From contig NZ_WTYX01000001.1 in the NCBI RefSeq assembly GCF_009827395.1, forward strand, positions 997,722 to 1,061,721: a DNA stretch of 64,000 bases. Direction: 5' to 3'. The translations under genes were made by a program, and so were the position numbers. Positions 1 to 64,000 of the stretch are shown here, piece by piece (position 1 is the first letter of the stretch; every line of letters begins with the position of its first letter). Under the pieces are notes generated by a model. The model ran no database searches and was not told the origin of the DNA. It saw nothing but the letters and a program-made list of their open reading frames with translations. The DNA is from Pontixanthobacter aquaemixtae. GTDB lineage: Bacteria > Pseudomonadota > Alphaproteobacteria > Sphingomonadales > Sphingomonadaceae.

Positions 1-75
1 TGGTGACCCCTACGGGAATCGAACCCGTGTTTCAGCCGTGAAAGGGCCGCGTCCTAACCGCTAGACGAAGGGGCC
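1..75 (-). tRNA. tRNA-Glu (anticodon TTC)
   Basis: The reverse strand folds as a full cloverleaf. The acceptor arm GGCCCCT pairs with AGGGGTC, the D-loop contains TAGCGGTTAGGA, the anticodon loop is CTTTCAC with anticodon TTC, and the T-arm contains GGGTTCGATTCCC. The 3' CCA is genome-encoded in the first three bases of the window. It decodes GAA/GAG glutamate codons. Confidence 0.96.
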
Positions 76-178
76 ATAGTGATGGCGTGGCGGCGCAGAT
101 AGGGGCGGGAAGGGGCCGCGTCAAGCCTCGCGAGAAGATCGAAGCGGCTTTATGGAATTTAACGGGTGCCCGAAAGGA

Positions 179-1966
179 TCAATCTGCCCATGCCGCATCC
201 TCCAAATGGAGTTCGGCAGCGGGCCGGCTGCCCCAATCATCAATTTTCGCACGGCCGGCGAGCCACATTTTGCGTCCCTTTGCACCATGGAGAATTGCCT
301 GCCCCATTTCGCTTTCAGCAGCCCTGAACGCGATGGCTTTTATAGACCCGCCATCTTCACCGCCCACAATCAGGCGGAGGTGGTCAGTGCCGACAATATC
401 GGCTTTGATCAAATGGACCGGACCGACTGCGACCTTCGGACCTGGCCAGCCAATCCCATAGGGGCCCGCTTCGTCCAGCTTCTCGACCAATGAAGGCGCC
501 AATCCACGGGGCGACACGGCCAGATCCAGTTTCAGTATCTGTGATGCCTGCGCTTGCGATACAGAGGCTGCGAGCTTCGCATCGAGCCAGTTGGCCAACG
601 CGTCAAGCTGGTCCGCCTCCACGGTTAATCCGGCCGCCATGGCATGTCCGCCGCCCGCGACGAGCAAGCCTTCCTCGCGGGCGGCGATAATAGCGGCGCC
701 CAGATCGACCCCGGCAATAGACCGTCCGGAACCTTTGCCTTGGCCTGTTTCACCGTCCACTGCGATAACGATAGAAGGCTTGCCGGTCTTTTCCTTGATC
801 CGCCCAGCGACAATTCCGATCACGCCAGGGTGCCAGCCTCTGCCGGATAAAACGACAACGCTGCGATTATGCTGCGCAGCAATCTGCTCCTCGGCGGCGG
901 CTTGCACTTCGGCCTCGATCGCGCGGCGTTCTTCATTTAGCGCCGATAGCTGCGCGGCAATGGAGGCTGCTTCCTCGGCATCTTCGGTGGTCAGCAGCCT
1001 GACGCCCAGAGTGGACTCGCCCACTCTGCCGCCGGCATTGATTCGTGGACCGAGCGCAAAGCCCAGATCGCTGCATACTGGCGCGCGCTTCAGCCGGCTT
1101 GCATCGATCAATGCCGCCATGCCGATATTCTCGCGCTTGGCCATCACTTTCAATCCTTGCGCAACAAACGCACGGTTGAGGCCGTGGAGCGCGGCGACAT
1201 CTGCGACGGTGCCCAGCGCAACCAGATCGAGCAAAGAGAACAGGTCGGGTTCAGCGCGGTTCTCAAAATAGCCTTGCGACCGCAACGTTCTGACCACCGC
1301 AATCGCTAGCAGAAATGCCACACCAACAGCCGCCAAATGTCCGTGGGCGGCGGCTTCATCATTCTCGTCAAGGCGATTGGGATTGACCAGGGCAGCCGCC
1401 TTGGGAAGCTCATGCGCGCATTTGTGGTGATCGACGACGATCACATCCACGCCCGCGTCGCGGGCCATTTCCAGCGCTTCGAAAGCCATGGCGCCGCAGT
1501 CAACCGTTACGATCAGGCTGGAACCAGCTTCTGCCAGTTCAACCAAGGCTTTCCCGCTGGGGCCGTATCCCTCGAGCAGCCGGTCGGGGATATAGTATCC
1601 CGCTTCGCAGCCAAGCATCCGCAGAAGACGGATCATCACTGCAGAACTGGTCGCGCCGTCAACGTCGTAGTCGCCATAGATGGTGATCGTTTCTTCAGCC
1701 AGGATCGCCTGAACTATCCGTTCTGCCGCATTGTCCATGTCCTGAAACAGCGATGGGTCGGGTAGAAATCCGCGCAGCGTTGGCGTGCGATGCCGTTCCA
1801 GATCATCGGGAGCAACGCCTCTCGCCAACAGCAACTGGGTGACGATATCGTTCTCCAAGCTGTCGGTTGCAGCACCGAGTTCCATATTGCCGCCACGCCA
1901 ATGCCACGCTTTGCCCGAAAGGGAATTGGTGACGCCATGAACAGGAGAGAGTGTGCGCGAAGCCAT
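179..1966 (-). CDS. recJ: Single-stranded-DNA-specific exonuclease RecJ
   Basis: This is a 595-residue RecJ, the 5'-3' single-strand DNA exonuclease of RecF-pathway recombination and mismatch repair. The DHH phosphoesterase motifs are visible: GDYDVDGATS at about residues 98-107, VDCG at about 155-158, and VDHH at about 178-181. A DHHA1 region with GRGWHPGVIGIVAGR and GGGHAMAAG follows, and then the C-terminal OB-type domain. Length matches the family. The gene lies divergent from the flavodoxin-like gene at 2047, and its 3' end faces away from tRNA-Glu about 100 bases further on. The start is the first ATG of the frame; the region around residues 22-28 could hold an alternative start. The family assignment is secure. 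Confidence 0.95.
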   Translation of the reverse strand: MASRTLSPVHGVTNSLSGKAWHWRGGNMELGAATDSLENDIVTQLLLARGVAPDDLERHRTPTLRGFLPDPSLFQDMDNAAERIVQAILAEETITIYGDYDVDGATSSAVMIRLLRMLGCEAGYYIPDRLLEGYGPSGKALVELAEAGSSLIVTVDCGAMAFEALEMARDAGVDVIVVDHHKCAHELPKAAALVNPNRLDENDEAAAHGHLAAVGVAFLLAIAVVRTLRSQGYFENRAEPDLFSLLDLVALGTVADVAALHGLNRAFVAQGLKVMAKRENIGMAALIDASRLKRAPVCSDLGFALGPRINAGGRVGESTLGVRLLTTEDAEEAASIAAQLSALNEERRAIEAEVQAAAEEQIAAQHNRSVVVLSGRGWHPGVIGIVAGRIKEKTGKPSIVIAVDGETGQGKGSGRSIAGVDLGAAIIAAREEGLLVAGGGHAMAAGLTVEADQLDALANWLDAKLAASVSQAQASQILKLDLAVSPRGLAPSLVEKLDEAGPYGIGWPGPKVAVGPVHLIKADIVGTDHLRLIVGGEDGGSIKAIAFRAAESEMGQAILHGAKGRKMWLAGRAKIDDWGSRPAAELHLEDAAWAD

Positions 1967-2046
1967 TCCACGATCTTACCCCATCGGCGGAGCGTCGGCA
2001 AAGGTCCGCGATTGACAATCGACAGCTAACAGCGAAGGTCAGAACG

Positions 2047-2538
2047 ATGACCGTGGCGAACCAGAACCTGCTTGTCATTTGGCACAGCCGCACCGGTGCG
2101 AGTGAAGCAATGGCGAAGGCGGCATTTACAGGGGCTGGAGCGCGCGCACATTTGCTGAGGGCCGATGTCGTAACTGCAGAGCATTTGCTTGATGCTGGCG
2201 GGTATCTTTTCGTCTGCCCGGAAAATCTGGCGAGTATGTCGGGTCTGATGAAAGAGATGTTTGATCGCAATTATTATCCGGTGTTGGGCAAGATCGAAGG
2301 GCGCGCTTTCGGGACCATCATCGCTGCGGGATCGGATGGCGAGGGCGCACAAAGGCAGATCGACCGGATTGCCAAGGGTTGGCGATTGAAGCGTGTGGTT
2401 GAACCAATGATTGTGAACTTCGATGCGCAAGCACCCGAAGCGATCCTCGCGGCCAAGACTCCGTCGGAGGAATGTCTGAAACAATGCCGCGAGATGGGTG
2501 AAGCACTGTCAGAGGGGATGTCGCTCGGTGTGTTCTGA
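2047..2538 (+). CDS. Flavodoxin/NAD(P)H-dependent FMN oxidoreductase-like protein
   Basis: A 163-residue protein starting at the ATG of MTVANQN. The reading frame is open 32 codons further upstream, but that part overlaps the recJ 5' end and looks non-coding. A beta strand LLVIWHS is followed by RTGAS, which resembles the phosphate-binding loop of flavodoxin folds at about residues 13-18. CPENLASMSG at mid-length resembles the flavin-contacting loop of NAD(P)H:quinone oxidoreductase-like proteins. It probably binds FMN in the cytoplasm; substrate and partner are unknown. It is followed directionally by the gene at 2685. Confidence 0.7.
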   Translation: MTVANQNLLVIWHSRTGASEAMAKAAFTGAGARAHLLRADVVTAEHLLDAGGYLFVCPENLASMSGLMKEMFDRNYYPVLGKIEGRAFGTIIAAGSDGEGAQRQIDRIAKGWRLKRVVEPMIVNFDAQAPEAILAAKTPSEECLKQCREMGEALSEGMSLGVF

Positions 2539-2684
2539 ACAGTCCCATCCGAAGCGGAGCAAATCGTGCGGCCAAGACTCGACGCCGGGTCCATTCGGGG
2601 TCAAAGTCGCTGGATCGCAACAGGGAGCGCGACAAGATCATTTCTAGCGATGCGAATAAGATTGGCCCGGCAGATGGCACAGGT

Positions 2685-3407
2685 TTGCTGCTGCTTTTCC
2701 AAAGAGGCGCGCGCCCTGATACGGCGGCGATCAGCGGTGCCGTTTCGGCTATCGAAGCTGCCAGCATCAGCCACATGCCGGGAACTTCAGACAGCACTGA
2801 GCAAGGCTGGCTCGAAGTGGTGATCGATGGTTTGACCTTCGACATCGCTGATCTGGCTCCCGGCCCTTCTGCAAAGATGCCGGAATTCAAACATCGATCC
2901 GATGTCACCGATCAGATTGCCGCGCCTGATCTGGAAGCGATCAGGATCGTTCCAGGGCCGCATCTCAATGGCGGTACATACCTCCTTCCCATTCTGCGCG
3001 GTCTTTTATCGCTCGGTTGCCTAATCGGACAGCGCCTGCCCGGGCTTGTGGCGTATTCGTGGCCACCCGCGCTGGCCCTGACAAGTCCGGAGTTCTTCCG
3101 CGCGCATGCTGGGGCATGGGCGAAAGGCGGGCCGTTTCCATCGCTGGTGCTGGCGTCATTCAGCGAAGCTTCTGATCAGGGACTGCAAAGCAGCGGTCTG
3201 TCAGTTTTTACTGGCCAAGAACTTCGGTTGGAGCCGGAACTGACCGCTGACCCAAATGAGGCAAAGCTATTGGGCGGAAGATTAATCGCCCATCTGGTTA
3301 TGCATGGCCGCGTTGATGAAGCAGAACAATTTACCGGGCCGGACGGGCATCCTTTGCAGCTTGAGCCATCCAAGAACGGCAAATTCGTTCGCGCTTGGCG
3401 CGGCTAG
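2685..3407 (+). CDS. Conserved hypothetical protein, start uncertain
   Basis: A protein of about 240 residues that I do not recognise. It has coding-like composition throughout, no signal peptide, no clear transmembrane segment and no catalytic motif. The only usable start in the track of this frame is a TTG at 2685, without a well-spaced Shine-Dalgarno sequence. The same frame stays open upstream to about 2502 and reads plausibly (…IISSDANKIGPADGTG), but contains no ATG, GTG or TTG there. The true N-terminus may therefore use a rare start codon, or a small indel may have removed it. It ends 7 bases before the convergent nitronate monooxygenase gene. Confidence 0.55.
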   Translation: MLLLFQRGARPDTAAISGAVSAIEAASISHMPGTSDSTEQGWLEVVIDGLTFDIADLAPGPSAKMPEFKHRSDVTDQIAAPDLEAIRIVPGPHLNGGTYLLPILRGLLSLGCLIGQRLPGLVAYSWPPALALTSPEFFRAHAGAWAKGGPFPSLVLASFSEASDQGLQSSGLSVFTGQELRLEPELTADPNEAKLLGGRLIAHLVMHGRVDEAEQFTGPDGHPLQLEPSKNGKFVRAWRG

Positions 3408-3413
3408 GCCTCG

Positions 3414-4382
3414 TCAGATCTTGGCGGCAAGATCATCCTTGGCTGCCAGATATTCGCGTTCAAGCCGGTCAACGCGGTCGGCAACGCTTTCTACTGCGTC
3501 GACCATGCCGACCCCTTGGCCGGAACCCCAGATGTCTTTCCACGCCTTGGCCTTGCTGTTGCCGCCAGAGCCGAAATTCATCTTGCTTGGATCGCTTTCG
3601 GGCAGATTTTCGGGATCAAGCCCGGCTTTCTCGATCGACCCGCGCAGATAGTTTCCATGAACCCCGGTAAACAGGTTGGTGTAAACGATATCGGCGGCTT
3701 TGCTGTCGACGATTTCCTGCTTGTACGCGGCATCGGCATTGGCTTCCTTGGTCGCGATCCAAGGGGATCCGATATAAGCGAAATCTGCGCCCATTGCCTG
3801 CGCACCCAGTATTGATCGGCCATGCGCGATCGTGCCCGACAGCGCGACGAGTCCGTCAAACCAGCTGCGGATTTCTTGCATCAAGGCGAAAGGCGATTGG
3901 GTGCCGGCATGGCCACCTGCGCCCGCGGCAACGGGGATCAAGCCGGTTGCGCCTTTTTCTATCGCCTTGCGGGCGAAGCGGTCATTAATGATGTCATGCA
4001 TCGAAATGCCGCCCCATGCTTTGACAGCAGAAAACACCTCTTCGCGCGCGCCGAGCGATGTGATCACCATCGGCACCTGCCATTTGGCGCAAACTTCCAT
4101 ATCTTCCTCGAGCCGGTCATTGCTGCGGTGGACGATCTGGTTGACGGCATAGGGCGCCGCCGGGCGATCGGGATTGTCGCGATTGTGCTGCGCCAATTCT
4201 TCGGTGATCTGGTGAAGCCACTCGTCGAGCACTCCAGAAGGACGCGCATTGAGCGCCGGAAAAGACCCGATGATCCCCGCTTTGCACTGCGCGATCACCA
4301 ATTCGGGGCCGGACACGATGAATAGCGGAGAACCGATTACCGGCAGGCGTAGGCGATCAAAAGGGGCGGGGAGGGCAGCCAT
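3414..4382 (-). CDS. Nitronate monooxygenase-family FMN enzyme
   Basis: A 322-residue TIM-barrel flavoprotein of the nitronate monooxygenase/2-nitropropane dioxygenase family, which oxidises alkyl nitronates with FMN and O2. Supporting motifs are LPVIGSPLFIVSGPEL near the N-terminus, the glycine-rich GAGGHAG at about residues 154-160, and GTIAHGRSILGAQAMGADFAYIGSPWIATKEA, which forms the FMN phosphate site and the typical 'AGAQAVQIGT'-like region. It starts at an ATG. In the alphaproteobacteria many members are annotated only as NAD(P)H-dependent flavin oxidoreductases, so the physiological substrate is uncertain. Downstream of the amidohydrolase gene on the same strand with a 97-base gap. 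Confidence 0.88.
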   Translation of the reverse strand: MAALPAPFDRLRLPVIGSPLFIVSGPELVIAQCKAGIIGSFPALNARPSGVLDEWLHQITEELAQHNRDNPDRPAAPYAVNQIVHRSNDRLEEDMEVCAKWQVPMVITSLGAREEVFSAVKAWGGISMHDIINDRFARKAIEKGATGLIPVAAGAGGHAGTQSPFALMQEIRSWFDGLVALSGTIAHGRSILGAQAMGADFAYIGSPWIATKEANADAAYKQEIVDSKAADIVYTNLFTGVHGNYLRGSIEKAGLDPENLPESDPSKMNFGSGGNSKAKAWKDIWGSGQGVGMVDAVESVADRVDRLEREYLAAKDDLAAKI

Positions 4383-4479
4383 GAAATGCTCCGTTGCTTT
4401 GTGAAACCGATATCGGGTCTATGGCGCGCTTGCCGCTGTGTCGAGGGTGACGTTACGGAAGGTCTGAGGCGGGGCCAAC

Positions 4480-5535
4480 CTACCCCAGAAGATGTTCAAC
4501 CTTGTAGAAGCGCGCGGCATTGCCAGCATAGAGCGCCGCCTTTTCGCTGTCCGAATAGTCCGCCGTGATCCGTTTAAAGGCGTTCCACAACACAGGATAG
4601 GTCGCGCCCCAGCGGTCCACCGGATAATTGCTTTCAAACATGGCGCGATCCGATCCGAAGGCCTCGATGCATGTCTCGATATAAGGCCGCCACATTGCTG
4701 CCAATTCCTCTGAGCCATAGCCTTTGGCGGGGCCTTCCTCTGGCATCCCGCAATTGACCATCGCCAGCCCGCCCAGCTTGACCATCACATTGTCGCATTG
4801 GGCGAGCTCGCGGATCGAGCTCGCCCAGCGATCGAAGTTTTCTTCCAACTTGCCTTTGTAGGAAGCGATATTGAGCGGCGTTCCGCAATGGTCGAGGCAG
4901 ATCGGCATTTCCGGAAACGCCTTTGCCAGATCCACCACATCGCGAAGCTGCGGCTCGAGAACCCAGGCGTCAAAACTCAGGCCCATCCCGTGCAACTGGG
5001 CTACGCCCTTGCGGAAAGTGTCGTCGCGCAGCAGTCCTTCGGGCGCATGGAATGGCGGGCCCAGCACATCGGGATCGGCATCCCACGCGCCTTGATGGCG
5101 GATACCGCGAAACCTTCCATTCCCAGCGGCAACCAGCGCTTCAAGCACCTCGCGCGCGCCGTCACCCAGCATCATATCGGCATGCCCGATAATCCCCGCG
5201 CAAGGGCGGTATTCGCCATACAGGCCGCTCGCCCCTTGCGCCGCCACGCCGTTCACATATTCGACTTCGCCAACCGGCTTCATCGCATCATCACGCGCCG
5301 CATCGTAAAACGCGCCGCACTCCATAAAGACGGTGCCGATCACGTTGTGCCCGCTCTGCGTATCGGCGAGCAATTCGTTGAAAGTGTAATAGGGCGCGCC
5401 CGCAATACTCTCCAGAAACGGATGGCGGGGAGCAGGGAAAGATGGGAGCAGCGGACGCAAATCCCACAAATGGTGATGCGGATCTATGATCGGCAGATCC
5501 GGCTCGAAGATGGTTTCGGTCGTTGAATCGTTCAC
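4480..5535 (-). CDS. Amidohydrolase-family TIM-barrel hydrolase
   Basis: A 351-residue amidohydrolase 2-family protein, similar in layout to 2-pyrone-4,6-dicarboxylate hydrolase-like enzymes. The metal-binding signature IDPHHHLWDLRP is at about residues 17-28. Further signatures are FRGIRHQGAWD, the strand-end motif PICLDHCGTP, and the late FESNYPVDRW that supplies the family's last conserved acidic/Asn site. The start is a GTG preceded by GGGAG at good spacing. The substrate cannot be read from the sequence; lactone or dicarboxylate hydrolysis is a family-level guess. The 170-base spacer to the cytochrome gene is AT-richer than its surroundings and may hold its promoter. Confidence 0.83.
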   Translation of the reverse strand: MNDSTTETIFEPDLPIIDPHHHLWDLRPLLPSFPAPRHPFLESIAGAPYYTFNELLADTQSGHNVIGTVFMECGAFYDAARDDAMKPVGEVEYVNGVAAQGASGLYGEYRPCAGIIGHADMMLGDGAREVLEALVAAGNGRFRGIRHQGAWDADPDVLGPPFHAPEGLLRDDTFRKGVAQLHGMGLSFDAWVLEPQLRDVVDLAKAFPEMPICLDHCGTPLNIASYKGKLEENFDRWASSIRELAQCDNVMVKLGGLAMVNCGMPEEGPAKGYGSEELAAMWRPYIETCIEAFGSDRAMFESNYPVDRWGATYPVLWNAFKRITADYSDSEKAALYAGNAARFYKVEHLLG

Positions 5536-5705
5536 ATTAAGCTCCCATCACCTGAATTTTTCTGAGACATGGACCACATGGAACAGGGTTCAAAGAGAAA
5601 AGCAAATGTGGGGACCAGAGAGCCGGAAAGGGATCACAAAATGTAGGATAAGTTTGCATTAGCTCAGGCTAGCAAAACGACGCAAAGTAGGAAAAATGAT
5701 TCGTC

Positions 5706-6128
5706 CTATTGGCTCGGCGGCTCGTAGCCTTCTTGCCGAAGTGTGATGATGTAGGCCGCAAGGATGTCAACATCGTCCTCTGCGATTTCGAAGCTCATTT
5801 TTTCAGGGTAATTGTGAATATCGGTTAGCCAAGTTCGAAGGGTGTCTTGATCAAGGTTAGGGGTATTGGCGATCTGCATGAAAGTAGGGGACTCTGGGTT
5901 AGGTGATATCTCATCAGGGGCGATTGCATGGCATCCGGAACACAAGGCTTCGGCCATTCTGAATCCAGATTCCGCCCTATCAGTTCCCGCGCTAGAAGGC
6001 GTTGTGGTGTCCTGAAGGTACTGATATTTTGGCGCATTGCAGGATGCGACAAGAGTCAGGACGGAAAGTGGTAGGAGCATTCTCCGCACTGCAAATTTGA
6101 ACGGTTGACCGAATTTTTGCGTCATCAT
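5706..6128 (-). CDS. Lipoprotein c-type cytochrome
   Basis: A small monohaem cytochrome c of about 140 residues. I chose the ATG at 6128 because AGGAT lies 8 bases upstream; the frame is open 19 codons further. An N-terminal hydrophobic stretch ends in the lipobox LVASC, so the mature protein should be lipid-anchored on the periplasmic side. CSGCH is the haem c attachment motif, and a Met in NYPEKMSF is a candidate axial ligand before a C-terminal helix (DILAAYIITLRQ). It lies 79 bases downstream of the universal stress protein gene on the same strand and probably shares its FNR-type control. Partner oxidase or reductase unknown. Confidence 0.85.
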   Translation of the reverse strand: MMTQKFGQPFKFAVRRMLLPLSVLTLVASCNAPKYQYLQDTTTPSSAGTDRAESGFRMAEALCSGCHAIAPDEISPNPESPTFMQIANTPNLDQDTLRTWLTDIHNYPEKMSFEIAEDDVDILAAYIITLRQEGYEPPSQ

Positions 6129-6207
6129 TGAAGTTATCCTGGGCGTTGATCGCCGACTCGAATTGGAGTGATCTTGCGTTGCCAAAATGTCATCGGCGAG
6201 CGCTTGG

Positions 6208-7023
6208 CTAATGCGCCAGAAACACGGGAATTTGCGGATCGTCTAACATATCGCGAGTCACGCCTCCGAACACTATTTCGAGCAACCGGGAGTGACCGTA
6301 AGCGCCTAGGACGATGTAACCTGCATCTCGTTTTTCCGCCTCCTCCACTAGAATTTTTGCGGGGTGCCTTCCCGAACAGGGTAATTCTATAAGCTCGCAC
6401 TCGATGCCATGCCGCGCAAGGTACGACGCACCATCGAAAGGAGGCAGTCTCGAACTCTTTCTTTCGGGCTCGCCTGTAACGGTAGCAAGCACAACACTGT
6501 CGGAGCGTTTAAGCAGCGCCAATGACGCCCGCATAGCCCGAGCCGATTCCGGTGAGCCGTTCCACGCAACCAACGCCGGCTTTGACGGATCGAAGCATTG
6601 CGATGAACTGGGCACAACCATTACTGAACTTCGACCTTCAATCGCCAATATCCCGGCCAATCGTGATCGATTGTGCTCAGTTTCGGTTTGTCCGTCAGCG
6701 CCAACAATGACGAGGTCGTTCAGCGCTGCATGGCTCAGCAGCATGCTGTCCACAAAACCAACCTCCTGAACCCAATCCCACTGAACATCTTCATCGTTTA
6801 GCCGGGCCTCCGTATCCTGCTTTAGCTTTTCTGCCTGTTCTTGGGCCATCGGCAGCAGCGGAGGGATGGCTGTTCCGGTGTAATCCATTGGAAGGACCAC
6901 CGGCGGCGTGATCGTCTGCAAGAAGGTTAAATGAGCGTCGAAGAAGCGTGCAATATCGAGCGAGGTTTGCAAGCGCGCCTCGAAGTCTGGGTCGTTGCAA
7001 ACGTGGACCAAAATTGACTGCAT
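6208..7023 (-). CDS. Tandem-domain universal stress protein (UspA family)
   Basis: A 271-residue protein with two UspA folds. The first runs from MQSILVHVCNDP to about residue 145 and the second from ALVAWNGSPESARAMR to the end. The second domain carries the ATP-binding signature GAYGHSRLLEIVFGGVT (pattern G-2x-G-9x-G-S/T); the first has only a degenerate form (VGADGQTE). A strong Shine-Dalgarno AAGGAGAG lies 9 bases before the ATG. A perfect TTGAT-N4-ATCAA box lies about 80 bases upstream, suggesting oxygen-dependent induction. First gene of a probable two-gene unit with the lipoprotein cytochrome c. Confidence 0.9.
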   Translation of the reverse strand: MQSILVHVCNDPDFEARLQTSLDIARFFDAHLTFLQTITPPVVLPMDYTGTAIPPLLPMAQEQAEKLKQDTEARLNDEDVQWDWVQEVGFVDSMLLSHAALNDLVIVGADGQTETEHNRSRLAGILAIEGRSSVMVVPSSSQCFDPSKPALVAWNGSPESARAMRASLALLKRSDSVVLATVTGEPERKSSRLPPFDGASYLARHGIECELIELPCSGRHPAKILVEEAEKRDAGYIVLGAYGHSRLLEIVFGGVTRDMLDDPQIPVFLAH

Positions 7024-7103
7024 GATAACAACTCTCCTTGCTGGGAGTTCTCAAACGAACTTGCTCCCAAAACCGGAAGCTAAGCTCTTGAGATTGAGAG
7101 TCA

Positions 7104-7117
7104 TTGATCCAGATCAA
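7104..7117 (-). promoter_or_regulatory. FNR/CRP-family operator (TTGAT-N4-ATCAA)
   Basis: TTGATCCAGATCAA is a perfect inverted repeat that matches the FNR consensus (TTGAT-N4-ATCAA) exactly. Its centre is about 87 bases upstream of the ATG of the universal stress protein gene. If transcription starts near 7071, the box is centred near -40, the activating class II position. Binding by an FnrL-like oxygen sensor is inferred. Confidence 0.7.
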
Positions 7118-7235
7118 TTCGGGTGAGACTGTTGTTGGCCCGATTATTTCAAAACCCGACAGTTTGATCGGTGTTTCTTCCGATCTCCAGTCAAAACGCC
7201 AGTTTTTAGCCGCGCCGGCTGAGATCAGACGCTTT

Positions 7236-8918
7236 CTAACCCACCGCCGTATTCGCCGCGCTGAGCACCGCCCTGACACTCGCGGTTGCGACGTCTTCGT
7301 CGATGCCGACGCCCCAGATCGTTTCGCCATTCTCGCCCTCGCATTCGAGATAGGCGGCGGCGCGGGCGTCGCGGCCGGAGCCGAGTGCGTGTTCGGTATA
7401 GTCGCGGATTTTGAGTTTGAGCCCGAAGCTGTCTTCGATGGTGCTCATGACCGAAGAGATCAGGCCGTTTCCGCGGCCGCTGACGCGCTGTTCCTCGCCC
7501 GCCACCGCAACGGTGCCGGCGAAGATCCGTGTGCCATCGCTGGCGCGGCTCTCTTCGTAATCGACCAGCTGGAAATGCTTGTTGTCGATTTGCACGTGAT
7601 AGGCATTCTGGAACGCGCTCCAGATATCGCTCGCATCCAGTTCCCGCCCCAGATCGTCGGCCATGAACTGGACGTGGCGGGAAAAGTCGGACTGCATCTT
7701 CTTGGGCAGTTTCAGGCCCTGGTCCTGCTCCAGAACCCATGCAAAGCCGCCTTTGCCGCTTTGCGAGTTCACGCGGATTACCGCTTCGTAATTGCGGCCC
7801 AGATCGGCGGGGTCGATCGGCAGATAGGGCACGCGCCAGCGTTCGTCATTCTGCACCTCATGCGCGGCAAAGCCTTTCTTGATCGCATCCTGATGGCTGC
7901 CGGAGAATGCAGTGAAAACCAGCTCGCCGCCATAGGGGTGGCGCTGGTGCACGGGAATGTCGTTGCAATATTCGACTGTCTCGATCACGCGGTCGATGTC
8001 GGAGAAATCAAGCCCCGGATCGACGCCCTGCGTGTACATGTTGAGCGCAACGGTCACGAGGCAGCAATTGCCGGTCCGTTCTCCATTGCCGAATAGGCAG
8101 CCTTCGACGCGGTCCGCGCCTGCCATAATGCCCAGTTCCGCCGCCGCCACGCCGGTGCCGCGATCATTGTGCGTGTGCAGGCTGATCACCGCGCTCTCGC
8201 GGTTCGGCAGATTGCGGCAGAAATATTCGATTTGGTCGGCATAGATATTGGGCGTTGCCGCTTCCACCGTCGCGGGCAGGTTGAGGATGATCGGCTGGTC
8301 AGGGGTAGGGGCGAGCACTTCCATCACCGCTTCACAAACTTCGATGCTGAAATCCAATTCGGCGGTCGAGAATGTTTCGGGTGAATATTGGAAATGCCAA
8401 TCGGTACCCGGCCGCTTTGCCGCCTCGTCGCGCATAATTTTTGCGCCTTCCACGGCGATTGCGCGCACTTCGTCCTTGCTCATGCGGAAGACAATGTCGC
8501 GCCATGCCGGGCTGACCGCATTGTAGAGATGGACAATCGCCTTTTGAGCGCCTTCAAGGCTTTCGAAGGATGTGCGGATCAGGTCCTCCCGCGATTGGGT
8601 GAGGACCTGCAGATAGACATCCTCGGGCACTTTGCCCGAACGGACCAAGCCCTGGATAAAGTCGAATTCAGTCGATCCCGCTGCGGGAAAGCCGACTTCG
8701 ATTTCCTTCACACCCACTTCGAGCAGTAGATCGAAAAAGCGGTTCTTCTTCACCCCGTCCATCGGATCGATGATCGACTGGTTGCCATCGCGCAGATCGG
8801 TGCTGAGCCAGCGCGGTGGTGAAGTAATCGTTTGGCTTGGCCATTGGCGGTCAGGCAGATTGACCTGCGCGAATGGCTGATACTTTTTGGACGGTTGCGA
8901 AAGCATGTTCTTTGGCAT
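7236..8918 (-). CDS. leuA: 2-isopropylmalate synthase
   Basis: A 560-residue LeuA of the longer, LeuA2-type lineage. It condenses 2-oxoisovalerate with acetyl-CoA in the first committed step of leucine synthesis. STDLRDGNQS near residues 39-48 is the catalytic and metal-binding N-terminal motif of the HMGL-like TIM barrel. SLHTHNDRGTGVAAAELG supplies the HxH metal ligands, GNGERTGN is the second family signature, and the C-terminal 130 residues form the leucine-sensing allosteric domain. It stands apart from the ilv operon and is preceded by its own leader peptide and attenuator-like hairpins (8960-9052). Confidence 0.96.
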   Translation of the reverse strand: MPKNMLSQPSKKYQPFAQVNLPDRQWPSQTITSPPRWLSTDLRDGNQSIIDPMDGVKKNRFFDLLLEVGVKEIEVGFPAAGSTEFDFIQGLVRSGKVPEDVYLQVLTQSREDLIRTSFESLEGAQKAIVHLYNAVSPAWRDIVFRMSKDEVRAIAVEGAKIMRDEAAKRPGTDWHFQYSPETFSTAELDFSIEVCEAVMEVLAPTPDQPIILNLPATVEAATPNIYADQIEYFCRNLPNRESAVISLHTHNDRGTGVAAAELGIMAGADRVEGCLFGNGERTGNCCLVTVALNMYTQGVDPGLDFSDIDRVIETVEYCNDIPVHQRHPYGGELVFTAFSGSHQDAIKKGFAAHEVQNDERWRVPYLPIDPADLGRNYEAVIRVNSQSGKGGFAWVLEQDQGLKLPKKMQSDFSRHVQFMADDLGRELDASDIWSAFQNAYHVQIDNKHFQLVDYEESRASDGTRIFAGTVAVAGEEQRVSGRGNGLISSVMSTIEDSFGLKLKIRDYTEHALGSGRDARAAAYLECEGENGETIWGVGIDEDVATASVRAVLSAANTAVG

Positions 8919-8959
8919 GGGGTGACAGTCTCGAATTCGGTTGATTGGCTGGCTCTGTT

Positions 8960-9014
8960 CCCTTGGGCGCGTTGGCGCGCCTGATCAGGCCACGCCGGGT
9001 GTCACGCCCAAGGG
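8960..9014 (-). promoter_or_regulatory. Putative leucine attenuator: two mutually exclusive hairpins
   Basis: In the leuA leader RNA, CCCUUGGGCG (9014-9005, at the end of the leader peptide gene) can pair perfectly with CGCCCAAGGG (8969-8960). The distal strand is also part of a compact hairpin GGCGCG-CCAA-CGCGCC (8981-8966), so the two folds exclude each other. A ribosome stalled on the leader's Leu codons would leave the proximal arm free and melt the compact hairpin; one at the stop codon would cover it. No U-run follows the hairpin, so the off-state could be Rho-assisted or act on translation. Confidence 0.6.
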
Positions 9015-9052
9015 CGCGTAAGTCGTAGTAGAATTCCAAGATGTGTTGTCAT
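9002..9052 (-). CDS. leuL: leuA leader peptide (16 aa)
   Basis: A short reading frame with ATG at 9052 and TGA at 9004-9002 encodes MTTHLGILLRLTRPWA. Four of the residues are leucine, including a CTA-CTA pair, and one is isoleucine, as expected of an amino-acid-sensing leader peptide. The stop codon abuts the proximal arm of the switchable hairpin. No good Shine-Dalgarno sequence is present. The best promoter (TTTACA-N17-CATACG) would place transcription start at or next to the ATG, so it may be translated as a leaderless mRNA, as is known for the rhizobial trpL leader. The gene symbol is by analogy. Confidence 0.65.
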   Translation of the reverse strand: MTTHLGILLRLTRPWA

Positions 9053-9058
9053 GCGCTT

Positions 9059-9087
9059 CGTATGCGGTCCGCAAGCGCCCTTGTAAA
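9059..9087 (-). promoter_or_regulatory. Putative sigma-70 promoter of leuL-leuA
   Basis: On the reverse strand TTTACA (9087-9082) and CATACG (9064-9059) are separated by 17 bases. The predicted start falls within a base or two of the leader peptide ATG. Both hexamers are imperfect. Confidence 0.4.
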
Positions 9088-9143
9088 GAGCCAGTTTGGC
9101 GGGCATCGCGCGCAGCGACATAAATGACAGGCAAGGTTGGCAA

Positions 9144-9578
9144 ATGGCAGGGAAGAACGAAGATCTCAATCCGCTCTACAAGACGATGGGGCTGGTCCGC
9201 ATTGTGGAAATGGACAAGGCCGGCCGCGCGCGGCTCGAATATAATGCGCGCAAGGATATGTGCCATTCGGGCGGCGTGGTGCAGGGCGGTTTCGTGTCTG
9301 GTTGGATCGATGCGGCGATGGCGCATGCGGCGATTGCGCTGAACGGACCGGACGTGGTGCCGATGTCGCTGGAGCTGAAAGTCAGCTTCTTCGCCCCGAC
9401 GCGGCCCGGACTGGTAATTGCCGAAGGCTGGGTCGAAAAAGGCGGGCGCCGGACCGGATTCTATGAAGGCTGCCTGAAAGATGAAAACGGCACCGTTCTG
9501 GCCAAGGGCACCAGCACGATCATGTTCGCGGACCGGGAAAAGGTCGAAAGCGCGTCCAAACGCGCGACCGCAGGGTAA
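9144..9578 (+). CDS. PaaI-type hotdog-fold thioesterase
   Basis: A 144-residue single hotdog domain from the ATG of MAGKNEDLN; the frame is open 16 codons further upstream. The segment MCHSGGVVQGGFVSGWIDAAMAHA has the family's H-x-G-x-V-x-G-x-x-x-x-x-x-D/A pattern that holds the acyl-CoA thioester, and LELKVSFFAPTRPG is the second conserved strand. Members hydrolyse aromatic or fatty acyl-CoA thioesters in the cytoplasm. The substrate here is unknown. It is divergent from leuL-leuA and convergent with ilvC. Confidence 0.84.
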   Translation: MAGKNEDLNPLYKTMGLVRIVEMDKAGRARLEYNARKDMCHSGGVVQGGFVSGWIDAAMAHAAIALNGPDVVPMSLELKVSFFAPTRPGLVIAEGWVEKGGRRTGFYEGCLKDENGTVLAKGTSTIMFADREKVESASKRATAG

Positions 9579-9586
9579 GCCATGGC

Positions 9587-9618
9587 GGCGGGCTGCTTTC
9601 GAAGCGAAAGCGCCCGCC
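9587..9618. terminator. Large hairpin between convergent genes, possible terminator
   Basis: GGCGGGC-T-GCTTTCG-AAG-CGAAAGC-GCCCGCC forms a stem of 14 pairs with one bulged T. It sits between the 3' ends of the thioesterase gene and ilvC. There is no adjacent T-tract on either strand, so bidirectional termination is only an inference. Confidence 0.4.
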
Positions 9619-9628
9619 GGAACCGGGC

Positions 9629-10760
<1,132 letters not shown>

Positions 10761-10765
10761 GATTT

Positions 10766-11281
10766 CTATGCCCCCTCAGGCCCTCGCATCATTCCCGCGA
10801 CGCCTGTACGGCCAACCTCTACCAGGCCAAGCTCGCGCATCAGGCCGATGAAATTATCAATCTTGTCCGGCGAGCCGGTCAGTTCGAAAATGAAGCTCGA
10901 TGTCGTCACATCGACGACCTGCGCACGGAATACCTCTGCCAGACGCAGCGCTTCGACACGGTCATCGCCTACCCCAGCGACTTTAATTAGCGCCAATTCG
11001 CGTTCGACATGCGGACCTTCTTCGGTGAGATCGACGACTTTGTGAACCGGAACCAGGCGGTCGAGCTGCGCTTCGATCTGGTCGATAACCTGCTGCGGGC
11101 CGTTGGTTACAATGGTGATGCGGCTCGTCGCGTGATCTTCTGCGATATCGGCCACGGTAAGACTGTCGATATTATAGCCACGCGCGGTGAACAGGCCCGC
11201 GATCTTGGCCAGAATGCCGGCCTCGTTATCGACCGTTATCGCCAGAACGTGGCGTTCGGATTTTGCTTCCTTGATATGCAT
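10766..11281 (-). CDS. ilvN: Acetolactate synthase small (regulatory) subunit
   Basis: A 171-residue regulatory subunit of acetohydroxyacid synthase. The N-terminal ACT domain is clear (HVLAITVDNEAGILAKIAGLFTARGYNIDSLTVA), followed by the family C-terminal domain (ELALIKVAG…) that activates the large subunit and mediates valine feedback inhibition. The start ATG lies 9 bases after the ilvI stop codon, so the subunits are co-translated. Some genomes call the same protein IlvH. Confidence 0.95.
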   Translation of the reverse strand: MHIKEAKSERHVLAITVDNEAGILAKIAGLFTARGYNIDSLTVADIAEDHATSRITIVTNGPQQVIDQIEAQLDRLVPVHKVVDLTEEGPHVERELALIKVAGVGDDRVEALRLAEVFRAQVVDVTTSSFIFELTGSPDKIDNFIGLMRELGLVEVGRTGVAGMMRGPEGA

Positions 11282-11290
11282 GCCCTGCTC

Positions 11291-13042
11291 CTAGACCAAA
11301 GCTTTCGCTTCGTCGTCCATCGTTCCCGCGACATGATCACCATACATCAGCATTTCAGTATGCGCCGCGCCGCTCGGGATCATGGGGTAACAATTGGCTT
11401 CTTTGGAAACCTGGCAATCCACGATTACGGGGCCGTCATGCGCCAGCATCGCTTCGATCCCGGCATCAAGACCCGCTTCATCTTCAATCCGGATGCCTTT
11501 CCAGCCATAAGCCTCTGCAAGCGCGACAAAATCGGGTAGGCTGTCCGAATAGCTGTTCGAATAGCGGCTTTCATAGGTCAGTTCCTGCCATTGGCGGACC
11601 ATGCCCATATATTCGTTGTTGAGGATGAAAACCTTGACCGGCAGGCGATATTGGCTCGCGGTGCCCAGTTCCTGAATGTTCATCTGGATCGACGCTTCGC
11701 CGGCAATATCGATCACCAGATCATCGGGATTGCCCAATTGCGCACCGATTGCCGCGGGCAAGCCATATCCCATTGTGCCCAAACCACCGCTGGTCAGCCA
11801 TTTGTTCGGGTCGGAGAAATGGAAATATTGCGCCGCCCACATCTGGTGTTGGCCGACTTCGGTGGTGATGATCGGATTGCGCGATTTGCTCAGCGCATAG
11901 AGCCGCTCGATGGCTTTTTGCGGCATGATCGCCTGGCTTTTCTCCGGATAGGCGAGGCTTTCGCGTGCGCGCCATCCGGTGATGCGCGCCTTCCACTCGC
12001 CCAGATCTTTGGGCTTCTTGCCATCCCACGCATCGGTCAATTGCCGCAAAACGGTGGCGCAATCGCCGACGATGCCGAGATCGACAGGCACAGTCTTGTT
12101 GATCGAAGCGCGATCAATATCGATATGTATCTTCTTGGAATTGGGCGAAAATGCATCGAGGCGTCCGGTCACGCGATCATCGAAACGCGCGCCAACGCAG
12201 ATCATCAGATCGCAGCGGTTCATCGCCATATTCGCTTCGTAAGTGCCGTGCATGCCCAGCATACCCAGCCAATCGGGATGATCCGCCGGAAATGCGCCGA
12301 GACCCATCAGCGTGGACGTCACGGGCGCGCCGGTCAGTTCCTGCAACTGGCGGAGCAGGGCGCTTGCCTCCGGACCGGAATTGATCACCCCGCCGCCGGT
12401 ATAGAAGATGGGGCATTCTGCGGCTGCCATCATCGCGACGGCTTTCTGGATATGCGCGTCCTTGCCTTCGATCCGCGGCTGATACCGTTGCGAGGCAACA
12501 AAGCTGCCTTGCGCGTGTTGCCCGTCTGACATGGCGATCTGGACGTCTTTGGGAATGTCCACGACAACGGGGCCGGGTCGTCCGGTTGTCGCGATACGGA
12601 AAGCTTCCTCGATTGTGGCTTTCAGCTCTCCCGGATTTTTCACGAGGTAATTATGCTTGGTGCAATGCCGCGTGATACCGACCGTGTCGGCTTCCTGAAA
12701 TGCGTCGGTCCCGATTAGCGGTGTTGGAACCTGACCGGTGATCACAACCATCGGGATTGAATCGAGATAGGCGTCGGCGATGCCGGTTACAGCATTTGTC
12801 GCGCCCGGGCCCGAGGTTACAAGAACAACGCCGGGCTTGCCGGTCGAGCGCGCGTAACCTTCTGCGGCGTGTGCCGCGCCGGCTTCATGTCGGACCAGGA
12901 TATGGCGAATGCGCTGGTCGTCAAACAGCTCGTCATAAATGGGCAGAACTGCGCCGCCGGGATAGCCGAAAATAAACTCGACGCCCTGTTCGACCAGACC
13001 TTCAACCAGGATGGATGCGCCGCTACGCTCCTGCTTAGACAC
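11291..13042 (-). CDS. ilvB: Acetolactate synthase large (catalytic) subunit
   Basis: A 583-residue ThDP enzyme that makes acetolactate and acetohydroxybutyrate for valine, leucine and isoleucine. Visible features are the catalytic Glu region ([17 protein letters not shown]), the central FAD-binding domain, and the C-terminal ThDP motif [12 protein letters not shown]…NN, where GEA replaces the textbook GDG as in many alphaproteobacteria. The start is a GTG behind GGAG. First gene of the ilv operon; a hairpin-rich leader of about 100 bases precedes it. Called ilvI in some genomes. Confidence 0.96.
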
Positions 13043-13067
13043 TGTTTTCTCCGCCGTTAATCAATTG

Positions 13068-13148
13068 CCGGGCCAAATTAATGGCCCGGTGCAGGGGTGT
13101 GCACCGAGCCAATATTGGGCTCAATAGCGCACTAAAATGTTCCGTCAA
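13068..13148 (-). promoter_or_regulatory. Putative ilv promoter, palindromic operator and leader hairpins
   Basis: On the reverse strand a candidate promoter TTGACG-N16-TATTGA (13148-13121) overlaps the palindrome GAGCC-N7-GGCTC (13122-13106). Two hairpins follow: CGGTGCA-N6-TGCACCG (13106-13087) and CCGGGCCA-N6-TGGCCCGG (13089-13068), which share three bases and so compete at the base. No Ile/Val/Leu-rich leader peptide is encoded, so control would be by a protein or by RNA structure. A terminator role for miaA is an alternative. Confidence 0.4.
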
Positions 13149-13151
13149 CCG

Positions 13152-14108
13152 CTAATTATGTAATAATCGTTCAAATATCGTTTCCAAATTGGCATTTTCA
13201 GGCTGTGCGCGCGTCCACCATTCGGGAGGCTGGTTGCGGAACCATGTGTATTGACGCTTGGCATACTGCCTTGTCGACATCTGGCCAGATTGAATCATTT
13301 CATCGCGCTCAACTCTGCCTTCTAGCCATGCCGCAATTTCGCGAACCCCAATCGCCCGCATAACCGGTAATTCGGGATTGAGATTGCGTGCCAAGAGCAC
13401 CTGAACCTCCTCCACCGCGCCGTAGTCGAGCATTTTCTCAAAGCGCAGATCGCAGCGCGCATAGAGCTGTTCTCTATCGGGCACGAGGATCAAGGGGCTC
13501 AGCGCAACCTCATCGCCGATTCCACCCACGGGATTGCCGTGCCAGCTGGCCATTGGTTTGCCGGTAGATCGGACCACTTCCAAGGCGCGACCGGTGCGGG
13601 TGGTGTCGGCGGGCGCCAATCGTGCGGCTGATGCAGGGTCTTCAATTTCCAACGCCGCACGTGCGTCGCTTTGCTCCATTGCCCTGATTTCAGCGCGAAT
13701 ATCGGGATCGATGGGCGGGATGGGTGAAATGCCATCGAGCAAAGTGCGCATATAGAGGCCGGTTCCGCCGACCAATATCGGAACCGCGCCTTTGGCATGC
13801 AGCCGGGTGATTTGCGCTTTCGCGGCGTTGGACCACTCGGCGGTCGAGCAAGCGGTTGCGCCATCCCAATCGCCAAACAAATGATGCGGCACGCCGCGCA
13901 TTTCTTCTGCATCGGGCCGCGCGCTTAGCACTTGCAGGTCGCGATAAACCTGCGCGCTGTCGCAATTGATCACTGCGGCCTCTTTTCCACGGGCTTTGAG
14001 AGCGAGCGCCAGATTGACTGCCAAATCGGTCTTGCCGCTGGCGGTTGGCCCTGCAATGAGCGCGAGCGGGGGCTTTGCCCCGATATCAGGAGAAGAATGC
14101 GTGCTCAT
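13152..14108 (-). CDS. miaA: tRNA dimethylallyltransferase
   Basis: A 318-residue MiaA, which prenylates A37 of UNN-decoding tRNAs. It starts at the ATG of MSTHSSPD; the open frame continues 174 codons upstream, but that part is the antisense of serB. The P-loop LIAGPTASGKTDLA lies at about residues 16-29, INCDSAQVYRDL and PHHLFGDWD follow, and ILVGGTGLYMRTLLDG is the DMAPP/tRNA site. The C-terminal RQYAKRQYTWFRNQ is the anticodon-stem-binding signature. The gene overlaps the divergent serB start by 8 bases. Confidence 0.96.
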   Translation of the reverse strand: MSTHSSPDIGAKPPLALIAGPTASGKTDLAVNLALALKARGKEAAVINCDSAQVYRDLQVLSARPDAEEMRGVPHHLFGDWDGATACSTAEWSNAAKAQITRLHAKGAVPILVGGTGLYMRTLLDGISPIPPIDPDIRAEIRAMEQSDARAALEIEDPASAARLAPADTTRTGRALEVVRSTGKPMASWHGNPVGGIGDEVALSPLILVPDREQLYARCDLRFEKMLDYGAVEEVQVLLARNLNPELPVMRAIGVREIAAWLEGRVERDEMIQSGQMSTRQYAKRQYTWFRNQPPEWWTRAQPENANLETIFERLLHN

Positions 14109-15000
14109 CGCCCGTTTGATAGCAGACACGGACAAACTTGAAACAAGTCTTGAAAGCGCCGCGAAAGCATTGGCGAGTGCGGGCATCGCCGAAGGCGCGC
14201 AGGCGGGCAGCCGCGAACTGTCTGGCGGCAAGAGCATCATGCAGCTTGCGGTCCCATCGGGAGAACGCGATGCGATCCGCGCGTTGGTGGAGGAGCACTT
14301 CGCCCCTGACGCAGCGCTTGTTTCCGAAGCGAAAATTCCGCCGCTCAAAATGTTCATTTCGGATATGGATTCGACCATTATCGGGCAGGAATGCATCGAT
14401 GAACTTGCCGATTTTGCCGGTCTGAAGGGCAAAGTCTCCGCAATTACAGAGCGGGCGATGCAGGGCGAGCTCGATTTTGAAACAGCCTTACGCGAACGGG
14501 TGCAATTGCTCGCCGGCCTGCCGGAAAGCGCCATCAAGGAATGCCTGGAAACGCGGATAGAACCGACCCCTGGCGCGCGGACTTTGGTCCAGACGCTCAA
14601 GAAAAAAGGTTGCCTGACGGTGCTGGTCACCGGCGGCTTCCATCATTTCGCCAACCCGATCGCGCGCCAATTGGGATTTGACTGGGTCATCGGGAACCAG
14701 CTTGCTGTTGTGGATGGCAAGCTGACGGGCGAATTGGACGGCCCGATCATCGACAGCGAAGTGAAACGATCTACGCTGGAAGAAGGACGGGCCAAGTTTG
14801 AAACCGGCACCGTGCTGGCGGCGGGCGATGGTGCGAATGATATTCCGATGCTGCAAGCTGCAGATTACGGCATGGCCTATCGCGCGAAACCAAAAGCGCG
14901 CGCCGCAGCGTCAGGTTGGATAGACGAGGGCGATCTTTCGGCAATTTTGCACCTTCTCGACATTCCCGCCGATGATTGGGTGACCGACCAAGCCGGTTGA
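14101..15000 (+). CDS. serB: Phosphoserine phosphatase
   Basis: A 299-residue SerB that hydrolyses phosphoserine in the last step of serine synthesis. I chose the GTG at 14101 because AGGAG lies 8 bases upstream. HAD motifs are FISDMDSTIIGQECID (nucleophile DMDST), VTGGFHHFA (motif II), the K in IDSEVKRSTLEEG and GDGANDIPML (motifs III/IV). An N-terminal region of about 80 residues resembles the ACT-like extension of proteobacterial SerB. Its 5' end overlaps miaA, so each gene carries the other's translation start signals. Confidence 0.95.
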   Translation: MLIARLIADTDKLETSLESAAKALASAGIAEGAQAGSRELSGGKSIMQLAVPSGERDAIRALVEEHFAPDAALVSEAKIPPLKMFISDMDSTIIGQECIDELADFAGLKGKVSAITERAMQGELDFETALRERVQLLAGLPESAIKECLETRIEPTPGARTLVQTLKKKGCLTVLVTGGFHHFANPIARQLGFDWVIGNQLAVVDGKLTGELDGPIIDSEVKRSTLEEGRAKFETGTVLAAGDGANDIPMLQAADYGMAYRAKPKARAAASGWIDEGDLSAILHLLDIPADDWVTDQAG

Positions 15001-15008
15001 TTGCAGGG

Positions 15009-15695
15009 CTAAAGCCAGCTGGAAATCTGCTCCAGGGGTTTTTTCTTCAGGGCGTGAGTTGGAACTGTGGCATCCTTCGCCGGTTTCCCCACCACCACGA
15101 TCATCAGCGGCTTTTCCTCTGCCGGACGACCGCAAATATCGCGCAAAAATCCCATCGGGGAGGGGGTGTGCGTCAAGGTTGCAAGGCCTGCCTCGTGCAG
15201 CGTGGTGATCAGCATCCCGCAAGCAATACCAACGCTTTCGTTGACGTAGTAATTCTGCGTCTTGCCATCCTCTTCGATGCCGCCCTTGCGCTGCGCAAAC
15301 ACCACGATCAGCCAGGGCGCGGTTTCCAGAAAGGGTTTGTCCTCATCAGTTCCCAGCGGTGAGAGGGCATCAAGCCACTGGTCCGAAGCTTTGGCGCCTT
15401 CGCCTTTTTTGCCGTAGAATTCGCGTTCTTCCTGTTCGGCAGCTTCACGGATCGCCCTTTTCTTTTCCGGCGATGACACCACGGCAAAATGCCATGGCTG
15501 ATGATTGGCGCCGTTGGGCGCGCTTCCGCCAGCGGTGATCGCTGCTTCGATCACTTCGCGCGGAACGGGATCATCGGTGAAATAGCGGCAGGTCCGGCGC
15601 CGGACTATGCGGTCGCGAAAGGACCGGGCGCGGGCAACGCTTTCCTCATTCGAAATGTCGGGCAGGCTGTAGGGAACGGAATCATGTGGTTTCAT
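15009..15695 (-). CDS. Nitroreductase-family FMN oxidoreductase
   Basis: A 228-residue nitroreductase from the ATG of MKPHDSVPY; 46 more open codons upstream overlap coq4 and are unlikely to be coding. RDRIVRRRTCRYFTDDPVPREVIEAAI is the FMN-phosphate-binding start of the fold, GSAPNGANHQPWHF the second contact and PSPMGFLRDICGRP the C-terminal contact. The N-terminal extension and layout resemble the iodotyrosine-dehalogenase-like/BluB-side subfamily. NAD(P)H-dependent reduction of an aromatic or halogenated substrate is a family inference. Convergent with serB, 8 bases apart. Confidence 0.85.
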   Translation of the reverse strand: MKPHDSVPYSLPDISNEESVARARSFRDRIVRRRTCRYFTDDPVPREVIEAAITAGGSAPNGANHQPWHFAVVSSPEKKRAIREAAEQEEREFYGKKGEGAKASDQWLDALSPLGTDEDKPFLETAPWLIVVFAQRKGGIEEDGKTQNYYVNESVGIACGMLITTLHEAGLATLTHTPSPMGFLRDICGRPAEEKPLMIVVVGKPAKDATVPTHALKKKPLEQISSWL

Positions 15696-15811
15696 ATGAG
15701 ACTTTATCGGATGGATTGGACGAGTTGGAAAGGGCCCAGTTTGGGCCACTATTGACAAGAATGTAAGTAAGTTGCAGAACAAGACTGACCGCAACGAAAG
15801 AGTAAAGTCCG

Positions 15812-16950
<1,139 letters not shown>

Positions 16951-16969
16951 TCAGCAATGCGCCGCCGGC

Positions 16970-19303
16970 TTAATCTTCCATCCAGTTCTTGAAGAAGCTG
17001 TCATTGGCTTCGCGCAGTTTCTCGACCGGAATATCGAACAGGATTGCATCTTCATCGTCTTTCCATGAGAATTTGTCGCCGCCGGTAAAGCCGATCCAGT
17101 CGGCGCTGACGCCTGCTTCGCTGCACTCGGCCTCAAACGCTTCCCATTCCTCGCGTTCGGTGATGGGCAGGCAGATGATGTAGCGGGCCTGATCTTCGCC
17201 AAACATATCGAGCAAGCTGTCGCCCAGCGTATGAACGCTTGCGCCAATACCGCTGGCCATGGCCATTTCGGCAAGCGCAACAGCCGCGCCGCCGTCGGAA
17301 ATGTCGTGCACCGTGTTGCAGCGATAGCTTTCGATCAAATCGCGGACAAACTCGCCCACGCGGCGTTCCATCTCCAGATCGACCGGAGGCGGCGCACCGT
17401 CTTCCTTTCCGCGAATTTCGCGCAGCCATGTTGACTGGCCCAAATGCGATCCAATCGCGCCGATCGCTCCATCGGCCCGCATGGCAGCCAGATCTGCGCC
17501 GCCGCCCGACTTGGCGTTCCACAAGACATCGCCATTATCGGTAAAGCCGCCCAGCACGATTATCGCCTGACCTTCTTCCTTGAAATCAATGGTGGCCATC
17601 ACATCGTGGTCATCCATCAACCCGACGCCGCCGATCGCAGGCGTGGGCAGGATGGCGCTTCCACCGCCGGTGGCCTTACTCTCGTTATAGAGCGAGACGT
17701 TTCCGCTCACGATGGGGAAGTCGAGCTGGCGGCAGGCTTCGCCCATGCCCTCGACGCAGCCCACAAATTGCGCCATGATTTCGGGCCGCTGCGGATTGCC
17801 GAAATTGAGGCAGTTGGTAACCGAAAGCGGTTTCGCGCCAACCGCGCACAAATTGCGGTATGATTCCGCGACGGCATGTTTGCCGCCTTCGAACGGATCG
17901 GCATAGCAATAGCGCGGGTTGCAATCGGTGCTGATCGCCAGCCCCTTGTCGGTGCCATGCACGCGCACGACCGAGGCATCGCCGCCCGATTTTTGCAACG
18001 TGTCCGCGCCAACCTGGCTGTCATATTGCTCCCAGATCCACCGGCGCGAGGCGAGGGCGGGGGTGCCCAGCAATTGCAGCAGCTCTGCGCCATGGTCTTC
18101 GCTCGGCTCTATCTTGTCGAGCGCGGGAATACCGGCCCATGCCTTGTATTCATCGCGCGAGATATAGGGCCGCTCATATTCTGGCGCGTCAGAGGCAAGC
18201 GGTCCCAGCGGTATATCGCATACCACTTCGCCATCGAATTCGAGCACCATATGCTGGGTATCGGTGACTTCGCCGATGACCGCGAAGTCGAGCTCCCACT
18301 TCTCGAAGATCGCCGCAGCCATTTCTTCTTTGCCGGGCTTGAGCACCATGAGCATCCGCTCCTGGCTTTCGCTCAGCATCATTTCATAAGGCGTCATCGC
18401 CTCTTCACGGCAGGGAACCTTGTTCATATCCAGCCGGATACCGGTTTTGCCATTGGTCGCCATTTCGACGCTGGAAGACGTCAGGCCAGCTGCGCCCATA
18501 TCCTGAATCGCTACGATCGCGTCGGTCGCCATCAGCTCCAGACACGCTTCGATCAGCAGCTTCTCGACAAAGGGATCGCCCACCTGAACGGTTGGCCGCT
18601 TTTCTTCGATATCGTCGCCAAAATCCGCGCTGGCCATGGTGGCACCGTGAATGCCGTCGCGGCCTGTTTTGGAGCCGACATAAACGATGGGATTGCCCAC
18701 GCCGGTTGCCGCGCTGTAGAAAATCTTGTCGGTATCCGCGACGCCTACGGTCATCGCATTGACGAGGATATTTCCGTCATAGGCGGGGTGGAAATTGGTT
18801 TCCCCGCCGACCGTGGGAACGCCCACGCAGTTGCCGTAACCGCCGATCCCGGCAACCACACCTTTGACGAGGTGTTTCATCTTCGGATGATCGGGCGAAC
18901 CGAAGCGGAGCGCATTCATATTCGCGACCGGGCGCGCGCCCATCGTGAACACATCGCGCAAAATGCCGCCTACGCCGGTGGCCGCGCCCTGATATGGCTC
19001 GATATAGGATGGGTGGTTGTGGCTCTCCATCTTGAAGATCGCCGCCTGCCCATCACCAATATCGATGACGCCGGCGTTTTCCCCGGGGCCGCAAATGACC
19101 CAAGGCGCTTCGGTTGGAAGTTTCTTCAAATGGAAACGCGATGATTTGTAGGAGCAATGCTCCGACCACATCACCGAAAAAATGCCCAGCTCCACCATAT
19201 TGGGGACGCGGCCGAGCGATTTGAGCACTTGCTCATATTCTTCGGGAGAAAAGCCGTGCTGTTCGACGACTTCAGGAGTGATCACATCGGAAGGATTCGC
19301 CAT
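16970..19303 (-). CDS. purL: Phosphoribosylformylglycinamidine synthase subunit PurL
   Basis: A 777-residue PurL of the multi-subunit (PurS/PurQ/PurL) type, which makes FGAM from FGAR in purine synthesis. Features are the N-terminal [40 protein letters not shown], the ATP/Mg motif [16 protein letters not shown], the FRATxxVGG-like region [16 protein letters not shown], the strand [17 protein letters not shown] and the second-half [18 protein letters not shown]. PurQ and PurS are not in the window. It follows the membrane protein gene at 19313 by 9 bases. Confidence 0.97.
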
Positions 19304-19312
19304 GGCGCGCGT

Positions 19313-19993
19313 TTAGCGCCGTGGACCGCCTCCTGCTAGTCCCCGATCATCCACATGGCGGCGAGTTGTCCCCACCCATTTTGCAATCCATGCAGCAAGG
19401 CCGAAACTGAGCAGCGCCATACCATAGAGCGGGAGGCCCGCTTCGGTGGGCTGCGGCCCGAACCAGTTGATCGCTTGAATCAGCAGCAGGAAGCCCAGCA
19501 ACATCCATGGCGGCATCACCGGGCCCTTGGTCCGCGAGATGTACCACAGGAATGCAGCGAGGGTTATTCCAAGTTCCAGAGCGATGGCGGCCGCCGGATA
19601 GTTCCACAGGCCAAATCCGTAACGCGCTTCTCCGCCCGCGATGGTCAAATCGGGGCGGTGAACCAGTAGATCGGTGAGCCAGTGGGAGACGACGACTAGC
19701 GCGGCAAGGCTAGCTGTTACGAATTGCCGCCGCATCAACAGCAGCACGACCAGCATCAGCAATGCCCAGCCGAGCGTACCGACCAAACTATGCGTATATG
19801 GCATGTGATAAAGATCGAGCGGATTCATCGCGGTTATGCCCGGTTCGATCCGCATTTTTTCGACGCCAATGATGGCGAACAGGAAGAAGCCCCAATCAAC
19901 CAGCTGTGCTGCGATAAAAAGCGTCCCCAGCTTTGGCGCATTCTTGCTGACCGCAGCTGCGGCGAATGCTGGCGCCCAGTGACCTATGAACAT
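19313..19993 (-). CDS. Polytopic membrane protein, YdjM-like
   Basis: A 226-residue protein with about six transmembrane helices. Conserved-looking polar residues lie in loops: YHMPYTHSLVGT near residue 87, VSHWLTDLLVHRPDLTI near 122 and GFGLWNYP near 145. The TH-S…SHWLTD pattern resembles the membrane-bound metal-dependent hydrolase (YdjM/DUF457) superfamily. It precedes purL by 9 bases on the same strand and is probably co-transcribed; a functional link to purine synthesis is not evident. Confidence 0.7.
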   Translation of the reverse strand: MFIGHWAPAFAAAAVSKNAPKLGTLFIAAQLVDWGFFLFAIIGVEKMRIEPGITAMNPLDLYHMPYTHSLVGTLGWALLMLVVLLLMRRQFVTASLAALVVVSHWLTDLLVHRPDLTIAGGEARYGFGLWNYPAAAIALELGITLAAFLWYISRTKGPVMPPWMLLGFLLLIQAINWFGPQPTEAGLPLYGMALLSFGLAAWIAKWVGTTRRHVDDRGLAGGGPRR

Positions 19994-20021
19994 TTATACG
20001 AACGCCCCCAATCGTCTCATC

Positions 20022-20423
20022 CTAAGTCGTGAGGCGCAGTGTTACCCATGTTGCGACGCCGCTTGCAACAGCTGTTGCGAAAGCTCCCCAAAGAATATCG
20101 GCGATGGAGATATGCGTGGCCCAAACCTTCATCACCGCCTGACTGGTGAGGTCGTAAGTTGCATAGCATAGCCCGCCAAGAATGGCCCCGTTCACAAATG
20201 CGGTTGGCGCGCTGCCGGCTTCCAAGCCAGGCTTGATGGCAAACCACACCATTCCGAAAAGATACAGGATGTAAAAAAGCCCTGCCGCTCCCAATCGCAC
20301 ATTGTCCGCCATTATCTCTCCGATTACCGGACGGTACAGATTGGGTTCGGCCCATCGGAGCCAAAAAAAATCGAGCACGCCAAAGACGATGCCAGCCGCG
20401 ACGAAGGCTATGATCCACTGCAT
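20022..20423 (-). CDS. DUF2177 family membrane protein
   Basis: A 133-residue protein with four predicted helices, starting at the ATG of MQWIIAFVAAGIVFGVLDFFWLRW behind GGGAGAG. The frame is open 71 codons further upstream, but that overlaps the divergent xseB. The segments FGVLDFFWLRWAEPNLYRP, FVNGAILGGLCYATYDLTSQAVMK and WGAFATAVAS match the DUF2177 layout. Function unknown. It is upstream of the YdjM-like gene and purL on the same strand, 28 bases away. Confidence 0.78.
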   Translation of the reverse strand: MQWIIAFVAAGIVFGVLDFFWLRWAEPNLYRPVIGEIMADNVRLGAAGLFYILYLFGMVWFAIKPGLEAGSAPTAFVNGAILGGLCYATYDLTSQAVMKVWATHISIADILWGAFATAVASGVATWVTLRLTT

Positions 20424-20486
20424 TTTTTGTCTCTCCCGAGATATGTCAACTTGACCGCGAAGGGCCGCTTGGTCATTGCTTGTCGG

Positions 20487-20738
20487 ATGACCGAGGGCAC
20501 ACCCGATTTGAAGCAAATGACTTTCGAGCAGGCTTTGGCCGCGCTTGAGGAAATAGTGAAACGTCTCGAAAGCGGCGAGGTTCCGCTCGATGAATCGATC
20601 AACCTGTATGAACAGGGCGAGAAGCTGCGGCAGCATTGTCAGGCCAGGTTGGATTCAGCGCAGGCGCGGATCGAGAAAATCGTTGCAGGCCCGGACGGAC
20701 AAGCGACCGGTACCGTGCCGTTTGACGCCGAAAACTGA
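20487..20738 (+). CDS. xseB: Exodeoxyribonuclease VII small subunit
   Basis: An 83-residue XseB from the ATG of MTEGTPDLKQM. The family core MTFEQALAALEEIVKRLESGEVPLDESINLYEQGEKLRQHCQARLDSAQARIEKI is complete and forms the helical hairpin that binds the XseA catalytic subunit. The xseA gene is not in the window. The stop codon lies 4 bases before the GTG start of ispA, giving a translationally close xseB-ispA-coaD unit. Confidence 0.93.
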   Translation: MTEGTPDLKQMTFEQALAALEEIVKRLESGEVPLDESINLYEQGEKLRQHCQARLDSAQARIEKIVAGPDGQATGTVPFDAEN

Positions 20739-20742
20739 GCCT

Positions 20743-21648
20743 GTGCTTAGCGAGGTTCCCGATACTGTTCTTGCTGACGGTCTGAAGCAGATCCAGCGTG
20801 AAGTAGATTCGGCCTTTGATGCATTTCTTCCCGTTCCGGCGGATTCGCGGGCGCGTTTGGTGGAGGCGATGCGCTATGGCGCGATAGGTGGTGGCAAACG
20901 CGTGCGGCCATTGCTGGTTGTGGCGACGGCCGAATTGTTCGGGGTGGATCGCGATGTGGCGGTCCGCGCCGGCTGTGCTCTTGAAGCGATCCATGTCTAT
21001 TCGCTAATCCACGATGATTTGCCGTGCATGGACGATGACGATCTGCGGCATGGCAAGCTGACCCTGCATAAGAAATTCGATGAAGCGACCGCAGTGCTTG
21101 CGGGGGATTCGCTGCATGATCTTGCTTTCGAAATACTCTCCGACGTGGAAACCAGCGGAGACCCGTTTACGCGCGCAGAGCTGATTTTGACGCTTGCCAA
21201 AGCGAGTGGGATGAACGGGATGGCGGGCGGCCAGATGATGGACATGATGGCCGACGATGCCGATTATGATCTGCACGCGATAACCCGTCTGCAGCAGCTT
21301 AAAACGGGTGCGCTGCTAGCGGCCTCGGTCGAAGTGGGGGCAATTCTGGGCAAAGTCGCGCCAGAGGGCAGGGCGCATTTGCGCGCCTATGCCCGCGATA
21401 TTGGCTTGGCATTCCAGATTGCTGACGATCTGCTCGATCACGACGGAGATGAAGCAAAGGCTGGCAAGGCGCTGCGCAAGGATGACGAGCAAGGCAAGCA
21501 GACCTTTGTCACGCTGATGGGGCCAGAGGGCGCGCGTGAGCAAGCAAAAGCCCTGAGCGAGCAGGCCGTGGGCCATCTGGCGAGCTATGGAGAAGATGCC
21601 GCGCTGCTAAGGGCTTTGGCGCGCTATATTGTGGAGAGAGACCGGTGA
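20743..21648 (+). CDS. ispA: Farnesyl diphosphate synthase
   Basis: A 301-residue short-chain prenyltransferase that builds farnesyl diphosphate from IPP and DMAPP for quinone, carotenoid and undecaprenyl synthesis. I start at the GTG of VLSEVPDTVL just after xseB; 51 further open codons overlap xseB in another frame. GGGKRVRPLL binds IPP, the first Asp-rich motif is DDLPCMDDDDLRHGK and the second is DDLLDHDGD, with KTGALLAASVE and GLAFQIADD between. Bacterial-type spacing of the first motif supports IspA rather than a long-chain synthase. Confidence 0.93.
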   Translation: MLSEVPDTVLADGLKQIQREVDSAFDAFLPVPADSRARLVEAMRYGAIGGGKRVRPLLVVATAELFGVDRDVAVRAGCALEAIHVYSLIHDDLPCMDDDDLRHGKLTLHKKFDEATAVLAGDSLHDLAFEILSDVETSGDPFTRAELILTLAKASGMNGMAGGQMMDMMADDADYDLHAITRLQQLKTGALLAASVEVGAILGKVAPEGRAHLRAYARDIGLAFQIADDLLDHDGDEAKAGKALRKDDEQGKQTFVTLMGPEGAREQAKALSEQAVGHLASYGEDAALLRALARYIVERDR

Positions 21649-22157
21649 GCGAACGCGTTGGAATTTATCCGGGAACATTTGACCCGATCACTTTGGGCCA
21701 TGCCGATATTATCAGGCGCGGGGCGAAATTGGTCGATCGGCTCGTTCTGGGTGTCACAACCAATCCCTCGAAAAACCCGATGTTTTCGACAGAGGAACGA
21801 TTGGCGATGGTTGAGCGCGAAGTGGCCGCGCTCGATCTTGGCAATGTGGAAGTCGTCGGGTTCAACGCCTTGCTGGTCAAATTTGCCGACAAAATGGGCG
21901 CCAATGTGATTATTCGCGGTCTCAGGGCGGTGGCTGACTTCGAATATGAGTATCAGATGGCCGGGATGAACCAACAGCTCGATGATGACGTGGAAACTGT
22001 CTTTCTGATGGCGGATGTTTCGCTGCAACCGATTGCATCCAAACTGGTCAAGGAAATTGCCCTGTTTGGCGGCGATATCACGCCCTTTGTCAGCGGCGCC
22101 GTGCGCGATGATGTCGTCGAGCGGGTAAAAACGATCGGGCGTTTGGGCGATTACTGA
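21645..22157 (+). CDS. coaD: Phosphopantetheine adenylyltransferase
   Basis: A 170-residue CoaD, the penultimate enzyme of coenzyme A synthesis. YPGTFDPITLGHADIIRR at about residues 8-25 has the T/HxGH nucleotidyltransferase motif, GVTTNPSKNPMFSTEER follows, and VIIRGLRAVADFEYEYQMAGMN is the phosphopantetheine/ATP region. The usual ISSS/SSTKVR-type second motif is written as IASKLVKEIA. The GTG start overlaps the ispA stop codon (GTGA). The C-terminus is about ten residues longer than E. coli CoaD. Confidence 0.94.
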   Translation: MSERVGIYPGTFDPITLGHADIIRRGAKLVDRLVLGVTTNPSKNPMFSTEERLAMVEREVAALDLGNVEVVGFNALLVKFADKMGANVIIRGLRAVADFEYEYQMAGMNQQLDDDVETVFLMADVSLQPIASKLVKEIALFGGDITPFVSGAVRDDVVERVKTIGRLGDY

Positions 22158-22253
22158 GCCTGTGCGCGGTGGATACAACCGATCATTCATTGAAGTGACA
22201 GCCGACCGTCGCTAGACGCATTTGCATTCAATTTACCAAAACACGGAAAACAC

Positions 22254-22961
22254 ATGTTCAAACGACTGATCGCAGCCGGTGCACTGACTGCTTTGGCGCT
22301 TACTCCCTCGGCGATTGTGGCGCAGGAAGCCGACGAAGCAGTTGAAACGGCAGAGGCAGCCGAGGCCGCGCCCGCCGCGCCACGGCGTTTTGATCCGATC
22401 AATTACAATCTGCAGGAAGATCGCGAGAATATCCTTGTGCTTGACCTGTCGAACGGTAAGCGCGTGCAATTGCGGTTGATGGAACAATGGGCGCCCAACC
22501 ATGTGCAACGGATCAAAACTCTCGCGCGTCAGGGCTTTTACAACGGTGTCATATTCCACCGCGTGATCGACGGCTTTATGGCACAAACGGGCGATCCGAC
22601 CGGGACCGGCCAAGGTGGCTCCCAGCTGCCCGATCTCAATGAAGAATTTAACCCGATGCCGCATATTCGCGGCACTGTGTCGATGGCGCGTGCGCAGTCG
22701 GAAAACAGCGCGAACAGCCAGTTTTTCATCACCTTCTATCCGCGCTTTTCGCTCGACAAGCGATACACAAATCTCGGCCGTGTGATTTCGGGAATGGACG
22801 GTGTTGATGCCATCGTTCGCGGCGAACCGCCGGCGAACCCGACCAAGATCCTGCAAGCGTCAATCGCGGCGGACAACCTACCGGTGCCGGCTCCAGAGCC
22901 GGTGGCGCCGACAACGACCGAAATTACGCCGGATATGCTCAGTTCGCCCATTTCGCAGTAA
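22254..22961 (+). CDS. Secreted cyclophilin-type peptidyl-prolyl isomerase
   Basis: A 235-residue cyclophilin with a Sec signal peptide (cleavage likely after SAIVAQ at about residue 23) and an acidic, alanine-rich linker. The catalytic core GVIFHRVIDGFMAQTGDPTGTGQGGSQLPDL…RGTVSMARAQSENSANSQFFITF has the expected Arg and Phe residues. The proline-rich tail of about 30 residues is not part of the fold. It probably assists periplasmic protein folding. The SD-like GGA lies 9 bases before the ATG. Confidence 0.92.
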   Translation: MFKRLIAAGALTALALTPSAIVAQEADEAVETAEAAEAAPAAPRRFDPINYNLQEDRENILVLDLSNGKRVQLRLMEQWAPNHVQRIKTLARQGFYNGVIFHRVIDGFMAQTGDPTGTGQGGSQLPDLNEEFNPMPHIRGTVSMARAQSENSANSQFFITFYPRFSLDKRYTNLGRVISGMDGVDAIVRGEPPANPTKILQASIAADNLPVPAPEPVAPTTTEITPDMLSSPISQ

Positions 22962-23042
22962 GCTTCACTTTTGCGCAATCGCGGCGTAGTGGCGCGCCAT
23001 GCGCGTCGCCCGGCACATATTCTCTGATACGGATCGACATTC

Positions 23043-24071
23043 ATGAAAGTCGATCTGTTTGACTTTGATCTCCCGCAAGAGCTGATCGCGCTGCGGCCCG
23101 TTTCACCGCGCGATTCTGCACGGATGCTGGTCGCGTGCGGAGATGAGCCTTTTGCCGACAAGTCTGTCAGCGATCTGCCGTCGCTCCTGCAACCAGGCGA
23201 TGTGCTGGTCTTCAACGATACGCGCGTGATCCCCGCGCAATTGGATGGGCGGCGCGGTGAAGCCAAGATCGGTGCCACATTGCACAAGCGTATCGATTTG
23301 CGCCGGTGGCAGGCCTTCGTCCGCAATGCGAAACGGTTGAAAATCGGCAATGTGGTCGAGTTTCCCGCGCAGGTGAGGGCATTGGCCGAAACTCGGCATG
23401 AGGATGGCAGCTTCACGTTGAAATTCGAAGGCGAAGAGCCTGTCGAGCTGTTGCTGGAGCGGGCGGGGCGGATGCCTCTTCCGCCATATATCGCCGGAAA
23501 ACGGCCGACTGACGAACGCGACAAAAGCGATTACCAGACCATATTCGCCAGGGAAGACGGGGCGGTTGCCGCGCCCACGGCCGCGCTGCATTTTACGCCC
23601 CAGCTGCTCGAAGCGTTGAGTGAACGCGGTGTGCAGCGCGAAACGCTGACGCTGCATGTCGGCGCGGGAACCTTCCTGCCGGTCAAGGCCGACGACACGG
23701 ACGACCACCAGATGCACGCCGAATGGGGCCGGATCGAACCGGAGACCGCCGACCGGCTCAATGCAGCGCGCCGCAACGGCAATCGCGTTATCGCAGTCGG
23801 CACGACCAGCCTTCGGCTGCTGGAAAGCGCCGCTGACGAAGATGGCATAATCCAGCCATTTGCAGATGACACTTCGATATTCATTACGCCCGGCCATCGC
23901 TTTCGTGCGGTGGACGGCTTGATGACCAATTTCCACCTGCCCAAATCGACATTGATGATGCTGGTCAGCGCGCTGATGGGACGCGAGCGGATGCAGGAGG
24001 CCTATGCCCATGCGATTGCCCAAAAATATCGCTTTTACAGCTACGGAGATTCGTCGCTATTGATCCCGTGA
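23043..24071 (+). CDS. queA: S-adenosylmethionine:tRNA ribosyltransferase-isomerase
   Basis: A 342-residue QueA, which transfers and rearranges the ribosyl part of SAM to make epoxyqueuosine in tRNA. The N-terminal [38 protein letters not shown]…[12 protein letters not shown], and the C-terminal [16 protein letters not shown] are all family signatures. With tgt at 25848 it gives two queuosine steps within 4 kb, separated by an ABC exporter pair in the same orientation. Confidence 0.96.
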
Positions 24072-24117
24072 GGACAAGAGGCTTGCAAAGTTCATCCGGC
24101 ACGGCACAGATGGGGCA

Positions 24118-25065
24118 ATGAGCGACACTATTCTCGAAATCGAAGGTTTAACGAAGGTCTATTCGGGCGGAGTGAAGGCGCTCGATTCAGTTGATCTGGA
24201 AATCAAGCAGGGCGAGATTTTCGCGCTGCTCGGCCCCAATGGTGCAGGCAAGACAACGCTGATTGGTGCAGTGTGCGGGCTTGTCCGGCCGACATCGGGG
24301 CGGATCGTAGCGTTTGGTAAAGATCTTGCGACCGAATGGCGCGGCGCGCGCGCGCGGATCGGGCTGGTCCCGCAGGAACTTTCGACCGACATGTTCGAGC
24401 CGGTGAAGCAGGCCGTTGCCTATTCGCGCGGCCTGTTTGGCCTCCCGCCCGATGATGCGCGGATCGAAGAAGTGCTGCGCTCGCTCAATCTATGGGAGAA
24501 GCGCGACGAGAAGATCATGGCGCTTTCTGGCGGGATGAAGCGCCGCGTGTTGATAGCGAAAGCGATGGCGCATGAGCCCGATCTGCTGTTTCTGGACGAG
24601 CCGACAGCAGGGGTCGATGTCGAGCTGCGTAAGACCATGTGGGCGCAAATCGATGCGATGCGCGCGCGCGGCGTCACTATCATTCTGACAACCCACTACA
24701 TCGAAGAGGCCGAAGAGATGGCGGATCGCGTCGGGATAATCCGCGATGGCCGCATTCTGATGGTTGATGACAAGTCGGCGATGATGGCGCGATTGGGACG
24801 GACAGAGGCAATTATCGATCTCGCCAATCCGATGACCGAATTGCCAGATGCGATTTCCCGCTTTCCGGTCTCGCTGGAAAGTGACGGGATTCAAATTTGC
24901 TATCGCGGCGGCGACGGCACCGGGAAGGGAAAGGCCGAAGTCGCTGATTTGACCAAGGCGCTGACAGGAGCAGGGATCGACTATGTCGGGATAGACATTC
25001 GCGATTCTTCGCTAGAGGATATCTTTGTCGGCCTAGTCGAACGAAAAGAAGGAGAAGACGCATGA
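24118..25065 (+). CDS. ABC transporter ATP-binding protein
   Basis: A 315-residue ATPase of the ABC-2 (DrrA/CcmA-like) export group. Walker A is GPNGAGKTT at about residues 39-47, the Q-loop PQEL follows, the signature is ALSGGMKRR, Walker B is LLFLDEPTAG and the H-loop is TTHY. The roughly 90-residue C-terminal extension is usual for exporters such as YadG. It overlaps the permease gene by 4 bases. Substrate unknown; a lipid, polymer or drug exporter is plausible. Confidence 0.92.
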   Translation: MSDTILEIEGLTKVYSGGVKALDSVDLEIKQGEIFALLGPNGAGKTTLIGAVCGLVRPTSGRIVAFGKDLATEWRGARARIGLVPQELSTDMFEPVKQAVAYSRGLFGLPPDDARIEEVLRSLNLWEKRDEKIMALSGGMKRRVLIAKAMAHEPDLLFLDEPTAGVDVELRKTMWAQIDAMRARGVTIILTTHYIEEAEEMADRVGIIRDGRILMVDDKSAMMARLGRTEAIIDLANPMTELPDAISRFPVSLESDGIQICYRGGDGTGKGKAEVADLTKALTGAGIDYVGIDIRDSSLEDIFVGLVERKEGEDA

Positions 25066-25829
25066 GCTTCAACTTCCGCAGCGCCTGGTCAATCTACAAG
25101 CGCGAATTGTGGCGTTTCCTGCGCACCGCGTTCCAATCGGTTCTGGCGCCGGTGCTTACGACTTCGCTCTATTTCATCGTCTTCGGGGCCGCCATCGGCA
25201 GCCGGATGGAGCCGATCGGCGGCGTGCCTTATGAGGCTTTCATAATCCCCGGCCTGCTGATGCTGACGCTGCTGGGGGAAACAACCAGCAATTCCAGCTT
25301 CGGTATCTATATGCCGCGCTTTACGGGGACGATCTACGAACTGCTATCCGCGCCGGTCGGTGTTGCTGAAACGCTGGTCGGTTTTGTCGGCGCCGCCGCT
25401 ACCAAAAGTCTGATCCTTGCGGCGATTATCCTCGGCACGGCGACATTGTTTGTCGACTACACCATCGCGCACCCGCTTTGGGCGATGCTCTATATTATGC
25501 TGGTCGCCTCGAGCTTCAGCCTGTTTGGCTTTATCCTCGGTATCTGGGCCGACAATTTCGAGAAGCTGGGGATCATCCCGATGCTGATCCTGACACCGCT
25601 GACGTTCCTTGGCGGCACATTCTATTCACTCGACATGCTGCCCGACCCATGGGACAAAATCGCGCTCGCAAATCCGATTGCGTTCCTGGTTAGCGGCCTG
25701 CGCTGGACGTTCTACGGCGAGGCGGATGTTTCGATTGGTATTTCGCTCGGTCTAACCCTCGGCTTCTTGGCCATCTGCGTCGCGGTGATTGCGTTTATCT
25801 TCAAGACGGGTTGGCGGCTGCGCGAGTGA
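25062..25829 (+). CDS. ABC-2 type transporter permease
   Basis: A 255-residue integral membrane permease with six predicted helices. The conserved ABC-2 segment IPMLILTPLTFLGGTFYSLDMLP lies at about residues 167-189, and the N-terminus SAWSIYKRELWRFLR is the usual cytoplasmic coupling region. It resembles YadH. Its ATG overlaps the ATPase stop codon, so the two form an exporter. The gene ends 18 bases before tgt. Confidence 0.92.
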   Translation: MSFNFRSAWSIYKRELWRFLRTAFQSVLAPVLTTSLYFIVFGAAIGSRMEPIGGVPYEAFIIPGLLMLTLLGETTSNSSFGIYMPRFTGTIYELLSAPVGVAETLVGFVGAAATKSLILAAIILGTATLFVDYTIAHPLWAMLYIMLVASSFSLFGFILGIWADNFEKLGIIPMLILTPLTFLGGTFYSLDMLPDPWDKIALANPIAFLVSGLRWTFYGEADVSIGISLGLTLGFLAICVAVIAFIFKTGWRLRE

Positions 25830-25844
25830 TGCTAAATGCTCTGA

Positions 25845-26999
<1,155 letters not shown>

Positions 27000-27115
27000 A
27001 TCGGTCTCTTTACGAGAAGTGACGCAGTCCGAACAATTTTTTTGTCCGGAGAAACTGCTCTAGTCTTTTGACAATTTTCCCGTATGTTCAGTGGCTTCTT
27101 ACATGGGGGACTACG

Positions 27116-29101
27116 ATGCGGAAGCGGCTACTTACGTCATTTTTATTGGGTGGCGCGCTTGTCGCACCGATTGCTCAGGCCGAAACGCTTGAAGAAACCG
27201 CAACAGTATTTGGCATGCGAGAGGCCATTCTCGATATCAGCCTGTCTCCCTCGGGAAACCAGATTGCCTATATCGCTCCTGCCGGACACTCTACAGAGGC
27301 GGTGTTCATTGTCGATCTGAACGGCAATGCCGAACCAAAGCCGATCATCCAGTTCAGCGAGGAAAACGCGGAGCTGACGGAATGCGATTGGGCGACAGAA
27401 ACGCGCTTCGTATGCGAGGTGGCGGGCATATTGAAGGATGGAAGCACTCCGGTCAGTTTTTCCCGACTATTGGCGATCGGTGCTGATGGGAGCGAAGCCA
27501 AATTGCTCACGCAGCGCACTTCGTCCCGCGCTCTCGGTTTCCGTCAAAATGGCGGCGACATTATCGCGCTCGACCTTGAGGGGGAGCAGGACAAGATCCT
27601 GATGACCCGCCAATGGATTAAGGAAGTCAGCATCAATACCCGTCTTGCCAATGAGGAAGAAGGGCTGGGAGTAGACGAGGTTGACGTTGTGTCCGGGCGC
27701 CGTTCGAAACTGGAAAGACCGGATGAGAATGCAGTGGCTTACATTGCAGACGAAGACGGGCGTGTACGGATGAAAGTTAGGCAGCCTGACGCCGTTGGCG
27801 GGATGCTTTCCGACAGGCGGCTATTCTATTTCCGAAAACCGGATTCGCGGTCTTGGGAACTGTTGTCTAGAATCGAAGTCGACAGCCAGACCTATAGCGG
27901 TCTTTATCCCGTCGCGATCAATTCGGCAGAGAACATTGCTTACGCTTTTGCCAGTCACAATGGATATGAGGCGCTTTACACGATCCCCCTGGAAGAGGGC
28001 GGCGAGCCCTCATTGCTCTTGTCCCGCGAAGATGCCGATGTCGATCGGTTGATCAGGATTGGCCGCGACCGCCGGGTTGTCGGCGCGAGCTATGCCACGG
28101 AGCGGCGTGAGAACGCTTATATCGATACGGAACTGAAGACTTTGTCCGATGGATTGCGGCAGGCGCTCCCGGGCAAACCCTTGATTACGATTATCGGCGC
28201 GAGTTCCGACGAAAACATACTGATGATCGTGGCATCGAGCGATACCGATCCGGGAATGACATATCTGTATGACAAAGGCTCGCGGCGATTGGAGCCGCTA
28301 TTGCCGCTTCGCAACCATATGGATGGGCGCACTCTTAGCGAAATGAAACCAGTCACTTTCCCGGCTTCAGATGGCGTGGAAGTGCCAGGTTATCTTACGC
28401 TACCGCCCGGCAGCGACGGCAAGAACTTGCCGACAATTGTTTTGCCCCATGGCGGTCCAAGCAGCCGCGACGAATGGGGCTTTGACTGGCTGGTGCAATT
28501 CTTTGCGGCTCGGGGTTATGCCGTGCTGCAACCGAATTATCGCGGATCGTCCGGCTACGGAAGCGACTGGTTTGGCAAGAACGGTTTCCAGGCCTGGCAA
28601 ACCGCGATCGGAGACGTGAATGGTGCGGGGCGCTGGATGGTGTCGCAAGGCATTGCTGATCCGGACAAGCTGGCAATTGTCGGTTGGTCCTATGGCGGTT
28701 ACGCCGCGCTGCAGTCACAAGTTCTCGATGCGTCGCTTTACAAGGCCGTGGTCGCCATCGCGCCGGTGACAGATCTGGAGCAATTGCGCAGCGAGTCGAT
28801 GCGTTACACGTCAGGCAGGCTGGTCGATTCCTTTATCGGGCGCGGCGATCACGTGCGCGCGGGCAGCCCCGGCAGGAATATTGACGCATTCAAGTCGCCG
28901 GTTCTTCTGGTCCATGGCGATCTCGACCTCAATGTCGATGTTAACCAGTCACGAGTCATGCATGACCGGTTGGAAGATGCGGACAAAGCCGTGAAGTATA
29001 TCGAGTTCGAGAATGTCGCGCATAGTCTGGATGCCACGAAGGTCCGATACGAAATGCTCAAAGAGATCGACACGTTCCTGTCGACCAATATGGCCAACTA
29101 A
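27116..29101 (+). CDS. Secreted S9-family (prolyl oligopeptidase-like) peptidase
   Basis: A 661-residue protein. The ATG at 27116 is preceded by GGGGGA and begins a Sec signal peptide (MRKRLLTSFLLGGALVAPIAQAE). Residues to about 390 look like a beta-propeller; the C-terminal alpha/beta hydrolase domain carries the nucleophile motif GWSYGGYA, an HGGPSSRDEWGFD oxyanion region, the Asp in VHGDLDLNV and the His in NVAHSL. Such enzymes (dipeptidyl/acylaminoacyl-peptidase-like) digest oligopeptides in the periplasm or outside. The specific cleavage preference is unknown. Confidence 0.9.
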   Translation: MRKRLLTSFLLGGALVAPIAQAETLEETATVFGMREAILDISLSPSGNQIAYIAPAGHSTEAVFIVDLNGNAEPKPIIQFSEENAELTECDWATETRFVCEVAGILKDGSTPVSFSRLLAIGADGSEAKLLTQRTSSRALGFRQNGGDIIALDLEGEQDKILMTRQWIKEVSINTRLANEEEGLGVDEVDVVSGRRSKLERPDENAVAYIADEDGRVRMKVRQPDAVGGMLSDRRLFYFRKPDSRSWELLSRIEVDSQTYSGLYPVAINSAENIAYAFASHNGYEALYTIPLEEGGEPSLLLSREDADVDRLIRIGRDRRVVGASYATERRENAYIDTELKTLSDGLRQALPGKPLITIIGASSDENILMIVASSDTDPGMTYLYDKGSRRLEPLLPLRNHMDGRTLSEMKPVTFPASDGVEVPGYLTLPPGSDGKNLPTIVLPHGGPSSRDEWGFDWLVQFFAARGYAVLQPNYRGSSGYGSDWFGKNGFQAWQTAIGDVNGAGRWMVSQGIADPDKLAIVGWSYGGYAALQSQVLDASLYKAVVAIAPVTDLEQLRSESMRYTSGRLVDSFIGRGDHVRAGSPGRNIDAFKSPVLLVHGDLDLNVDVNQSRVMHDRLEDADKAVKYIEFENVAHSLDATKVRYEMLKEIDTFLSTNMAN

Positions 29102-29120
29102 GTCTTGTGGAGCGGCAACG

Positions 29121-29151
29121 AAAAAGGGCGGCCCCGCGGGACCGCCCTTTT
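29121..29151. terminator. Bidirectional rho-independent terminator
   Basis: AAAAAGGGCGG-N9-CCGCCCTTTT is a strong GC stem with an A-run on one side and a T-run on the other. It sits between the convergent S9 peptidase gene and rpsD, and serves both strands. Confidence 0.88.
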
Positions 29152-29172
29152 GAAAATTCGTGATACCAAAAT

Positions 29173-29787
29173 TTAGCGCGAATAGAATTCGACAACCAGA
29201 TTTGGTTCCATCGTCACCGGATAAGGAACTTCGTCCAGCTTAGGTACGCGGTTGTATGTGACTTTGTCGTTGCCGTCTGGCGCGATGTAGTCAGGAATTT
29301 CGCGCTCTGGCAGGCTTTGGGCCTCGATAACTAGCGCCATTTCCTTGGCTTTGTCACCCAGGCTGATCACGTCACCAACATCACAGCGACGGCTTGCGAC
29401 GTTACATTTGACGCCGTTCACACGGATATGGCCATGTGACACGATCTGGCGTGCAGCAAAGATCGTTGGCGCAAATTTGGCGCGGTATACGATCATATCG
29501 AGGCGGCGTTCGAGCAGACCGATCAGGTTCTGGCCGGTGTCGCCTTTCAGCTTGTTCGCTTCTTTATATGTGCTGCGGAACTGTTTCTCGGTCACGTCAC
29601 CGTAATAGCCCTTGAGCTTCTGCTTCGCGCGAAGCTGCAGGCCAAAGTCGCTGACTTTGCTCTTGCGGCGTTGGCCATGTTGGCCGGGGCCATAGGAACG
29701 CTTGTTTACCGGGCTGTTGGGGCGACCCCAGATGTTTTCGCCCATCCGGCGGTCAAGTTTATGCTTCGAGGCTTTACGCTTCGACAT
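29173..29787 (-). CDS. rpsD: 30S ribosomal protein S4
   Basis: A 204-residue S4, primary 16S rRNA binder in 30S assembly. It begins [31 protein letters not shown], and the S4 RNA-binding domain is [33 protein letters not shown]. It stands alone rather than in the alpha operon, as is usual in alphaproteobacteria. A promoter lies about 140 bases upstream, leaving a leader of about 130 nt that could host autoregulation. Confidence 0.97.
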
Positions 29788-29925
29788 TACGCTTCTCCAA
29801 TTTACAATCGCCGCCTCTCCAAACGCTGGAGCGCTGACGCTTTAACCCGGTATCGCTCCACCAGACCGAACTGCCTGGTGCGGTTTCCGCTTCACCGGGG
29901 TGCGGAACCAAATTGCGAAGGCGCG

Positions 29926-29953
29926 CGAATAGCAGGATTCTCCGCCGCGTCAA
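29926..29953 (-). promoter_or_regulatory. Putative rpsD promoter
   Basis: On the reverse strand TTGACG (29953-29948) and TATTCG (29931-29926) are 16 bases apart, a good match to the alphaproteobacterial housekeeping consensus. It would start transcription near 29919. Confidence 0.5.
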
Positions 29954-30002
29954 CCAAATCTGTTCTCGACAAATGGCGCTTCACAGGCCAGAGCGCGCGG
30001 CG

Positions 30003-30314
30003 ATGACCAAGACTGTAAAAAGCCCTGAAGATTGTACCACCATGGTGGACGTGCGCGCCGGCGTTGATGAGACCGACCGGCAGCTGGTCAAGCTGCTTGA
30101 AACGCGATTTGGCTATATGCGCGCGGCGGCGCGGATCAAGCCGGACAGGGCGTCGGTCCGCGACGAAGATCGCAAGGCCTCGGTTATCAAAGCTGCCGCG
30201 CAAGCTGCTGAAGATGCAGGGCTTCCTTCGAAAGAAATCGCCCAGATTTGGGATCGGTTGGTAGAGGCGTCGATCGCATACGAATTTGACGAATGGGACC
30301 AGACCCGCGGTTAA
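30003..30314 (+). CDS. Chorismate mutase (AroQ type)
   Basis: A 103-residue all-helical chorismate mutase from the ATG of MTKTVKSPEDC. MVDVRAGVDETDRQLVKLLETRFGYMRAAARIKP holds the helix-1 Asp/Arg residues, and VRDEDRKASVIKAA has the conserved R-x-x-x-R/K set of the active site. The length suits a monofunctional AroQ or PchB-like enzyme that converts chorismate to prephenate for Phe/Tyr. Divergent from rpsD; a 30-codon open extension upstream overlaps the rpsD promoter and is unlikely. Confidence 0.85.
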   Translation: MTKTVKSPEDCTTMVDVRAGVDETDRQLVKLLETRFGYMRAAARIKPDRASVRDEDRKASVIKAAAQAAEDAGLPSKEIAQIWDRLVEASIAYEFDEWDQTRG

Positions 30315-30338
30315 ATTGCGGTCTGCAATTCCGCCGGC

Positions 30339-30554
30339 TTAATTGCCGCGGTTATATTCGCGCCATTCTTCGCGGGTCATGCAGATACGTTCGCCGCGGC
30401 GGCTGCCCATCGACTGCACACGTTTGCAGATCTTTTTCGGCTCTTTCGCCTCTTCTTCTTTGGCGGTTTCGGCAGGTTTGGGCTCAGTAGCCATTGTCGG
30501 TGTTGCCAATGCAACGGAAGCCAAGACAATTGCGGACGTTACTGCAAGGCGCAT
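30339..30554 (-). CDS. Small secreted cysteine-pair protein, function unknown
   Basis: A 71-residue protein. Residues 1-22 form a clean signal peptide (MRLAVTSAIVLASVALATPTMA). A charged linker rich in Glu, Lys and Pro follows, then the compact C-terminal module KICKRVQSMGSRRGERICMTREEWREY with two cysteines 14 apart, probably disulfide-linked in the periplasm. The module recurs in sphingomonads as far as I recall; its role is not known to me. It lies 92 bases after trmJ on the same strand and is convergent with the chorismate mutase gene. Confidence 0.72.
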   Translation of the reverse strand: MRLAVTSAIVLASVALATPTMATEPKPAETAKEEEAKEPKKICKRVQSMGSRRGERICMTREEWREYNRGN

Positions 30555-30646
30555 TGTAGATTCTCTTAAACTGTTCGTGACCAGGGGATTTATGTTGTGG
30601 CGCAGATGTTTAACTCCAACCAAACGCTGTGTCGAGGTCAACTCGG

Positions 30647-31366
30647 CTATTTCCTGTCGCGTTTGGCAAGTGTGCTCAGTACGCCGCGCAGAGTTCGCAC
30701 TTCCAAGTGATTCCAGCCCGGTTTTGTAAGAACATTGCGCAAGGTACGGCGCGTTGCGTCGGCGCGGCTGTCGGGCAGGAAATAACCCTTTGGCTCCAGC
30801 ATCGCTTCCAGATGGCCGATCAACCCATCGAGATCCTGCTGCGGGGCGGGAGGGAGCTGTTCGGTTAACGTTGGCTGGCTGAGCGATTGCGTCTTGGACC
30901 ATTCGTAAGCGCACAAAATCACCGCCTGGGCAAGGTTGAGCGATCCGAATTCCGGATTGATGGGCACCGTCAGAATGGCATTTGCCATCGCCACATCCTG
31001 TACATCGAGGCCCGATGCCTCTCGTCCGAACAGAAACGCGCTCCGTCCGGCCTGGTTGAAAACCTCGGTCGCTGCTTCCTCCGGTGTGACTACCCGCTTG
31101 GTATCTTCGCGAAGGCGCACCGTGGTTGCGTAAACATGCGAGCAATCGGCCACCGCCTCGGCAGTGGTATCGTATATCTTTGCTTGATCGAGCACGCTGT
31201 CAGCGCCCGCCGCTGCTGGGCCGGCACTCGGGTTCGGCCACCCGTCTCGCGGCGCCACCATCCGCAATTCGGTCAATCCGAAATTGAGCATGGCGCGCGC
31301 GCATTTGCCAATATTCTCGCCCAGCTGCGGCCGGACCAGAACGATAATTGGCGTTTCACTCGTCAT
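30647..31366 (-). CDS. trmJ: TrmJ-type tRNA/rRNA 2'-O-methyltransferase
   Basis: A 239-residue SPOUT methyltransferase from the ATG of [30 protein letters not shown]. The family motifs are [73 protein letters not shown], which builds the SAM knot. The C-terminal about 90 residues match the TrmJ extension; E. coli TrmJ 2'-O-methylates tRNA position 32. The start overlaps the nrdR 3' end by 11 bases. Confidence 0.88.
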
Positions 31367-31826
31367 CAGTTTCGGCGACTTCCTGCACGGAACTGGCGAA
31401 CTCTTCAAAATCGCGCGCCTCGTTAAAGTCGCGATAGACACTGGCGAAGCGGATATAGGCGACGCTGTCGATCTGGCGCAGGCCGTCCATCACCATCTCA
31501 CCCAGTTTGGCCGAAGGAATTTCACTCTCGCCGGCGGTTTCGACCTGCCGCTGTATACCCGATACCAACTGATCAATCCGCTCCTGCGCAACATCGCGCT
31601 TGCGGCAGGCCAGAGTGACCGAGTTTTCAAGCTTGGTCCGGTCGAAAGCTTCCCTGCGATCGCCCGATTTGACAATGGTCACATCGCGCAATTGAACGCG
31701 TTCGAATGTGGTAAATCGCGCACCGCAGCTGGAACATTGGCGCCGCCTGCGGATAGAGGAATTGTCCTCTGTCGGGCGGCTGTCTTTTACCTGGCTGTCC
31801 TCATGCGCGCAGAATGGGCAGCGCAT
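31356..31826 (-). CDS. nrdR: Transcriptional repressor NrdR
   Basis: A 156-residue NrdR, which represses ribonucleotide reductase genes in response to ATP/d[48 protein letters not shown] is the zinc ribbon with its two Cys pairs, and [28 protein letters not shown]-like residues begin the ATP-cone. No ribonucleotide reductase gene or NrdR box is in the window. The ATG directly follows the TAG of the small membrane protein gene, and the 3' end overlaps trmJ, so glyA-membrane protein-nrdR-trmJ are tightly packed. Confidence 0.95.
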
Positions 31827-32036
31827 CTATTTTCTGATCCGGTCGTAAAACATGAAGCCAGCACCCGCGACCGCGCCGATCGCGACACTAAGCCCGGGGA
31901 GCAAGAAACCCGCTGCGGCACCGACTGCTGCACCTTTAAGTACAGGCTTGGTGGCAGGATGCTGCATTCCGCCTTTGGCCATTCCGGCAAATTCTTCCTT
32001 GGCGTCTTCGAGGAGATCGTTCTTCTTTTCTTGCAT
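31827..32036 (-). CDS. Small glycine-zipper-like membrane protein
   Basis: A 69-residue protein starting MQEKKNDLLEDAKEEFAGMAKGG, one base after the glyA stop. The C-terminal half is hydrophobic and glycine/alanine-rich (GAAVGAAAGFLLPGLSVAIGAVAGAGFMFYDRIRK), typical of one or two glycine-zipper helices. The charged N-terminal half may be an amphipathic helix. It ends one base before the nrdR start. I do not recognise its function; the frame extends 63 codons upstream, but only inside glyA. Confidence 0.75.
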   Translation of the reverse strand: MQEKKNDLLEDAKEEFAGMAKGGMQHPATKPVLKGAAVGAAAGFLLPGLSVAIGAVAGAGFMFYDRIRK

Positions 32037-32037
32037 C

Positions 32038-33348
32038 TTACATTCCAGGGTAAACAGGGAATGTTTTACATAGCTCTTCGACGCGGGTGCGAACAGACTC
32101 TTCGATCTGCGCGTCGCCTTCGGGGCCATTTTTCGACAAACCGTCAACCACCTCGGATATAAGTTTACCGACTGTGCGGAATTCTGCCGGGCCAAAGCCG
32201 CGTGTGGTGCCAGCCGGCGTGCCAAGCCGGACGCCGCTGGTCACGAAGGGGCTGCGTGTGTCGAACGGGATGCCGTTCTTGTTACAGGTCAGCCACGCAC
32301 GATCGAGGCCTTTTTCGGCTGATTTGCCGGTCACGTCCTTTGCGGTCAGATCAACGAGCATGGAATGGTTGTCGGTCCCACCCGAAACGATGCGCAGGCC
32401 ATGTTCTTCAAGGCTGGCAGCAAGCGCGCGTGCGTTTTCCACCACGCTTGTGGCATAGGTTTTGAATTCTGGACGCAGCGCCTCGCGGAAGGCAACAGCC
32501 TTGGCCGCTACGATATGCATCAACGGGCCGCCCTGCAGCCCCGGGAACACCGCCATGTTGAGCGGCTTTGTGAATTCCTCGTCATTCCAAAGGATTACAC
32601 CCGAACGCGGGCCGCGCAGGCTCTTATGCGTGGTTGTTGTAACAACATGCGCATGCGGGAAGGGGGAGGGGTGCGCGCCGCCGGCAACGAGGCCCGAAAT
32701 GTGGCTCATATCCACCATCAGATAGGCGCCGACTTCATCCGCTACTTCGCGAAAAGCGGCCCAATCCCAGATGCGTGAATAGGCGGTTCCACCGGCGATG
32801 ATCAGCTTTGGCTTGTGCTCTTTTGCAGACGCCATGACCTCGTCCATGTCGATGATCTCGTCATCTTTGCGCACGCCATAGGCAACCGGATTGAACCACT
32901 TGCCTGACATATTGACCGGCGAACCATGCGTCAGGTGGCCGCCCGAATTGAGATCAAGCCCCATGAAAGTGTCACCCGGCTCCAGCAAAGCAAGGAACAC
33001 CGCCTGGTTCATTTGCGAGCCGCTATTGGGTTGAACATTGGCAAATTCGCAGCCGAACAGTTGCTTCGCACGATCGATTGCGAGTGTTTCAACCACATCG
33101 GCATAGTCACAGCCGCCGTAATAGCGTTTGCCCGGATACCCCTCTGCGTATTTGTTGGTGAACACGCTGCCTGCTGCTTCGAGCACGGCCTTGCTGGCGA
33201 TATTCTCGCTCGCGATCAGCTCGATCTTGTTGCGTTGGCGGGCCAGTTCGCTGTCGATTGCCGCAGCAATATCGGGATCGGCAGTGGCGAGATCATCTTG
33301 CCAGAAGCGGTTCATAATGTCGGAATCGTTTGCGGGTGCAGTACTCAT
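32038..33348 (-). CDS. glyA: Serine hydroxymethyltransferase
   Basis: A 436-residue PLP enzyme that interconverts serine and glycine and loads tetrahydrofolate with one-carbon units. The lysine that binds PLP lies in [18 protein letters not shown], and [24 protein letters not shown] and [17 protein letters not shown] are further family motifs. Follows rpiB by 24 bases. With serB elsewhere in the window, serine/glycine flow is partly covered. A long leader is absent, so no riboswitch is likely here. Confidence 0.97.
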
Positions 33349-33372
33349 CGGGAAATTCTCTGCAAAATTGGA

Positions 33373-33822
33373 TTATTGGGGATCGGAAAGTTTGTTGGCG
33401 CGGCGCTGGTGGCGGCTTTCAGGGTCATTGGCGCCAGCAAATTCGGTCGTCAGGAAAGCAGTGACGCAAGCCTTGGCCATTTCAATACCCGTCAGGCGCG
33501 CACCCATCGCAATACAATTTGCATCGTTGTGCTCGCGCGAGAGAGCGGCGGAAAGCGGCTCTGATACTAGTGCGCAGCGCACGGCAGGATTGCGGTTGGC
33601 AGCGATAGAAATGCCAATTCCCGAACCGCATAGTGCGATGCCGCGTTCGGCAGTTCCATCAGCAACTGCGGCTGCGAGCTTATAACCGTAATCGGGATAG
33701 TCGACGCTTTCGCCACGCTCGGGACCAAGATCGGCAACATCGTGCCCTTCCTCGGTCAACCAGTCGCGCAATTCGGCTTTGAGATCGGTTGCGGCGTGGT
33801 CTGAAGCGATGGCGATTTTCAT
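33373..33822 (-). CDS. rpiB: Ribose-5-phosphate isomerase B
   Basis: A 149-residue RpiB from the ATG of MKIAIASDHAATDLKAEL; 36 upstream codons are open but not family-like. Signatures are the active-site Asp in ASDHAA at residues 6-11, DLGPERGESVDYPDYG, and ALCGSGIGISIAANR with the catalytic Cys. Interconverts ribose-5-P and ribulose-5-P in the pentose phosphate pathway. First gene of the glyA-nrdR-trmJ train; its 5' end faces the divergent peptidase gene over 150 bases. Confidence 0.94.
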   Translation of the reverse strand: MKIAIASDHAATDLKAELRDWLTEEGHDVADLGPERGESVDYPDYGYKLAAAVADGTAERGIALCGSGIGISIAANRNPAVRCALVSEPLSAALSREHNDANCIAMGARLTGIEMAKACVTAFLTTEFAGANDPESRHQRRANKLSDPQ

Positions 33823-33973
33823 GGGTCCATCCCGTGTTATGGAATCGGTATGTGCGCCATAGGCACTTCGCGCCTGAGACGCCACCGCGTATCGGCAATC
33901 ATCCCCATGGAAAGGGTTGTTTGACGGCAAGCACTCCAGCAGGCATCACGCTTGCTTGGAATGAGGGATCGCG

Positions 33974-35659
33974 ATGAAGAAATATGCTGCGTTGATTGCG
34001 GTGGTTGTGCTGGGAACTCTGCTGGCAGTTATTGGCACTACGCCGCCTTCGCCGGCCCCGGCTGACAGCGACCTCGAAACGTTCTCCGCGGCGCGCGCGA
34101 TGGAGGATGTGCGGATCATCGCCCGCGCTCCGCACCCAACGGGATCGGAAGAAAACGCGCTGGTGCGTGGGTATATAATCGAGCGGCTGAATGCGTTGGG
34201 GCTGGAGGTCAGCACCACTGAAGGCGAGGTTGAGGACCAATATCTTGATCGTTTCGAAGCCTGGAGCGGGATGAAGCCTGAGGCGCTAACTCTGACGAAC
34301 ATAATCGGCATTCTGCCCGGGACAGATCGCGATCTTCCGGCAGTGGCGCTGATGGCGCATCATGACACCGTGTGGGCATCGCCCGGCGCATCGGATGATA
34401 CCGCAGGCGTGGCGAGTATTCTGGAAACGCTGCGCGCGATTAATGCCATCGGCACGCCAAAGCGCGATATTGTGGTGCTGATAACCGACGGCGAAGAACT
34501 GGGCCTGTTGGGCGCGCGGCAGTTTTTTGCCAGCAATCCTTTGAGCGACCGGATCGGTGCGCTGATCAATCTGGAAGCGCGCGGTGCAGGAGGGCGAACA
34601 ACGCTGTTCCAGACATCGGCAGGCAATAGCGCAGCGGTGCAAATCTATGCTGACGCGGTTGGGCGGCCTGCGGGCTCCTCGCTGTCAGCATTTGTCTATG
34701 AAAATCTACCAAACGATACCGACCTGACCCCTGCGCTGGAGCGCGATTACGTGTCCTATAATTTCGCCTTCATTGGGCGGTCAGGACTGTATCATTCGCC
34801 CATGGCGACGCCGGAAAATCTCGATCAGGGGGCGTTGCAGGATATGGGTGACCAGACACTTGCTTTGACCCGCGCATTGGCCGGAGCGGAATCTCTGCCA
34901 GAGCGCAGCGAAAACCGGACATTCTTCGACGCCTTCGGGCTGATGCTGATTTCCTATGGCACATCGGCTGGTTGGCTATTGCTGGGCGGGGTAGCGGCGC
35001 TGAATCTCTATTGCTTGCGGTTGAACCAAAATCCGGCGGGAATTCTTCGCGGGATTGGTGCGTCGGCACTTGTGATCGTAGGTGGCGGCGCGCTGTTATT
35101 CGCGTTCAATTGGCTCTCGGGCGCCGGTGCGGGTGGGGCGAACTACTATGACCGGCTTGCGGCCATTCCGAGGCTAGAAGCGCAAGCGCTGCTGATATGC
35201 GTGGCCATACTCGCGGCAACCGCGCCGCTCTGGACCGGAAAACGAGCAAGCATCATCGGTGTGCTGGTCGCACTCGGCTTGCAAATATTCCTGCCGACGA
35301 CCTCTTATATTCTGGTTTGGCCGCTGCTTTTGGGAGGTATCGCAAGCGTTTTGTCGCATCACCTGACGGGGATATGGTCAGTGATAGGCAAAGTGATCCC
35401 GAGCGCGCTGCTGTTCGGCTTTGTTCTGCAATACGGGCATCAGCTGATGCAGGGTGTTGGGCCCGATCTACCCTCTGTCGTTGCGCTGTTGGCGGTGATG
35501 TTGCTGCCAGTGCTGGGCCTGCTCGTTCCGTCAGTCGACCGGAAGCGGGCGTTTACGCTGGCGGGCGTTTGCCTGGTTCTGGCAGCAGCGATTGCGCTAT
35601 GGGTCAGGTTCGATCCGGTCGCGGATACGGTAGCGGCCTATGAGTCGATGAAAGGTTAG
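33974..35659 (+). CDS. M28-family metallopeptidase with C-terminal membrane domain
   Basis: A 561-residue protein. An N-terminal signal anchor (MKKYAALIAVVVLGTLLAVIG) precedes a zinc aminopeptidase domain with ligands in ALMAHHDTVWASPGASDDTAG (His and Asp), LITDGEELGLLGARQF (Glu-Glu) and the late YHSPMATPENLD (His). From about residue 330 there are six to eight transmembrane helices, like eukaryotic ER-aminopeptidase-1 (Fxna)-type M28 proteins. It probably trims peptides on the periplasmic face. The substrate is unknown. Confidence 0.86.
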   Translation: MKKYAALIAVVVLGTLLAVIGTTPPSPAPADSDLETFSAARAMEDVRIIARAPHPTGSEENALVRGYIIERLNALGLEVSTTEGEVEDQYLDRFEAWSGMKPEALTLTNIIGILPGTDRDLPAVALMAHHDTVWASPGASDDTAGVASILETLRAINAIGTPKRDIVVLITDGEELGLLGARQFFASNPLSDRIGALINLEARGAGGRTTLFQTSAGNSAAVQIYADAVGRPAGSSLSAFVYENLPNDTDLTPALERDYVSYNFAFIGRSGLYHSPMATPENLDQGALQDMGDQTLALTRALAGAESLPERSENRTFFDAFGLMLISYGTSAGWLLLGGVAALNLYCLRLNQNPAGILRGIGASALVIVGGGALLFAFNWLSGAGAGGANYYDRLAAIPRLEAQALLICVAILAATAPLWTGKRASIIGVLVALGLQIFLPTTSYILVWPLLLGGIASVLSHHLTGIWSVIGKVIPSALLFGFVLQYGHQLMQGVGPDLPSVVALLAVMLLPVLGLLVPSVDRKRAFTLAGVCLVLAAAIALWVRFDPVADTVAAYESMKG

Positions 35660-35735
35660 TGGCGATTCACTAGAACTTTGTGACGCCGTTCGCCTAACCT
35701 CTGAAATTCTGACAAAGTGACCTCCAGTTGGAGGA

Positions 35736-37742
35736 TCACTGATCCAGAAAACTCCGCATTTTCCGGCTCCGCGACGGGTGCTTCAGCTTGCGTAGTGCTT
35801 TCGCTTCGATTTGACGGATACGTTCGCGAGTCACGCTGAACTGCTGGCCGACTTCCTCCAGCGTGTGATCGGTGTTCATCCCGATACCGAAGCGCATACG
35901 CAGCACGCGTTCTTCGCGTGGGGTAAGCGAGGCGAGGACGCGGGTGACGGTTTCCTTGAGGTTCGCCTGAATCGCCGCATCCACAGGGATGATCGCGTTC
36001 TTGTCCTCGATGAAATCGCCCAGATGCGAATCTTCCTCGTCACCAATCGGCGTTTCGAGGCTGATCGGCTCCTTGGCGATTTTCATCACTTTGCGCACCT
36101 TCTCAAGCGGCATGGAGAGACGCTCTGCCATTTCCTCCGGCGTAGGCTCACGCCCTTGCTCGTGCAGGAATTGGCGGCTTGTCCGGACAAGCTTGTTGAT
36201 CGTTTCGATCATATGGACCGGAATACGGATCGTGCGCGCCTGGTCCGCGATCGAACGCGTGATTGCCTGACGGATCCACCAGGTGGCGTAGGTGCTGAAT
36301 TTGTAACCGCGGCGATATTCAAACTTGTCGACCGCCTTCATCAGGCCAATGTTGCCTTCCTGAATAAGATCAAGGAATTGCAGGCCGCGGTTGGTATATT
36401 TCTTGGCAATGGAAATCACCAGACGAAGGTTCGCCTCGACCATTTCCTTCTTCGCGATGCGCGCCTCGCGCTCGCCCTTTTGCACCATGTTCACGATGCG
36501 GCGGAATTCGGGCAGGCTCATGCCGGTCTGGCTGGCGATATCGGCGATTTCGGTGCGGATACGGTCAACCGCATCGGCTTCCTTCTCGGCGAAGGCGGCC
36601 CATTTTTTGTCCTTCTTGACCCGGTCCGCCATCCAATTGTCGTCAAGCTCGTTACCGATATAGGCTTCGAGGAAGTCGATACGTTTGACCTTGTGGCGCT
36701 CTGCCAGACGCAGCATCTGGCCGCCCAGCGCGGTCAGGCGGCGGTTAAAGGCATAGAGATTGTCGACCAGAAACTCGATCTTGGTCGCGTGGAACTGCAC
36801 GCTTTCGACCTGCGCGGTGAGGTCTTCGCGCATCTGTTCGTATTTCTTTTCTTTCGCGGGCGGGAAATCCTGACCATTGCCGAGCGTTTCAACGCGGTCG
36901 GCCTGCATCTTTTCGAACTTCTTGAACAACTTGGTGATGCGCGCGAAAGTTTCGATGGCGTCCGGTTTTAGCGTCGCTTCCATCTGCGCAAGTGACAAGG
37001 TGTTGTCCTCGTCATCATCGTCGTCTTTCTTGGAAGAACCCTCTTCGCCGTCTTCGTCTTCGTCCGTCTCTTCGTCGGAATCATCGTCATCGCGGATATC
37101 GACGCCGGCGGTTTCTTCCGAAATTTCGCCGTCATCGTCTTCGTTTTCCTCTTCCATCTTGTCGACGGGAGGCTCTTTTGACAGCATCGCATCAAGATCG
37201 AGGATTTCGCGAAGCTGCATCTCTTCATTGTTGAGCGCTTCGGACCAGTGGATGATCGCGTGGAAAGTGATCGGGCTTTCGCACAGGCCGATAATCATCG
37301 TGTCACGGCCAGCTTCGATACGCTTGGCAATCGCGATCTCGCCTTCGCGGCTGAGCAATTCCACCGCGCCCATTTCGCGCAAATACATACGCACCGGATC
37401 GTCAGTACGATCACCGGTTGCGGCTTTCTTGGCGGGGGCAGCGGGCTTCTTCGCCTCTTTACCATCCTTGCCGACGCTCATTTCTTCGACTTCAGCCGCT
37501 TCTGCCTTCTTGGCTTCGGCTTCCTCGTCATTCTCGACGATGTTGACGCCCATCTCAGAAATCGCCGACATCACGTCTTCAATCTGATCGGTGTTCATCT
37601 GATCCTGTGGCAGAGCTTCATTGAGCTCGTCCATCGTAATGTAGCCCTTGCGCTTCGCCTTGGTCATCAGCTTCTTCACAGAAGCTTCGTTCATGTCGAA
37701 CAGCGGTGCGTCTTCTTTGTTAGCTTTAGCTTTGGAGGCCAT
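35736..37742 (-). CDS. rpoD: RNA polymerase primary sigma factor RpoD (sigma-70)
   Basis: A 668-residue primary sigma factor. Region 1.1 is followed by an acidic insertion in region 1.2's vicinity rich in Asp and Glu (about residues 215-250). Region 2 is present as [81 protein letters not shown]; region 4.2 as [34 protein letters not shown]. Starts 5 bases after the dnaG stop, as in the classic macromolecular synthesis operon. Confidence 0.97.
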
Positions 37743-37747
37743 AAACT

Positions 37748-39646
37748 CTATCGGTCCGTTTCTCTGTCGTCTTCGCTGTCGGGTAGAGCAGTTTGACGAT
37801 CTGAATCAATTTGGGCCGCTCGCGCAGCCCTTTCGCTTACCATTTGCCCGAGTCGCCGCTCAAATTCCAGCTTTCGTTTCAACAGGCGTTGCTGCTCTGT
37901 GAAAGCACCTTCGGGGTCGGTTTCAAAACGCGCTGTGGCCGCCGCAAGCGCGGCTTCCAAAGCAGGTCTTTCAACCAGCAGTGACACGGCTTCGGCAAGA
38001 TCGTCGCAGGCAGCTTTCGGATCGGTTCCTTCACGAAGGAAGGAGAAACGGGTTTCATCCGGCGCCTGACTTATGCCGTCTGGCACCAATATGGGTGATG
38101 TTGCGCCCGGTTCAAGCGTCTCTGCCGCTTCTATCAACGAATCTATCACGGGGCCGACATTTCTGTCACTCGCGGCAAAGCGTTCCAGCTGCTCTGCATG
38201 GCGCAAAATCTGGTCGGGGTGCCGCGCCAATCCGGCGATGACCGCACCGGCCAGCAAGTCGCGGCTTCCGCCGCTTGTCGACCGGCGCAGCCGCGCGGCG
38301 GCTTCTGGTGCAAGTTTGGGATTGGCTGGTTTGAACCCGCCTGGTTTCCACTCGCGTTTGACCCAAGGCTTTTTCTCTCGCGGCGGAAACGCGAAGGCAG
38401 AAAAGCGTTCAAGCAGCTCGCGCTTATAGAGAGAGCGGATGTCGGGATCCTGTATCGCATCGACATGCTGGAGCAGCCGCGCTTTCAACCCGGCTTTATC
38501 CTCTGGCGTATCATGGCGCTGCGCGTCACGCTCAAACGTCCACAAAGTGTCGAGCAAAGTCGCTGCCTTATCGAGCAGCGCATCCATCGCCTTGCGGCCT
38601 TGCTGTTTGAGCAGATCATCGGGGTCGAGACCGGCAGGAAGGCGGACAATGCGCAGCGAATGGGAAGGGCGCAGCATCGGAAGCGCCCGCTCTATCGCCC
38701 GCAACGCTGCGCGCTGGCCTGCTGCATCGCCGTCAAAACACAACACCGGTGTTTCGACCATTCGCCACAGCATTTCGAGCTGCCGTTCGGTCAGCGCGGT
38801 ACCCATCGGCGCCACCGCATCTTCTATTCCGGCATTGGCGAGCGCGATCACATCCATATAGCCTTCGACCACGACGATCCGGCCGGACTGGCGCGATGCG
38901 GGGCTGGCGCGGTGGAGATTATAGAGGTTGCGGCCCTTGTCGAACAAGGGCGTGTCGGGAGAGTTGAGATATTTTGCGGCTTTGGTCTCGCTGTCCAGTA
39001 TCCGCCCACCAAACGCGATCACGCGGCCGCGCGCATCGTGGATCGGCAGCATCAACCGCGCCCGAAACCGGTCATACTGCGCGCCATCATCGACCGATAT
39101 CCGCATGCCCGATTCGACCAGCATATCATCGTCGAAACGTGACAGTGCCCGGTGCAGGGCATTGCGGCTATCGGGAGCAAAGCCGAAGCCAAATTCGCGC
39201 ATGATTTCCTGCCGGAAACCGCGTTGCTGCAAGTAGGCGCGCGCTTGCTGGCCGTCGGCGGACTTCAAATTATCCTCGAACCAGCTTTGCGCGGCTTCCA
39301 TCACATCATTCAACTCGGCACGCTGCTCCGCCCGCGCGGCCGATTGCGGATCGGGGGCGGGGACTTCCATCCCGGCTTCCGCCGCCAATTCCTTCACCGC
39401 ATCCATAAAGGACATACCGCGCTGGTCGGTCATCCAGCTGATGACGTCGCCATGCGCCTGGCAACCGAAACAGTGGTAAAAGCCCTTTTGGTCGCTGACC
39501 GTAAAGCTAGGCGATTTCTCGTTATGGAACGGGCAGCAGGCTTTCCATTCATGCCCCGCCTTCTGTAGCTTGACCGTGCGCATGATCACGCTCGAAAGCG
39601 TTATGCGCGAACGGAGTTCATCAAGCCATTGCGGGGAAAGCGCCAT
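37748..39646 (-). CDS. dnaG: DNA primase
   Basis: A 632-residue DnaG that synthesises replication primers. The CHC2 zinc finger is [12 protein letters not shown]…[11 protein letters not shown] near residues 36-65. The RNA polymerase domain contains EFGFGFAP and [25 protein letters not shown]. The TOPRIM motif is [11 protein letters not shown] with [15 protein letters not shown] for the acidic metal site. The C-terminal about 200 residues are the DnaB-interacting domain. Lies between the lipoprotein gene and rpoD on one strand. Confidence 0.96.
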
Positions 39647-39700
39647 GGTGTTTCCACTATGCGCTAATCACGCGATTCTCCAGCCCGCGCGACTATCTGC

Positions 39701-40441
39701 TCACAAGCAAGCGTTTGTCGCACCATCTTTGGCTGCTGGATAGGGGCCAGAACCTGCCGCCTCTGTGTAATTGGCCTTGATGGAATAGGCTGGTGCAGGG
39801 CCTGAAGGTGGCAATGTCGACTGCCAGTAGAAAGTCATCGGTTCGGCCTGTTCCCACTGGTCGCCCGCGTCACCGGGATTGACCGACCAGATTATTGCGC
39901 CGTCAAGGCATGTGACGACAATATCGGCCTTCTCGCCGATTGCTGCCAGTGCTTCCGCCTTTGAGTAACCTACCGAACCGGTGAAACCGTGTGCGGGGCG
40001 CAGCATTCTGAAAGAGGTGGCCTGCTCAACATCCGATGAGTCATTGCCCTCTCCGCTGCCGGTGTCGTCCTCGTTATCCTCGCCCGGATAAACGACATGG
40101 ACATAGGTATAGATCGTCCCCTCGGGCGCGGTTTTCGGATCGCATGGATCCATTCCGGCGGGGCAGGCGACGTAGGAACGGATATCGGCGAAGCTGCCTT
40201 CCGCGCTGTCGAGCGTGCCGGTGACTTCTGGCCCCTGCGGACCGACAATCTTTGCGCCGAGCTTGAGGTCCATAAAGTCGCCCACCGGAAGCGCCGCGGC
40301 GAGGGCATCGGCCTCTCCTTCGGTGGTCGCGCTTTCCAGTTCAGTCGCGTCTTTGTCGGGTTCATCGGAACAGGCCGCAAGCGCCAAGGCCGCTGCGGTT
40401 GCGGTCAGAAATCGGAAACTGCGTGTAGTATGGGCATTCAT
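39701..40441 (-). CDS. Putative outer-membrane or periplasmic lipoprotein, function unknown
   Basis: A 246-residue protein with a twin-helix signal and lipobox LAAC (MNAHTTRSFRFLTATAAALALAACSDEPD). The mature N-terminus is acidic (ATELESATTEGEAD) and an aspartate-rich insert with GEDNEDDTGSGEGND is at mid-length. Two Cys residues in YVACPAGMDPCDP could form a disulfide, and a third pair appears as VVTCLDGAIIW and TNACL near the C-terminus. It starts inside the last codon of yqeY (4-base overlap) and precedes dnaG. No assigned function. Confidence 0.72.
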   Translation of the reverse strand: MNAHTTRSFRFLTATAAALALAACSDEPDKDATELESATTEGEADALAAALPVGDFMDLKLGAKIVGPQGPEVTGTLDSAEGSFADIRSYVACPAGMDPCDPKTAPEGTIYTYVHVVYPGEDNEDDTGSGEGNDSSDVEQATSFRMLRPAHGFTGSVGYSKAEALAAIGEKADIVVTCLDGAIIWSVNPGDAGDQWEQAEPMTFYWQSTLPPSGPAPAYSIKANYTEAAGSGPYPAAKDGATNACL

Positions 40442-40890
40442 GTAAGGCTCTCTTTCACCATTGCGCTGGCTTTTGTCATATCCAGTTCAGCGCCGTGGCG
40501 AGCCTTTAGTTCCCCCATGACTTTACCCATATCCTTAATGGATGTGGCACCTATGTCCGATTTGATAGCCTCGATTGCGGCTTTGGTTTCTTCTTCGGAC
40601 ATCTGCTGCGGCAGGAATTCCTCGATAACCACCAGTTCGGATTGTTCCTTGGCGGCCAGCTCATCGCGGCCACCGTCAACATACATGGTTATCGATTCTT
40701 TTCGCTGCTTGGCCATTTTCTGCAAAACTTCGGTCACCAGCGCCTCGTCATCGATCTCTTTGGATGATGTGCGCAGCTCGATATCGCGGTCTTTGATTTT
40801 TGCGCCGATCAGGCGCAGCGTGGCTGTGCGTTCCTTGTCGCCGGCTTTCATGGCGGCGATAGTTTCGGCTTTGATCGTGTCGCGAAGCAT
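40438..40890 (-). CDS. GatB/YqeY-domain protein
   Basis: A 150-residue YqeY-like protein: MLRDTIKAETIAAMKAGDKERTATLRLIGAKIKDRDIELR, then the helix-rich QSELVVIEEFLPQQMSEEETKAAIEAIKSDIGATSIKDMGKVMGELKARHGAELDMTKASAMVKESL. YqeY shares the tRNA-binding tail domain of GatB, the Glu/Asp-tRNA amidotransferase subunit, though no amidotransferase core is present. In alphaproteobacteria it commonly sits upstream of dnaG-rpoD and divergent from carA, as here. Confidence 0.92.
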   Translation of the reverse strand: MLRDTIKAETIAAMKAGDKERTATLRLIGAKIKDRDIELRTSSKEIDDEALVTEVLQKMAKQRKESITMYVDGGRDELAAKEQSELVVIEEFLPQQMSEEETKAAIEAIKSDIGATSIKDMGKVMGELKARHGAELDMTKASAMVKESLT

Positions 40891-40979
40891 ATTGGGGTTT
40901 TCCTGTCAGTAATTTTTCAAAATCGTGGGTAAACTGGTGATGCATTCGTAATAACGCAACTTTCCGGCACTGGACAGGT

Positions 40980-41000
40980 TGACGGGAATCATACCCGTCA
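40980..41000. promoter_or_regulatory. Palindrome upstream of carA
   Basis: TGACGGG-N7-CCCGTCA is a perfect 7-bp inverted repeat about 53 bases before the carA start and about 90 bases before the divergent yqeY start. It could be an operator for either gene or a leader hairpin in the carA mRNA. No T-tract or leader peptide accompanies it. Confidence 0.4.
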
Positions 41001-41053
41001 CTAGCCACCATCTCTTAGCAACATCGCCGTAAACCCTGATTCCGGAGCGCCTC

Positions 41054-42235
41054 ATGGCATCTGCCGCCTCTTCGCCTGCGCAACCTAAAGACGCGACGGG
41101 AGTCCTCGTTCTGGCTGATGGATCGGTGATCTGGGGCAAAGGCTTTGGCGCCACAGGCGATGCGGTGGGCGAAGTGTGCTTCAACACCAGCATGACCGGC
41201 TATCAGGAAGTGATGACCGATCCGTCCTACGCGGCGCAGATCGTCACCTTTACTTTCCCGCATATCGGCAATGTCGGTGCAAATGGCGAAGATATCGAAG
41301 GGCTGGTCGAAAGCGCGGTTGGCTGCGTGGTGCGCGAGGACGTGACGCCATCGGCCAATTTCCGTGCAGAACAGCAATTCACCGAATGGATGGAAGCCAA
41401 GGGCAAGATCGGCCTGTCGGGCATAGATACCCGCGCGCTGACCCGCCGCATCCGCCTGTCAGGCGCGCCCAATGCGGTGATTGCCCATTCGCCGGATGGC
41501 AAGTTTGATATCCCCGCTTTGCTCAAACGCGCGCAGGAATGGGCCGGGCTGGAAGGTATGGATCTGGCGCAGCGGGTTAGCCGCGCGGATCAGGAAAGCT
41601 GGGAAGGCGGCTATTGGACTTTGGGCAAGGGCTATGGGCGCGCTGCGCGTGATGCCACGCCGCACGTTGTCGCCATCGATTACGGCGCAAAGGACAATAT
41701 CTTCCGCAATCTGGTGAAGGCCGGCGCGCGGGTGACGGTAGTTCCGGCCAAGACCAGCTTGGAGGAGATCGAGGCGCTCAAACCCGATGGCGTGTTCCTG
41801 TCCAACGGACCGGGCGATCCGGCAGCGACGGGCGCCTACGCAGTGCCGGTGATCAAGGCGCTGCTCGACAAGGATGTGCCTTTGTTCGGCATTTGCCTCG
41901 GCCACCAGATGCTTGCGCTGGCGGCGGGCGCAAAGACCACCAAAATGCACCAAGGCCATCGCGGCGCAAACCATCCGGTCCAGCGCGTTGGAGAAGGTTG
42001 GGGCGAAACCACTGGCCTCGTCGAAATCACCAGCATGAACCACGGTTTCGCTGTCGATGGCGAGACTTTACCCGATGGCGTCGAGGAAACGCATGTCAGC
42101 CTTTTCGATGGCAGCAATTGCGGCATCGCGGTGAAGGGCAAACGCGCGTTCGGCGTCCAATACCACCCCGAGGCCAGCCCCGGCCCGCAAGACAGCTTCT
42201 ACCTGTTCGAGAAGTTTGTTGGAGGCTTGGGGTGA
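41054..42235 (+). CDS. carA: Carbamoyl phosphate synthase small subunit
   Basis: A 393-residue glutamine amidotransferase subunit for carbamoyl phosphate (pyrimidine and arginine synthesis). The N-terminal domain contains GEVCFNTSMTGYQEVMTDPSYAAQIVTFTFPHIGNVG. The class I amidotransferase triad is in PLFGICLGHQMLALA (Cys nucleophile) and VQYHPEASPGP (His, Glu). Its stop codon overlaps the GTG of a small lipoprotein gene; carB begins 847 bases further on because of the intervening insertion. Confidence 0.97.
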   Translation: MASAASSPAQPKDATGVLVLADGSVIWGKGFGATGDAVGEVCFNTSMTGYQEVMTDPSYAAQIVTFTFPHIGNVGANGEDIEGLVESAVGCVVREDVTPSANFRAEQQFTEWMEAKGKIGLSGIDTRALTRRIRLSGAPNAVIAHSPDGKFDIPALLKRAQEWAGLEGMDLAQRVSRADQESWEGGYWTLGKGYGRAARDATPHVVAIDYGAKDNIFRNLVKAGARVTVVPAKTSLEEIEALKPDGVFLSNGPGDPAATGAYAVPVIKALLDKDVPLFGICLGHQMLALAAGAKTTKMHQGHRGANHPVQRVGEGWGETTGLVEITSMNHGFAVDGETLPDGVEETHVSLFDGSNCGIAVKGKRAFGVQYHPEASPGPQDSFYLFEKFVGGLG

Positions 42236-42510
42236 GACAAAATTCGCTCCCTGTTCCCTCTCTGTTGCTATCGGTTGGCCTAATTTCCTGCACGGCAGGT
42301 GGCGAAGAATTGTCCGATCATAGAACCGAGGCTGTCCTCGAACAAATTGCTGCCGAATGCGAACTTGGAGGGTACCTTCTTGTTATTGATGGCGACAGTG
42401 TCGTGGTGACTGCGCGCGCGGAGATCCGGCAATTGCCACTCGAACACAAGAAATATGAATGCGCTGCTCGGTTCGTAAACGAACGCCTAGGTCAGAAGAT
42501 AGGTTCCTAA
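42232..42510 (+). CDS. Small lipoprotein between carA and carB
   Basis: A 92-residue protein. The GTG start overlaps the carA stop (GTGA) and is preceded by GGAGG, a good Shine-Dalgarno. A hydrophobic signal segment (LPVPSLLLSVGLIS) ends in the lipobox LISC. The mature part is acidic with two Cys residues (AECELGG, KKYECAARF) and reads ELSDHRTEAVLEQIAAECELGGYLLVIDGDSVVVTA. The TAA stop overlaps the ATG of the carB 5' remnant. The function is unknown. It is translationally coupled to carA. Confidence 0.7.
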   Translation: MRQNSLPVPSLLLSVGLISCTAGGEELSDHRTEAVLEQIAAECELGGYLLVIDGDSVVVTARAEIRQLPLEHKKYECAARFVNERLGQKIGS

Positions 42511-42593
42511 TGCCGAAACGCACTGACATTTCCTCAGCTGCCGTGAACTCCCTTCCCCTTGGGGAAGGGTTGGGGATGGGGGGTCGGCGGTGA
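42510..42593 (+). pseudogene. Remnant or copy of the carB 5' end
   Basis: ATG at 42510 overlaps the lipoprotein stop as TAATG. The first nine codons encode MPKRTDISS, identical in protein to the start of the intact carB at 43082. The two DNA copies differ at five positions, all in third codon positions. After codon nine the match ends, and the frame runs into the palindromic repeat before stopping at 42593, giving a 27-codon orphan. This looks like the ancestral carB start, cut off from its gene by the inserted segment. Confidence 0.75.
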
Positions 42594-42655
42594 TTGGGGG
42601 CGAAACCGCTGGCGTCGAGCACCCATCCCCCGGCCCCTTCCCTCAAGGGAAGGGG
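42550..42655. repeat. REPIN-like inverted pair of REP palindromes
   Basis: Left palindrome CCCTTCCCC-TT-GGGGAAGGG (42550-42569) and right palindrome CCCCTTCCCT-CA-AGGGAAGGGG (42634-42655) are both perfect. They are flanked by GGTTGGGGATGGGG and CCCATCCCCCGGCC in inverted orientation, so the whole is an imperfect inverted pair with a 64-base centre. Confidence 0.82.
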
Positions 42656-42661
42656 GGGAAC

Positions 42662-43015
42662 TCAGGGCTCGTTTCTGGCGAGGGCGATTTCTTCGAGGAT
42701 CGCTTCCAGCACGCCATCGGTGTTTTCGAGAATATCGTGGTTCCAGAAGCGGATGACTTGGTAGCCGTGGTCTTCGATAGCCGCACTGCGCGCTGCGTCT
42801 GTTTTGCTCTCCGAGTGTTGTCCGCCATCGCATTCGATCGCCAACCGCAGGCTACGGCAAGCGAAGTCGACGATGTAGATGCCAATCGGAAATTGTCGTG
42901 TGAACTTCACACCACCGAGTTGGCTGGCGCGGAGGTGGGACCAAAGCACGCGTTCAGCGTCGGTTGCGTTGCTGCGCAGCTTTCGCGATATGCCGGTCAA
43001 TCGCTTTTTCGTCAT
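42662..43015 (-). CDS. DUF559 family (Vsr-like) putative endonuclease
   Basis: A 117-residue DUF559 protein from the ATG of MTKKRLTGI; a TTG seven codons further upstream is also possible. The fold's signatures are NATDAERVLWSHLRASQLGGVKFTRQFPIGIYIVDFACRSLRLAIECDGGQHSESKTDAARSAAIEDHGYQVIRFWNHDIL, which place the PD-(D/E)XK-like residues at VDFAC (Asp), IECDG (Glu) and RFWNHDIL near the end, as in very-short-patch repair endonucleases. It is antisense to carAB and bracketed by REP-like palindromes; its stop codon abuts the right arm of the inverted pair. The biological role of DUF559 proteins is unproven. Confidence 0.85.
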   Translation of the reverse strand: MTKKRLTGISRKLRSNATDAERVLWSHLRASQLGGVKFTRQFPIGIYIVDFACRSLRLAIECDGGQHSESKTDAARSAAIEDHGYQVIRFWNHDILENTDGVLEAILEEIALARNEP

Positions 43016-43025
43016 ACGCCGTACA

Positions 43026-43058
43026 CCCACACCCAACCCTCTCCCTCAAGGAAGAGGG
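43026..43058. repeat. Third REP-like palindrome beside the DUF559 gene
   Basis: CCCTCTCCCT-CA-AGGAAGAGGG (43037-43058) is a palindrome with one mismatch, preceded by CCCACACCCAACCC. Its flank and orientation match the right arm of the 42550-42655 pair. It lies upstream of the DUF559 start on the DUF559 strand, 23 bases before carB. Confidence 0.7.
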
Positions 43059-43081
43059 CTTTAGTAGCGAAGTCAGTCTAA

Positions 43082-46000
43082 ATGCCCAAACGTACCGACA
43101 TCTCCTCCATCCTCGTCATTGGCGCTGGTCCCATTATTATCGGGCAGGCGTGCGAGTTTGATTATTCCGGCACGCAGGCGATCAAGGCGCTGAAGGAGGA
43201 GGGCTATCGCGTCATCCTCGTCAATTCCAATCCGGCCACGATTATGACCGATCCGGAATTTGCGGATGCGACTTATATCGAGCCGATTACGCCCGAAATC
43301 GTTGCCAAGATTATCGAGAAGGAACGCCCCGATGCGGTGCTTCCAACAATGGGTGGGCAGACGGCGCTGAACTGCGCGTTGTCGCTCGAGAGCATGGGCG
43401 TGCTGGAGAAATTCGGGGTCCAGATGATCGGCGCGGATGCGGAAGCCATCGACAAGGCCGAGGACCGCCAGAAATTCCGCGACGCGATGGACAAAATCGG
43501 CCTCGAAAGCGCGCGCAGCGGTGTCGCGCATTCGGTTGAAGAAGCGCAGGAAATCGTCAAGCGCACGGGCCTCCCCAGCATCATTCGCCCCAGCTTCACG
43601 CTTGGCGGAACCGGCGGGGGGATTGCCTATAACAAGGCCGAATTCGAACGGATTGTGCGCGAAGGGCTCGATGCCTCGCCTACCACCGAGGTTCTGATCG
43701 AGGAATCGCTGCTCGGGTGGAAAGAATATGAGATGGAAGTCGTCCGCGACCGGGCGGACAATTGCATCATCATCTGCAGTATCGAGAATGTCGATCCGAT
43801 GGGCGTGCATACGGGCGACAGCATTACCGTCGCCCCCGCGATGACGTTGACCGATAAAGAATACCAGATCATGCGCAATGCCAGCATCGCGGTGCTGCGT
43901 GAGATTGGCGTCGAAACGGGCGGATCGAATGTGCAGTTTGCGGTCAATCCGAAGGATGGCCGCTTGATCGTGATCGAAATGAATCCGCGTGTTTCGCGGA
44001 GCTCTGCCTTGGCTTCCAAAGCCACCGGCTTCCCCATTGCGCGCGTCGCGGCGAAGCTGGCGGTGGGCTATACGCTCGATGAAATTACCAACGAGATCAC
44101 CGGCGCTACACCGGCGAGTTTCGAGCCCACGATTGACTACGTGGTCACAAAGATCCCGCGTTTTGCCTTCGAGAAATTCAAAGGCGCAAAAGACGAGCTT
44201 GCCACCGCGATGAAATCGGTCGGCGAAGTGATGGCCATTGGCCGCAACTTCCAGGAGAGTATGCAGAAGGCACTGCGCGGTCTCGAAACCGATCTCGACG
44301 GATTTAACCGTGTCGCCGATTTGCAAGGCGCCAGCCGCGATGTGGTGACCGGATCGCTGTCCAAGCGGTCACCGGACCGTATCCTAAAAGTCGCCCAGGC
44401 TTTGCGCGAGGGATTGAGCGTGGAGGATATCAACCAGATCACCGGCTATGATCTGTGGTTCCTTCGCCAGATCGAAGGCATTATCGACGCGGAGAAAGAC
44501 GTTGCCGAAAACGGCCTGCCGAATGATGCGGCGGGACTGCGCAGGCTGAAAGCGATGGGCTTTTCCGACAAGCGGCTTGCGACTTTGGCGGTGCGTTCGG
44601 TCGGTGTCGCAGGCGGCATGGGCGAAACGCAGGCGAAACGTTCCGGCTTGCTCCACGATGCGCTGCAGGCAATGGCAGGTGCAACATCCGAACAGGAAGT
44701 GCGCGAATTGCGCCGCAAGCTGGGCGTGTTGCCGGTCTTCAAGCGGATCGATAGCTGCGCCGCTGAGTTCGAAGCGATTACGCCCTATATGTACTCGACC
44801 TATGAGGCGCCCAGCTTCGGCGAGCCGGAGGACGAGGCTGATCCATCCGACCGTAAGAAAGTCGTCATTTTGGGCGGCGGTCCGAACAGGATCGGGCAGG
44901 GCATCGAGTTCGATTATTGCTGCGTCCACGCCTGCTTCGCGCTGGCCGAGGTCGGATATGAAACGATCATGATCAATTGCAATCCGGAAACGGTTTCGAC
45001 CGATTATGACACCTCCGACAGGCTCTACTTCGAGCCGCTGACGGTGGAAGATGTGTTCGAAATCCTCCGCGTCGAACAATCGAATGGCGAATTGGCCGGG
45101 GTTATCGTCCAGTTCGGCGGAATGACTCCGCTGAAACTGGCACAAGGGCTGGAAGACGAAGGCATTCCGATCCTTGGCACCAGCCCCGATGCGATTGACC
45201 TGGCCGAAGACCGCGAGCGTTTCGCGAAGCTGGTCAACAAACTTGATCTGAAACAGCCGGAGAATGGCATCGCCTATAGCCGCGATGAAGCCGCCGCTGT
45301 GGCCGCCTCTATCGGCTATCCCGTGCTGCTGCGCCCGTCCTATGTCCTGGGCGGCCGCGCGATGGAAATCGTCGATAGCGAGGCGCAGCTGGATGATTAT
45401 ATCAAGACGGCTGTGAACGTGTCGGGCGACAGCCCCGTTTTGGTCGATCAATATCTGCGCGATGCGATCGAATGCGATGTCGATGTGCTGTGCGATGGTG
45501 ATCAAGTCGTGGTTGCCGGCGTGATGCAGCATATCGAGGAAGCCGGGGTCCATTCGGGCGATAGCGCCTGCACGATCCCGCCTTATTCGCTGCCTGCCGA
45601 TATCGTAGAGGAAATGGAACGCCAATCCGAAGCGCTGGCGATGGCGCTGGGCGTGCAGGGGCTGATGAATGTCCAATTCGCGGTGAAAGACGGCGAAGTC
45701 TATCTGATCGAGGTCAATCCGCGCGCGAGCCGGACTGTACCCTTTGTTGCCAAAGCCATCGGGCAACCAGTGGCCAAAATCGCTAGCCGGGTGATGGCGG
45801 GAGAGAAGCTGGAAAGCTTCCCGGCATTCAAACGTGACCTCGACTATATGGCGGTGAAAGAGGCGGTGTTCCCCTTTGGCCGTTTCCCCGGCGCCGATCC
45901 GGTTTTGACACCGGAAATGAAATCGACCGGCGAAGTCATGGGGATCGACAAGGATTTCCCCACCGCCTTCCTCAAATCGCAGTTGGGGGCAGGAGTAACA

Positions 46001-46405
46001 TTGCCCGAAAGCGGAGTGGTTTTCGTGTCGGTAAAGGAAAGCGACAAGCCGATTGTGACCCCCGCGATTAAGACGCTGGTCGAATGCGGCTTTACCATCA
46101 TCGCAACCGGCGGAACGCAGCGCTATCTGAGCGAACAAGGCCTGCCGGTAGAGCGGGTCAACAAAGTCGCCGAAGGGCAGCCGCATATTGTCGACAAGAT
46201 GATCGATGGCGAAGTGGCGCTGGTGATCAACACAACCGAGGGTTGGCAGAGCCTGATCGACAGCAAATCGATCCGTGCAACGGCGCTGGAAATGAAGATT
46301 CCATACTACACCACCGCTGCAGCATCGCTGGCCACGGCAGAGGCAATTCGCTCGGTAAAACCGGCAGCGCTTGAAGTCCGCTCGCTACAAGACTATTATA
46401 GCTGA
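43082..46405 (+). CDS. carB: Carbamoyl phosphate synthase large subunit
   Basis: A 1107-residue CarB with two ATP-grasp halves (the first covers [35 protein letters not shown] and [14 protein letters not shown]; the second [26 protein letters not shown] and [11 protein letters not shown]). An oligomerisation domain lies between them, and an MGS-like allosteric domain ([26 protein letters not shown]) is at the end. It needs CarA for glutamine-derived ammonia. The protein begins MPKRTDISS, the same nine residues as the upstream remnant. About 30 residues longer than E. coli CarB. Confidence 0.97.
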
Positions 46406-46515
46406 GAAACAAACGACTTTTCCCGACATTCCATCCGGCATCAGTCGCTCCCACAGGGGCGGCACGGCGCGGATTTGTTTTCGGGTTCAAGTGATTAGAT
46501 GGATTGAGAGTGACC

Positions 46516-46983
46516 ATGGATAAGGTTCCAATGCTGGCCGAGGGCTACGAACGGTTGACCGCCGAGCTCAAAGAACTGCGTGCAGAACGTCCGAAAATTG
46601 TCGATGCAATCGAAGAAGCGCGGGCGCATGGCGATCTTTCGGAGAACGCCGAATATCACGCTGCGAAAGAGCGTCAGGGCCAGGTAGAGGCCATGATCGG
46701 TGACATCGAAAGCAAAGTGACTCGCGCACAGATTATCGATCCGAAGACGCTTTCGGGTGACAAGATTGTGTTCGGCGCAACGGTCACGCTGCTTGATGAT
46801 GATGACAAGCCGGTAAAATACCAGATTGTCGGCGAGACAGAGGCGGAGGCGGCAAAAGGCCGTATTTCCTACAGCTCGCCCCTAGGGCGCGCGTTGATCG
46901 GCAAAGATCTGGGTGACGAAGTAGAAGTGACCGTGCCATCGGGCGACAAGTTCTATTTGATCGACAAGATCGAATATATTTAA
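46516..46983 (+). CDS. greA: Transcript cleavage factor GreA
   Basis: A 155-residue GreA from the ATG of [17 protein letters not shown] and TTG codons slightly upstream are alternatives. The N-terminal coiled coil holds the tip residues [30 protein letters not shown] with the acidic pair that reaches the RNA polymerase active site, and the C-terminal FKBP-like domain has [23 protein letters not shown]. Rescues backtracked polymerase. It follows carB by 110 bases and overlaps the convergent GNAT gene by 4. Confidence 0.96.
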
Positions 46984-47477
46984 TCGCGCGCGGCCGGTAG
47001 CTGGCCAAGCCGCTTTTCCATCGCGAAATTGTGAATGGGCACGCCGTCCAAATCAAAATCACGGCGGCGCACCAGCTCATATCCTGCCCGCTCGAACGCG
47101 GGACGGGCGAGTTCGCTCGCTTCGGTATAGAGGCGCTCGACGCCTAGCGAGCGGGCCTGCGATTCAGCGGTATCGAGCAACTGGTCGGCCAGTCCGCGGC
47201 GCGTGTGCCGGGGATGGCAATACAGCATGTCGAGATGCCCGTCCGGCTCTAGCAGTGCATAGGCGACGGGACGGTCCTGCGCATCGACTGCGACAAAAAC
47301 CATATGTCCGGACAAAACCCGGCTGTGCAATCGCTCGGCGTCACCATGGCGCGCCGCCCAGGCGTCAACCTGTTCTTGCGAGTATCCAGCGCGCCCGACG
47401 GTGTTGATCGCTGCCAGAGTCAGCGAATGGATCGCCCCGGCATCGCTTTCGACATAGTCCCGAATGCGATAGCTCAT
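46980..47477 (-). CDS. GNAT-family N-acetyltransferase
   Basis: A 165-residue GNAT protein from the ATG of [24 protein letters not shown]; 34 upstream codons are open but overlap the DUF4170 gene. The acetyl-CoA site reads [58 protein letters not shown], with the Q/RxxGxG/A-type pattern degenerate as RHTRRGLA. It resembles the YafP-like group. Substrate unknown. Follows the DUF4170 gene by 11 bases. Confidence 0.85.
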
Positions 47478-47488
47478 GGAGCGAGTGA

Positions 47489-47719
47489 TCAGGCGTCTGG
47501 CGTCAGCAATTTGTGCAGCGGAACGATCACATATTTCATTTCGGCATCGTCCACCGTGCGCTGCGCATTTCCGCGCCATGCTTCCACCGCATTGTCATAA
47601 TCGCTGAACACGCCAACAACGTGGACGCTTTCCGGGTCCTGAAATTCCATGGTACGCGGGTCAACAACGCGGCCACCCATAACCAGGTGAAGCGTCTGTT
47701 TGAATTCTGTTTCTTCCAT
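47489..47719 (-). CDS. DUF4170 domain protein
   Basis: A 76-residue protein covering the DUF4170 pattern: LHLVMGGRVVDPRTMEFQDPESVHVVGVFSDYDNAVEAWRGNAQRTVDDAEMKYVIVPLHKLL. This family is small, cytoplasmic and limited mainly to alphaproteobacteria; role unknown. Precedes the GNAT gene on the same strand. Confidence 0.85.
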   Translation of the reverse strand: MEETEFKQTLHLVMGGRVVDPRTMEFQDPESVHVVGVFSDYDNAVEAWRGNAQRTVDDAEMKYVIVPLHKLLTPDA

Positions 47720-47760
47720 GATCGGAACTTTCTACTCTGGGGAGATATGCCGCAGCCCAT

Positions 47761-47797
47761 AAAGAAAATGGCGCGACAGGCAAGCCCGCCGCGCCAT
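47761..47797 (-). terminator. Rho-independent terminator of the stress-envelope cluster
   Basis: On the reverse strand ATGGCGCG-N14-CGCGCCAT is followed directly by TTTTCTTT. It lies 23 bases after the stop codon of the gene at 47820 and closes the four-gene unit that starts at 49698. Confidence 0.8.
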
Positions 47798-47819
47798 CAG
47801 CTGTAGCATTTGGAATTGG

Positions 47820-48323
47820 TCAGGGGCGCGAACGGAGACGCAAATCGCGGACAGTCCTTCCGGCTTTTTTGCCGGCTTCGCGAGTGAGCGACTTTGCTGC
47901 AGCGGCGGCGTTTCCGCCTCTGAAGCTGGCTTTGCGCTTTAGCTCACCGGCATTGTCATTGATCGCATCGCCCAAATCCTCGATCTTGTCTTTGCCCAAC
48001 TGGGTGAGGTCGCTGGCCGCGTCGATCAGGCCGGTAGCGTAGGCCATGCCCAGCTCGGCTGCGTAGCTTGCAAACTTGCTGGCATTTTCGCCTGCGGCTT
48101 TGCCCGCACGGCGTCCCGGTTTGGTCATCGCGCCAATCGCAAGACCCAGAACGGCCACACCCGCGAGCGTGGCAAAGGGATGTTCTTTCACGAAATCGGT
48201 TGCCTTCTTGCTTGCGTCGCGCGCGATATCACCGATCGAACGGTCGGCATTGCGTTGCTCCGCAGCTTCGATCTTGGCCTTGAGTGCCTGGCGTTTCTCG
48301 TCACCTGAAGTGGCTTTGGTCAT
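47820..48323 (-). CDS. YqjD/DUF883-like membrane-anchored protein
   Basis: A 167-residue protein. A charged N-terminal helix (MTKATSGDEKRQALKAKIEAAEQRNADRSIGDIARDASKKATDFVKEHPFATLAGVAVLGLAIGAM) includes the KEHPFATLAGVAVLGLAIG membrane helix that is typical of ElaB/YqjD-type proteins, which tether ribosomes or sit in the inner membrane in stationary phase. The C-terminal half is lysine/alanine-rich (AKSLTREAGKKAGRTVRDLR) and may bind nucleic acid or acidic partners. Last gene of the cluster; function inferred only by fold similarity. Confidence 0.68.
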   Translation of the reverse strand: MTKATSGDEKRQALKAKIEAAEQRNADRSIGDIARDASKKATDFVKEHPFATLAGVAVLGLAIGAMTKPGRRAGKAAGENASKFASYAAELGMAYATGLIDAASDLTQLGKDKIEDLGDAINDNAGELKRKASFRGGNAAAAAKSLTREAGKKAGRTVRDLRLRSRP

Positions 48324-48367
48324 TTGGGGGAACTCCTGAATTAGAATCTATGTGAGGACCGCTGCGA

Positions 48368-48715
48368 TTAGTCCGCGCTGTCTTCGTGGGGGTTGGCGTC
48401 AGTTTGTGCATCCAAGGCAGTCTGATCATCGCCTACTTCTTCGTCGCTGAACAATGCCATAATGGGATTGCGCGCAAACCACAGCACGATCGCGGCAATT
48501 AAAGTGGTTAGCACGCCCTTGTTGCTGTCCGCCGCTTCCACCGCCTCGTCAAACACATCGACCGCACCTTCGGACATGCGCGTTGCGAAGCGCGATCCGA
48601 TGCTTTTGGCACTGAAGTCAGCTTTGACGTGGCTGATATCGGCTTTGACCAGCTCCAGCGCAGCATCGCGCAAGATCCGGTCTTCGCGCAATTGGCGCTC
48701 CAGCTCCGCGCTCAT
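48368..48715 (-). CDS. Small single-span membrane protein of the stress cluster
   Basis: A 115-residue protein. Residues 1-60 form a basic amphipathic helix (LERQLREDRILRDAALELVKADISHVKADFSAKSIGSRF). One membrane helix follows (NKGVLTTLIAAIVLWFARNPIMALF), and the tail is acidic (SDEEVGDDQTALDAQTDANPHEDSAD). It resembles DUF3618-like proteins found beside phage-holin-like genes in alphaproteobacteria. Its ATG overlaps the stop of the holin-family gene. Confidence 0.62.
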   Translation of the reverse strand: MSAELERQLREDRILRDAALELVKADISHVKADFSAKSIGSRFATRMSEGAVDVFDEAVEAADSNKGVLTTLIAAIVLWFARNPIMALFSDEEVGDDQTALDAQTDANPHEDSAD

Positions 48716-49143
48716 TTGCCGTCATCCTGAAATACACCCGCTGCCTTGGAAAAGCGCTTCTTGGCAGCAAACCCGAAGATTACGACGCCGAGCAGCAGAA
48801 CCGCAACAACGGCCAAAGTGGCCCACAAAGGCCCGATGTGCGGGGCGAGCGTCAAGACCACTCCGACCACAAGCCCGATCAGTGCCAGATGCAAAAACGC
48901 AAGGGCAGCAAGGGCAAATCCGATGCCTGACTTTCCATTGCCCGCAACATAAGACAGCCGTGTTTTCTGATAAGCCAGCTCTGCCTCGACATAGGTTTTA
49001 CCATCGTCAATCAGAGCATCAATGTCTTCGGACAACGAGCGTTCCGGACCAGAACCTTCCGCTGCCAGATCGATTTGTTCGATCTCGTCATCGAAAGATT
49101 CCAGTTCCGTATCCCGACTAGACGGCACGTCAGTGTCGAGCAT
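48712..49143 (-). CDS. Phage-holin-superfamily 6 membrane protein (DUF1469-like)
   Basis: A 143-residue protein with an acidic N-terminal half followed by the two-helix DUF1469/YqjE-like core: SEDIDALIDDGKTYVEAELAYQKTRLSYVAGNGKSGIGFALAALAFLHLALIGLVVGVVLTLAP…LWATLAVVAVLLLGVVIFGFAAKKRF. In enterobacteria YqjC-YqjD-YqjE form a stress-induced inner-membrane set, and this cluster has the same logic. Not a phage lysis gene: no endolysin or phage genes lie nearby. Confidence 0.75.
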   Translation of the reverse strand: MLDTDVPSSRDTELESFDDEIEQIDLAAEGSGPERSLSEDIDALIDDGKTYVEAELAYQKTRLSYVAGNGKSGIGFALAALAFLHLALIGLVVGVVLTLAPHIGPLWATLAVVAVLLLGVVIFGFAAKKRFSKAAGVFQDDGK

Positions 49144-49170
49144 GTCGTTCAGCCCCCCTGCCTACGGCGC

Positions 49171-51159
<1,989 letters not shown>

Positions 51160-51330
51160 TTTTTGTCAGCATCGCTGACCGCCAATAGGACAATCGCAGC
51201 CGTGCACTGCAAGCGCGGCAAGGAGCTCTGTCGCCCGCACCTTTGGGATGGGCTGGGAGAAACTGCTGTAACATTGGCAATTGAAAGCGTGCCGAACTCG
51301 CCATAGGGTTGCACCCGAAAGGCAGGCCGT

Positions 51331-52389
51331 TTGAGAGATTTTCCCACCAGCCCCGACGCTGTGAGCCCTGATTTTTTGAGCAGGGTGCTCGATCGCGAGG
51401 TCGCAACGGTTTCGGCAAAAGCTATTGGTGCGGGGCTGGTTGGCGACAGCGCACGCATTGCGATTGAGTATGCCGATGGCGCGAACGGCCCCACCTCTAT
51501 GGCAGGAAAGTTCCCGGCGGCGGACGCCACCAGCCGCGCGACGGCGGTTTCGCTGAAGCTCTATGAGAAAGAGGTCGGATTCTATCGCGCTGTCGCGCCG
51601 AATATCGCGATCAGAACTCCGGAAATCTATTTTGCCGGACACGACGCGGCATCGGGCGATTTTCTGCTGCTGATGGAGGATTGCGGCCCTGCCGAGCAGG
51701 GTGACCAGTTGGCAGGATGTTCCTTGGAACAGGCCGAGCACGCTGTTCGGCAGCTGGCGGCGCTGCATGGTCCGACTTATGAGAATCAGCAGCTGCTATC
51801 GCTACCGTTCTTGCAACCCAACGCAGAGGCGAGAGCATTTGCGGCTGCCGGTTATCCCGGGGCAAGCGAGAAATTCTGCGCGTTTTATGAGGGAAAGATA
51901 GAGCCCGAACTTCTCTCTGCAATCGCACAGATCGGGGCGAATTCGCAGTCTTTGCTCTCTGGCGAAGTGCCAACCGGACCCTGCGTGATCCACGGGGATT
52001 TCCGGCTCGACAACTTGCTGTTCGCGATCAAGGGCGCCGCCGAACCAATGGTGACGCTGGATTGGCAAACAGTCGCCTTGGGTGATCCGCTGATTGACCT
52101 TGGATATTTTCTCGGCGCAGGGATCAGTTCGGCGCTGCGAAGGCCCAATGAGGCGGCACTTATTGCCTCCTATCAAGACGAACTGCGCGCACATGGTGGG
52201 CCTGATCTGGGCGATATTCGCGTTTCAGATGGATATGCCCGCGGCGCGCTCCACGGGGTGACGACTGCCGTATTCAGCGCTGCCTTTGTCGAACATAATG
52301 ACAGGAGCGAGGTAATTTTCCAGTCGATGGCGGAAGGCGCAATCGAACTGGTTCTGGATATCGACGCAATGCGTATTTTGGAGAGTTGA
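51331..52389 (+). CDS. Aminoglycoside-phosphotransferase-fold kinase-like protein
   Basis: A 352-residue protein of the APH/EcKinase-like family, starting at a TTG (MRDFPTSPDAV) in the absence of an ATG. The catalytic loop is CVIHGDFRLDNLLF at about residues 217-230 (HGD-x-x-x-x-N) and the metal site is VTLDWQTVALGDPLIDLGYFLG. The N-lobe lysine is probably the K of MAGKFPA. Members phosphorylate small molecules such as sterols, lipids or CoA-linked compounds; the substrate here is unknown. It ends 1 base before the next gene, which it likely serves with. Confidence 0.82.
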   Translation: MRDFPTSPDAVSPDFLSRVLDREVATVSAKAIGAGLVGDSARIAIEYADGANGPTSMAGKFPAADATSRATAVSLKLYEKEVGFYRAVAPNIAIRTPEIYFAGHDAASGDFLLLMEDCGPAEQGDQLAGCSLEQAEHAVRQLAALHGPTYENQQLLSLPFLQPNAEARAFAAAGYPGASEKFCAFYEGKIEPELLSAIAQIGANSQSLLSGEVPTGPCVIHGDFRLDNLLFAIKGAAEPMVTLDWQTVALGDPLIDLGYFLGAGISSALRRPNEAALIASYQDELRAHGGPDLGDIRVSDGYARGALHGVTTAVFSAAFVEHNDRSEVIFQSMAEGAIELVLDIDAMRILES

Positions 52390-52390
52390 A

Positions 52391-53482
52391 ATGGTCCTAA
52401 GCAAGGGCGACGAATATCCGCTGCATCAAACCGCAGAACCGGTCGCCTATTCGGGCACCGACCGCAATTTCTATGATCGCTATTTCTTCAATGGCTATGC
52501 CCCAGATGGCAGCGGATTTTTTGCCTTGGCCTTCGGCGTCTATCCGCATCTCGATGTTGCCGACGCGCATTTTTGCGTGATCCGCGATGGCGTGCAGCAC
52601 TGCGTTCATGCGAGCTGCGAATTGGGCATGGAGCGGCTGAGCTTGAAAGTCGGCCCGATCAGTATTGAAGTGATCGAACCGCTACAAAAGCTGCGTCTGA
52701 CCATTGAAGAAACCGATGGAATAGCGGGCGAAATTGTCTTTGAGGGAAGGGCGTTCCCTATCGAAGAGCCGCGCTTTACGCATCGCATCGGCCCGCGTGC
52801 CTTCATGGACTATACCCGAATGACGCAGAACGGACGCTACACCGGTTGGGTGGAAGTCGACGGCATCCGCGAAAATCTGGCGGAGGGCACTCTCGGAACG
52901 CGCGACCGCAGCTGGGGTGTCAGGCCAGTTGGCGCGCGCGACCAGCAGCCGATGCCGGGCGTCCCCGCACCAACTTTCTTCTGGCAGTGGACGCCGGTAA
53001 ATCTGCCCGGGGGGAGCCTGTTCTTCCACCTCAATGCCGATCCCGACGGAACGCCGTGGAATACCCGCGCAGCTTGGGTGCCCGAAGGCGGCGAGGCATC
53101 GGATATTGCCGAAGGGAACGCGGTGCTTTCGGCAGAGCTGCAATCCGGTTCACGCTGGCCGGGAAGTGCCAGCCTGCAATGCGATGTGCCCGGTGCGCCG
53201 TCCAGTTTGCGATTTGAACCCGTCATGCGCTTCCAAATGCGCGGGCTGGGTTATACTTCGCCCGATTGGGGCCACGGACAGTATCAAGGCGCGCTCAAAG
53301 TAGAGCGGGAGGATGTCCGCCTTGCTGAACTAAATCCGCTGCAGCCTGAAAATCTGCATGTGCAGATGATCTGCCGCGTCGAAACCGATGCAGGCGAAAC
53401 GGGAACGGGTATTGTCGAGCAGCTTATCCTCGGCCCCTACGCGCCGATGAAGCTGAACGAATATTTTGACGGTGGAGCCTAG
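52391..53482 (+). CDS. CrtC/AttH-like lipocalin-fold protein (DUF7064-like)
   Basis: A 363-residue protein with no signal peptide. Blocks such as [52 protein letters not shown] and [26 protein letters not shown] resemble the two-lipocalin fold of carotenoid hydratase CrtC and AttH-like proteins (the DRSWG block is characteristic). It probably binds a hydrophobic ligand. It starts 1 base after the kinase-like gene and is probably co-translated. A joint role on a lipid or terpenoid substrate is inferred. Overlaps ribH by 4 bases tail to tail. Confidence 0.72.
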
Positions 53483-53901
53483 CTGGCGAATTTTGCCTGA
53501 ATGTCGAGCAAAGCGAGCGCAGCCTTCGCAGCTTCGCCGCCTTTGTCTAATTGCGCGGGATCTGCGCGAACAATCGCCTGCTGTTCGTTCTCTGTGGTCA
53601 GAATGCCGTTCCCGATAGGAATGCCATCCATAGTCAGCGCCATAATACCGCGCGCGCTTTCTCCGGCGACAATTTCGAAGTGATAGGTTTCACCGCGGAT
53701 AACCACACCGATGGCAACGAAACCTGCATATTGCTGGCTATCGACAGCCATCGAAATTGCAGCTGGAATCTCCAGAGCACCCGGAACGGTCAAGACTTCG
53801 ACTTCGTGTCCGGCTTTCTCCAGCGCCGCGCGAGCGCCCGCCACCAGCATATCATTCAGGTGGTCATAAAACCGTGCTTCAACAATGAGAAAACGCGCCA
53901 T
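53479..53901 (-). CDS. ribH: 6,7-dimethyl-8-ribityllumazine synthase
   Basis: A 140-residue lumazine synthase, penultimate step of riboflavin synthesis. Starts at the ATG of [23 protein letters not shown]; five more codons are open upstream. [14 protein letters not shown] and [25 protein letters not shown] contain the phosphate- and substrate-binding residues including the conserved His, and [16 protein letters not shown] is the third motif. Stands as a single gene facing tRNA-Lys; other rib genes are not in the window. Confidence 0.94.
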
Positions 53902-53965
53902 GGAAAAACTCCGCAAAACAGTAATGCGGCGGGCGTTAGACGGTGATGTTAAGGAAGGGAAGGGA

Positions 53966-54041
53966 TGGTGGACCCTGTTGGGTTCGAACCAACGACATTC
54001 TGATTAAGAGTCAGACGCTCTACCAACTGAGCTAAGGGTCC
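53966..54041 (-). tRNA. tRNA-Lys (anticodon CTT)
   Basis: The reverse strand gives a full cloverleaf. Acceptor GGACCCT pairs with AGGGTCC, the D-arm contains AGCTCAGTTGGTAGAGC, the anticodon loop ACTCTTAAT has anticodon CTT, and the T-arm contains GGTTCGAACCC. CCA is genome-encoded at 53966-53968. A weak TATACG -10-like element lies about 52 bases upstream. Confidence 0.96.
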
Positions 54042-54140
54042 ATCTGCCGCTTTTGGACAGTTCCGAATCACGCAATGTGATGCGGAGCGCTGCGTATAGC
54101 GGCTGTTTTCGGTTTGAAAAGCGAATGTAGTTCGCGCTGG

Positions 54141-54482
54141 TCAGGCCGCAACCTTCAGCTCGGTCAATTTTTCGCTCACCGAAGTGGGGAGAGACACGAA
54201 AGCGCCCAGCGGATCATGCTCGTTTTCTGTCAATTCGACCGCTCCGGCCAAAGTCAGATGCCGGATCGCGCGCAGCACCATGGTCTGCGGCAGGTCCACC
54301 TGCTTGTGGAGCTTGCGCAATTCGCACGCTGGCTGTTCGCCGCGCATGCGGAACAGGTTGAGAATTATGACACAGGCAGCGTCGAGGGTCACGACATCGT
54401 CGATTTCGCCCCTGCTGGCGATCCAGGCAACTGCGTCGTCTTTCGTTTCGCAACCATTCGTAGTGATCGTACTCAAAGTCAA
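54141..54482 (-). CDS. Putative winged-helix protein
   Basis: A 113-residue protein from a TTG start; no ATG is available. RMRGEQPACELRKLHKQVDLPQTMVLRAIRHLTLAGAVELTENEHDPLGAFVSLPT reads like a winged-helix unit (helix-turn-helix with the recognition helix near LPQTMVLRAIRHL and a wing at GAVELTENEH), as in small MarR-type regulators. The N-terminal third has no recognised motif. It lies between tRNA-Lys and the rod-shape cluster, both gaps being 100 to 235 bases with nothing else visible. Regulatory function is an inference. Confidence 0.55.
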   Translation of the reverse strand: MTLSTITTNGCETKDDAVAWIASRGEIDDVVTLDAACVIILNLFRMRGEQPACELRKLHKQVDLPQTMVLRAIRHLTLAGAVELTENEHDPLGAFVSLPTSVSEKLTELKVAA

Positions 54483-54717
54483 AATCCCATAGCTTCGCCG
54501 CCCGTCGAGCGGCCACGTTTCTGTTCCCTCTGTCTGAATGGATGCTGCGGATGGTTTCCGCAGGCATTGCGACCCAATTCAACCCACACGGGCAGGCTTC
54601 GCTACCTCGTGCGCGGGCGGCCAAGTAGTGATTCTGGTTAACGCAGGCAACCCGCCAATTTTACATTTTGCGGATAACATTGGATTATTTTTTTACTTGG
54701 CTCATTCTACCAAGGTT

Positions 54718-55833
54718 TTATGCGATGCCAACGCGATACCGCTCTCTGTTCCAACGGTTGACCATCAATAAAGATCCGATGCAGATCATATTGGTCATCA
54801 TGGACGAACCGCCATGGCTCATGAACGGCAGGGGAATACCGACGACCGGCGCCAGCCCCATCACCATCATGAGATTGATGGCGATGTAGAAGAACATCGT
54901 TGCCACCATTCCAACCGAGAGCAATTTAGCAAAGCGGTCTTCCGCGCGTTTGGCCACGCCGAGCCCCCAGCGCAGGATCAGGCCGAATACGACGATGACG
55001 AATATTCCGCCAAGCAATCCCCATTCCTCAGCCATCGTCGCGAAGACAAAATCGGTATGGGGCTCGGGCAAATAGTTTAGGTGGCTTTGTGATCCCTCGT
55101 TAAAGCCCTTGCCGGACAGTCCGCCTGATCCGATCGCGATCTTCGATTGGGTGATGTGGTAACCGGAGCCCAAGGGGTCGCTTTCCGGATCAAGAAAAGT
55201 CGTTACGCGGCGTTGCTGATATTCCTTGAGGCCAAAGAAGAATGCTAAAGGAGCTGCCACCGCCGCAGCCGCACCCGCCGCCACAAACCAGCGCATCGGC
55301 ATCCCGGCCAGAAACATCACAATGGCGCCGCCAAATGCGATGGCCAGCGATGTTCCAAGGTCTGGTTGCAACAAAACCAGCCCGACCGGCATCAGAATTA
55401 GCACCGCCGCCGGAACGAAAGCGCGCCATGTCTCGATCATTCCGTCGGGCAACATGCCATAAAATCGGGCGAGAGCCAGCACCACTGCGGGTTTCATCAA
55501 TTCAGAGGGCTGCAAGCGCATAAATCCGAGATCGAGCCAGCGCTGGCTGCCTCCGCCCATTGCCCCGATTGCTTCGACTGCGACCAGCAAGAGGAGGATC
55601 AAACCGTAAATCGGATAGGCGACGAATTTCGCCATATCGCGAGAGAACAGGCACAGGACCGAGGCCATGACCAGAAACACGCCGAACCGGATCAGGTGCG
55701 AACTGGCAAAGGGTTGGAAATTACCGCCCGCCGCAGAGTAAAGCACCGCCGCGCCGAAAAGGACAAGCAAGAACAGCGGTGCGAGCATGGACCATGGCTG
55801 GCGCGCGATCGGGGTGGGGACAATGCTGTTCAT
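54718..55833 (-). CDS. rodA: Rod-shape glycosyltransferase RodA (MrdB)
   Basis: A 371-residue SEDS protein, the peptidoglycan polymerase of the elongasome, with ten transmembrane helices. Signatures are FMRLQPSELMKPAVVLALARFY, LLQPDLGTSLAIAFGGAIVMFLAG, a catalytic Asp in that region, and KIAIGSGGLSGKGFNEGSQSHLNYLPEPHTDFVFATMAEEWGLLGG (with the conserved H-x-D). PHMSHGGSSMMTN-like FMSHGGSSM is near the C-terminus. Overlaps mrdA by 4 bases. It is the last gene of the cluster. Confidence 0.96.
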   Translation of the reverse strand: MNSIVPTPIARQPWSMLAPLFLLVLFGAAVLYSAAGGNFQPFASSHLIRFGVFLVMASVLCLFSRDMAKFVAYPIYGLILLLLVAVEAIGAMGGGSQRWLDLGFMRLQPSELMKPAVVLALARFYGMLPDGMIETWRAFVPAAVLILMPVGLVLLQPDLGTSLAIAFGGAIVMFLAGMPMRWFVAAGAAAAVAAPLAFFFGLKEYQQRRVTTFLDPESDPLGSGYHITQSKIAIGSGGLSGKGFNEGSQSHLNYLPEPHTDFVFATMAEEWGLLGGIFVIVVFGLILRWGLGVAKRAEDRFAKLLSVGMVATMFFYIAINLMMVMGLAPVVGIPLPFMSHGGSSMMTNMICIGSLLMVNRWNRERYRVGIA

Positions 55834-57875
55834 TCATCCGCTCCCTCAGGGACTGGCCCTTCATTGGTAGAACCGGCCACTGCCGCGTCTTCGGGTTCCA
55901 TAATGGCTTGTTCTGCTGCGAGTCGTGCTTCGGCATCGACGCTTTCAAAAATGGCTTCGTCGCGCCTCGGTTGCGGCGGTATCTCTTCGCCTGCTTCGCG
56001 CGAATACGCCGCATACTTCCTGACCAAACGTTCCTGCGCGGTGCCGCCCCATTGGCGTTCGAGAGCGCGTAGCGCGTCCATTCCTTTCTGAGGATCGAAC
56101 AGGAAAGTCATCACATCGCGCGCAATCGGATAGGCCGCTGCCGAACCGCCGCCGTGTTCAATAACAACCGCCCCGGCGTAGCGTGGCTTGTCGACCGGAG
56201 CGAAGAATACGAACAGGCCGTGATCGCGATATTTCCACGGGCCGGAGCGGCCATCGGAAACGCTGAGCGAGACGACCTGTGCCGTACCGGTTTTGCCGGC
56301 CATCTGGATGTCGGGGAAGGGCAGTCTGCCGCGCCCGGCGGTGCCGGGGCCGTTGACCACATCGCTCATCGCCTTGCGAATGTAAGCGATCTCATCTTCG
56401 GCAAAATTGTAGCTTTTCGGAGAGGGGGTAGCGGGATCGAGCACCAATCGCGGCTGCAGGATCTTGCCCGTCGCCAAGCGCGCGCTCATCACCGCCAATT
56501 GCAACGGACTGGTCAGGTAATAACCCTGGCCGATCGATGCGTTGACCGTGTCAAACGGCTCCCATGCGCGGTCATATTTCTTCAGTTTCCATTCCGAATT
56601 GGGAACCGTTCCGAAAAACTGGCTCGTCACGGGCAACGGATATTGTTTTCCCAGCCCCAGATTGCTTGCCATTGCGGCAACTTTGTCGAACCCGACCTTT
56701 TGCGCGAAATGGTAAAAATAGCTGTCACAGCTTTGATAGATGGCCTTGGCCATATTGACACTGCCGTGGTTGCTCCAGCAATTGAAGAAGCGGTTGCCGA
56801 TCCGCCGGCCGCCGCCGCAGACAATCGTTTCTTCTGGATCGATCCCTTCTTTCATGAAAGCCATGCAATGCATCGGCTTGACGGTCGAGCCCGGCGGATA
56901 AAGCCCTTTCAGAACCTTGTTGCGCAGCGGGACACGATCGTCTTCGCGCAGCATTGCATATTCGACGCTTCCTATGCCGTCAGAGAATGAATTGGGATCG
57001 AAGCTAGGCATCGACGCCATGCACAGCAGATCGCCTGTCTCGCAATCCATCACCACCACCGAACCGGATTCGAGCCCAATCCTGCGCGCTGCATAGTCCT
57101 GCAGCGGTCCATCGATGGTCAGTTTGACCGGTTTGCCTTGAACATCCTGACGGGTATCGAGATCGCGGATAATCCGCCCTGATGCGGTAACTTCGACCCG
57201 CCTCGCACCCGCGACTCCGCGCAGGTCCAGCTCGAACTGCTTCTCCAGCCCGTCCTTGCCGATCTTGTAGCCGGGCGTGACCAGCAAGGGATTGCGATCG
57301 ACTTCATATTCTTCTGCCGATGCCGGGCCGACATAGCCGATCAGATGGCCCACCGAAGGTCCGGAAGGGTAATAGCGGGAAAAACCGCGCTGCGGCACTA
57401 CTCCGGGCAAATCGGGCGTTCTCACGCTGATCGCTGCAAACTGGTCGAAAGTCAGACCGGTTCCAACCTCCAAGGGCTGGAAGCCGCGCACTTCGGACAC
57501 GGTGGTTTTCAGATCCTGCACCTTCGCCGGATCGAGCGAGAGCAATTCGGCAAGCGTGTCTATCGTCTTGTCCGGATCGGCCATCCGTTCGGGAATAATG
57601 TCGACACGGAAGTCTGCTCGGTTGGACGCCAGCGGCGCGCCATTGCGATCCAATATCCAACCGCGCCGCGGCGGTATCAAGGTCAGATTGACCCGATTAC
57701 TCTCTGACTCGGTTTCGTATTTCTCGTTCTCGGCAATCGCGATGTAGCCCATCCGCGCTGCGAGCAGCAGACCCACACCGCCGCCCATCGCGCCGATCAG
57801 GAAGCTGCGGCGTTCAAAGCGGCTCTTGAGCGTAGACGAGGTGATCGAAGGGCGTTTGCGTTTTTTGCGTGCCAT
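55830..57875 (-). CDS. mrdA: Penicillin-binding protein 2 (elongation transpeptidase)
   Basis: A 681-residue class B PBP. ATG of MARKKRKRPS overlaps the mreD stop as TGATG; longer starts run into mreD. A single membrane anchor lies at about residues 22-45, then the pedestal, then the transpeptidase domain. The catalytic SxxK is in GLYPPGSTVKPM, the second motif in YQSCDSYFYH (S-C-D in place of SxN) and the third in AGKTGTAQV. Acts with RodA in side-wall synthesis; mature protein is periplasmic. Confidence 0.95.
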   Translation of the reverse strand: MARKKRKRPSITSSTLKSRFERRSFLIGAMGGGVGLLLAARMGYIAIAENEKYETESESNRVNLTLIPPRRGWILDRNGAPLASNRADFRVDIIPERMADPDKTIDTLAELLSLDPAKVQDLKTTVSEVRGFQPLEVGTGLTFDQFAAISVRTPDLPGVVPQRGFSRYYPSGPSVGHLIGYVGPASAEEYEVDRNPLLVTPGYKIGKDGLEKQFELDLRGVAGARRVEVTASGRIIRDLDTRQDVQGKPVKLTIDGPLQDYAARRIGLESGSVVVMDCETGDLLCMASMPSFDPNSFSDGIGSVEYAMLREDDRVPLRNKVLKGLYPPGSTVKPMHCMAFMKEGIDPEETIVCGGGRRIGNRFFNCWSNHGSVNMAKAIYQSCDSYFYHFAQKVGFDKVAAMASNLGLGKQYPLPVTSQFFGTVPNSEWKLKKYDRAWEPFDTVNASIGQGYYLTSPLQLAVMSARLATGKILQPRLVLDPATPSPKSYNFAEDEIAYIRKAMSDVVNGPGTAGRGRLPFPDIQMAGKTGTAQVVSLSVSDGRSGPWKYRDHGLFVFFAPVDKPRYAGAVVIEHGGGSAAAYPIARDVMTFLFDPQKGMDALRALERQWGGTAQERLVRKYAAYSREAGEEIPPQPRRDEAIFESVDAEARLAAEQAIMEPEDAAVAGSTNEGPVPEGADE

Positions 57876-58429
57876 CACCCAATGACCCTGATCCGCTTGA
57901 GCCTTAATCTGTCGAGCCGGGCAATCACGCGAACGACCATGGGGTAAATCATGAATGACAGCAAGATTTGCGGGGCCAGTGCAATCAGGCCCGGCAATGT
58001 CAGCGGAGCCCCCGACAGAACAGCTCCAATCAGCAGATAGGCTGCAATGCCCAATCCCAAGGTTAGCCAGTCTTGCGCAAAGCTGCGCCAGGGAAAACGC
58101 GCTTCGAGTATGTCGAACACGATCATTGATATCGACCACAACATAATCGCGCTGCCGAAGGGCTGACCGCTGAACAGATCGTCAAACATGCCCAGCGGGA
58201 AACCTACCCAAACCGGAAATAGGCCAGGGCGGATCATTCGCCAGGCAAGCAAAATGATGAAGCCCATTGGCGGGATCAGCGGCAGAGCGCTTGCGATGGG
58301 CAAAGTCGGCAAGATCGAGCCGAGCAGAATTGTCAGGTAAGGCACCGCATAGAACAAAACCGGCGAATGCGCGCGATTGATCCGGCTGCCATATTCGTCG
58401 CTACGGGCCTTTGGATTGACCTGATCCAT
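57875..58429 (-). CDS. mreD: Rod-shape-determining protein MreD
   Basis: A 184-residue polytopic membrane protein with five to six helices, the MreD link between MreC and the elongasome. PVLFYAVPYLTILLGSILPTLPIASALPLIPPMGFIILLAWRMIRPGLFPVWVGFPLGMFDDLFSGQPFGSAIMLWSISMIVFDILEARFPWRSF contains the family DDLFSGQPFG segment. Start follows mreC with a one-base overlap. Confidence 0.92.
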   Translation of the reverse strand: MDQVNPKARSDEYGSRINRAHSPVLFYAVPYLTILLGSILPTLPIASALPLIPPMGFIILLAWRMIRPGLFPVWVGFPLGMFDDLFSGQPFGSAIMLWSISMIVFDILEARFPWRSFAQDWLTLGLGIAAYLLIGAVLSGAPLTLPGLIALAPQILLSFMIYPMVVRVIARLDRLRLKRIRVIG

Positions 58430-59352
58430 TATTCAGCGCCGGAAGCAGCTTCGATTGCGGCCTCGCTCCCTTGCAATGGCTGGTCCGCTGGGCGGCGGGC
58501 GGCATCGAGTGCTTCTGGCTGCCATATCCGCTCGATCGTCACGAAATCGGTTGCGGCCGGATCGCTGATCATGCGTGCCACCGCGCCATCATCGACAATT
58601 TGATCGACAATCGCGACAGCTATACCCGGGCTGTAATATCCGCCGGTGCCGCTGGTGACCATCACGTCGCCCTTTTTCAGCGGGTTCACACCAAGATTGA
58701 TCAGGCGGATTTGAAGCAATCCGTCGCCGCGCCCTTCGGCAAAGGCGACAACTTCGTCATTGGCACGGCGAACGGGTAAAACGCTCTGACTATCGGTGAG
58801 CAACAGAACGCGGGCGGTATTGGGTGACACTTCGAGGATACGCCCAACCACACCGCGTTCGCTGCGCACCGGCATCCCGACGGCGACACCGTCCCTGCTA
58901 CCAGCGCCGATATAGGCGAAGCGGCGCGAGCTGGAGGCTGTGGACCCAAGGAACCGGGTGATTGCGACGGGCTTGTTCGCCCCTTCTGACAGATTGAGCA
59001 ATGCCTTGAGCCGGTTGTTCTCCTGCTCAAGCGCCTTTGCTTCTGCCAAGCGGATACGCGCGACATCCACTTCGCGTTTCAGTTTGGCATTCTGGCTGCC
59101 CGCGCGCAGATATCCGGCAATGGAATCGATCAGGCCTTGGCCTTCTACACGCACGGTGGTGGATGCTTCGCCGACGGGGCTTACGGCCTCTTGTGCTATC
59201 CCGCGCGGACCATTGAAACTGGCCGGGCGCCAAAGCGACAGGCCCAAAAGCACCGCACCGACCAATGCACCGATTCCGGCCAGGACATAGCCCGTAAATA
59301 CCCCGTATTGCGCCTTGCGCGAATAGCTGGAGCGCCGGTTGGACGACGCCAT
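58429..59352 (-). CDS. mreC: Rod-shape-determining protein MreC
   Basis: A 307-residue bitopic protein. One membrane helix (YVLAGIGALVGAVLLGLSLW) is followed by a coiled coil of about 60 residues (NAKLKREVDVARIRLAEAKALEQENNRLKALLN), and then the two beta-barrel domains (AGSRDGVAVGMPVRSERGVVGRILEVSPNTARVLLLTDSQSVLPVR). GLLQIRLINLGVNPLKKGDVMVTSGTGGYYSPGIAVA is the second barrel. MreC activates PBP2 in the periplasm. The tail of about 30 residues looks disordered. Confidence 0.95.
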   Translation of the reverse strand: MASSNRRSSYSRKAQYGVFTGYVLAGIGALVGAVLLGLSLWRPASFNGPRGIAQEAVSPVGEASTTVRVEGQGLIDSIAGYLRAGSQNAKLKREVDVARIRLAEAKALEQENNRLKALLNLSEGANKPVAITRFLGSTASSSRRFAYIGAGSRDGVAVGMPVRSERGVVGRILEVSPNTARVLLLTDSQSVLPVRRANDEVVAFAEGRGDGLLQIRLINLGVNPLKKGDVMVTSGTGGYYSPGIAVAIVDQIVDDGAVARMISDPAATDFVTIERIWQPEALDAARRPADQPLQGSEAAIEAASGAE

Positions 59353-59373
59353 ATCGGCTTCTCCCTTTGGCTC

Positions 59374-60546
<1,173 letters not shown>

Positions 60547-60617
60547 TTATGCGGTCTTGCACCGGTTTTTTAACGCCCAAACTCGAAATCAAACCGCTTC
60601 GTCGCTAGGCTTGGCCA

Positions 60618-62441
60618 ATGCCGCAAATTCCCCCTCAAATCAGGCGCCTTCCCGAAACGCTGGTCAACCGCATTGCTGCGGGGGAAGTGGTAGAGCGCCC
60701 GGCTGCCGCGCTCAAGGAATTGGTGGAGAATGCGATCGATGCCGGGTCGCACCGGATCGCGATCAAGATAGTCGATGGCGGCTTGTCGCGGATTGAAGTG
60801 ACCGATGATGGCTGCGGAATGTCGCCCGATCAGATGGCGTTGGCTCTGGAACGGCACGCGACTTCCAAACTTCCCGATGAAGCGATCGAGCAAGTCGTTA
60901 CCTTGGGGTTTCGGGGCGAGGCCTTGCCTTCGATCGCCAGCGTGGCGCGCTTTTCGATAGAGAGCCGCCCCCGCGATGCCGAGCAAGGCTGGCGCAAAGT
61001 GGTGGATCACGGTGATCTGGTTGAGGATGGGCCGGCGGCGCTGCCACCAGGAACCCGGGTCAGGGTCGAGGATCTGTTCGGCAAACTGCCTGCGCGGCGC
61101 AAATTCCTGCGGACGCCGCGCAGCGAGTATGGCGCATGTCTGGATGTAGTGCGGCGTCTCGCCATGGCGCGGCCTGATATCGCGATCTCTTTCGAGCATG
61201 GAGAGCGCAAGATCCTGTCCTTGCAAGCCGGCGAAAAGGTAGAAACGCGCGTGGCAGAGATTATCGCGCGCGAACTGGCTGATAATGCAGTTCTGATCGA
61301 TATGGAGCGGCCAACCGATGGCGGCGCGATGCGGCTGACCGGTGTCGCCGGCCTCCCGACATACAACCGCGGGGTTTCCGACCACCAATATCTGTTCGTC
61401 AACGGGCGCCCGGTGAAGGATCGCTTGCTGACAGGGGCGGTGCGCGGGGCTTATGCCGACATGCTGGCGCGCGATCGTCACGCGGTGTTGGCATTGTTCC
61501 TTGAAATTCCGCCAGAGGAAGTGGACGTCAACGTCCATCCCGCCAAAACCGAAGTGCGGTTTCGTGACAGCCGCGCGGTACGCGGGTTTATCGTTTCTGG
61601 CCTTCGGCAGGCGCTTGCGACCGGCGACCGCCGCAGCGCGCAAACCCCGGACGCAGCGGCGATGGGGCGCTGGCAGGCCGAACCTGCGCGCGAGGAACCG
61701 TCGCCTGCGCTGCGTTCGATTTTCGAAGGGCGCGATTGGGGGCAAAGCAAGCCGTCTTACGTTGCAGAGCCGGCACAGGCCTATCGTCCTGATGGCGATC
61801 TTGCTGTGCCTCAGGGCAGGGCCGAGATGGCCGAAGCACTTCCCGACGATGCAGAACAATATCCGCTTGGTATCGCCCGCGGTCAGGTCGCCAATACCTA
61901 TGTTGTGGCGGAAGCGGCAGATGGCTTGGTGATAGTCGATCAGCACGCCGCGCACGAAAGGCTCGTGCTCGAGCGTTTGCGCGCTGCAGGGGCGGAAGAT
62001 GCGATCAAACGCAGCCAGGCGCTGTTGATGCCCGAAGTTGTCGAAATGGAAGAGGTCGATTGCGACCGGCTTGAAGATGCCATCGCAAAATTGGGCGAGC
62101 TTGGCTTGGATATCGAACGGTTCGGCCCGAACGCGATGCTGGTCCGCGCGGTCCCGCATGCATTGGGCAAAGCCAACCCGCACAAGCTGCTGCAAGATAT
62201 TGCCGATGATATTGCCAAGCATGGAGAGGCAATTTTGCTGGGCGAGAAGCTCGATCTGGTACTCGCGACAATGGCGTGTCACGGATCGGTCAGGGCAGGG
62301 CGCACGCTCAACGTAACCGAAATGAACGCTCTGCTTCGCGAAATGGAGCGAACCCCGCGCTCAGGCCAATGCAATCATGGCCGCCCGACTTGGGTCAAAC
62401 TGAGCATGGAAGATGTCGAGAAGCTGTTCGGGCGGCATTAG
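60618..62441 (+). CDS. mutL: DNA mismatch repair protein MutL
   Basis: A 607-residue MutL. GHKL ATPase motifs are LKELVENAIDAGSHRIAIKI, VTDDGCGMSPDQM and TLGFRGEALPSIASVARF; a central DNA-binding channel segment VNVHPAKTEVRFRD follows. The C-terminal dimerisation domain starts near residue 415 (GIARGQVANTYVVAEAADGLVIVDQHAAHERL). The metal-dependent endonuclease motif DQHAAHERLVLE is present with HAAHE; whether its nicking site (DQHAx2Ex4E) is functional should be judged against the rest of the cluster (CNHGRPTWV is also present), so this MutL is probably an endonuclease-type member, as in bacteria lacking MutH. Confidence 0.95.
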   Translation: MPQIPPQIRRLPETLVNRIAAGEVVERPAAALKELVENAIDAGSHRIAIKIVDGGLSRIEVTDDGCGMSPDQMALALERHATSKLPDEAIEQVVTLGFRGEALPSIASVARFSIESRPRDAEQGWRKVVDHGDLVEDGPAALPPGTRVRVEDLFGKLPARRKFLRTPRSEYGACLDVVRRLAMARPDIAISFEHGERKILSLQAGEKVETRVAEIIARELADNAVLIDMERPTDGGAMRLTGVAGLPTYNRGVSDHQYLFVNGRPVKDRLLTGAVRGAYADMLARDRHAVLALFLEIPPEEVDVNVHPAKTEVRFRDSRAVRGFIVSGLRQALATGDRRSAQTPDAAAMGRWQAEPAREEPSPALRSIFEGRDWGQSKPSYVAEPAQAYRPDGDLAVPQGRAEMAEALPDDAEQYPLGIARGQVANTYVVAEAADGLVIVDQHAAHERLVLERLRAAGAEDAIKRSQALLMPEVVEMEEVDCDRLEDAIAKLGELGLDIERFGPNAMLVRAVPHALGKANPHKLLQDIADDIAKHGEAILLGEKLDLVLATMACHGSVRAGRTLNVTEMNALLREMERTPRSGQCNHGRPTWVKLSMEDVEKLFGRH

Positions 62442-62463
62442 CCCTTGGAACCAACCTTCGCGC

Positions 62464-62928
62464 TTATTCTTCGATGGGCGCGTCCGGATCGCGCACGCTG
62501 ATCAATCCGTTCGAGACCATTTCCAGCACGACTTCATCATTCTGGTTCAAAGTCCGCTGCTGGCTTTTGAATATGCCCATCTCGCGCCGCGATTTGCTGC
62601 GGCGTTTTTCCAGAATTTTGGTTTCAACGCGCAGCGTGTCCCCGGGGTAAACAGGTTTTTTCCAGCGGATGCTGTCGACACCGGGGGAGCCAAGCCCGGC
62701 CTGCTTATGCTCTTTCATATTGTCGACCATCATCCGCATGGTCATCGAGCATGTGTGCCATCCGCTTGCGGAAATACGCCCGAAATGCGTCTTTGCGGCG
62801 GCTTCATTATCGAGATGGAAGGGTTGCGGATCGTATCTTTCCGCAAACCGCTTTACTTCCTCGAGCGTTACTTCATAGCGCCCGAAGGATTGCGTCGCGC
62901 CGACAACCAGATCTTCGAAATAGAGCAA
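62464..62928 (-). CDS. MaoC-family dehydratase-like protein
   Basis: A 154-residue hotdog protein with the MaoC/R-hydratase layout: LYFEDLVVGATQSFGRYEVTLEEVKRFAERYDPQPFHLDNEAAAKTHFGRISASGWHTCSM. The dyad Asp and His lie in AERYDPQPFHLD. It hydrates or dehydrates acyl-CoA-type substrates; substrate unknown. The start is a TTG behind AGGAC, which overlaps the stop codon of the OmpA-like gene, so the two are coupled. Confidence 0.82.
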   Translation of the reverse strand: MLYFEDLVVGATQSFGRYEVTLEEVKRFAERYDPQPFHLDNEAAAKTHFGRISASGWHTCSMTMRMMVDNMKEHKQAGLGSPGVDSIRWKKPVYPGDTLRVETKILEKRRSKSRREMGIFKSQQRTLNQNDEVVLEMVSNGLISVRDPDAPIEE

Positions 62929-62936
62929 GAGCAGTC

Positions 62937-63389
62937 CTAGCTTTCGATAATAATAACAGTCATTTCCACGCGGCGATTGAGTGGCTCGCGAACCCCGTCG
63001 GCGGTCCTCCGCGCCTGATCCATTTCACCGGCATAGGTGACCGAAATGCGGGACGGATCGACGCCAAGGTCCACAAACGCCTTGGCAACCGCCAGCGCCC
63101 GAGCTTTGCTGAGTTTCATGCTTTCGGCTTCGGTCAAAGATGTGTCTGCGTGACCTTCAAGATGAACATGTTTGCCGCTGTCAGCGAGATGGTATTTGAC
63201 GAGCGATTCAAGCAGCCTCAATCCGCTCGGTGTGATCTGCGCACTTTCCGATTCAAAATAGATCGAATTGCTTTGCGCCTGCTGGCCGCTTGGCTTCGCA
63301 GCATAGACGGGCTCTTTGGCTATTGCCAAAGGTGCGTTGCCCAGCGCAGCAGCCATAAGCGCCACCACAATAATCGCTCTGTTCAACAT
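62937..63389 (-). CDS. OmpA-like peptidoglycan-binding-domain protein
   Basis: A 150-residue protein with a signal peptide (MLNRAIIVVALMAAALGNAPLAIA) and an OmpA_C-type domain. VHLEGHADTSLTEAESMKLSKARALAVAKAFVDLGVDPSRISVTYAGEMD carries the Asp and Arg that in OmpA bind diaminopimelate (GHAD…; a second Arg is in LNRRVEM). There is no outer-membrane barrel. It probably tethers or senses peptidoglycan in the periplasm. It follows ychF by 15 bases. Confidence 0.85.
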   Translation of the reverse strand: MLNRAIIVVALMAAALGNAPLAIAKEPVYAAKPSGQQAQSNSIYFESESAQITPSGLRLLESLVKYHLADSGKHVHLEGHADTSLTEAESMKLSKARALAVAKAFVDLGVDPSRISVTYAGEMDQARRTADGVREPLNRRVEMTVIIIES

Positions 63390-63404
63390 CCGCGTCTCCC
63401 CCGT

Positions 63405-64000
63405 TCAAACGTTGAACTTGAATAGCATGACATCGCCATCTTGCACGAGGTAATCCTTGCCTTCCTGCCGCAGCTTTCCGGCTTCGCGCGCAGCACTTTC
63501 GCCGCCAAGGGATACATAGTCATCATAGGCAATCGTTTCGGCGCGGATGAAGCCGCGTTCAAAATCGGTGTGGATCTCGCCCGCCGCCTGCGGTGCCTTG
63601 GCGCCCGCCGGGAAAGTCCAGGCGCGCGATTCCTTGGGACCTGCGGTGAAAAAGGTCTGCAGGCCCAGCAAAGCGTAACCGGCGCGGATCACGCGCGAGA
63701 GCCCGCTTTCGCTAAGGCCCAGTTCGGTGAGATATTCCGTACGTTCTTCCGCTTCCATCGCGACAAGTTCAGCCTCAATTGCGGCGGACACGACAACAGC
63801 CTGCGCCCCTTCGCTTTCGGCCTTGGCAAATACTTTCGCTGACAGATCGTTGCCCTCCGCCGCTTCATCCTCCGTGACATTGCAGACATACAGCACCGGC
63901 TTTGCCGTCAAAAGCTGCGCCTGCTCGAACAAACGTTGCTCTTCGTCATCCTTGGGCTCGGTCAAACGGGCCGGTTTGCCATCGCGAAGCAGTGCAAGCG
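63405..64000 (-). CDS. ychF: Redox-regulated ATPase YchF, partial (N-terminus beyond window)
   Basis: The C-terminal 198 residues of a YchF/OLA1-type GTPase-fold ATPase. The first visible residues are ALLRDGKPARLTEPKDDEEQRLFEQAQLLTAKPVLYVCNV, which includes the nucleotide-base motif NVTE in place of NKxD, the basis of ATP preference. The helical and TGS-like domain follows (LQTFFTAGPKESRAWTFPAGAKAPQAAGEIHTDFERGFIRAETIAYDDYVSLGGE), ending KDYLVQDGDVMLFKFNV. The gene runs off the right edge of the window on the reverse strand, and its P-loop is not seen. Confidence 0.94.
   Translation of the reverse strand, partial: LALLRDGKPARLTEPKDDEEQRLFEQAQLLTAKPVLYVCNVTEDEAAEGNDLSAKVFAKAESEGAQAVVVSAAIEAELVAMEAEERTEYLTELGLSESGLSRVIRAGYALLGLQTFFTAGPKESRAWTFPAGAKAPQAAGEIHTDFERGFIRAETIAYDDYVSLGGESAAREAGKLRQEGKDYLVQDGDVMLFKFNV

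Follow-up and report, generated by a model that had tools for sequence, protein, structure and literature searches.

A DUF559 nuclease gene framed by REP-like palindromes, a candidate compact mobile unit in the carA-carB spacer and elsewhere

In the REPIN/RAYT system, as described in the accessible part of PMC3116915, REP-like palindromes lie beside one enzyme gene, repeats are dispersed as inverted pairs, and enzyme subtypes pair with different repeats. The same features mark the DUF559 loci described here, but their enzyme is a PD-(D/E)XK nuclease (PF04480) whereas RAYT is a Y1 HUH transposase, and their gene sits between two ends as in an insertion sequence, often in several copies per genome. 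Like insertion sequences and MITEs, the loci have terminal inverted repeats and derivatives that share these ends but lack the gene. The intrastrand triplex motif TM_ECO, for which its authors found no linked mobility genes (PMC4666352, in the portion available), resembles our ends in its CCCTCTCCC..GGGAGAGGG arms, GGGGTGAGGG-like tail, inverted pairs and intergenic position; it was described without a mobility gene, whereas here the motif frames DUF559 genes. Neisseria minimal mobile elements are whole-gene cassettes swapped between conserved neighbours, much as in the carA-carB spacer; the accessible text of PMC3898611 mentions no nuclease-framing ends or 5'-gene copies, unlike what we find here. 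One DUF559 protein, Caulobacter VsrA, is a putative mismatch-repair nuclease linked to 5mC, according to the part of PMC12907096 at hand.

The window, a stretch of 64,000 nucleotides from Pontixanthobacter aquaemixtae, holds the locus between two open reading frames, carA (41054..42235, plus strand; carbamoyl-phosphate synthase small chain, PF00988/PF00117), which forms the left border of a variable spacer, and an intact carB (43082..46405, plus strand), identified by Pfam. A small cargo ORF (42232..42510, plus strand) starts with a GTG on the carA stop (GTGA) and has a lipoprotein-like start by eye; a Pfam search returned no match for it. It ends in TAATG, which couples it, as an earlier note on this DNA had proposed, to a 9-codon copy of the carB 5' end (42510..42536, plus strand; ATGCCGAAACGCACTGACATTTCCTCA, encoding MPKRTDISS). 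The left REP-like end (42550..42583, plus strand) comprises the palindrome CCCTTCCCCTTGGGGAAGGG (42550-42569) and a G-rich tail, TTGGGGATGGGGGG, and by eye has the triplex-motif pattern. A second end (42621..42655, minus strand), with palindrome CCCCTTCCCTCAAGGGAAGGGG (42634-42655) and tail 42621-42633, is inverted relative to the first, the two forming a REPIN-like pair. The DUF559 gene follows on the minus strand (42662..43036; PF04480, 4.2e-39), encoding 124 amino acids from a TTG, with an in-frame ATG at 43015. The right end (43022..43058, minus strand) has its tail at 43022-43036 and a palindrome, CCCTCTCCCTCAAGGAAGAGGG (43037-43058), that is imperfect in the window and perfect in the sister species (G001, L016). 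As the two left palindromes make up one inverted pair, the gene is flanked by a pair to its left and by a lone palindrome to its right. The earlier note had listed these elements, each of which lies where it put them or a few bases away. No known RNA family scored at gathering level in 40400-43400.

Palindromes accompany DUF559 genes in other genomes too. Among 61 unique domains, they lie on both sides of 34, on one side of 12 and on neither side of 15, against 1, 22 and 403 of 426 control segments. In 77 named loci (three of 80 were dropped for a short flank) the corresponding counts are 42, 23 and 12, against 7, 74 and 443 of 524 controls. Long-type DUF559 genes have none (7 of 7). The left and right palindromes of one locus resemble each other, with an identity of 0.843 against 0.633 after shuffling (best of 2000 shuffles 0.691), values not corrected for kinship. 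Over 74 loci the unit measures 386-597 bp (median 430), and a G-rich inner tail occurs at both ends in 48 of the 74, so this feature is not universal. In the clearest units one end is the other inverted, and the gene is read from tail to tail; ends of the crt type have a T just outside in 45 of 47 cases. Similar ends frame DUF559 in loci labelled Proteobacteria, Nitrospira, Acidobacteria and others, and the 149 genomes hold 325 DUF559 copies. In the open-access PMC literature we found no description of the DUF559-palindrome link.

Two sites within the genus are occupied by the complete unit in one species and lack it in others. Between genes named by eye as LOG and crtI, a 472-bp unit occupies G000, and the flanks are contiguous in G002, G003, G004 and G007; elsewhere, a 476-bp unit in G001 corresponds to 3 nt at the matching site in G003. 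The nuclease gene and palindromes behave as one unit, present or missing as a whole. Flanks at the genus sites and in E. coli are too diverged for a comparison of target-site duplications. DUF559 matched 3 of 50,697 phage records and 45 of 72,556 plasmid records; among the latter, no fewer than six are of megabase size (2.2-5.4 Mb; Neisseria, E. coli, Klebsiella, Shinella) and probably chromosomes under a wrong label. On these counts we rejected plasmid or phage cargo as an explanation.

The unit ends also occur without the gene, dispersed as inverted pairs with starts 36-161 nt apart (pattern search; the backward-pattern control gave 0 in all genomes), and the ends of these pairs are those of the units. 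All six examined pairs spaced 381-456 nt apart bracket a DUF559 gene. Across 21 genomes, crt-type nuclease and crt-type repeats co-occur: 6 genomes have both, 1 the nuclease only, 1 the repeats only and 13 neither (Fisher p = 0.00085, with cut-offs of at least 112 bits and at least 3 repeats set after seeing the data, and kinship not corrected). A RAYT (PF01797) was missing from 20 of 23 genomes tested, including that of the window, and was rejected as general mobiliser of these repeats; it is present in G061, G097 and G127, of which G097 is the repeat-richest genome and G127 also repeat-rich. Within the first 8 inner bases of the ends, the GTAG tag occurred at 3 of the 74 left ends and at none of the 74 right ones, and the CGTC tag in none of the 74 loci; the available portion of PMC3733652 gives either tag at the palindrome as a REP feature.

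The DUF559 family has twelve invariant columns, including E20, E60, G63 and H66. It matches I-Bth0305I (PDB 3r3p) with E = 2.3e-4 by sequence and TM 0.76 by fold, and Vsr more weakly by fold. I-Bth0305I is an EDxHD homing endonuclease; the likeness lies in the nuclease-domain fold and a weak sequence match, whereas here no intron or intein host was seen, palindromes frame the gene and gene-less pairs are dispersed. Compared by eye with Table 1 of PMC4666352 (seen in part), the unit ends match the intrastrand triplex motif, with a pyrimidine arm, a purine arm and a third, purine-rich stretch, the G-rich tail. E. coli ycjD, K-12 included, is a DUF559 relative (PF04480) whose 3' end runs into the triplex motif. 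We found no clean empty ycjD site in E. coli, three ycjD-less strains carrying an efflux operon between sapF and fabI, and alignments of repeat pairs at presence/absence sites in 8 strains gave no clean borders.

We consider it rather probable that the DUF559 gene and its palindromes make up one compact mobile unit, some 430 bp long and carrying a nuclease that acts on the ends, with gene-less pairs as offspring. Each end consists of a REP-like palindrome that in most cases carries a G-rich tail on its inner side. The PD-(D/E)XK nuclease would act on the ends or on their single-stranded hairpins, and repair would then copy the unit into new intergenic positions. Gene-less inverted pairs, or REPINs, with the same ends would be its non-autonomous descendants. 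The nuclease as mover, and the manner of moving, we infer; neither movement nor an excision product nor a target-site duplication was observed. Several findings count against this mobile-unit model: palindromes are missing or one-sided in 27 of 61 domains and 35 of 77 named loci; many units seem to have been inherited in place; in the window, the two palindromes closest to the gene share orientation; two repeat-rich genomes, G097 and G127, do carry a RAYT; and ycjD has the motif on its 3' side only. G127, with 39 crt-type repeats, lacks a crt-type nuclease, and in G009, which has the nuclease, the strict pattern finds no repeat. The putative mismatch-repair role of VsrA, in the accessible part of PMC12907096, is one without mobility.

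More tentatively, these units could represent a transposon-like class whose sole protein is a Vsr-fold DUF559, a hidden mobiliser of triplex-motif (CCCTCTCCC) repeats across Proteobacteria and beyond, reaching E. coli via YcjD, with a parallel GIY-YIG nuclease unit that has its own palindromes at the same chromosomal site. If so, repeat-plus-nuclease would be a general third way of spreading short repeats, besides RAYTs and classical transposases. A motif-framed nuclease gene in many lineages is a candidate mobiliser, and may account for the spread of one very common group of short repeats in bacteria. Because E. coli K-12 offers a relative amenable to laboratory work (ycjD), the origin of triplex-motif repeats becomes directly testable, and DUF559 gains a function to test.

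Other explanations cover part of this evidence. The unit might be passive, its ends moved by homologous recombination or horizontal transfer and DUF559 a housekeeping protein, for example in Vsr-like mismatch repair; small ORFs are indeed exchanged between close species in carA-carB and other spacers, and VsrA is tied to 5mC (PMC12907096, in part). We judge this unlikely, as it leaves unexplained the similar ends across different lineage labels, the mutual match of the ends of one locus and the fixed spacing of gene-less pairs. It is also improbable that DUF559 is a homing endonuclease that invaded existing repeat pairs as homology arms while the repeats spread by other means: the match to I-Bth0305I and the identity of unit ends with gene-less pair ends would suit it, but four relatives have no insert at all between LOG and crtI, implying arrival of the unit within G000, either complete or by two steps, and no other spreader was found in most genomes, RAYT being the one sought. 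That the palindromes are mere terminators or mRNA-stability hairpins, beside small genes by chance, is very improbable. Although CCCTCTCCC repeats have a presumed terminator role in Enterobacter 638 (PMC2869309, in the part available), same-locus control segments mostly lack palindromes, as do long-type DUF559 genes, and palindromes stand on both gene sides, many with the inner G-rich tail at both ends.

The 9-codon copy had been read as the footprint of this unit: in the earlier note's model, the unit hit the carB start, duplicated its target and recreated the start. The copy is real. It agrees with the carB start at 22 of 27 nucleotides, and since all five differences (positions 6, 12, 15, 21 and 27) fall on third codon positions, 9 of 9 residues are identical. 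Searching 139 carA-carB spacers for at least 6 of 9 residues matching the carB start gave 18 matches in 65,550 positions, spread over 13 spacers, whereas the reverse strand gave 0 in 65,550 and the region upstream of carA 4 in 406,818; copies thus exceed chance expectation, though one (L168) lacks an ATG start and may be chance. Six copies lie 40-55 nt left of the first palindrome of a DUF559 unit, and those six units fall within one DUF559 clade of nine (support 100/97), so that the arrangement could go back to one insertion, in an ancestor, some 40-55 nt into carB. The model is nevertheless quite unlikely. DUF559 is missing from 7 of the 13 copy-bearing spacers (6 of 12 if L168 is dropped), and 9 of 15 DUF559 units at carB, one of them on a short contig (L161), have no recognisable copy. 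Together with the boundary and codon evidence below, these counts led us to reject duplication of the target as a general origin of the copy. Of the earlier proposal, then, the single unit of gene and palindromes stands and the copy as its general footprint does not.

By eye, similarity starts at the ATG rather than at an arbitrary boundary of a target, and is nil upstream. Copies beside DUF559 differ from their own carB by 20 synonymous and 3 nonsynonymous codons (26.5% synonymous for random changes), an excess biased by the choice of copies on residue match. The L146 copy is identical (27/27) to the carB start of another genus, the best of 140 starts, and matches its own at 18 of 27. Copies also run on, without a change of frame, into other ORFs. 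An exchange between carB alleles agrees better with this than a unit footprint does, and the copy is most likely a scar of such recombination in a gene-swapping spacer, not a unit end. Copies of the carA tail were sought without success with each locus's own tail; a consensus tail gave one (L101).

Landing and gene swapping recur in the gap between carA and carB, which DUF559 units have probably reached more than once. Neisseria is included: DUF559 lies at carB in 4 of 5 Neisseria loci, as well as in one Xanthobacteraceae MAG.

The carA-carB spacer of the window has the anatomy described in the earlier note, with all parts found in place. carA ends at 42235 and is followed by a 92-codon ORF with a start that is lipoprotein-like by eye; a TAATG couples this ORF to a nine-codon copy of the carB start (42510-42536), in which 5 of the 27 bases depart from carB, each a synonymous change. 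Beyond the copy lie an inverted palindrome pair (42550-42569 and 42634-42655), a minus-strand DUF559 gene (42662-43036; PF04480, 4.2e-39), a third palindrome (43037-43058) and carB, starting at 43082. The sister species, G001, has the identical order of DUF559 gene and palindromes, with a different small ORF upstream, a perfect third palindrome and a copy of 12 codons. At 42232-42510 in the window and at two other intergenic sites in the genus, the gap contains small ORFs that vary among close species; those in the inserts checked have 107-147 codons.

The earlier note expected palindromes to accompany DUF559 genes if the two form a mobile unit, and this association holds. GC-rich palindromes flank 34 of 61 unique DUF559 copies on both sides, 12 on one and 15 on neither, against 1, 22 and 403 of 426 control segments from the same loci. 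In a named set of 80 loci (mostly Proteobacteria by title, with many MAGs and some other phyla), the 77 with enough flank gave 42, 23 and 12, against 7, 74 and 443 of 524 controls. Pyrimidine-rich palindromes occur on both sides at 74 loci, family copies and named loci together, where the unit measures 386-597 bp (median 430). Left-right palindrome identity within a locus, uncorrected for kinship, was 0.843; shuffling gave 0.633, and 0.691 was the highest value reached in 2000 shuffles. A longer DUF559 type, with seven copies in a separate clade (loci L003, L018-L021, L024 and L027), had palindromes beside none of the seven and may be a fixed, non-mobile relative.

DUF559 genes are far commoner upstream of carB than by chance: 25 of 140 loci carry one within 7 kb, every one antisense to carB, where about 0.7 would be expected (325 copies in 149 genomes of about 3.2 Mb). 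The gene lies between carA and carB at 15 of these loci and follows yqeY at 13, where a contig end cuts one copy; three loci have it in both places. At yqeY|dnaG, whose genes were confirmed in the window, the unit takes its plain form: a CCCCTCCCGC..GCGGGAGGGG palindrome with its tail, then the gene, then tail and palindrome again in mirror image. In the DUF559 tree, built on few columns and with bootstrap values not settled, nine carB-site copies make up one clade (100/97), five fall in another group together with copies from other sites, and a single further copy stands apart from both; the tree's well-supported branches require at least two site changes, gains or losses. The carA-carB gap of Neisseria is described in older literature as large and variable, and DUF559 lies within it at four of five loci, on the same strand as the carB-site copies surveyed. 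A Xanthobacteraceae MAG has an antisense DUF559 gene at a distance of 237 nt from the start of carB, and a palindrome there comes to within about 11 nt of the ATG. The yqeY|dnaG site also holds a small GIY-YIG nuclease ORF at 13 of 139 loci by tblastn, including L189, L195 and L201 (PF01541 confirmed in L189 and L201). In the three GIY-YIG loci read, the adjoining palindromes belong to a different family (GTTCGTCCCGAGCGAAGTCGAGGGACG); this ORF with its own palindromes would make a second type of nuclease-repeat unit.

The distribution among congeners points to insertion, not loss, of the whole unit at two sites in the genus. Where G000 carries a 472-bp unit, the flanks are contiguous in G002, G003, G004 and G007 (insert -9 to 0 nt); in G001 the site is filled by a different insert, of 425 nt with a 147-codon ORF, and in G005 by one of 423 nt with a 139-codon ORF. 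At the second site G001 carries a 476-bp unit, where G003 has 3 nt and G004 56; different ORFs occupy this site in other species, and G000 retains one unit end. Ends also occur dispersed as gene-less inverted pairs, with offsets that recur: about 90 nt in genome G097, 100 in G127, 160 in G048 and 88-112 in G000. At the examined loci, DUF559 is missing from the pairs spaced 36-161 nt apart and present in all six spaced 381-456 nt apart; backward-pattern controls gave no matches in any genome scanned for repeat pairs. With cut-offs chosen after seeing the data (nuclease at least 112 bits with A5; at least three repeat copies), a nuclease subtype and its crt-type repeats occur together in six genomes, nuclease only in one (G009), repeats only in one (G127) and neither in 13 (p = 0.00085). 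Among six genus members tested, only the two with the matching nuclease have crt-type repeats (12 and 7 copies). Of 47 distinct crt-type ends at the examined loci, 45 have a T directly outside, and the end or target is therefore longer than the palindrome.

Thirty DUF559 copies share twelve invariant columns. The predicted structure (pLDDT 90) best matches 3hrl (ngo0050 of N. gonorrhoeae) and then the homing endonuclease I-Bth0305I (3r3p) in the PDB, with Vsr a weaker match; by sequence profile, only 3hrl and 3r3p fall below E = 0.01. YcjD of E. coli has been assigned to the PD-(D/E)XK superfamily (PMC1189080). The Caulobacter DUF559 protein VsrA is reported as required for an SOS response in scmA mutants (PMC12907096), so DUF559 proteins can be active. 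Most likely, the nuclease would act on its own ends, with the ensuing repair spreading both the unit and the gene-less pairs. The data show the unit and its ends, its presence or absence as a whole, the gene-less pairs and the co-occurrence of nuclease and repeat subtypes; cutting, specificity and copying are what we infer. This would work like the RAYT-REPIN system. The unit is not a member of that system, because its gene proved not to be the transposase that defines such systems. RAYT (PF01797) is absent from 20 of 23 genomes tested, but present in repeat-rich G097 and G127.

The earlier note took the nine-codon copy as left behind by a unit landing at the carB start, and suggested comparing carA-carB spacers. 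Across 140 carB loci (from 136 genomes of a set of 145, and four of the genus), with at least 6 of 9 residues required to match a locus's own carB start, copies proved commoner than chance. The 139 spacers, 65,550 positions in all, gave 18 matches spread over 13 spacers; reading the reverse strand gave none, and the 406,818 positions scanned upstream of carA gave 4. The copy was not supported as a general footprint of landing, with no DUF559 gene in 7 of the 13 copy-bearing spacers (6 of 12 if L168 is dropped) and no copy at 9 of 15 units at carB.

Seventeen of the 18 matches open with ATG, where similarity to carB begins, mostly extending some 25-80 bases. Codon differences from the locus's own carB are 20 synonymous and 3 nonsynonymous in copies beside DUF559, and 19 and 13 in those without; the synonymous share expected of random changes is 26.5%, that among differences between the carB starts of different genomes is 71%, and the count is biased upward because copies were picked by residue match. 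The copy in L146 agrees at 27 of 27 bases with the start of carB in a different genus (L190) and at 18 of 27 with that of its own locus. Spacers have a median length of 410 nt and exceed 200 nt in 107 of 139. The copies thus resemble the beginnings of functional carB alleles, brought together by recombination in a spacer where small genes are exchanged. Alternatively, the copy could be a selected, translated leader. Several copies continue in frame into ORFs that, by eye, begin like signal peptides or lipoproteins. Such fusion of small ORFs to a resident gene's first codons, or start capture, recurs in the carA-carB spacers of L108, L109, L115, L128, L209 and L215, and in L252 (G000) with the DUF559 gene as resident (MITGPRDTVIRARKLR + SFFAIFALALSALSVGC...). 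L128 also has, at -832 from intact carB, a longer, near-identical second copy of the carB 5' end (at least 30 codons), and L101 has a copy of the carA end instead.

In sequence, the unit ends correspond to the triplex motif described by Holder et al. 2015 (PMC4666352), who report many copies in more than 260 genomes and 23 sites in MG1655, five as inverted pairs, and state that transposase or integrase remnants were never found around the E. coli sites. Our search of open-access PMC literature found no paper that connects repeats of this kind with DUF559 or GIY-YIG nucleases; the part of PMC12817139 describing ycjD as replacing an efflux operon mentions no repeats. The E. coli DUF559 gene is ycjD (PF04480, 1.4e-49), annotated between sapF and fabI, a region at least 80% covered in 3,333 of 5,426 genomes. 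The 3' end of ycjD passes into the triplex motif, degenerate in K-12 and fuller in L414; another motif lies about 180-200 nt beyond, and the 5' side has a different palindrome. Motif pairs of MG1655 are absent or shortened in strains compared with it. In the E. coli loci L414 and L420, ycjD terminates within the triplex-motif repeat, and in the Klebsiella locus L416 the match is split in two pieces and looks broken.
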